A model generated the notes under the pieces. It did no database searches and was not told where the DNA came from. It saw only the letters and a list, made by a program, of their open reading frames with translations. This document shows positions 1-32,785 of a DNA stretch of 32,785 nucleotides, piece after piece. The stretch's first letter is position 1. Every line of letters starts with the position of its first letter. A program made the position numbers and the translations under genes. The stretch is taken from positions 1 through 32,785 of the forward strand of contig CAMATD010000031.1 of assembly GCA_945860785.1 (NCBI GenBank). Reading direction: 5' to 3'. Source of the stretch: Variovorax sp. YR752. GTDB lineage: Bacteria; Pseudomonadota; Gammaproteobacteria; Burkholderiales; Burkholderiaceae_C.

Positions 1-1046
1 CCAACCTCATGACCCCGGCCTCCTGCAGCTGGATGGTGCCGGCCCCGCGCGAGGGCGAGACGATCCCGGCCGATACCCAGGGCCTCGCGCCGGGCTACTG
101 CCTGGCCTGCAGCGTCACGCGCACGATTCCCGATCTCACGACGGAGAGCAACGGCGTGTTCTGGCGCAAGCTCGAACAGGCCAAGCGCCGGCTCATCTCG
201 CAGCTCCTCGCCCTCGGCCTCCCGGTGGTGAGCCGCCGTGCCGACCCGGTGCACGGCCTGGCCTTCGATTTCCCCAGCAACATGCCGGGCGGCCCGCACG
301 TCATGACCGGCCACGAGCACGGCGTGATCACCCTCAATGCGGAAGAGGCCGAAGACGCGGTGCGCGAACGCATCCACGCCGAAATGCGCGAGCCCTACCG
401 CACGCTGCTCGGCCACTTCCGCCACGAGATCGGCCACTACTACTGGGACCTGCTGGTAGAGCCCACGCCATGGAGCGAGGACTTTCGCACGCTCTTCGGC
501 GACGACCGCGCCGACTATGCGGCCGCGCTGCAGGCGCACTACGAGCAGGGCCCGCCACCCGACTGGGCCGACCGCTTCGTCAGCAGCTACGCGAGCACGC
601 ACCCGTGGGAAGACTGGGCCGAAACCTGGGCCCACTACCTGCACATGGTCGACACCGCGGACACCGCGATGAGTTTCGGCGTCGATGCGACCAACGTCGA
701 GCTGACGAGCGACCTCTTCACCGTCGAGGACCTCTGGCAGCCCGACCACCCCGATGCCGCGACATTCCTCGACTTCATCAACGGCTGGGTGCTGCTGACC
801 AACGTGCTCAACGAGCTGTCGCGCAGTATGGGGCAGCCCGACTACTACCCCTTCGTGCTGCCGCGCGCGGCGGTGGGCAAGCTGCAGTTCATCCATCGCG
901 TGATCACGGCGCAGCGGTCCGGCTCGGCGCCGACGATGGTGGTTTCCAGTGACGTGGCGGCGCCCGCGCCTGAGCCCACCGAGCCTGCGCCCGAAGAGGT
1001 GCAGTCACAATCCCAATCCCAGTCGCAAAGCGCCGGTCAGTCCTGA
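1..1046 (+). CDS. Putative zinc-binding metallopeptidase, C-terminal part (5' end outside window)
   Basis: The reading frame is open to the left edge, so the true start lies outside. From the first visible Met (position 9), residues 139-143 read HEIGH, an HExxH zinc-protease motif followed by YYW, and further acidic and histidine residues follow in a DWAETWAHYLH stretch that may supply the third zinc ligand. Cys residues near the visible N-terminus (Cys31-x2-Cys34, with Cys6) look like the end of a zinc ribbon. This arrangement, ribbon then HExxH, is that of the bacterial 'putative zinc-binding metallo-peptidase' family; substrates are unknown. The C-terminus is low-complexity, with alternating Gln-Ser. 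There is no signal peptide in the visible part. The gene converges on the CWC protein gene and overlaps its 3' end by 10 bp. Confidence 0.82.
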   Translation, partial: NLMTPASCSWMVPAPREGETIPADTQGLAPGYCLACSVTRTIPDLTTESNGVFWRKLEQAKRRLISQLLALGLPVVSRRADPVHGLAFDFPSNMPGGPHVMTGHEHGVITLNAEEAEDAVRERIHAEMREPYRTLLGHFRHEIGHYYWDLLVEPTPWSEDFRTLFGDDRADYAAALQAHYEQGPPPDWADRFVSSYASTHPWEDWAETWAHYLHMVDTADTAMSFGVDATNVELTSDLFTVEDLWQPDHPDAATFLDFINGWVLLTNVLNELSRSMGQPDYYPFVLPRAAVGKLQFIHRVITAQRSGSAPTMVVSSDVAAPAPEPTEPAPEEVQSQSQSQSQSAGQS

Positions 1047-1270
1047 GGCGGTGGCGTCCCCGCGGCGCAGCGCGCGCAAATGCAGGCCAGGCCCCGCAGG
1101 GACTCCGGCAGGTTCGCGAGCGGCGCATTGCTGAAGTCGACCTGCATGCACCAGCAGGGCGGCTGCGTCTGGCCCGTCTCGCGTTCGAGTTCCATCGCGC
1201 AGCGGTTCGACTCGCCGCACAGCGGGCAGCGCGTGGCGTCGATGACTGGCGCTGCCGCTGTTGTCGTCAT
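1037..1270 (-). CDS. Small cysteine-rich CWC family protein
   Basis: This 77-residue protein has nine cysteines arranged as C-P-L-C-G, then P-C-W-C-M, then C-I-C-A-R-C. The CWC signature and CxxC pairs match the cysteine-rich CWC family, presumably a metal-binding knuckle; no function is established. The start is ATG at 1268-1270, which overlaps the TGA of the phosphofructokinase gene as ATGA, so the two are probably translationally coupled. The stop lies inside the end of the convergent metallopeptidase gene. The size is normal for the family. The call rests on the cysteine pattern and the conserved W-C-M-Q-V-D-F neighbourhood. Confidence 0.75.
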   Translation of the reverse strand: MTTTAAAPVIDATRCPLCGESNRCAMELERETGQTQPPCWCMQVDFSNAPLANLPESLRGLACICARCAAGTPPPQD

Positions 1271-2523
1271 GCGAGCTCGAAAGCCGGCAGCTTCTTCGCC
1301 ACCGCAACGTTCTGCAGCGTCACGTAGACCGGCAGGCCGTCGCGGTAGGCCGGGTAGTCCTCGCCCTCGATCAGCGGCAGCAGGTAGCGCCTGCACTTCT
1401 CGGTGATGCCGTAGCCGTCGTCCGAAATGAAATCGCGCGGCATCGGCTTCTCGACATTGGCCACCGATTCGAGCGGCGCACTGCCAAGGCGGTAGGCATA
1501 CGGCACGTCGGAGGTGCGTTCGATCGTCGGCATCACCGCGTTGCGGCCCTCGAGCGCCAGCTCCACCGCGCGCTGGCCCAGCTCGTAGGCCTGCTTCACG
1601 TCGGTGGCCGAGGCGATGTGCCGCGCCGCGCGCTGCAGGTAGTCGGCCACGGCCCCGTGGAACTTGTGGCCCAGCGCGTCCTTGATCATCTGCGCCACCA
1701 CCGGCGCGGCCCCGCCGAGCTGCGCATGGCCGAAGGCATCGCGCGTGCCCTGTTCGGCCAGGAAGGTGCCGTCGGGATGGTGGCAACCTTCGGAGACCAC
1801 GACCGAGCAGTAGCCGTGCTGCTTCACCAGCTCATCGACGCGCGCGATGAAGCGCGGCTTGTCGAATTCGATCTCCGGGAACAGCACCACCACCGGAATG
1901 CCATGGTCCGCAGCCAGCCCGCCCGCCGCGGCAATCCAGCCCGCATGCCGCCCCATCACCTCGAGCACAAACACCTTGGTCGACGTGGCCGCCATCGAGC
2001 GCACGTCGAACGAGGCCTCGAGCGTCGACACCGCCACGTACTTCGCGACCGAGCCGAAGCCCGGGCAGCAGTCGGTCAGCGGCAGGTCGTTGTCGATGGT
2101 CTTGGGCACATGGATGGCCTGCAGCGGATAGCCGAGCGACTGCGACAGCTGGCTCACCTTGAAGCAGGTGTCGGCCGAATCGCCACCGCCGTTGTAGAAG
2201 AAGTAGCCGATGCCGTGGGCCTTGAACACCTCGATCAGCCGCTCGTACTCGCGCCGGTTCTTTTCGAGCGACTTGAGCTTGTAGCGGCAGGAGCCGAAGG
2301 CACCCGAAGGCGTGGAGCGCAATGCCGCGATGGCTTCAGCTGATTCGGCGCCCGTGTCGATCAGCTCCTCGGTCAGCGCGCCGATGATGCCGTTGCGCCC
2401 CGCATAGAGCTTGCCGATGCGGTCCGGGTGTTTTCGTGCCGTTTCGATCACGCCGCAGGCCGACGCGTTGATGACCGAGGTGACGCCGCCCGACTGGGCG
2501 TAGAAGGCGTTGAGGATGGGCAT
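1267..2523 (-). CDS. pfp: Pyrophosphate-dependent 6-phosphofructokinase
   Basis: This 418-residue enzyme phosphorylates fructose-6-phosphate to fructose-1,6-bisphosphate, here most likely with PPi as the donor and therefore reversibly, in the cytoplasmic glycolysis/gluconeogenesis pathway. The N-terminal loop reads YAQSGGVTSVINA. The donor-site motif reads NGGGDSADT, giving Asp where ATP enzymes have the second Gly of GGDGS. The catalytic loop reads PKTIDNDLP, with Lys where ATP enzymes have Gly (PGTIDND). Both substitutions are the known hallmarks of the PPi type. MGRHAGW is the usual substrate-binding motif. The frame is intact and the length is normal. The gene sits 45 bp downstream of the hydratase gene and overlaps the CWC gene by 4 bp, so it is probably part of a minus-strand operon. 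No allosteric prediction is possible. Confidence 0.93.
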   Translation of the reverse strand: MPILNAFYAQSGGVTSVINASACGVIETARKHPDRIGKLYAGRNGIIGALTEELIDTGAESAEAIAALRSTPSGAFGSCRYKLKSLEKNRREYERLIEVFKAHGIGYFFYNGGGDSADTCFKVSQLSQSLGYPLQAIHVPKTIDNDLPLTDCCPGFGSVAKYVAVSTLEASFDVRSMAATSTKVFVLEVMGRHAGWIAAAGGLAADHGIPVVVLFPEIEFDKPRFIARVDELVKQHGYCSVVVSEGCHHPDGTFLAEQGTRDAFGHAQLGGAAPVVAQMIKDALGHKFHGAVADYLQRAARHIASATDVKQAYELGQRAVELALEGRNAVMPTIERTSDVPYAYRLGSAPLESVANVEKPMPRDFISDDGYGITEKCRRYLLPLIEGEDYPAYRDGLPVYVTLQNVAVAKKLPAFELA

Positions 2524-2568
2524 GCGGCATTGTCCCGCAGGCCTCCGGCAGGCGCCAGTGTCAGGATG

Positions 2569-3385
2569 TCAGCGGCTCTCGAAGGCGGGCGGCCGCTTCT
2601 GCAGGAAGGCACTCACGCCTTCGCGGAAGCTCGGGCGGTCGATCAGCTCGCGCTGGCGTTCGCTTTCGTAGTGCAGCTGTTCCTTCAGCGTGTGGCGCTC
2701 GGAGGCCTCGAAGGCTTCGCGCGCTTCGATCACTGCATGTGCCGGCAAACGGGCGAGCCGCTGCGCAATCGCGCGTGCTTCGTCGAGCAGTTGCTCGTCG
2801 TCGGCGCAGGCCCAGATCAGTCCCCACTGCACGGCGCGCCCCGCACTGAGGCGCTCGTCGAGCAGCGCCATGCCCATCGCACGCGCCTTGCCGGCGCGGC
2901 GCGGAATGGCCCAGGTGCAGCCCAGGTCCGGCACGATGCCGAGCTTGGGCAGGAAGGGCAGGTAGAAGTACGCGCTGCGTGCGGCGATTGTCACGTCGGC
3001 CGCGAGCGCCAGGCCCACGCCGGCACCGGCCGCGGGGCCGTTGACTGCGGCGACCACCGGCACGGGCAGCGTGCGCAGCGTCTCGATCAGGTTGCTGAGC
3101 GACTGCATCCATTCGACCGTCTGCGTGCCGAGCGACTTGCCTTCCTCGCCGGGCGCCATCGCGCTGAGGTCGGCGCCCACGCAGAAGGCCTTGCCCGCAC
3201 CCGTCAGGATCACGGCGCGCACCGCGCGGTCGTCGCGGATGCGCTCCAGCGTGTCGCGCAACTCGAGTGTCGCGCAACTCGATCTGCAGCCCGTGCGCAA
3301 TCGGGTTCAGCTTGGCCGGCAGGTTCAGCGTGAGCGTCGCGATGCCGTCGGCCAGTTCGTAGAGGATCAGTGCTTGGGAGTCCAT
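2569..3385 (-). pseudogene. Enoyl-CoA hydratase/isomerase, PaaG-like, frameshifted by a 16-bp tandem duplication
   Basis: The start codon is ATG at 3383-3385 (MDSQALILYE). The frame is lost at 3251-3282, where a 16-bp sequence occurs twice in tandem. Removing one copy restores a continuous 266-residue crotonase-fold protein through LQIELRDTLERIRDD. Family features are clear: KAFCVGADLSAM and NGPAAGAGVGLALAAD supply the oxyanion hole, and GIVPDLGCTW with RARAMG-like GKARAMGMALL resembles PaaG, the phenylacetate-pathway ring-epoxide isomerase, where the Asp in VPD is catalytic. The substrate cannot be decided. It follows the DUF2917 gene by 32 bp and precedes pfp by 45 bp. As written only the part from about 3250 leftward would make the core fold, and it would lack its N-terminal strand. 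Confidence 0.85.
3251..3282. repeat. Exact 16-bp tandem duplication inside the hydratase gene
   Basis: The unit GTGTCGCGCAACTCGA occupies 3251-3266 and is repeated without a gap at 3267-3282. Because 16 is not a multiple of three, the duplication shifts the minus-strand hydratase frame; one copy gives a perfect family match. Confidence 0.97.
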
Positions 3386-3417
3386 GGCATCGAGGGTCGA
3401 TGCCGATGGCACTCCGG

Positions 3418-3744
3418 TCAAGCCGGGGACAACCCGTGGGGCAGAAGTCGCCAAGGCGACCACTGGCGCGCGGGTCGCGGCAGAGGCATCGCGGCGGGCT
3501 GCGCATCCGACACGGTGATGCACGACGAGGTCAGTGCCGATACCAGGATGCGGCGGTGTTCCGTGCCATCGAAGCGGTCGCCCGGTTCGAGCACGATGTC
3601 GCGCGGATCGCGGTCGAGCGTGACCCAGACCGTGCCGCTGCGGCATTCGATGCCCACGCCCGCGCCATCGGGCACGGCGAAGACGGCGCGGGTCGGCAGG
3701 CTGACGTGGAAGCGGGAGGAAGAAGGATTCTGGCGGGTGCTCAT
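3418..3744 (-). CDS. DUF2917 domain-containing protein
   Basis: This 108-residue protein is recognised as DUF2917-like by a core of short beta strands (VWVTLDRDPRDIVLEPGDRF), a cupin-like motif found in small Burkholderiales proteins of unknown function. I chose ATG 3742-3744 (MSTRQ) because GGAG lies six bases upstream; an ATG four codons further out has no ribosome-binding site. There is no signal peptide and there are no membrane segments. The C-terminal 30 residues are Pro/Arg-rich and probably disordered. It is divergent from a GcvA-type LysR gene, with a palindromic LysR box between them, and could head the minus-strand operon with the hydratase and pfp. Function is unknown. Confidence 0.72.
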   Translation of the reverse strand: MSTRQNPSSSRFHVSLPTRAVFAVPDGAGVGIECRSGTVWVTLDRDPRDIVLEPGDRFDGTEHRRILVSALTSSCITVSDAQPAAMPLPRPARQWSPWRLLPHGLSPA

Positions 3745-3759
3745 GGCAAGCTCCATTGC

Positions 3760-3774
3760 ATTCGTGATACGAAT
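3760..3774. promoter_or_regulatory. Palindromic LysR box (T-N11-A) between DUF2917 and lysR genes
   Basis: The sequence ATTCGTGATACGAAT is a perfect inverted repeat (6-bp arms, 3-bp centre) with T-N11-A geometry. It lies in the 95-bp divergent region, 16 bp upstream of the DUF2917 start codon, where a LysR regulator encoded next door could bind. No footprint evidence exists here. Confidence 0.5.
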
Positions 3775-3839
3775 GAATATAGTGAGTTGATCTCGTCCTT
3801 ACACGCGGTCATTCGGAACTCGTTGCATGCTTGCAGAGA

Positions 3840-4764
3840 ATGCGAAAGCCCTCCGGCACCCTGGGTGGCGAACTCCCGCCGCTCGAACTGCTGCGCAGTT
3901 TCGAGGCGGCCGCGCGCCGGCTCAGCTTCACGCTGGCAGCCGGTGAGCTGCACCTCACGCAGTCGGCCGTGAGCCGGCAGATCCAGCAGCTCGAAGCCAG
4001 CCTGGGCGTGCTGCTGTTCGAGCGCCGCCACCGCGCGCTGTCGCTCACCGAAGCGGGCAGCGTCATGCAGCGCGCCGTGACCGACAGCCTGGAACGGCTG
4101 CGCGATGCCACGGCATCGGGTGCGCGCCAGTTCCGCGCCGCGGCAGGTGGCGATCACCACCACGCCGGGCTTCGCATCGCTCTGGCTCATTCCGAAGCTC
4201 GCGCGCTTCACGGGCAGCCATCCCCAGGTCGACGTGCGCGTGTCGGCCACGCTCGAAGTGCTGGACCTGGAGAACAGCCGCATCGACCTGGCGGTGCGCT
4301 TTGCGCCGATCGGCCGGGGTGTCGGCCCGGCGCTGTTCGAGGAGTCGGTGATCCCGCTGTGCTCTCCGCAACTCGCCGCGTCGCTGCGCGAGCTGTCGGA
4401 TTTCTCGAAGCTCACGCTGCTGACCGTGGAATACCCGGACCACAGCGAAGCGCCCACCGCCGATTGGGAACCCTGGCTCAAGGTGATGGGACTGGAAGAC
4501 CTGCGCATGAAGAGCACGCTGCGCTTCACGCAGTATGCCGATGCGGTGGCCGCCGCGGTGGCGGGGCAGGGCGTGGTGATCGGCCGGCTGCCGTTGCTGC
4601 GCGAGCTGGTGCGCGATGGCCGGCTCGTGGCGCCGCTCGGCGAGGGCGCGGCATCGCACCGCGGCTATTTCGTCGAGACCTCGAGGCGTACCGCGACAAA
4701 CCGCGACGCGCAGGACTTCGCGCAATGGCTGCGCGACGAAGCGGAGGCGGCGCAGCGAACCTGA
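3840..4764 (+). pseudogene. GcvA-type LysR transcriptional regulator, frameshifted
   Basis: The N-terminal part (ATG 3840) is a clear winged helix-turn-helix: LRSFEAAARRLSFTLAAGEL, then LTQSAVSRQIQQLE and LFERRHRALSLTEAG, residues about 15-75. The frame breaks near 4111-4120, where one extra base (probably the T at 4116) interrupts it. The downstream frame continues with the co-inducer domain, AITTTPGFASLWLIPKLARF, then VDVRVSATLEVLDL and DLAVRF, which is typical of GcvA-like regulators. Dropping one base gives 307 residues, the normal family length. It is divergent from the DUF2917 gene and convergent with the fasciclin gene. Its target is probably the neighbouring minus-strand operon through the 3760-3774 box (inference). 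TTG 3831 is an alternative start. Confidence 0.85.
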
Positions 4765-4801
4765 TGAAGGCCCGCCGCGCTCGTACCGTGCGAGAGAACG
4801 A

Positions 4802-5361
4802 TCAACCCGGCAGCAGCACCTTGTTGACGACGTGGATCACGCCGTTCGACTGGTAGACGTTGGCGATCGTCACCGTGGCCATGCCGCCCTTGGCGTCGGT
4901 CACCATCACGTTGCTGCCGATCATCGTCGCGGTCAGCGTGCCGCCGCTCGCGGTCTTCAGCATGGCCTTGCCGCCGCCTGCCTTGATCGCGTTCTGAGCG
5001 CCGGGCCGTCCATCTTGCCGGCCACCACGTGATAGGTCAGCACCTTGGTCAGCGTGGGCTTGTTCTCGGGCTTGAGCAGCGCGTCGACGGTGCCGGCCGG
5101 CAGTGCGGCGAAGGCGGCATTCGTCGGTGCGAACACGGTGAACGGCCCCGTGCTCTTAAGCGTGCCCACCAGGTCCGCGGCTTTGACCGCGGCAACCAGC
5201 GTCGTGTGATCCTTCGAATTCACTGCGTTGTCGACGATGTCCTTCGTCGGGTACATCGCGGCGCCGCCGACCATCGGGTTCGATGCGGCGCTGCCACCCA
5301 TGCCGCCCGCGCAAGCGCCGAGCAGGACCGAAACACCGACCGCGATCATGAGTTTTTTCAT
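4802..5361 (-). pseudogene. Fasciclin-domain lipoprotein, frameshifted
   Basis: The start is ATG 5359-5361 with AGGAG six bases upstream. The N-terminus [17 protein letters not shown] is a lipoprotein signal with the lipobox cysteine at residue 17. A FAS1/fasciclin domain follows: [15 protein letters not shown], then [19 protein letters not shown], then [13 protein letters not shown]. The frame is lost near 4995-5000, where one base appears to be missing; in the shifted frame the domain ends normally (TASGGTLTA, then NGVIHVVNKVLLPG) with a stop at 4802-4804. Restoring the base gives 186 residues. FAS1 proteins are secreted or surface adhesion-type domains; the exact role in proteobacteria is unclear. 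Confidence 0.85.
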
Positions 5362-5704
5362 GGAAGTCTCCTGGAAAGAAAGGTGCACAAAGATCTCTGT
5401 GGAAACCGCCAGCAGCTCGGAGGCGCGATGCGCTTGAGATCAATACGGCGCGGAAGCGCGATTGGATTCGCGCACGAAGCCACGTCGGCTTTGCGCCACA
5501 GCGATTCATGCAGCGCTTGCGCATCGCCTGCGTGCTCGCCAAAATCCGCCCTTCGTTTTTCAGCAACCGTTTTTCTCTCTCGCCTGGCGACGACCAACCT
5601 CCCGGGCGACAACTCCATTCAATGAACCGTTTTCTGAACACCTGACCCGCACACCGACCGCCCCGGCCGGATGTGCATCCATGCATCCGCCGAGGCCCAT
5701 CGAC
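5362..5704. other. Non-coding stretch between fasciclin gene and terminator
   Basis: About 340 bases separate the fasciclin start from the terminator at 5705. The fasciclin ribosome-binding site is at its left edge. I see no reading frame with convincing protein character on either strand. Because an intrinsic plus-strand terminator closes this stretch, it might encode an untranslated leader or small RNA; no promoter could be assigned with confidence. Confidence 0.4.
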
Positions 5705-5745
5705 AAAGGCCCCGCGCAGCCATTCGCCGGGGCCTTTTTGTTTTT
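5705..5745 (+). terminator. Intrinsic terminator directly before the 72-aa gene
   Basis: Arms AAAGGCCCCG (5705-5714) and CGGGGCCTTT (5728-5737) form a perfect 10-bp stem with a 13-base loop, followed by a T-rich tail (TTTTTGTTTTT). It ends about a dozen bases before the ATG at 5759, and the GGAG ribosome-binding site (5746-5749) abuts its tail. No plus-strand gene ends upstream, so it terminates an unseen transcript or acts as an attenuator. Confidence 0.75.
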
Positions 5746-5758
5746 GGAGTGTGCGCAC

Positions 5759-5977
5759 ATGAGTGCTCAACGAAGGGCCCGCGACGACGAGAAGCGTCTG
5801 GGCCGGTTCTACTTTTCGGTGCCGGTGGCGGCACCTCGCAATCCCGTGGTGGCTGCGATGGCGCGCCGCGAATCGAGCCAGGGCGCAGGGCGTCATCTGC
5901 GCACGCACCGTGCGGAGCGGCGTGCGCAGAAGGTCGCCTTGCAGAAGGCTGCGCGCAGCCTCGGGCGGGAGGACTGA
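5759..5977 (+). CDS. Small basic protein of unknown function
   Basis: This 72-residue protein starts at ATG 5759 with GGAG about ten bases upstream. It is rich in Arg, Ala and Lys (RRARDDEKRLGRFYF at the front, Arg/His-rich in the middle), has no cysteine, signal peptide or membrane helix, and looks suited to nucleic-acid or ribosome contact, though that is only an inference from charge. It is followed by the next gene after a single base (TGA-C-ATG), so the two are almost certainly co-transcribed and probably coupled. I do not recognise the family. The start is inferred from the ribosome-binding site; the frame is open further upstream, but through the terminator. Confidence 0.6.
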   Translation: MSAQRRARDDEKRLGRFYFSVPVAAPRNPVVAAMARRESSQGAGRHLRTHRAERRAQKVALQKAARSLGRED

Positions 5978-5978
5978 C

Positions 5979-6737
5979 ATGCGTGAAGACATGGACAAGG
6001 TCATCGTCGAGCGGCCGCGTCGCGGTGGTCGCGTGCAGGGGGACGGGCGCGCCTTTCGCAACAGCAAGGAGCGCGGTTCGCACCTGGGCATGCAGCGTGG
6101 CTACCAGCACCGCAAGTGGCTCAACGAGAACCTCGCGCCGCTGAAACGCTGGCTGCACAAGCAGGTGCACCGGCCGTGGGACAAGGTGTATGCGGAGATC
6201 TGCGGCGGCATCGACCGTCGCAGCACGGTGCAGGCGCACATCTTCGAGCACATCGACGATTTCGTCGTGCGCGACACCGTGCTGCGCGACGGCGAAGTGC
6301 GGGTGCGGCCACGCCGTTGGGGCGGCGATCTGCATGTGCCGCTGCGCGACGCACTGCGCGTGGAACTGTTCGTGCATCCGGTCACCGGCATCCTGCTCCC
6401 CAACCGAGCCCGGCTCAAGGCGCGGCAGAACCGGGCTGCTAGCAAGCCAAAGATCGTGATCGCCCGCATCGTGATCGACGACGCCATCGAGTGGCATCTT
6501 GTCGATGGCTGCTGGTTCGAAATCCGACTGGCACCGTTCCCCGAAAACAAGGGGCTCGGTGCGAAGGAAGAGAAGCGCTATGACGTGCTGCGCGGCTGCC
6601 TCGTGACCCGACGCGGCGTGTGCCACGCGCCGGCGGGAACGGCATACCGCCAGGTCACGTACGCGCAGGACTTCGTCTACGCCGTGGCCAAGCGCCAGCT
6701 CAGCCGCCGCGAAGTGCGTGCCCGACTGCCTGAATGA
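5979..6737 (+). CDS. Conserved-looking protein of unknown function, 252 aa
   Basis: The start codon is ATG 5979, one base after the previous stop. The first 45 residues are basic (VIVERPRRGGRVQGDGRAF) and the centre holds a distinctive block, KRWLHKQVHRPWDKVYAEI, then VQAHIFEHIDDFVVRDTVLRD, that looks conserved (W, H and D residues). Proteins with a 'RPWDKV...E' block and a following H-x-x-D-F helix are known to me only as uncharacterised. No membrane helix, signal peptide or nuclease motif is evident. The frame is intact and the base composition matches the flanking chromosome. It converges on the MFS gene with only 7 bp between the stops. It probably works with the 72-residue protein upstream. 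Confidence 0.7.
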   Translation: MREDMDKVIVERPRRGGRVQGDGRAFRNSKERGSHLGMQRGYQHRKWLNENLAPLKRWLHKQVHRPWDKVYAEICGGIDRRSTVQAHIFEHIDDFVVRDTVLRDGEVRVRPRRWGGDLHVPLRDALRVELFVHPVTGILLPNRARLKARQNRAASKPKIVIARIVIDDAIEWHLVDGCWFEIRLAPFPENKGLGAKEEKRYDVLRGCLVTRRGVCHAPAGTAYRQVTYAQDFVYAVAKRQLSRREVRARLPE

Positions 6738-6744
6738 CAGGTGA

Positions 6745-8007
6745 TCAGGCGCGAGGGTCGCGCGGCTCTGCGCGCGGGCGTTCGTGCGCGCGCGGCAGCA
6801 GCAGGAACGCCAACGTGCCGGCGACCAGCATGCCCGCGACCGTGAGGAACACCGCGCGGAAGGGCTCGGCGCCATGCGCCACGGCCCACGACACGGCCCA
6901 CGACACGGCCCACGACACGGCCCACGACACGGCCACGCCGGTCGTCCATTGCATGAGCGAGACGCCGAGGAACATGGCCATGTTGAGCAAGGCCATCGCG
7001 CGCCCGGTCATCGCCGCCGGGTAGGCGTTCTTGGTGTACGCGTACTGCAGCACGCTGTAGCCGGAGAGAAGGCCGTAGACGATCGGCAGGCCGATGTCGA
7101 CCGCGCGCGAATGCGTCAGCGCCATGGCGCCGAACATCAGTGCACCGGCGAACGCGCAGCCGGCCATCCAGCGGCCGCGCCTTGCGCCGCCCGGGTCCAT
7201 GCGCCCGAACAGCGTCGGGCTGATCATGCCGGCGACCGTCATGACCAGCGCCACGTTGCCGCTGGCAATCAGCGAAAGGCCGTGGCGCTCGTGCAGCACC
7301 GGCCCGAGCCACAGGCCGCGCAGCGTGATGAAGGCCGCATACGACACGCAGGCGAAGCAGATCAGCCCCAGGGTGTGCGGCATGGCGAACAGCGGCAACA
7401 GTTCGCGCACGGCCTTGCGCAGCGACTGGCGCTCGGCGGGCACCTGTGGGTCCGGTTGATCCGCCGCACGCGCGGGTTCGCGCACGCGCCAGAAAATGAC
7501 CAGCCACGAGAGCACGGCGAACGCGGCCAAGCACGCATAGCCGGTCCGCCACGACGAGGCCTCGATCAGCAAGGCCAGCGGCGTGCCGGTGAACAGGATG
7601 CCCAGGCCCGCCAGGCTCATCACCAGCCCGGACATGGCGGTGAAGCGCGAGGCCTCGAAGTGCCGCGCGATGAACACGGTACAGGCCAGGAACGCCGGCG
7701 CGCAATCGACACCGATCAGCGCCTGCCCCAGGATCAAGGCGCTGAAGCTCGACGCCATCGCGCACAGCACGGCGCCCGCGACGGCCAGGGGAAAGGCGGT
7801 CAAGACCGTACGGCGCACACCGAGCATGTCGATCGACACGCCCATCGCGAGCTGCATGATGCCGAACGCGAAGTGAAAGGTGCCCGCCCACATCCCGAGT
7901 TCCTGGGGCGTCAGGCCGAAGTGCCGGGTCAGGGGCGTGGCCATCATGGCGCCGACCGTGCGGAAGGCTTGGCTCAGCGCGAAGGCAGTGGCCAGGGCGA
8001 CGAGCAT
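6745..8007 (-). CDS. MFS transporter with a tetrapeptide repeat in one membrane helix
   Basis: This 420-residue inner-membrane protein has about 12 hydrophobic helices and MFS loop motifs (GVSIDMLGVRRTVL between helices 2 and 3). The first helix contains ALSQAFRTVGAMMATPL. Residues about 359-376 are four copies of V-S-W-A, encoded by four perfect 12-bp repeats (6881-6928), which lengthen a helix near the C-terminus. The substrate is unknown; the neighbours give no hint. ATG 8005-8007 falls immediately before helix 1. The usual short N-terminal tail seems to lie in another frame: ATG 8075-8077 opens MKTNRRRPSADTPP, and removing one C from the C-rich stretch at about 8030-8045 would join it to RWSASATAM and the present start. 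An N-terminal frameshift is therefore possible. Confidence 0.85.
   Translation of the reverse strand: MLVALATAFALSQAFRTVGAMMATPLTRHFGLTPQELGMWAGTFHFAFGIMQLAMGVSIDMLGVRRTVLTAFPLAVAGAVLCAMASSFSALILGQALIGVDCAPAFLACTVFIARHFEASRFTAMSGLVMSLAGLGILFTGTPLALLIEASSWRTGYACLAAFAVLSWLVIFWRVREPARAADQPDPQVPAERQSLRKAVRELLPLFAMPHTLGLICFACVSYAAFITLRGLWLGPVLHERHGLSLIASGNVALVMTVAGMISPTLFGRMDPGGARRGRWMAGCAFAGALMFGAMALTHSRAVDIGLPIVYGLLSGYSVLQYAYTKNAYPAAMTGRAMALLNMAMFLGVSLMQWTTGVAVSWAVSWAVSWAVSWAVAHGAEPFRAVFLTVAGMLVAGTLAFLLLPRAHERPRAEPRDPRA
6881..6934. repeat. 12-bp tandem repeat, four full copies, in the MFS gene
   Basis: The unit ACGGCCCACGAC is present at 6881-6892, 6893-6904, 6905-6916 and 6917-6928, followed by a partial copy. 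On the coding (minus) strand it specifies repeated V-S-W-A within a transmembrane segment. The unit length preserves the frame whatever the copy number. Confidence 0.97.
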
Positions 8008-8347
8008 CGCGGTCGCGGACGCCGACCAGCGGGGAGGGCGGGGTGTCTGCCGACGGGCGCCGCCTGTTCGTTTTCATTGGAAAGGGAGGTCTTTTGGGGG
8101 AACGGCTCGAATGCTAATGGCATGCAACTCGCGCATGTCGGGCGGCGCCCGCCACTTAAAGTCCGCAGGATGAAGGGCTGGCGCGGGCCAGTCTTCCCCT
8201 CATCTTGAGGCGCCAAGGCGTACATCTCCAGTGCGCGATGTGCGTGGTATGGCGCACTTCGGGCATGCCATGCCCCGGTCTCTGCTGCCGGGGTTCCGCC
8301 ACTTCTGAACGCGCTGATAATCACGGACGCTTCAGAGAGAACCAAGC
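8008..8347. other. Left junction between chromosome and defence insertion
   Basis: The 340 bases between the MFS start and the SNF2 helicase start hold the possible MFS N-terminal extension (8008-8077), then no convincing gene. Two imperfect hairpins are visible: GTGCGC (8231-8236) with GCGCAC (8252-8257), and CCCCGG (8273-8278) with CCGGGG (8288-8293). GATAAT at 8316-8321 could be a -10 element for the defence genes, but I cannot see a good -35. No tRNA gene, integrase or obvious attachment repeat was found. Confidence 0.4.
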
Positions 8348-11217
8348 TTGGCCCCCGGTTTTACCCAATATCAGACGCAGTACTGCGCCTGGCTGCTTTC
8401 GCGGAAAATTGAAGGAGATTCTGCTGACAAGCTCGCGTCGACGCTGGTTGATGCGCAGGTAGATCTCAACCCTCATCAGGTTGAAGCCGCATTGTTCGCT
8501 TTCCAGAGCTCCCTGTCCAAAGGCGTCATCCTCGCCGACGAGGTCGGGCTCGGCAAGACCATAGAAGCTGGTCTTGTAGTCGCCCAGCGATGGGCCGAGC
8601 GCAAGCGGCGCATTCTGATCATTGTGCCGGCCAACTTGCGCAAACAGTGGCATCAAGAACTGGAGGATAAGTTCAGCCTGCAAAGCCTTATCCTTGAAGC
8701 CAAGAGCTTTAAGCAAATGCGCAAAGAAGGCTTGCACAATCCGTTCGAAGTCTCTGACAGGGTGGTAATTTGCTCGTATCAGTTTGCAAAAACCAAGGCT
8801 GACGAACTTAAGAGTGTTTCCTGGAACTTGGTCGTCATGGATGAAGCGTATCGATTGCGCAACGTCTACAAGCGCGGCAACGTCATTGGCAAGACGCTGA
8901 AGGATGCCTTAAGCAACGTGCCCAAGGTCTTGCTCACAGCCCTCCTTTGCAAAACTCCTTGATGGAGCTGTACGGTCTGGTCAGTCTGGTAGACGACAAG
9001 GTTTTTGGCGACCCCGATAGCTTTCGCGAACAATTCAGCGGGCTAGGCAACGCCGATACTTTTGCGCGTTTGCGCGCCCGTCTGCAATCTGTTTGCATGC
9101 GCACGCTGCGCCGCCAGGTTCAGCCGTATATCTCGTACACGCGACGAATTCCCATGGTGCAGGACTTCACGCCCATGCCGGAAGAAAAGGCACTACACGA
9201 AGACGTGGCGGACTACCTGCGGAGACCGGTGCTCAATGCGCTGCCTGCGGCCCAGCGTCAGCTCATCTCTTTGGTGCTGTGGAAGTTGCTTGCTTCGTCT
9301 AGCTTCGCCATCGCTGGCGCCTTGGGCACTATGGCGACTCGGCTCGAGGCCGAGCTGGCGAGCAAGCCATCAGATCAGTCGCTGGCCGAGACCTTGGACG
9401 AAGATTACGAAGCACTGGACGAAACCGAAGAAGAATGGCCGGAGCAAACTGGTAAACCCGAAGCCATTTCGGTTTCAGGTGTGGCGCAAGAGATCGCCGA
9501 GCTGCGTGACTTTCAGCAACGCGCCAGCACGCTGCGTGACAACGCAAAGGGCCATGCACTTCTGACTGCACTCGGGTTGGCATTCGGTAAACTCGACGGT
9601 CTCGGCGCGCCCAAAAAGGCGCTGATCTTCACTGAATCGCGTCGTACGCAGGACTATTTGCTTGGCCTGCTAGAGGCCAGCGAGTGGGCCGGCCAGACAG
9701 TGTTCTTCAATGGAGCCAACAATAGCGAACAGGCGACGGAGGTCTATCGGGATTGGCTCACCCGGCACTCGGGCACCGATCGCATCACCGGCTCACGCAC
9801 GGCCGACACACGCGCTGCGCTGGTCGACCACTTCAGGGATCGAGCCCGCATCATGATTGCAACTGAAGCGGGCGCCGAGGGCATCAACCTGCAGTTCTGC
9901 TCGCTCGTCATCAACTATGACCTGCCTTGGAACCCCCAGCGTATCGAGCAACGCATCGGCCGTTGCCATCGCTACGGCCAGAAGCACGACGTGGTGGTGG
10001 TCAACTTCATCGATCGCAGCAATGCGGCTGATCAACGCGTTTACGACCTGTTGGCTGAGAAGTTTCAACTGTTCGAAGGCGTCTTCGGCGCCAGTGACGA
10101 AGTGTTGGGAACCATCGGCAGCGGTGTCGACTTTGAGCGTCGCATCGCAGAAATCTACGAAACTTGCCGTGAGCCCAAAGAGATCGAGGCCTCCTTCCAA
10201 CAATTGCAGCTCGATCTGTCCGGCGAAATCAATCCCGCCATGCTCAAGACGCGGCAATTGTTGCTGGAGAACTTCGACGAAGCGGTGCAAGAAAAGCTCA
10301 GGCTGCGACAGAGCGAAAGCAAAAGTTCGCGCAATCGCTTCGAGCGACTGCTCTTGGATTTGACGCAAACAGAGTTGCAAGGGGATGCCAGTTTCGATGA
10401 CGACGGTGGCTTCGACCTGCACGGGTTGCCCGCAACAGTGAAGGCCGCAGACGCGGCGGTCGTGCCACTAGGCCGCTATGAATTGCCTCGCTGTACAGGC
10501 GATGCGCACCTGTACCGCGTTGGTCACCCGCTTTCGCAAGCGCTCATTGCCGCTGCTCGCGCCCGCCACTTGCCACGTGCTCGACTCCGCTTTGACTACG
10601 ACGCGTACGGCATCCATATTGCGACATTGCGGGATCTCCGCGGCCAGCATGGATGGCTGGCCGTTAGTGTGCTGTCCGTGGAATCGCTTGGCGTGACCGA
10701 AGAGCATTTGTTGGTTGCGGCCGTCGATAGTCAAGGCCATCCTTTGCACTACGAAGACCCGGACAAATTGCTGCGGCTGCCCGCCGAGTTGCTGACCAGC
10801 GAGTTGTTTGACGAGCCACCACCGTCCCTTGAAGGCCAGGTGCTTGCGCTGCAAAACGTTCGCCTCAATGAGATCAATCTGCGTAACTTGGGCCACTTTG
10901 ATGGTGAGGTGCAAAAACTCGATGCTTGGGCCGACGATCTGAAGATCGGCCTGGAGCACGAGGTCAAGGAACTAGATCGGGAGATCAAGGACGTGCGCCG
11001 CACCGCCAGTGTTTCGGGCACCCTGGATGAGAAGCTGCACTGGCAGAAGCAACAGCGTGCGCTGGAAGAAAAGCGCGGCCAGTTGAGGCGGAGAATCTTT
11101 GATCGACAGGATGAGATCGACGCGCAGCGCAGTCGTCTGATCGATGACCTCGAGTCGCGTTTGTCCAGCGTAGCGCGGCTGCAAGAGGTGTTTGTCATTG
11201 CGTGGGAGTTGGCTTGA
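8348..11217 (+). pseudogene. SNF2-family ATP-dependent helicase (HepA/DrmD-like), frameshifted
   Basis: Two frames together encode a 956-residue SNF2 translocase. The first (TTG start at 8348) has Walker A DEVGLGKT at residues 64-71, VPANLRKQW (motif Ia) and motif II at 165-168, here reading DEAY rather than the usual DEAH. The frame breaks at about 8938-8945 inside motif III: one base restored (GCC-ACT-CCT) gives LTATPLQNS. The second frame carries the helicase C-terminal domain, ALIFTESRRTQDYLLGLL, ATEAGAEGINLQF and QRIGRCHRYGQ (motif VI), then an alpha-helical tail with a strongly charged coiled coil near the end. SNF2 proteins use ATP to translocate on duplex DNA and occur in DISARM and other phage-defence loci. 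It heads the five-gene cassette and overlaps the next gene by one base (TGATG). Confidence 0.88.
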
Positions 11218-12951
11218 TGGCGACCACGTCTCCACGTCCGCTTGAGGTGCAGCAGATTCAGGCGTATCTCAAAGTCGAGTTCACCGATCTCATAGAAGGC
11301 CTTGGAAAATTAGACCAAGACAAAGAGCGGAATTTTCTTTCGAAGGCATTGGCGGCGTTCTTTCTGATGTCACAGGCGGGAGCCTCCAAGGCCGATGCAG
11401 TCGCGGCAAGCATCGATGGCGGTCAGGACCACGGAGTCGACTCCGTTTACATTGGCGCTACCGGCATTATCTGGCTGGTGCAGTCCATGTACATCCATGG
11501 TGGTGTGGGGGAGCCCATTCTGGGAGATGCTTCCAAGTTCCAGAACGGAGTGTTGGACTTCGCTGCAGGGAGGTTCGAAAGATTCAACGCCGCGTTGAAA
11601 CAGCGCAAAGCGGCAATCGACGCTGCAATGAACGGCGACTACAAGATCAAGTTCGCCTTGGTCTACACAGGCACTTCACTTGACGAAGATCGTCGAACGT
11701 TGTTTGCCGACGCGACGAAGAGCATCAACACGGTCCATCCGGATCGAGCTCAATTTGTGCGTTTCGGGCTGAGCGATTTTCACGATGTTTTGATGGCACG
11801 CCGCGCTGAGCAGGAACCGGAAGTCGAGATCGAACTTCAGAACTTTGGCTTGGTCGATGCGCCGGCCCGAGCCTTCTATGGCGTGATGAGAGTGCGCGAG
11901 TTGGCGGAGCTCTACCAACGGCACGATCACGCGCTGGTCCGCGCCAACATCCGTCGGTATCGAGGATCGTCCGAGGTCAATGCGGAGATCACTCGCACGT
12001 TGACTGAGGCACCGGGGGGCTTCCTCTATTTCAACAATGGAATCACGCTGCTCTGCCAACGAATCACACCGATCGGTTCAATGGATCCGCACAGAGCTCG
12101 AGGGCGATTCAGACTGACGGGTGTTTCGATCATCAATGGGGCCCAGACCGCGGGCACCGTGGCCCAGCAACCGTTAGCACACTACGACACACATCAAGCG
12201 TATGTTCTTGTGACTTGTATTCAGGAAAGCGGCGCAGCAGATTTCGGAGACAGGGTGACGGAATATCGGAACAGCCAGAACGCTGTCAAGGTGCAAGACT
12301 TCATTGCGCTTGACGATTAACCAGGAGGATTGGCGGCGAGCGCTGAAGACTGCGGGCATCACGTACATCTACAAGCAGAGTGCATCCGACCCACACGCCG
12401 CGGAGAAGGTATTCACTGCCCAAGAAGCGGCCAACTGCTTGGCTTGCTCACTGTCCGGCGCTGCAAGTATGCCGTTGCTCTGCCTGCTCCGCAGCGATCC
12501 TGGGCGACTGTGGGATCGAAGACGCAATTTGGCCGGAGACGCGGTGACGCAGGCCACTGACTCCTTGTACGGAAAGCTGTTTCCTGATGATCTGACCGCA
12601 CGACGCCTCTGGCGGACCACCCAGATCGGCCGGATGATCCGAACCACGATCAACGCTGATCTGGTGAGTCAGGCGCCCGAAGATGCTGCTTTCACCAGTG
12701 AAACTATCGAACTGATTTCGCATCTGGTATTCACGCAGAAGAGATCCCTGATCGACGCCGTCACGCTGACCTTGACCAGCGTGGAGCGACTGGAGATATC
12801 TCAAACCCTTGATAGCGTCCGAGACGAGCTTGCCAAGGCTTGGGAAAGCCCGCATTGGGCTGGGAAAATTCCTGCTGAAGTGTTTTCCGATCCTGGAAAT
12901 CTTCAAGCCCTCAAGACCGATGTAATGCGTGCCCTGAACGCTGGAAAATAG
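11217..12951 (+). pseudogene. AIPR-family (abortive infection phage resistance) protein, frameshifted
   Basis: ATG 11217 overlaps the helicase stop. The first 367 residues contain the family hallmarks: DGGQDHGVDSVYI early, then RYRGSSEVNAEITRTL, GGFLYFNNGITLLC (about residue 265-280), VSIINGAQTAG (about 300-312) and EYRNSQNAVKVQDF. This is the AIPR pattern, named after abortive-infection phage resistance proteins; the biochemical activity is not established. The frame stops at 12318-12320 because of one extra T in GATTAAC. Dropping it gives LDDNQEDWRRALKTAG and continues to 12951, 577 residues in all. An N-terminal nuclease-like region is plausible (DGGQDHGVDSVYIGATG followed by IIWLVQS) but unproven. 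The Mod gene follows after 5 bp. Confidence 0.85.
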
Positions 12952-12956
12952 TTCTC

Positions 12957-14614
12957 ATGACTCGACAAAAACTAGAGCTGACGTGGATCGGTAAAGACCA
13001 GCGGCCACGCTTGGAGCCTCGAATTCTGCTGGAAGACCCTAGGCGCAGCTACCACGCGTCGTCGCGCGTGAACGACTCGGACATCTTCGACAACCGTTTG
13101 ATCAAAGGTGACAACTTGCTGGCGCTCAAGGCGCTGGAGGCGGAGTTTGCGGGCAAGGTGAAATGTGTGTTTATCGATCCACCGTACAACACAGGCAGTG
13201 CATTTGCGCATTACGACGATGGACTGGAGCACTCCATCTGGCTGGGCCTAATGCGCGATCGACTGGAGATCATTCGGCGCTTGCTATCTGAAGAGGGGTC
13301 GCTATGGATCACGATTGACGACAACGAAGCGCATTACCTTAAGGTCTTATGTGATGAGGTGTTTGGGCGGTCAAACTTTGTCTCGAATGCGGTTTGGCAG
13401 AAGAAGTACACGATTTCCAATGATTCAAAGTGGCTGGCTGATACGCATGATCATGTGCTGATATATGCACGGGACAAAGAGATTTGGCGTCCCAACCGAT
13501 TGGGACGCACCGCCGAGATGGATAGCCGCTACCGGAATCCGGATGGTCACGCAAAGGGACCGTGGAAGGCGACGCCTCTGTACGCCAAGCGGACGGGTTC
13601 AGAACGAGAGCAATCTTTCTCTTTTAAGTTTAAGAACGGCGTTGTTTGGACCCCCCCAAGGGCACGTCACCTCGCTTTCCCGAAGGGGCACTCCGTCGAA
13701 TGGACGAGAACGACGAGATTTGGTTTGGGACCGATGGCTCGGCGAATCCGTCGAGAAAGACATTTCTGTCGGAATTGAAGTTGGCTGAACCGCCTGCGCC
13801 GACCATTTGGTTGCACACAGAGGTCGGTCAGAATCATGAAGCGCGAGAGGAAGTAAAGGCGATAAATCCGGATGATGCGTTCGCCACGCCAAAGCCCGAA
13901 AGGTTGCTGCTGCGAGTTTTGACTCTCGCCACCAACCCTGGCGACATCGTTCTTGACTCTTTCGCCGGATCTGGCACCACTGGCGCTGTCGCCCACAAGA
14001 TGGGGCGCCGCTGGATCATGGTGGAGTTGGGAGAGCACTGCCACACGCACATTGTTCCGCGCCTGCTGAAGGTCATTGACGGGCGAGACCCCGGCGGTGT
14101 GACGCAGGCCACTGGCTGGCAGGGTGGTGGCGGCTTTCGCTATTACGAATTGGCACCCACACTGCTGTCTACTGACCGCTGGGGCAACCTCGTCATCAAC
14201 CCCGAATACGACGCCGGCATGTTGGCAGCTGCTATGTGCAAGCTGGAGGGTTTTAGCTATGCGCCGTCAGACGTGTTGTGGTGGCGGCAAGGCCATTCCA
14301 GCGAGCGAGACTTCATCTATGTCACTACGCAAACCCTGTCTTCCGAGCAACTCGCCGCGTTGAGCGATGAGGTGGGGTCAGACCGTTCATTGCTGGTCTG
14401 CTGCGGCGCATGGCGCGGTGTCTCGGCAACACAGGCGGGCGAGCGCTGGCCCAATCTCACTATCAAGAAGATCCCCAAGATGGTGAAAGACCGCTGCGAA
14501 TGGGGGCATGACGACTACAGCCTGAATGTGGCGAATCTGCCGATGGCGCAAAAGTCGATGGACACATCAGCGCAATCCGATTTCTTTGCTGCCGTCGATG
14601 GCGAGGCAGGTTGA
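12957..14614 (+). pseudogene. mod: Type III restriction-modification methyltransferase (Mod), broken at a C7 tract
   Basis: The gene starts at ATG 12957. The catalytic motif IV is DPPY at residues 74-77 (FIDPPYNTGSAF), followed by SIWLGLMRDRLEIIRRLL and LWITIDDNEAHYLKVLCDEVFG, the usual type III Mod block. The variable target-recognition region follows. The frame is lost at the run of seven C at 13651-13657; with eight C the protein reads VVWTPPKGTSPRFPEGALRR and continues to the AdoMet motif LDSFAGSGTTGAVAHKMGRR and a stop at 14614, 552 residues. Motif IV before motif I marks a beta-class N6-adenine or N4-cytosine methylase; in type III systems it modifies one strand of an asymmetric site and supplies target recognition for Res. 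The nuclease gene DUF1016 overlaps its 3' end. Confidence 0.92.
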
Positions 14615-15759
14615 AGTGGCGACTCCGGCGCGCAAGTCGTCCATTGTCTGCAGCCGGGTACGCGACATTCTGGACGCTGCGCGCGCTGGGGTGGTGCGCA
14701 CGGTCAACACGACGCAGGTCGCGGCCAATTGGTTGATCGGGCGCGAGATTGTCGAGGAAGAGCAGCGTGAGCGGCGCCGGGCTGGTTACGGCGCCAAGTT
14801 GCTGGCTGAGTTGTCGGCGCGCCTGAACGCCGAGTTTGGGCACGGCTACTCCGTGGACAATCTTGAAGCCTTCCGGCACTTCTATCTGGACTATCCACAG
14901 CTGATTTCCGAGACGGCGACTCGGAAGTCGTCGATGGTGGTGCCGGCTTTTCTCGTCAACGCAAATCCCGAGACGCCGTCACGGAAATCGATTGGCGAAG
15001 AAGGCTGGCTGCTTGGTGCGCTGCATCCTTCGCTGTCATGGAGCCACTATCGCCAGCTTCTGCGCGTGGGACGTGCCGGGGCACAGGCCTTCTATGAGGT
15101 CGAGGCAATCCGCAATGAGTGGTCGGTGCGCGAGTTGTCGCGTCAGGCAGCCTGCCTGCTGTATGACCGCTTGGCCAAGAGCAAAGACAAAAAAGGGTTG
15201 ATGAGGCTGGCAACGCATGGGCAGGAAGTGACGCAGCTGATCGACGTGTTGAAAGACCCACTGGTGATCGAGTTTCTGGGGTTGCCCGAATCTCCGAGGC
15301 TGGTTGAATTGAAGTTGGTGCAGGCGCTCACTGGCAACTTCCCCAAATTTTTGCTGGAGCTTGGCAAAGGCTTCGCGTTCGTGTCGCGCCAGGAGCGCAT
15401 CACAGTCGATGGTGATCACTTCTACATCGACCTGGTTTTCTATCACGCGGTGCTTAAGTGCTATGTGTTGATCGACCTCAAGGTCGGCAAGCTGACCCAC
15501 GGCAATCTGGGGCAAATTCAGTTCTATGTGAACTACTATGACCGCGAACGACGTACTAAGGGCGACAACCCGACGCTGGGCGTGATCTTGTGTCCGGACA
15601 AGAACGATGCGGTAGTGAAGTACTCCCCTGGGAGAGCAGCAGGAACGCAATATCTTCACCAGTCGCTATCAACTGCATCTGCCGACGGAGCAGGAGCTGG
15701 GGCGCGAGCTTCGCCGCGAATTGAAGCACTTGTCCTTCATCGCCCCAGCTGAAGCGTAA
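14598..15759 (+). pseudogene. DUF1016 (YhcG-like) PDDEXK nuclease, frameshifted near the end
   Basis: The probable start is ATG 14598 (MARQVEV), inside the end of mod; GTG 14616 is an alternative with a weak AGG upstream. The N-terminal helical domain has the DUF1016 signature VNTTQVAANWLIGREIVEEE, then GYGAKLLAELSARL and LSWSHYRQLLRV. The C-terminal nuclease fold shows FYIDLVFYH (catalytic Asp, about residue 278) and LIDLKVGKLTHGNLGQIQFY (D-x-K at about 290-294), as in PDDEXK enzymes. An extra C in the run 15625-15628 shifts the frame; removing it gives KYSLGEQQERNIF and a natural C-terminus ending at TAA 15757-15759, 386 residues. The family is linked to restriction-modification loci. Position between mod and res suggests an accessory nuclease of the same system. 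Confidence 0.87.
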
Positions 15760-15788
15760 CCTAAGAAGAAGATGAAAGAAGACAAGTC

Positions 15789-18520
15789 ATGAGCCAGCGC
15801 GATGTCAACGACACCTCGGGGAGGATGAGCCTGCGCCCCCCCAGAAGGAATCGCTCGTCAAGCTTGCCGCTGCACTGGAGGCCGCGTCGGGCATGCTGCG
15901 GCATGAACGCGATGCGGCAGACGTGGCGGTCGTATTGGAAACGCTCAAAGAGCAATTGCCTGCACTGCAAGATTTCGAGCGTGAGTTTCCTTCGCTGTGT
16001 TTCGCCTTGGCCACAGGGGTCGGAAAGACACGGCTGATGGGCGCTTTCATCGCGTACCTGTACAAGGCTCACGGCATCAAGCACTTCTTTGTGCTGGCGC
16101 CCAACCTCACGATCTATGACAAGCTGATTGGCGATTTCACGCCCAACACGTCCAAATACGTGTTCAAGGGGGTGGCCGACTTTGCCGCCTATCCGCCCGA
16201 GATCATCACAGGCGACAACTACGAAGAGCGAGCACAGGCATTGGGTGATTTGCTCTCGCCCGTGACCATTAATATCTTCAATATTTCGAAGATCAATTCC
16301 GAAGTACGCGGTGGCAAATCGCCACGCATCAAGCGGCTTTCGGAGTACATCGGCCAGAGCTACTTTGACTATCTCGCGAGCTTGCCGGATCTTGTGCTGT
16401 TGATGGACGAATCGCATCGTTACCGTGCCAGTGCAGGTGTGCGTGCCATCAATGACTTGAAGCCTTTGATCGGACTGGAACTGACGGCCACGCCCTTCGT
16501 CGAGACGACCAAAGGGCCCGTGGCGTTCAAGAATGTCGTGATGAACTATCCGCTTGCACAGGCAATGGAAGACGGCTTCGTAAAAGAACCTGCGGTGGTG
16601 ACGCAGCGCCACTTCGACGCCAGCAAGATGCCACCCGAAGAGGTGGAGCGCGTCAAGCTGCAGGACGGCGTGCGCATGCATGAAGCCACTAAGGTCGAGC
16701 TGCAGACATATGCGCGGACCAACGGCGTAAAAGAGGTCAAGCCCTTCATGCTGGTGATTGCCCGCGACACCACGCATGCCAGCCAATTGCTGGCGCACTT
16801 GCAGTCCGACGCTTTCTTCAGCGGGCGCTATGGAGGCAAGGTCATCCAGGTCGACAGCAGCAAGTCCGGTGCCGAAGAAGAAGACATGGTGCGCCGCCTT
16901 CTCGCCGTCGAAAGTGTGGATGAGCCGACCGAGATCGTGATTCACGTCAACATGCTCAAAGAAGGCTGGGATGTGACCAACCTCTACACCGTTGTTCCGC
17001 TGCGGGCGGCCAACGCACGCACGCTGGTGGAGCAATCGATCGGGCGGGGGCTGCGTTTGCCTTATGGCAAGCGCACAGGCGTTGCCGAGGTGGATCGGCT
17101 CAGCATCATCGCGCACGATCGCTTCCAAGAAATCATCGATGACGCGAATCGTGCGGACTCGCCGATCCGACTCAAGCAGTTGATTCTGGATGCGCCGGAT
17201 GCAGCAGGTGGAGGTATGCCGCGCAGCGTGGTCGTGCAGCCTAACTGGGAGAGCGCTATCGGCAGCTTGGCGCTGCCGGGTGCTGGGGCCGTTCAGTCCT
17301 ACATGACCGGTGCGACAGTGGCGCCACTTTTCACAACAGAGCCCGAACGGCAGGCGGCGATCTTTGCGATGGAGGCGGTGGCCAGCTACGAGTTGCGCCC
17401 GCAAGATGCGCCCACTCGCCAAGCGTTGCTCAGCCCCGAGTTGCAGGCGCGTATTGCTGAAACGGTGAGAGCCAAATTACCGCCGCAGCAAGCCACGCTG
17501 CTGGAAGGCGCTGACGCGCCACCCGAGGTTGATCTGGCGGATGTGGTGCGTCGTGCTGTCGAAAATCTCGTTCAACAAACCATCGACATCCCACGCATCG
17601 TTGTGGCGCCCAAGGGCGAAGTGACGAGCGGCTTCAGGCCCTTCACCCTGGACGTTTCTGGGCTCCATCTGCAGCCCAAAGATCGTTCGCTCGTAGGGCA
17701 AACGCTGCGCACACATGAGCAGTTCACGTTGTCTGCGCAGGGCGGTCGTGCCGAGCGACGCTTGGAGGATTACATCGTCCATGCGCTGATCGACTTTGAC
17801 GACTTTGACTACACGACGCACGCGGGCTTGCTGTACGACCTTGCCGGCCAGTTGGTAGCGCATCTGCGAAGCTATTTGTCTGATGAAACCAAAGTGCGCA
17901 ATGTGCTCGACCTCGACCGGCAACTGATTGCCCGGAATATTCATGCGCAGATGGCGGAGCATTTCTTCGAGTCTGCGACGCAATATGAAGTGGAGGTGCG
18001 GCGAGGATTCACTGCGCTCAAGGCGCCAACATACACGGCTGTAGCAGGACAGGCGACTCGGGACTACCGGGACACAGTCGAAGAACCCAGTCGTATCAAG
18101 CAAATGCTGTTCGGAGGCTTTTCTCGATGTCTTTATCCGGTGCAGAAGTTTGACTCCGACACCGAGCGGCGATTTGCAGTGATTCTTGAACGCGATGCAA
18201 GCAAGTGGTTCAAGCCCGCGAAGGGGCAGCTTCAGCTCTTCTACAAGCTCGGCTCCGAGCATCCAGAATACGTGCCCGACTTTGTGGTTGAGACGGCGAA
18301 CCATTTGCTGTTGTGTGAAACCAAGGCGCGGAACGAGATGGAGGCCGAGGATGTGAGGGCCAAAGCCCAGGCCGGCGCTCTCTGGTGCCTACATGCGTCA
18401 GAGCATGCAGCCAACATTGGCGGAAAGCCGTGGCTGTATCTGCTCGTTCCACATGAGCAAGTGACGGAGGACAAGCGGCTATTGGATTGCTTCCAATTTG
18501 CCATGACGCCACACCGATAG
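15789..18520 (+). pseudogene. res: Type III restriction enzyme Res: helicase plus PDDEXK nuclease, frameshifted near the start
   Basis: ATG 15789 opens MSQRDVNDT; one missing G in the run at about 15823-15826 shifts the frame, and restoring it reads TSGEDEPAPPQKESLVKL and then the long intact frame to 18520, 910 residues. Superfamily 2 helicase motifs are Walker A ATGVGKT (about residue 74-80), LLMDESHRYRA (motif II, DESH), ELTATPF (motif III) and QSIGRGLRLPYG (motif VI). A C-terminal nuclease region reads YVPDFVVETANHLLLCETKA, consistent with PD...ExK. Type III Res translocates after Mod recognition and cleaves DNA at head-to-head sites. The gene is 29 bp after the DUF1016 stop and ends the cassette just before a probable terminator. 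ATG 15771 leads only to a six-codon frame. Confidence 0.92.
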
Positions 18521-18524
18521 TAAA

Positions 18525-18554
18525 AACGGCGCTCTCCGGCGTCGTTCTTTCCTT
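18525..18554 (+). terminator. Probable terminator of the defence operon
   Basis: AACGGCGC (18525-18532) pairs with GCGTCGTT (18539-18546) with one G-T pair across a 6-base loop, followed by a T/C-rich tail. It starts 4 bp after the res stop codon. The tail is not a pure T run, so efficiency is uncertain. Confidence 0.5.
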
Positions 18555-18586
18555 CAAGCCCGACACAAGGTGCGGGCCGACGTCGA

Positions 18587-20761
18587 TCAGGCCTCGCCCT
18601 TGACCTTCAGGCGCCATGCATGCAGCAGCGGCTCGGTGTAGCCGCTCGGCTGCTCGATGCCCTTGAACACCAGTTCCTGCGCCGCCTTGTAGGCCGCCGA
18701 GGTCGTGAAGTTGCCGGCCATCGGCTGGTACAGCGGGTCGCCCGCGTTCTGCTCGTCGACCACCTTGGCCATGCGCTGGAAGGTCTCGTCGACCTGCGCC
18801 TTGGTCACCACGCCGTGCAGCAGCCAGTTGGCGATGTGCTGGCTCGAGATGCGCAGCGTGGCGCGGTCTTCCATCAGGCCGACGTTGTGGATGTCGGGCA
18901 CCTTGGAGCAGCCCACACCCTGGTCGATCCAGCGCACCACGTAGCCGAGGATACCCTGCACGTTGTTGTCGATTTCCTGCTGGCGCTCTTCAGGCGTCCA
19001 CTTGGCCTCGGCCGCAATCGGCACCTGCAGCAGCGCATTGAGGATGTTGTCGCGCTCGCCGTCGGCATCGATCTTTTCGAGCTCCTGCTGCACTGCCGTC
19101 ACGCTCACCTGGTGGTAGTGCAGCGCGTGCAGCGTGGCAGCGGTGGGCGAGGGCACCCAGGCGGTGTTGGCGCCGGCCTTGGGGTGCGCGATCTTCTGCT
19201 CGAGCATCGCGGCCATCAGGTCGGGCATGGCCCACATGCCCTTGCCGATCTGCGCCTTGCCGCGCAGGCCGCACGACAGGCCGACCAGCACGTTGTTCTT
19301 TTCATAAGCGCCGATCCATGCGCTGGCCTTCATGTCGCCCTTGCGGATCATCGGGCCGCCCTGCATGGCGGTGTGCATCTCGTCGCCGGTGCGGTCGAGG
19401 AAGCCGGTATTGATGAAGGCGACGCGCGCGGCGGCCTCGGCGATGCAGGCCTTGAGGTTCACGCTGGTGCGGCGCTCCTCGTCCATGATGCCGAGCTTCA
19501 CGGTGTTGGCGGGCAGGCCGAGCCGCTGCTCGACGCGGCCGAACAGCTCGCTCGCGAAGGCCACTTCTGCAGGGCCGTGCATCTTGGGCTTGACGATGTA
19601 GATGCTGCCGGTGCGCGAGTTGCCCTTGCGCTTCAAGTCGATGGTGGCGATGGTGGTGGTCACCACGGCGTCGAGGATGCCTTCGGGGATTTCCTTGCCG
19701 CCTGCGTACAGGATGGCCGGGTTGGTCATCAGGTGGCCCACATTGCGCAGGAACATCAGCGAGCGGCCGTGCAGCTTCACGGGCTGGCCGTTGGCGCCGG
19801 TGTATTCGCGGTCGGCGTTGAGGCCGCGCGTGAAGGTCTTGCCGCCCTTGGCGACTTCTTCCGTGAGCGTGCCTTCGACGATGCCGAGCCAGTTCGAATA
19901 CGCGACCACCTTGTCGGCGGCATCGACCACGGCCACCGAGTCTTCGAGGTCCAGGATGGTCGAGAGCGCGGCTTCGAGCACCAGGTCGCTCACGCCGGCC
20001 GCATCGGTCTTGCCGATGGCGGTGCTGCGGTCGATGCGGATGTCGAGATGAATGCCGGTGTGCTTCAGCAGCACGGAAGACGGTGCCGCGGCATCGCCCT
20101 GGTAGCCGATGAACTGCGCGGGGTCGGCCAGGCCGGTGCTGCTGCTTTGCAGCGCGATGACCAGCTTGCCGTCCTTCACGCTGTAGCCGGTCGCGTTCTT
20201 GTGCGAGCCGTTGGCCAGCGGCGCGGCCTGGTCGAGCACGTTGCGCGCGAACGCGATGACCTTGGCGCCGCGCACGGGGTTGTAGCCCCTGCCCTTGTCA
20301 GCGCCATCGGTTTCGGGAATGGCATCGGTGCCGTAGAGCGCGTCGTACAACGAACCCCAGCGCGCGTTGGCGGCGTTGAGCGCATAGCGCGCGTTGAGGA
20401 TCGGCACCACCAGCTGCGGGCCGGCCTGCAGTGCGAGTTCGGAGTCGACGTTGGTCGTGGTGGCCTTCGCGCCCTTGGGCTGCGGCAGCAGGTAGCCGAT
20501 CTTCTCGAGGAAGGCGCGGTAGGCCGGCATGTCGGCGATCGGGCCGGGGTGGGCCTTGTGCCAAGTGTCGAGTTCGGTCTGCAGGCGGTCGCGCTCGGCG
20601 AGCAGCGCGATGTTCTTGGGCGCGAGGTCGCTGACGATGGCGTCGAAGCCCTTCCAGAAGACCTCGCTGGCCACGCCGGTGGCGGGCAGGACCTTGTCTT
20701 CGATGAAGCGATGGAGTTCGTTCGCAACCTGGAGGCCGTGGGTGGTGGTGCGGGCGGTCAT
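18587..20761 (-). CDS. glcB: Malate synthase G
   Basis: This 724-residue cytoplasmic enzyme condenses glyoxylate with acetyl-CoA to malate, allowing growth on glycolate, acetate and other C2 compounds. The start is ATG 20759-20761 with AAGGAG upstream. Length and sequence match isoform [33 protein letters not shown] (catalytic region), [13 protein letters not shown], then [12 protein letters not shown] and [20 protein letters not shown]. No isocitrate lyase gene is in the window. The frame is fully intact, in contrast to its neighbours. The truncated HAD dehalogenase lies 49 bp upstream on the same strand, so they may be co-transcribed. A long reading frame opposite to it is an antisense shadow of GC-rich coding DNA. 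Confidence 0.96.
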
Positions 20762-20810
20762 GTTTTTCTCTCCTTGAGAACGCAATACAGAAACTAGGAA
20801 ATGAAGGATG

Positions 20811-21272
20811 TCAGAAGAACCCGAGCACGTCGCGCAGGCTGCTGCCGGTGCGCTCAGGCTGCGTGCCGAGTTCTTCGAAAGGAAGCCGGTAGCGGTTGAC
20901 CCAGAGCGTGCGAAATCCATACCAGGTGGCGCCGAGCGCGTCCCAGCCGTTGCAGCTCACAAAGGCGATCTGCGCGGGCGGCAGGCCGGTGGCCTGCACG
21001 CCGAGCTGGTAGGCCTCGGCGTGCGTCTTGTATTTGCGGATGCCGTCCACGCTCAGCACATGGTCGGCGCGTGTGAGTTCGCCAAAAGGGCGGTAGTGCG
21101 CGCCGTTGTCGCTCGTGGTCACGAGCCGGGTGTATTCGATCTGCTTGTCGCGCCAGCCCGCGGCGAGCGCCTGCCCCTGGCCGGCAAACAGGCGCTCGGC
21201 CGTCTGCCCGACGCTGTAGACGTCGAACAGGGTGCCGTATGCGTCGAAGAGAACTGCCCCGGATTGTGCCAT
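20811..21272 (-). pseudogene. Type II haloacid dehalogenase (HAD) lacking its cap domain
   Basis: The frame is intact but encodes only 153 residues where type II haloacid dehalogenases have about 220-230. The N-terminus has the nucleophile motif VLFDAYGTLFDVYSVG and DKQIEYTRLVTTSD. The sequence then jumps at GELTRA directly to DHVLSVDGIRKYKTHAEAYQ, so roughly 60-70 residues of the helical cap and the Ser-Asn motif II are absent. Downstream parts are normal: the Lys-containing KTHAEAY and [12 protein letters not shown] (motif III acids). The remaining protein keeps the nucleophile Asp but lacks substrate-enclosing elements, so it is probably inactive. Classic members hydrolyse 2-haloalkanoates to hydroxy acids. 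It shares a divergent promoter region with the aminotransferase gene. Confidence 0.75.
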
Positions 21273-21422
21273 AGATAGGATGAACTTTATTCGATACTTT
21301 GCTGGCGAGTAAAGGGCCGAAAGTGAGATTAATCAATGACAAAAATGAAGGTAATCGCTAAAGGGCGCGTCTTTCCGCTCAAAGGGTAGGCACTGATAGG
21401 AGCCCGGCGCAGGCGCGGGATA

Positions 21423-21440
21423 TATTTAACTTCTTAAATA
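21423..21440. promoter_or_regulatory. AT-rich palindrome before the aminotransferase gene
   Basis: TATTTAACTTCTTAAATA has perfect 7-bp arms around CTTC and ends 17 bp before the ATG at 21458. In this GC-rich setting it is conspicuous; it could be an operator or overlap the promoter of the HisC-like gene. The bound protein is unknown. Confidence 0.45.
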
Positions 21441-21457
21441 ATCCGACCTCCGCCGCA

Positions 21458-22435
21458 ATGATCCTCCTGGCCTCCAACGAAAACCCGCTCGGCATGCCCG
21501 AATCGGCGCGCCGCGCCGCCGCAGCCGCCCTCGAGGGTGCCGGCAACTACCCCGACGCCAACGGCACCGCGCTCAAGAATGCACTCGCCGCCCGGCTGGA
21601 CGTGTCGCCCGAGTGGCTCACGCTCGGCAGCGGATCGAGCGAAATCCTCGAACTCGCGGCGCAGGTGAGCCTGAAGCCGGGCGAGGGCGTCGTCTATTCC
21701 CAGTACGGCTTCATCGTCTACGCGCAGGCCACGGCGCATGCCCACGCGCGCGCCACCGTCGTGCCGTCGCGCGATTTCGGGCATGACCTCGACGCGATGC
21801 GCGCCGCCATCGGCGACGACACGAAGCTGGTCTTCGTCGCCAACCCGAACAACCCCACCGGCACCTTCATCGATGCTGCGCCGCTGCTGGCCTTCCTGCA
21901 ATCGGTGCCCGCACATGTGACGGTGCTGCTCGACGAGGCCTACACCGAGTACCTCGCGCCCGCGCAGCGCTACAACAGCATCGAATGGGTGCGGCGCCTG
22001 CCCAACCTGATCGTGGCGCGTACTTTCTCCAAGGCTTTCGGCCTGGCCGGGTTGCGCATCGGTTATGGCGTGTCGCAGCCGGCACTGACGGCGCGCATGA
22101 ACGCGCAGCGCCCGCGCTTCAACGTGACGACGCCGGCCCAGGCCGCGGCGGTGGCTGCGCTGGGCGATGCGGATTTCCTCGCGCGCACCTACGAACTGAA
22201 CACCGCCGGACGCGACCAGCTCGCCGCGGGCTTCACCGAACTGGGCCTCGCGTACATCCCCTCGTCGGGCAACTTCCTGGCGGTGCAGGTCGGCGACGGC
22301 CAGGCCGTGCACGCGCGCCTGCTGGCCGCGGGCATCGAGGTTTCGCTGCTCGCCAACTACGGCCTGCCGCAATGGCTGCGCGTCAGCATCGGCCTGCCGG
22401 AGCAGAACAAGGCTGTGCTGGCCGCACTGCGCTGA
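21458..22435 (+). CDS. HisC-like PLP aminotransferase (histidinol-phosphate aminotransferase family)
   Basis: This 325-residue fold type I aminotransferase starts MILLASNENPLG, the family's substrate-phosphate motif that normally lies 25-35 residues into the protein, so the N-terminal arm is short or the true start is non-canonical (the frame upstream is open for some codons, without ATG). Further motifs are ANPNNPTGTF, VLLDEAYTEY (cofactor Asp and Tyr) and RTFSKAFGLAGLRIGY with the PLP lysine at residue 192; the last block, WLRVSIGLPEQN, carries the substrate arginine. HisC enzymes convert imidazole acetol phosphate to histidinol phosphate, but members outside his operons often act on aromatic or other amino acids. 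No other his gene is present. A Bug receptor gene follows after 44 bp. Confidence 0.88.
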   Translation: MILLASNENPLGMPESARRAAAAALEGAGNYPDANGTALKNALAARLDVSPEWLTLGSGSSEILELAAQVSLKPGEGVVYSQYGFIVYAQATAHAHARATVVPSRDFGHDLDAMRAAIGDDTKLVFVANPNNPTGTFIDAAPLLAFLQSVPAHVTVLLDEAYTEYLAPAQRYNSIEWVRRLPNLIVARTFSKAFGLAGLRIGYGVSQPALTARMNAQRPRFNVTTPAQAAAVAALGDADFLARTYELNTAGRDQLAAGFTELGLAYIPSSGNFLAVQVGDGQAVHARLLAAGIEVSLLANYGLPQWLRVSIGLPEQNKAVLAALR

Positions 22436-22479
22436 CAGCGCTGCGCCCAAAGACAACGACCACCCGAGGAGACAACACC

Positions 22480-23442
22480 ATGAAACGCCGCCAGTTCGCA
22501 GCGCAGGCCGCTGCCGTCATTGCCGCCTCGGCCGCTGCGCCGATGGCCTTCGCGCAGGAGCGCACGGTGCGCATCCTGGTCGGCTTTCCGCCGGGTGGGT
22601 CGGCGGACGCGGTGGCGCGGCTGCTTGCCGACAAGATGCGCGTTTCGCTGGGGCAGAACGTCATCATCGACAACAAGCCCGGCGCGGCTGGCCGTCTCGC
22701 GCTGGCCGAGCTCAAGCGCTCGGCGCCGGACGGCAGCACGCTGATCTTCTCGCCGAGCGGGGCGATGGTGATCCACCCGTGGCTCTATTCGAACCTTGGC
22801 TACGACCCGGCGAAGGACTTCACGCCGATTTCGCTCGGCAGCACTTTCGACTTTGCGGTGACAGCGGGGCCGGGCGCGCCGCCCGGTGATATCAAGACGG
22901 TGCTGGCCTGGATGAAGGCCAACCCGGCCAAGGCCAACTACGCGACCTCGGGCACGGTGCCGCACTTCGCGGGCTAGCTGCTGGCGCAGGCGGCGGGTGT
23001 GCCGATGACGCACGTCGCGTACCGCGGCGGCGCGCCGGCTGCGCAGGACCTGATCGGCGGGCAGGTGCCGCTGATGGTCGACACGGCGTCGGAAACCATC
23101 GAGCACCATCGCGCCGGCAAGGTGCGCATCCTCGCGGTGACGGGCGAGCAGCGCAGCCGTGCGCTGCCCGAAGTACCAACGCTGAAGGAGGCTGGCATCA
23201 ACGTGACGGCCGATGCGTTCTTCGGGCTCTACGGACCGCCGGGGATGTCGCCCGAGGTGGTCGCGCGCATCGACAAGGCCGTGGCCGATGCACTGCGCAT
23301 GCCCGATGTGCAGGACAGGATCTACGCGCTGGGGCTCGTGCCGGCGCATGCGGGGCCGGCCGAACTCGCTGCCATTCAGGCGGCGCATCTGAAGCGCTGG
23401 GAAATGCCGATCAAGAACTCAGGCTTCAAAGCTGAATTCTGA
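22480..23442 (+). pseudogene. Bug-family tripartite tricarboxylate receptor, interrupted by a TAG codon
   Basis: ATG 22480 follows GAGGAG. Residues 1-26 form an export signal (MKRRQFAAQA ... PMAFAQ), so the product is periplasmic. RILVGFPPGGSADAVARLLA is the typical beta-alpha start of Bug receptors, and LPEVPTLKEAG and FFGLYGPPGMSPEVV are standard late motifs. The only disruption is codon 166, TAG at 22975-22977, in HFAG*LLAQAAG; the frame continues for another 155 codons to TGA 23442, total 320 residues. The base change could be a real nonsense mutation or a consensus error. These receptors bind carboxylates or related acids for uptake or signalling. No membrane subunits are nearby, as is common for orphan Bug genes. 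Confidence 0.88.
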
Positions 23443-23457
23443 AGGACCCCTGCATTT

Positions 23458-23575
23458 CTCCCTCCCCTTCCGGGGGAGGGCCGGGGTGGGGGCAGGCGGC
23501 GCAACCATCGCCAACCGGCGGCCTATCGAAGGCCGCGTGCCCCCATCCCAACCTTCCCCCGGGAGGGGAAGGAGC
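23458..23575. repeat. Large imperfect inverted repeat (REP/BIME-like) between convergent genes
   Basis: The left arm (23458-23495, CTCCCTCCCCTTCCGGGGGA and onward) is mirrored by the right arm (23539-23575, TGCCCCCATCCCAACCTTCC and onward). The centre holds a smaller GGCGGC/GCCGCC-type hairpin and CGGCCTATCGAAGGCCG. It lies between the Bug receptor and the IclR gene, which converge. Such elements are common in related genomes and could terminate both transcripts. Confidence 0.8.
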
Positions 23576-23582
23576 AAGACCG

Positions 23583-24315
23583 TCAAACCTGCCCGCTGAG
23601 TTCCTTCGCCGCAGCGCGCACGGGCTCGATGTAGCCCTCGTCGTAGCGGTGCGTCGGCATTGTCAGCGTGACCGCCGCGGCGAGGCTGCCGTCCGCATGG
23701 GAAGACCGGCGCCGAGATGCCCGCCAGTTCGGCCGCCCACCAGCGCGCAGTAGCCCTGTGCGCGGATCGCGTCGTGCAACTTGCGTCCCTTCGCGCCGCG
23801 CGGCCGTTCGGCCTCGGGCCCGAAGGCGATCAGCACGCGCGCACCCGCGCCGCGATCGTTGGGCAACAGGTCGCCTGCGCGCACGTGGTCACGCACCACA
23901 TGCGATGAATCGACCCGGAACTGACACAGGCGCACCCAGCTCTCGCCCTGCTCCTGCCGCACGTGGTACGCCGCGCTCTCGCCCGTGGCGGCAGCCAGCG
24001 CGCGCAGCACCGGTAGCACGATGCGGTCGAGCGACTGCGATGCCGCATAGAGCCCATGCAGCCGCGCGATCTCCATGCCCAATGCATACGCCCGTCGTCC
24101 TGCCGGCGAATCAACCGCGCGTGTTCGAGCGAAGCCAGCAGCCGCAACACCGTGCTCTTGTAGAGCTGCGTGCGCTCGGCGAACTGCGCGAGCGTCAGCG
24201 CCGCGTCGCCCGGCTGGAACGCCGAGAGCAGACTCAGCGCGCGATCGACCGCGGCAGCGCCGCCCGGGGCGGCATTGAGGTCGGAAACCGATTTGGTCTG
24301 GGCTTTGCGGGGCAT
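23583..24315 (-). pseudogene. IclR-family transcriptional regulator with three frame disruptions
   Basis: ATG 24313-24315 starts MPRKAQTKSVSDLN. The helix-turn-helix domain is clear: AVDRALSLLSAFQ, LAQFAERTQLYKSTVLRLLA, HARLIRRQDDG. One base is missing near 24088; the next frame begins YALGMEIARLHGLYA and carries the effector-binding domain (VRQEQGESWVRLCQFR, KLHDAIRAQGYCALVG). A second disruption near 23745 and a third near 23698 (one extra C) bring in AELAGISAPVF and then HADGSLAAAVTLTMPTHRYD, ending at TGA 23583-23585. Undoing the shifts gives about 243 residues, the normal length. It is divergent from the HMG-CoA-lyase-like gene and presumably controls that cluster in response to a carboxylic acid (inference). 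Confidence 0.85.
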
Positions 24316-24322
24316 GGCGTGA

Positions 24323-24395
24323 CTTGACAGTGAAAGTCGATCAGCAGTTTAATCTTGTTTGACGGAATTTAGTTCTGTTAGATAGAACTGTCAAG
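24323..24395. promoter_or_regulatory. Nested inverted repeats in the IclR/lyase divergent promoter
   Basis: An outer perfect repeat CTTGACAGT (24323-24331) / ACTGTCAAG (24387-24395) encloses AGTTCT (24371-24376) / AGAACT (24384-24389), 6-bp arms with 7 bp between. Their position between the divergent IclR gene and the lyase gene makes them good operator candidates. The lyase gene has its own AAGGAG ribosome-binding site further down. Confidence 0.5.
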
Positions 24396-24431
24396 CGATC
24401 AACATCCGATCGCTCCAAGGAGACAAAGTCG

Positions 24432-25372
24432 ATGACACCCCCCGATGTCCTCATCAGCGAGGTCGGCCCGCGCGACGGCCTGCAATCGGTCAAGGCCACG
24501 ATCCGACGGCCGACAAGCTGCGCTGGATCGACGCGCTCTACGCCGCCGGCGTGCGCGAGATCGAGGTCGCTTCCTTCGTGCCCGCGAAGCTGCTGCCGCA
24601 GATGGCCGACGCCGCCGACGTGGTGCGCCACGCGATCACGCTGCCCGGCCTCACGGTGATGGCGCTGGTGCCCAACCGCAAGGGCGCGCAGGCCGCGCTC
24701 GAAGCGGGCGTGCACAAGCTCACGATGCCGGTTTCGGCGAGCGTGGCGCATTCGCCAATGTGCGCAAGACGCCGACCGGAGATGGTCGAGGAGGTGCGCG
24801 CCATCTCCGAACTGCGCCGCGCGATCGCGCGGCAGGTCAAGCTCGAAGCCGGCATCTCCACCGCTTTCGGCTGCACGCTGCAGGGGCTGGTGCCGGAAGA
24901 CGATGTGATCCGCCTCGCCGCGCAATGCATCGAAGCCGGTGTCGACGAGTCGGGCCTTTCCGACACCGTGGGCTACGCCAACCCCGCGCAGGTGCGTCGG
25001 CTCTTCAAGCGCCTGCGCGCCGAACTCGGCGTGCACGCCGGCGCGGCCCACATGCACAACACGCGCGGCCTCGGCATTGCGAACTGCCTCGCCGCGTGGG
25101 ACGAAGGCGTGCGCACCTTCGACGCCTCGCTCGGCGGTTGCGGCGGTTGCGGCGGTTGCCCCTATGTGCCTGGCGCCTCGGGCAATGCCGTCACCGAAGA
25201 CCTCGTCTTCATGTTCGAAGCCATGGGCGTTCGCACCGGCATCGACATCCAGAAACTCATCGCGGCGCGCGCGCCGCTCATGGCCGGCCTGCCCGGCGAA
25301 CCGGTCTACGGCATGACACCCGAGGCCGGCCTGCCCAAGGGCTTTGTCCAGGAAACCATCGCACGTGTCTGA
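24432..25372 (+). pseudogene. Hydroxymethylglutaryl-CoA lyase family enzyme, frameshifted
   Basis: ATG 24432 is preceded by AAGGAG. The N-terminus LISEVGPRDGLQS is the metal/substrate motif of the HMG-CoA lyase (DRE-TIM) family. One C is missing at about 24503: restoring it gives TIPTADKLRWIDALYAAGV and joins the long frame VREIEVASFVPAKLLPQM to 25372, 313 residues in all. Between about 24750 and 24778 a short stretch reads PMCARRRPE where the family has something like ANVRKTP, which suggests two further compensating indels. The catalytic G-rich loop reads SLGGCGGCGGCPYVPGASGN, three residues longer than usual because of a 9-bp repeat. Reactions in the family cleave HMG-CoA or related 3-hydroxyacyl-CoAs. 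The CoA-transferase gene overlaps its stop. Confidence 0.87.
25132..25158. repeat. 9-bp tandem repeat x3 in the catalytic loop of the lyase
   Basis: CGGCGGTTG occurs three times in a row (25132-25140, 25141-25149, 25150-25158) and encodes G-G-C repeats in the active-site cysteine loop. Related enzymes normally have one G-G-x-G-G-C-P, so one unit appears to be additional. Confidence 0.93.
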
Positions 25373-26555
25373 AGCCAATCCGCTCCCCTACGCAGGCGTC
25401 CGCGTCGTCGAGTTCACCCACATGGTGATGGGCCCGACCTGCGGCCTGCTGCTGGCCGACCTCGGCGCCGAGGTCATCAAGGTCGAGCCCATCGAGGGCG
25501 ACAACACGCGCCGCCTGCTCGGCTCGGGCTCGGGCTTCTTTCCGACCTTCAACCGCAACAAGAAAAGCATCGCACTCGATCTCAAGAAGCCCGAAGGCGT
25601 GGAAGCCGCACTGCGCCTGATCGCCACGGCCGACATCGTGAGCGAGAACTTCAAGCCCGGCACGATGAAGAAGCTGGGGCTCGACTACGAGACGTTGGCC
25701 AAGCTCAACCCGCGCCTCATCTACGTGAGCCACAAGGGCTTCCTGCCCGGCCCGTACGACCACCGCACGGCCCTCGACGAGGTGGTGCAGATGATGGGCG
25801 GCCTCGCCTACATGACCGGCCGCTCCGGCAACCCGCTGCGCGCGGGCACCAGCGTGAACGACATCATGGGCGGCATGTTCGGCGCCATCGGCGCGATGGC
25901 CGCACTGCGCCAGCGCGACTTCACGGGCAAGGGCTGCGAGGTGCAATCCGCGCTGTTCGAGAACAACGTCTTCCTGGTCGCGCAGCACATGATGCAGTTC
26001 GCCGCCACCGGCAAGGCCGCCGACCCGATGCCCAGCCGCATCTCGGTCTGGGCTGTGTACGACGTGTTCACGGTGAAGGATGGCGAGCAGATATTCCTCG
26101 CCGCGGTGAGCGACGAGCAGTGGCTCATCTTCTGCAAGGCCTTCGGCCTCGAAGAGATGCTGGCCGACCCGCGCCTGAAGACCAACAACGACCGCGTCAA
26201 CGCGCGCGAATGGATGATGCCGATCCTGCGCTCGCACCTCGCGGGCTACAGCGCGGCCGAGCTCAGCGCGGTGTTCGAGAAGAACGAGCTGCCCTTCGCG
26301 CCCATCACCAAGCCGCAGGACCTGTTCGACGACCCGCACCTCAACGCCACCGGCGGCTTGGCGCCGGTGCGCATGAACGACGGCAGCGAGGCCAAGGTGC
26401 CGCTGATGCCGTTCACGCTCGACGGCGCGCGCCCCGGCATCCGCCTGCAGCCGCCGCACATCGGCGAGTACAGCAAGGAGCTGCTGAAGGAAGTGGGCTA
26501 CAGCGATGCGCAGATCGCTGCCCTCAAGACACACAACAGCACTCTCGGAGACTGA
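25365..26555 (+). CDS. Class III (CaiB/BaiF) CoA-transferase
   Basis: This 396-residue enzyme moves CoA between carboxylic acids. I chose GTG 25365, which overlaps the lyase end by 8 bp, because residues 9 onward (YAGVRVVEFTHMVMGPTCG) are the family's normal N-terminus. The motif LADLGAEVIKVEP follows, and the catalytic Asp is residue 166 in GTSVNDIMGGMFGAIGAM. LDLKKPEG, SENFKPG and the C-terminal LPFAPI block complete the pattern. The frame is intact. Coupled to an HMG-CoA-lyase-like enzyme, it probably activates a branched dicarboxylic or hydroxy acid that the lyase then cleaves; the substrate is not visible. The second Bug receptor gene begins 4 bp after its stop. Confidence 0.92.
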   Translation: MSEANPLPYAGVRVVEFTHMVMGPTCGLLLADLGAEVIKVEPIEGDNTRRLLGSGSGFFPTFNRNKKSIALDLKKPEGVEAALRLIATADIVSENFKPGTMKKLGLDYETLAKLNPRLIYVSHKGFLPGPYDHRTALDEVVQMMGGLAYMTGRSGNPLRAGTSVNDIMGGMFGAIGAMAALRQRDFTGKGCEVQSALFENNVFLVAQHMMQFAATGKAADPMPSRISVWAVYDVFTVKDGEQIFLAAVSDEQWLIFCKAFGLEEMLADPRLKTNNDRVNAREWMMPILRSHLAGYSAAELSAVFEKNELPFAPITKPQDLFDDPHLNATGGLAPVRMNDGSEAKVPLMPFTLDGARPGIRLQPPHIGEYSKELLKEVGYSDAQIAALKTHNSTLGD

Positions 26556-26559
26556 CCTC

Positions 26560-27479
26560 ATGTTTTCATTCACATGGCGCGCCTTGCTCGCCTGCGCCGC
26601 AGCCGCTGCATGCCTTCCTGCCATCGCCGCCGACACCACGCCTGGCCCGATAAGCCCGTGCGCCTCGTCGTGCGCCTGATCGTCCAGAAGGTGACCGACG
26701 ACACCAAGTGGACCTTCATCGTCGACAACCGCGCGGGCGGCAACGGCAACATCGGCATCGACGTGGTGGCCAAGGCCCAGGCCGACGGCTACCCGTCGGC
26801 CTGGGCCAGACCGCCAACCTTGCGATCAACCCGACGCTCTTTCCGAAGATGCCGTACGACGCCTTGAAGGACGTGGTGGCCGTGTCGGTGGTCGCGGCGC
26901 AGCCGGTCGTGCTGGTGGTGCGCGCCGATGCGCCCTTCAAGACGCTGGCCGACGTGGTGTCGGCCGCCAAGGCCAAGCCCGGCGAGATCAAGCAGGCGCT
27001 GGCCGGCACTGGCACGCTCGGCCACATGGCGGGCGAGGTGCTCGCCAAGCGCGCGGGCTTCAAGGTGCTCAACGTGCCCTACAAGGGCGCCGCGCCCGCC
27101 ATCACAGACCTGCTCGGCGGCCAGACCAACTACATGTTCGCCACGCCGCAAGGCGCACTCGCGATGGTGAAGGGCGGCAAGCTTCGCGCGCTGACCGTCA
27201 CCTCGGCCAAGCGCCTGCCGGTGATGCCCGACGTGCCGACCGTGGGCGAAAGCTACAAGGGCTTCGAGGCGGTCGACTGGAAGGCCATCGTCGTGCCGGC
27301 CGGCACGCCCGCCGACATCGTGAAGAAGCTCAACGCCGCCATCGACAAGGCGCTCGCCAAGCCGGCCACCATCGCGCAGCTGCAGGCCGAGGGCAGCGTG
27401 CCGGTCGGCGCAGTACATCAGGGCGGAGCACGAGCGTTGGGGCGTCGCGGTGCGCGATGCGGGTGTGAAGCCCGAATAA
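26560..27479 (+). pseudogene. Second Bug-family receptor, multiply frameshifted and internally deleted
   Basis: ATG 26560 opens a signal peptide (MFSFTWRALLACAAAAACLP). The frame shifts after it, near 26632, to AWPDKPVRLVV. This runs directly into RLIVQKVTDD, so the usual P-x-P-P-G-G loop and following helix start (about a dozen residues) are missing. A second shift near 26791 (one base missing in TAC-CCGTC) leads to VGLGQTANLAINPTLFP, and the rest of the mature domain is good (YKGAAPAITDLLGGQTNYMF, LRALTVTSAKR). A third disruption near 27408 brings in AQYIRAEHERWGVAVRDAGV and TAA 27477-27479. It would have been a periplasmic solute receptor, probably for the acid degraded by the lyase/CoA-transferase pair; as written it cannot be functional. 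Confidence 0.85.
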
Positions 27480-27523
27480 GAAAGAAGGGCTTTCCCGGCG
27501 GCGGGCGATATAGTTCCCGCCCC

Positions 27524-28447
27524 ATGGACCGTCTGAAGCAACTCGAATCTTTTGTCTCGGTCGCGACCCGCGGCGGTCTCACGGCCGCGGCCAAGGCCGA
27601 GGGCGTGGCGCCCGCGATCATGGGGCGACGGCTCGATGCGCTGGAGGAGCGGCTGGGCGTCAAGCTGCTGGTGCGCACCACGCTCACGCACGAGGGCAGT
27701 GCCTTTCTCGAAGACTGCCAGCGCCTCTTGACCGAGTTCGCGAATGCCGAGGCCAGCGTGAGCGCCGGCGGCATCAAGGCCAGCGGCCATCTGCGCGTGA
27801 CGGCACCGGCCGGTTTCGGCCGCCGCCACGTCGCGCCGCTGGTGCCGCGTTTTCATGCGATGCACCCCGAGGTCACGATCTCGCTCAACCTCAGCGACCG
27901 CGTGGTCGACGTGACCGGCGAGAGCTTCGACTGCGCGGTGCGCGTGGGCGACCTGCCCGATTCGTCGCTCGTGAGCGTGCGCCTCGCCGACAACCGCCGC
28001 CGCTGCGTGGCAACGCCCGAGTTCCTGCGCCGCCACGGCACGCCGAAGCACCCGGGCGAGCTGTCGCGCTTCGCCTGCCTCACGCTGTCGAGCGACGCTT
28101 CGCAGACGCGCGGCTGGGCCTTTCGCATCACGACCGAGGCCGGCGTGCAGGAACTGATCCACCTGCGCCCCAGCGGCCCGCTCGATTGTTCCGACGGCCA
28201 AGTATTGCACGACTGGTGCCTGGCCGGCCACGGCATCGCCTGGCGCAGCACCTGGGAGGTCGAGGCCGAGATCGACGTCGGCCTGCTCGTGCCGCTGCTC
28301 GACGACTTTGCCGCGCTGCCCAACGGCATCTACGCGGTGTTCGCGGGCGCCAAGCACCTGCCGCTGCGGGTGCGACTGTGGCTTGATTTCCTCAAGGAGC
28401 AGTACGGACGGCCCGCATTCTGGGGAGGACGGCCTGAAGACGCTTGA
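27524..28447 (+). CDS. LysR-family transcriptional regulator
   Basis: This 307-residue regulator starts at ATG 27524 (MDRLKQLESFVSVATRGGL), the usual N-terminus of the family, although the frame is open far upstream through the decayed receptor gene. The helix-turn-helix covers residues about 15-60 (TAAAKAEGVAPAIMGRRLDA, LEERLGVKLLVRTT). The co-inducer domain begins ASGHLRVTAPAGFGRRHV and includes SLNLSDRVVDVTGESFDCAV. This subgroup often controls divergently placed or adjacent transport or catabolic genes, but no divergent gene is present here. The frame is intact. The stop overlaps the left arm of an inverted repeat at 28443-28486. Confidence 0.9.
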   Translation: MDRLKQLESFVSVATRGGLTAAAKAEGVAPAIMGRRLDALEERLGVKLLVRTTLTHEGSAFLEDCQRLLTEFANAEASVSAGGIKASGHLRVTAPAGFGRRHVAPLVPRFHAMHPEVTISLNLSDRVVDVTGESFDCAVRVGDLPDSSLVSVRLADNRRRCVATPEFLRRHGTPKHPGELSRFACLTLSSDASQTRGWAFRITTEAGVQELIHLRPSGPLDCSDGQVLHDWCLAGHGIAWRSTWEVEAEIDVGLLVPLLDDFAALPNGIYAVFAGAKHLPLRVRLWLDFLKEQYGRPAFWGGRPEDA

Positions 28448-28486
28448 GCGGAGTCACAATCAGTTTGCATTTGCAACCCGCTCAAG
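28443..28486. promoter_or_regulatory. Inverted repeat between LysR and DUF2214 genes
   Basis: CTTGAGCGG (28443-28451) and CCGCTCAAG (28478-28486) are a perfect 9-bp inverted repeat around a 26-base centre that itself holds TTGCA-TT-TGCAA. The left arm includes the LysR stop codon and the right arm ends 13 bp before the DUF2214 ATG. It may be an operator, or a weak hairpin in the leader. Confidence 0.45.
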
Positions 28487-28499
28487 AAGAAAGCCAGCG

Positions 28500-28952
28500 A
28501 TGACCCTCGAAGCCATCCTCGCCTACCTGCATCTGCTGGCCATCTTGACGATGGTCGTGTTCATTTCCAGCGAAGCCGCCCTGTGCCGCGTCCAATGGCT
28601 CAACGCCGCAGTGGTCGAGCGGCTCGCCAAGGTCGACATGGTCTACGGCATCGCCGCCATCGCGGTGCTCGCCACCGGCATCGCCCGCACCTGGTGGGGC
28701 GTGAAGGGCACGGCCTGGTACTGGACCAACCCGCTGCTGCACGTGAAGCTGGGGCTGTTCATCATCATCGGCGTGCTCTCGATCTTTCCGACCCTGACCT
28801 ACTTCCGCTGGCGCAAGACGTTGCGTTCCACCGGCAAGCTGCCGGTCGAGGACGACATCAGGAAGACGCGCAAGCTGGTGATGATCCAGGCGCACCTGAT
28901 CGCGCTGATTCCGCTGGTGGCCGTGTTCCTCGCACGCGGCTTCGGCAAGTAA
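28500..28952 (+). CDS. DUF2214 family inner-membrane protein
   Basis: This 150-residue protein has four hydrophobic segments: about residues 5-25 (AILAYLHLLAILTMVVFISS), 45-65 (GIAAIAVLATGIARTWWGV), 80-100 (LHVKLGLFIIIGVLSIFPT) and 130-147. The conserved WYWTNPLLHVKLGLF and RWRK blocks match DUF2214, a family without known function. The start ATG 28500 is the first Met before helix 1. The frame is intact. It ends six bases before the spermidine-synthase-like fusion gene and probably shares its transcript. Confidence 0.85.
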   Translation: MTLEAILAYLHLLAILTMVVFISSEAALCRVQWLNAAVVERLAKVDMVYGIAAIAVLATGIARTWWGVKGTAWYWTNPLLHVKLGLFIIIGVLSIFPTLTYFRWRKTLRSTGKLPVEDDIRKTRKLVMIQAHLIALIPLVAVFLARGFGK

Positions 28953-28958
28953 GCCGGC

Positions 28959-31000
28959 ATGGGTCGCACCGGCATCCAGCTTCTGTTTGCCGGCACCATC
29001 TTCAGCAGCGCGTTCCTGCTGTTCCTGGTCCAGCCGCTCATTGCCAAGCAGATCCTGCCGTGGTTCGGCGGCTTGGCCGCCGTGTGGTCGATCTGCATGG
29101 TGTTCTTCCAGATCGTGCTGCTCGCGGGCTATGCCTACTCGGACTGGGTCACGCGCCATCTTCGCGTTCGCGCCCAGGCGGCGCTGCACGTGGCGCTGCT
29201 GCTCGCGAGCCTCGCCTTCCTGCCGATCGTAACCAGCGCGCGCTGGAAGCCGACCGGCGCCGAAGACCCGACCTGGTGGATCCTGGGCCTGCTGCTCGGC
29301 ACCATCGGCCTGCCGTACTTCCTGCTCTCGACCACCGGGCCGCTGGTGCAGTCGTGGGTGTCGCGCACGCCCTGGGGGGCGCAGGTGTACCGGTACTTCT
29401 CGCTGTCGAACCTGGCTTCGCTGCTGTCGCTCCTGAGCTATCCGGTGCTGATCGAGCCGCGCAGTTCGCTGCTGCAGCAGGCGCACGGATGGTCGTGGGG
29501 CTACGGCGCATTCGTGGCGCTGTGCAGCGGCACCACGCTGTATGTGGCACGCCGCTGGGCCGACGGGCCGCTGCCGCAAGTCACCGGCGGCGCGGTTGCC
29601 GCAGCAGCCCCTGAAAAGCTGCCGCGCGCAGCCGACTACCTGCTGTGGCTCGCGCTGCCCGCGCTGGGCTCCTGGCTGCTGCTGGCCGTGACCAACCACA
29701 TCACTCAGAACGTGGCGGCCGTTCCCTTTCTCTGGGTGCTGCCGCTCTCGCTGTACCTGCTGACCTTCGTGCTGTGCTTCGAGAGCGACCGCTGGTACCG
29801 GCGCGGCGTGTTCCTGCCGCTGACGGCCGCGATGCTGCTGCTGTGTGCCTTCGGCTTGCAGGACGACATCGGCGCCAACGTCAAGACCGCGCTGCCGATC
29901 TATGCGGCGGGCCTGTTCGCGCTGTGCATGTTCCTGCACGGCGAAATGGCCCGGCTGCGGCCTGGGCCGCGCTACCTGACGCGCTTCTACCTGATGCTGT
30001 CGCTCGGCGGCGCGCTGGGCGGCGTGACGGTGGGGTTGGTCGCGCCGCACGTGCTGCCTGCCTATTACGAACTGGGCATCGGCCGGTGCTGACGGCGCTG
30101 GTGGCCGCCGCGGTGCTGCGCAGCCGGCGCTGGCTGTGGGTGGCCAGCGTGGCGGTCGCGGGGTGTTGCGCGTGGTTCCTGTCGCTGCAGGTGCGCGACG
30201 ACATGGCCGGTGCACGCGTCATGCAGCGCAATTTCTACGGCACGCTGGTCACGGTCGACACGAAGCGCGATGACCCGGCCGACGACGTGCGCCAGATGTA
30301 CCACGGCTCGGTCAAGCACGGCGAGCAGTTCCTCGTGCCGGCGCGCCGCGGCGAACCCACCTCCTATTACGGCCGCACGGCGGGCATTGGCCGCGCGATC
30401 GCCGCCGCGCTCGCGGGGCCGCGTCGTGTCGGCCTGATCGGACTGGGCGCCGGCACGCTCGCGGGCTACGGCCGGGCCGGCGATGTCTATCGGGTCTACG
30501 AGATCAACCCGCAGGTGTTCGAACTGGCCGACAGCGAGTTCAGCTTCCTGCGCGACAGCCCCGCGCGGATCGAGCGGGTGCTGGGCGATGCGCGGCTGGC
30601 GCTGGAAAGCGAGCCGCCGCAGGGCTTCGACGTGCTGGCGGTCGACGCCTTCTCGGGCGACTCGGTGCCGATCCACCTGATCACGGCCGAGGCGATGGAT
30701 GTCTACCTGCGGCATCTGCGGCCCGGCGGCATCATGGCCTTTCACGTGACCAACCGCTTCCTGGCGCTGGCGCCGGTGGTCGCGAAGATCGCCGAGTCCA
30801 AGGGCCTGCACGCGGTGCTGGTGCACGACGACACGTCCGACACGGCGTGGCTGCGCGACACCGACTGGGTGCTGGTCGCGCGCGATGCAGAAACCCTGGC
30901 GCACGAGCCGATCGGTGCTGCGGCATCCGCCATTGCGCCGGTGGCCGGCACGCGGCCCTGGACCGACGACTTCAACAACCTGCTGAGCGTACTGAAGTAG
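28959..31000 (+). pseudogene. Membrane protein fused to a spermidine-synthase-like domain, frameshifted
   Basis: ATG 28959 follows DUF2214 by 6 bp. The first 370 residues are a membrane domain of about ten helices, beginning LLFAGTIFSSAFLLFLVQPL and GGLAAVWSICMVFFQ, the pattern of the 'fused MFS/spermidine synthase' family. The frame breaks at about 30082, where one C is missing: GGC-CCG-GTG-CTG would continue LGIGPVLTALVAAAVL. The C-terminal domain has RRVGLIGLGAGTLAGYG (AdoMet-type glycine loop), VYEINPQVFELA and DVLAVDAFSGDSVP (conserved Asp), plus PWTDDFNNLLSVLK. Complete length is 680 residues. Aminopropyltransferase activity has not been shown for such fusions; methyltransferase-like use of the Rossmann fold is also possible. 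Confidence 0.87.
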
Positions 31001-31019
31001 TAGCCATCGGCGCGGCCAT

Positions 31020-31044
31020 GAAAAAAGCCCGCACGGGGCGGGCT
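31020..31044 (-). terminator. Intrinsic terminator downstream of the PsiF-like gene
   Basis: AGCCCGC (31026-31032) and GCGGGCT (31038-31044) form a 7-bp stem around a 5-base loop. Reading the minus strand the stem is followed by TTTTTT, a standard terminator for the gene at 31084-31320. The plus strand has a T/C-rich tail, so it may also stop transcripts from the fusion gene. Confidence 0.8.
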
Positions 31045-31083
31045 CTTCCTTCTTGCGCCGTCTTCAGCGCGGCGTGGGCTTCA

Positions 31084-31320
31084 TCAGGCCTTGGCGTCTT
31101 TTTCGCACTTCTTGATGAAGCTGTTCTTGGCGGCGCCGGCCAGCGGCTTGCCGTTCTTGTCGATGGCCTTGGCGTCGCAGGTTGCGCCGGCGGCGGGGGC
31201 TGCAGCAGCCGCAGGGGCGGCAGCCGGGGCGACAGCGGGCGCGGGGGCCTTGTCTTGTGCCTGTGCGGCGCCGAACGTAAGGCAGGCGCCCAGGGCGACC
31301 AGGGAAAGGAACTTCTTCAT
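31084..31320 (-). CDS. Small secreted PsiF-like protein
   Basis: This 78-residue protein starts at ATG 31318-31320 (AAGGA nine bases upstream), with a signal peptide MKKFLSLVALGACLTFGAAQA. An Ala/Pro-rich linker (residues about 25-48) leads to a C-terminal block CDAKAIDKNGKPLAGAAKNS followed by FIKKCEKDA, which resembles the repeat of PsiF, a phosphate-starvation-inducible protein of unknown function. The two cysteines could form a disulfide in the periplasm. It is divergent from argS. An ATG six codons further upstream exists but has no ribosome-binding site in place. The PsiF assignment rests on the short C-terminal motif only. Confidence 0.75.
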   Translation of the reverse strand: MKKFLSLVALGACLTFGAAQAQDKAPAPAVAPAAAPAAAAAPAAGATCDAKAIDKNGKPLAGAAKNSFIKKCEKDAKA

Positions 31321-31451
31321 GGTGATATGTCCTTGCAAGGTTGAGTTGTGACAGGTGCCCCGCCCCGGGGCCGCCCATCCTAACGGCCGACGGCAACGAT
31401 CGGATGACGATGGTCAACTGGGTCCGGGTTTGCCCCCGGTAAAATTCGCAG

Positions 31452-32785
31452 ATGCTATTGGTCAAACAGGAGCTGCTCGCGGCGCTCGCGAACACGCTCG
31501 AATCCCTCTCACCCGGCGCCGGCTCCAAGGCCGCGTTCGAGTCGCCCAAGGTGGCGGCGCATGGCGATTTCGCCAGCACCGCCGCCATGCAGCTCGCCAA
31601 ACCGCTGGGCCGCAAGCCTCGCGAACTGGCCGAGCAACTGAGCGCTGCGCTGCTCGCCACCCCCGCTTTCGGCCAATGGGTCGAGGCCATCGAGATCGCC
31701 GGCCCCGGTTTTCTCAACATCCGCCTCAAGACCGCCGCCAAGCAGCAGATCGTGCGCGAAGTGCTGTCCGCCGGCGCTGCTTTCGGGCAGCAGTCCGCCA
31801 CCGGCGAGAAGGTGCTGGTCGAGTTCGTCTCGGCCAACCCGACCGGGCCGCTGCACGTCGGCCACGGCCGCCAGGCCGCGCTCGGCGACGCCATCTGCAA
31901 CCTGCGCGCCTCCCAGGGCGACAGCGTCTGGCGCGAGTTCTATTACAACGACGCCGGCGTGCAGATCCAGACGCTGGCCAACAGCACGCAGCTGCGCGCC
32001 CGCGGCTTCAAGCCCGGCGACCCCGAATGGCCGAGCGGCGAAAAGGCCCCGGCCTACAACGGCGACTACATCGCCGAGATCGCCGAAGACTTCAAAGAGA
32101 AGAAGACCGTCAAGTCTCATGAGCGCGAATACACCGCCAGCGGCGACATCGACGACCTCGACTCGATCCGCGAGTTCGCCGTGGCCTACCTGCGCCGCGA
32201 GCAGGACCTGGACCTGCAGGCCTTCCGCGTCCGCTTCGACAACTATTACCTCGAGTCCAGCCTCTACACCAGCGGCCGAGTCGAGGCCGCGGTGCAGAAG
32301 CTCGTGGCCGCTGGCAAGACCTACGAGCAGGACGGCGCGCTGTGGCTCAAGTCGACCGACTACGGCGACGACAAGGACCGCGTGATGAAGAAGCAGGACG
32401 GTACGTACACGTACTTCGTGCCCGACGTCGCCTACCACATCGCCAAGTGGGAGCGCGGCTTCCACACCGTGGTCAACATCCAGGGCACCGATCACCACGG
32501 CACCATCGCGCGCGTGCGTGCCGGCCTGCAGGCGGCGGGCGAAGGCATCCCCGAGGGCTATCCCGACTACGTGCTGCACACCATGGTGCGCGTGATGAAG
32601 GGCGGCGAAGAGGTCAAGATCAGCAAGCGCGCCGGCAGCTACGTCACGCTGCGCGACCTGATCGAGTGGACCAGCACCGATGCCGTGCGCTTCTTTCTGC
32701 TGAGCCGCAAGCCCGACACCGAATACACCTTCGACGCCGACCTCGCGGTGACGAAAAACAACGACAACCCGGTTTATTACGTGCA
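31452..32785 (+). CDS. argS: Arginyl-tRNA synthetase, N-terminal part (cut by the window edge)
   Basis: The frame is open from ATG 31452 to the last base, 444 codons of a protein usually about 560-580 residues. The enzyme charges tRNA-Arg with arginine in the cytoplasm. The N-terminal additional domain (residues 1-110, [20 protein letters not shown]) is followed by [18 protein letters not shown], in which HVGH (135-138) is the HIGH signature of class I synthetases; [11 protein letters not shown] and the [12 protein letters not shown] block (about residue 390, the KMSKS counterpart) follow. The frame is intact. TAAAAT at about 31439-31444 could be a -10 element, which would leave a very short leader; this is weak. 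Essentiality suggests that frameshifts elsewhere are not evenly spread over all genes. Confidence 0.97.

Follow-up and report, generated by a model that had tools for sequence, protein, structure and literature searches.

The 32,785-nucleotide stretch of DNA analyzed here (the window) is one entire contig of a host assembly that comprises 445 contigs and has a completeness of 87%. Between positions 8348 and 18520, it carries five plus-strand genes in the order SNF2, AIPR, Mod, DUF1016, and Res, and both the co-directional arrangement and the families proposed in a first-pass annotation are borne out by Pfam and PADLOC. Three of the five are referred to below as the core. The first core gene (8348 to 11217, plus strand) encodes a SNF2/RapA-like helicase (Pfam SNF2-rel_dom, 1.5e-20; Helicase_C, 7.4e-21) for which the best PADLOC model is DrmD (PDLC02619), with HmaA far weaker. 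Its motif II reads DEAY in the window, compared with DEAH in all 44 relatives that have letters at this position. The second core gene (12957 to 14614, plus strand) encodes a type III Mod methyltransferase (PADLOC MTase_III, 8.1e-99 and 7.1e-114) with a Pfam N6_N4_Mtase domain and the DPPY and FAGSGTT motifs. The third (15789 to 18520, plus strand) encodes a type III Res, an SF2 helicase with a C-terminal PD-ExK domain (PADLOC REase_III, 8.7e-207); its open frame runs from 15893 to 18520, and the first ATG of the upstream frame lies at 15789. Res matches Pfam ResIII, possesses the Walker A, DESH, motif VI, and PDF...ETK motifs, and weakly matches the EcoP15I Res structure 4zcf (E 2.9e-6). All of the tested Mod and Res motifs are intact, and the pair displays the features of type III restriction-modification, namely, a Mod with DPPY/FxGxG motifs and a Res that combines an SF2 helicase with a C-terminal PD-(D/E)xK domain.

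The remaining two genes are referred to as cargo, and they occupy slot 1 (between SNF2 and Mod) and slot 2 (between Mod and Res). The slot 1 gene (11217 to 12951, plus strand) encodes an AIPR-family protein (Pfam AIPR, 2.1e-30; PADLOC AbiU, 1.7e-25), which scores 106.9 bits on PF10592 against a gathering score of 25 and thus belongs to the AIPR (AbiU) family. The slot 2 gene (14598 to 15759, plus strand; open frame ending at 15752, with gene start and end set by eye) encodes a DUF1016 (YhcG-type PD-(D/E)xK) nuclease, a membership evident from the Pfam YhcG_C (1.6e-46, 158.4 bits) and DUF1016_N (1.8e-33, 116 bits) domains and accompanied by a match to PADLOC PDC-S02 (1.4e-115, 384 bits). Pfam found no domains in the five window genes beyond the families named here, and the initial picture, in which a second motor, a nuclease gene, and an abortive-infection-type gene accompany a type III Mod/Res core, is supported. 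Searches by sequence for solved relatives of AIPR or DUF1016 yielded none that was convincing (best E values, 0.45, 0.56, and 0.041). The full AIPR model had a mean pLDDT of 68, and Foldseek returned no match for it at an E value of ≤0.001. The model of its N-terminal domain reached a pLDDT of 81 with weak Foldseek matches (best E, 0.22; TM, ∼0.2), many of them to HincII, a PD-(D/E)xK enzyme. The family shows a conserved D...QxK-like pattern, in which the window has M in place of the K that is kept in 11/11 aligned relatives. Because the structure matches are weak, it is on this D/QxK pattern that a nuclease reading rests, and the AIPR N-terminal domain may be described as compatible with a nuclease. 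An earlier study assigns AIPR to HEPN, unlike the nuclease reading adopted here (PMC3506569).

The five-gene block differs from its surroundings in GC content (0.56 to 0.59 versus 0.68 in both flanks). Once frame changes are allowed, neighboring genes abut or overlap within ∼30 bp, with the DUF1016 end and the Res start placed by eye; the overlaps and gaps of 0 to 29 bp that had been annotated at first hold in this sense, but a single frame change interrupts every one of the five. The left boundary zone of the island spans 8130 to 8347, and homology to congeners ends at ∼8031 to 8122. The small excisionase-type HTH gene located 5′ of SNF2 in some relatives was not found in this zone, and a comparison of five conserved HTH proteins with positions 7801 to 8700 gave no match better than an E value of 0.05, that one being on the minus strand. 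The right neighbor of the island is malate synthase G. A hairpin terminator, recognized by eye, is indeed present at 18521 to 18555, where it had been thought to bound the cassette; because both congeners in which the site is empty (L159 and L161) carry an equivalent hairpin, again judged by eye, it belongs to the chromosomal site (the 3′ end of malate synthase G) and lies outside the cassette.

The malate synthase G site was compared across eight regions from the same genus. The site is empty in the two congeners just mentioned, is occupied by a lone DUF1016 gene in L160 and L166, and in L162 holds an internally deleted Res remnant. One region (L163) stops at the site, and two others (L164 and L165) differ in the left flank and match none of the five proteins. 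The cassette was found in none of the seven informative congener regions at this site (0/7).

The frame change splits SNF2 into 8348 to 8962 and 8947 to 11217, AIPR into 11217 to 12320 and 12304 to 12951, and Mod into 12957 to 13778 and 13646 to 14614, while it affects the C terminus of DUF1016 and the N terminus of Res. A run of seven C residues lies at 13651 in Mod, for which phase variation was considered and homopolymer error fits as well; a second such run lies at the Res break. These runs account for two of the five breaks, both of which could equally be homopolymer errors. It is conceivable, if rather doubtful, that the copy in the window is a nonfunctional remnant undergoing decay, given that all five genes are frame broken, that SNF2 reads DEAY and AIPR reads QSM, that DUF1016 departs from otherwise invariant positions more often than any other member of its set (6/66, some of these within the shifted tail), and that a congener holds only a Res remnant at the same site. 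However, private frameshifts are found in the flanks too. Counting isolated private indels backed by at least 2 relatives and by 60% of those covering the position, we found 8 frameshifts in the 22.5 kb of the window that were covered (0.36 per kb), with 7 in the flanks (one of them a 20-base gap) and 1 in DUF1016, versus a rate of 0 to 0.12 per kb in eight congeners. Five breaks in the 10.2-kb island compare with six in ∼20.3 kb of flank (P = 0.52; the 20-base flank gap is left out, and the flank length is an estimate). A cruder gap count was uninformative because the gaps that separate these relatives occur in clusters that compensate for one another. The core fragments are almost free of departures at otherwise invariant positions (SNF2, 0/107; Mod, 0/35; Res, 1/106), a count that covers only the longer SNF2 and Mod fragments, so the DEAY site lies outside it. 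Because the flanks also hold many private frameshifts, the breaks cannot be read as decay, and we do not accept them as proof of it. The record is indel prone and therefore says little about function; it cannot show decay, and function of the window copy is not demonstrable from it.

The distribution of the core genes was analyzed with SNF2 relatives sampled at one genome per species (best 80 of at least 591), with Res and SNF2 searches in both an order-level sample (349 genomes) and a phylum-level sample (378 genomes), and with a plasmid SNF2 search (46 records, 5 of which were looked at). The locus census is biased to SNF2-bearing loci, as SNF2 served as the bait, and the Res-first searches partly correct this bias. 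Within the order, Res was identified in 18 of 349 genomes, and SNF2 lies on the same contig within ∼11 kb in 13 of these 18. The other five include one genome with an N-terminal SNF2 piece (G011), two in which the contig ends in Mod (G091 and G190), one with a decayed Mod and no SNF2 (G220), and one with no SNF2 on the Res contig (G193). Across the phylum, Res is present in 20 of 378 genomes, with SNF2 linked in 10, on another contig in 2, and without a match at the threshold in 8; three of the linked phylum genomes, including the window's own, are shared with the order sample, and the window's own genome is in both counts. Many of the phylum cases without SNF2 lie near contig ends. In genome G569, Res begins 18 kb into its contig, and an SNF2 match is absent among the candidates scored. 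Such absences are soft, since scoring was limited to the two or three top candidates of each genome. Among assemblies of no more than 20 contigs, a cut chosen after seeing the lists, SNF2 lies near Res in 12/12 Res-bearing genomes (six from the order and eight from the phylum, two shared; the window's own is not among them). A simple estimate places the chance of a Res-SNF2 pair within 15 kb at ∼0.75% in a 4-Mb genome. The presence of Mod between SNF2 and Res was checked in fetched loci only. In one subfamily of type III restriction pairs, an SNF2 motor appears to be a common third partner.

A total of 104 loci were examined for the contents of the two slots (80 SNF2 relatives, 19 from order-level follow-up, and 5 plasmid stretches). 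In 45 of them, SNF2, Mod, and Res are complete by the thresholds used and lie in that order; together with the window, this gave 46 core-complete loci. The 59 dropped loci had a core gene that was cut, too distant, missing, or replaced, and in many of them the replacement is a methylase of ∼1000 to 1200 residues. Slot families were assigned by Pfam, PADLOC (ten proteins), and BLAST clustering, with one label per slot, chosen by us where several genes co-occur: L008, L132, and L137 are labeled AIPR though they also contain an SMC-like or AAA_23 protein, and L168 is labeled Abi_2 though it also contains a transposase. Slot 1 is filled in 37 of the 46 loci and carries 16 labels, including AIPR (11 loci), HEC-01-type (5), Schlafen (3), PLD, OLD, GmrSD, SMC-like, and DSR2 (two each), and AAA_15, IrrE, AAA_23, Argonaute, DUF3800, HerA, Abi_2, and an unassigned protein (one each). 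Four further loci have a gap or gene of ∼0.5 kb in slot 1, and five are empty. Slot 2 holds nothing in 28 loci and a short gap in 1; if filled, it mostly contains DUF1016 (9 loci, one also with RhuM) or RhuM alone (6), next to one Zeta-toxin-like and one Schlafen protein.

Mantel correlations across the 46 rows link all three pairs of core genes (SNF2-Res, 0.73; Mod-Res, 0.74; SNF2-Mod, 0.58; P = 2e-4 for each). AIPR (11 rows) gave values of 0.42 with SNF2, 0.48 with Res, and 0.35 with Mod (P = 0.01 to 0.02), and the core pairs on the same rows gave 0.87 (SNF2-Res), 0.68 (SNF2-Mod), and 0.73 (Mod-Res). For DUF1016 (10 rows, two of which are slot 1 copies), the values were 0.22 with SNF2 (P = 0.03), 0.16 with Res, and 0.10 with Mod, and the core pairs on these rows gave 0.91, 0.46, and 0.50 (SNF2-Res, SNF2-Mod, and Mod-Res, respectively). 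Cargo distances follow the core much less closely than SNF2 and Res follow each other on the same rows, though a weak correlation persists. Cargo was also mapped on a Res tree built by a quick method, and the number of changes was compared with 300 shuffles. AIPR presence requires 10 changes versus 9.9 in the shuffles, and DUF1016 in slot 2 requires 8 versus 8.4. The slot 2 labels require 16 versus 17.2 (63/300 shuffles as low), and the slot 1 labels in filled loci require 24 versus 25.1 (62/300 as low). Whether slot 1 is filled or empty follows the Res tree (5 changes versus 8.4; 0/300 as low), the slot 1 states including empty show some tree signal (29 versus 33.3; 0/300 as low), and only certain lineages have an empty slot 1. 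Lineages thus differ in their use of slot 1, and slot 1 content is close to random on the Res tree. Exchange is also visible between individual loci. The nearest Res to that of the window (L005, 79% identity) is accompanied by a HEC-01-type ATPase in slot 1, and L080 and L133 share DSR2-type slot 1 proteins that are 92% identical, while their slot 2 contains RhuM in one and DUF1016 in the other. L010 (Nitrosomonas mobilis), with AIPR, and L013 (Noviherbaspirillum humi), with a PLD protein, are sisters on the Res tree.

The first-pass annotation had treated all five genes as a single integrated system, which would make AIPR and DUF1016 obligate subunits. Tight co-directional packing in the window and the identical five-gene order of L011 speak for such a system, but AIPR in slot 1 (11/46) and DUF1016 in slot 2 (9/46) co-occur in 2 of the 46 core-complete loci, against 2.15 expected by independence. 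The five-gene order does recur, as the initial annotation had proposed to count, but only once in 45 relatives (the window and L011 being the only cases among the 46) and with distant cargo subfamilies. L011 is 62% identical to the window in SNF2 and 64% in Res, versus ∼30 to 33% in its cargo: its AIPR is 32% identical over the best segment (45 to 47% for the AIPR proteins of L023 and L132), and its DUF1016, 30% identical, belongs to the other deep clade. Because the cargo of L011 is this distant while SNF2 and Res remain at 62% and 64%, the order probably arose twice, assembled separately in the window and in L011. In addition, AIPR occurs in 39 of the 349 order genomes at 43 places, 4 of which lie inside the SNF2-Mod-Res loci found and 39 outside. 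An integrated system with obligate cargo subunits is very unlikely in light of these patterns, and inheritance of the five genes as one unit is rejected on the basis of slot turnover and independence. The division anticipated at the outset, into a SNF2-AIPR pair and a Mod-DUF1016-Res trio, is not a natural one either; the unit is SNF2-Mod-Res, with cargo in two slots.

The locus is probably one configuration of a modular anti-phage operon made of a SNF2-Mod-Res core and two exchangeable cargo slots. At the level of sequence comparison, the conservation, linkage, and co-evolution of the core and the exchange of the cargo are established. In type III systems, host sites are methylated by Mod, and DNA lacking this mark is cut by Mod-Res, which translocates along it. 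The core of the modular operon would accordingly restrict unmethylated DNA, with methylation marking self versus nonself, and the RapA/DrmD-like SNF2 motor may aid restriction, e.g., by clearing proteins from DNA or by loading Res. The cargo (AIPR in slot 1 and DUF1016 in slot 2 of the window) would represent rapidly exchanged second-line effectors that may act once restriction is blocked or overwhelmed, by analogy with PrrC for EcoPrrI.

A serious rival, although we are inclined to doubt it, is that the cargo genes are passive hitchhikers in an insertion hotspot, independent of the core and without regulatory coupling to it. Cargo is nearly random on the core tree, several cargo families have stand-alone defense models (HEC-01, DSR2, HEC-06/GmrSD, IetS, Old/GajA, and pAgo), and the window DUF1016 forms a sister pair with the solo gene that a congener carries at this chromosomal site (74% over kept columns; support, 97), all of which hitchhiking would accommodate. 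Yet the cargo is mostly on the same strand as the core, tightly packed, and held at two fixed positions, and slot 1 is empty in some lineages only. Coupling between a toxin and restriction is, moreover, established for PrrC-EcoPrrI (PMC12707154, PMC3710099). The loci examined here show the arrangement of an embedded-cargo chassis, as known for Hma and type I restriction-modification, in which unrelated defense genes occupy fixed positions within a conserved operon. The confidences given to these explanations are not exclusive, and decay of the window copy fits either reading of the family.

A further version, which we consider unlikely, holds that SNF2-Mod-Res is a general immune trigger, a guarded bait whose inhibition or overload would free the effector in either slot. 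If so, AIPR, HEC-01, DSR2, GmrSD, Schlafen, OLD, Argonaute, and others would be interchangeable warheads on one sensor, and the slot contents would be a ready source of new defense genes. Under the modular operon, a puzzling five-gene cassette becomes a rule: a conserved restriction core of three genes carries two slots, and the occupants of these change almost at random. This rule predicts where new defense genes are sited, e.g., the unassigned slot 1 proteins of L047, L037, and L040. It also makes the hypothesis of immunity-suicide coupling, as put forward earlier (PMC3506569), directly testable.

In the PADLOC and NCBIfam protein scans, no named system accounted for all five genes. NCBIfam gave no model above the cutoff for eight window fragments, nor for ten intact proteins (eight core or cargo proteins and two from L055, a related SNF2-large methylase locus). 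DUF1016 and RhuM are existing PADLOC candidate families (PDC-S02 and PDC-S05), and no naming of the SNF2-Mod-Res core was found in searches of the open-license PMC literature. Payne et al. 2024 is reportedly concerned with embedded defenses and may cover part of the present findings. In the literature, AIPR (AbiU) is already noted beside restriction genes, type III included (PMC3506569, PMC2292703), defense genes embedded in Hma and type I restriction loci are described (PMC12255303, PMC12111858, PMC10855318), and so are backup effectors inside BREX and BR loci (PMC12839542). The apparently new elements are the use of an SNF2-type III core as chassis, its two slots, and the measured decoupling.

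Class 1 DISARM and ARMADA resemble the present locus in that a single operon encodes both a methylase and a SNF2 helicase of the RapA/DrmD-like type, and the SNF2 protein does score best against DrmD models. Nonetheless, that the locus is a class 1 DISARM variant is highly improbable, and the decision to set DISARM aside at first reading is upheld. None of five intact SNF2 relatives reaches the DrmD_b cutoff of 950 bits (655 to 681 bits), and the window SNF2 fragments score 180 and 463 bits on the DrmD model, below the same cutoff. DrmB and DrmC are absent among the PADLOC matches listed for the eight window fragments, and DrmA appears as a helicase cross-match only. Class 1 DISARM was rejected on the SNF2 score and on the lack of drmB and drmC among the matches listed for the five window genes. 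Compared with DISARM class 1/ARMADA (PMC12458937), the five window genes include no recognized YprA-type helicase or PglX-like methylase, and the nuclease here is a type III Res.

Hma and the DUF499-centered BR systems, with their HEC candidates, are similar in having a SNF2 plus methylase chassis with embedded defense genes, and the Hma-embedded candidates HEC-01 and HEC-06 recur as cargo here. These systems rely on a DUF499-type ATPase together with a methylase of the m5C or N6 type, whereas a type III Mod/Res takes this place here (PMC8565338, PMC12839542). In the five window genes, Pfam found no DUF499, HmaB and HmaC are absent among the PADLOC matches listed, and HmaA is a weaker cross-match. 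PrrC-EcoPrrI and the type I loci with RhuM or DarTG2 likewise place a toxin or defense gene inside a restriction operon as a proposed second line; their core is type I hsd, while that of the present loci is type III with SNF2 (PMC12707154, PMC3710099, PMC12255303). Relative to the known link between AbiU/AIPR and restriction, AIPR is only one of the 16 slot 1 labels. Finally, type III restriction-modification (PADLOC MTase_III, PDLC03636; REase_III, PDLC03648) agrees with the present core in its families, gene order, and tested catalytic motifs, and the loci described here differ from it in having a SNF2 motor as the usual third member and two cargo slots.

At the malate synthase G site, where the cassette of the window sits, a solo DUF1016 gene is found in two same-genus regions (L160, 7260-8618; L166, 3600-4680), and a third congener carries an internally deleted remnant of Res (L162, 6560-8500). 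The reading frame of the solo DUF1016 gene is broken in L166. By eye, the solo genes have a similar leader sequence. Within the window, the frame changes of Mod and Res are each located at a C7 run, at positions 13651 and 15836, respectively.

In five of the loci compared from other genomes or plasmids (L008, L013, L024, L052, and L168), a small excisionase-like HTH gene lies 5′ of SNF2, and an annotated HTH gene is also present upstream of SNF2 on plasmids L169, L170, and L171. A comparison of region 7801-8700 with the five conserved HTH proteins found no excisionase-like HTH gene in the window. Four proteins jointly occupy the interval between SNF2 and Mod in L027 (5875-10506): one Argonaute, one SIR2-like, one PIN, and one unassigned.

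The SNF2-Mod-Res order also occurs with a distant, second Mod/Res subfamily (L044, L050, L051, L061, L170, and L171), and the Mod-Res interval of L171 holds a DUF262 protein. A related gene order, in which SNF2 is followed by a methylase of approximately 1,000 to 1,200 residues, was observed in many of the loci L053 to L084 (e.g., L055, L069, L077, and L084). An NCBIfam scan of the large methylase of L055 returned no name; in several loci of this L053 to L084 set, DUF1016 immediately follows the large methylase.
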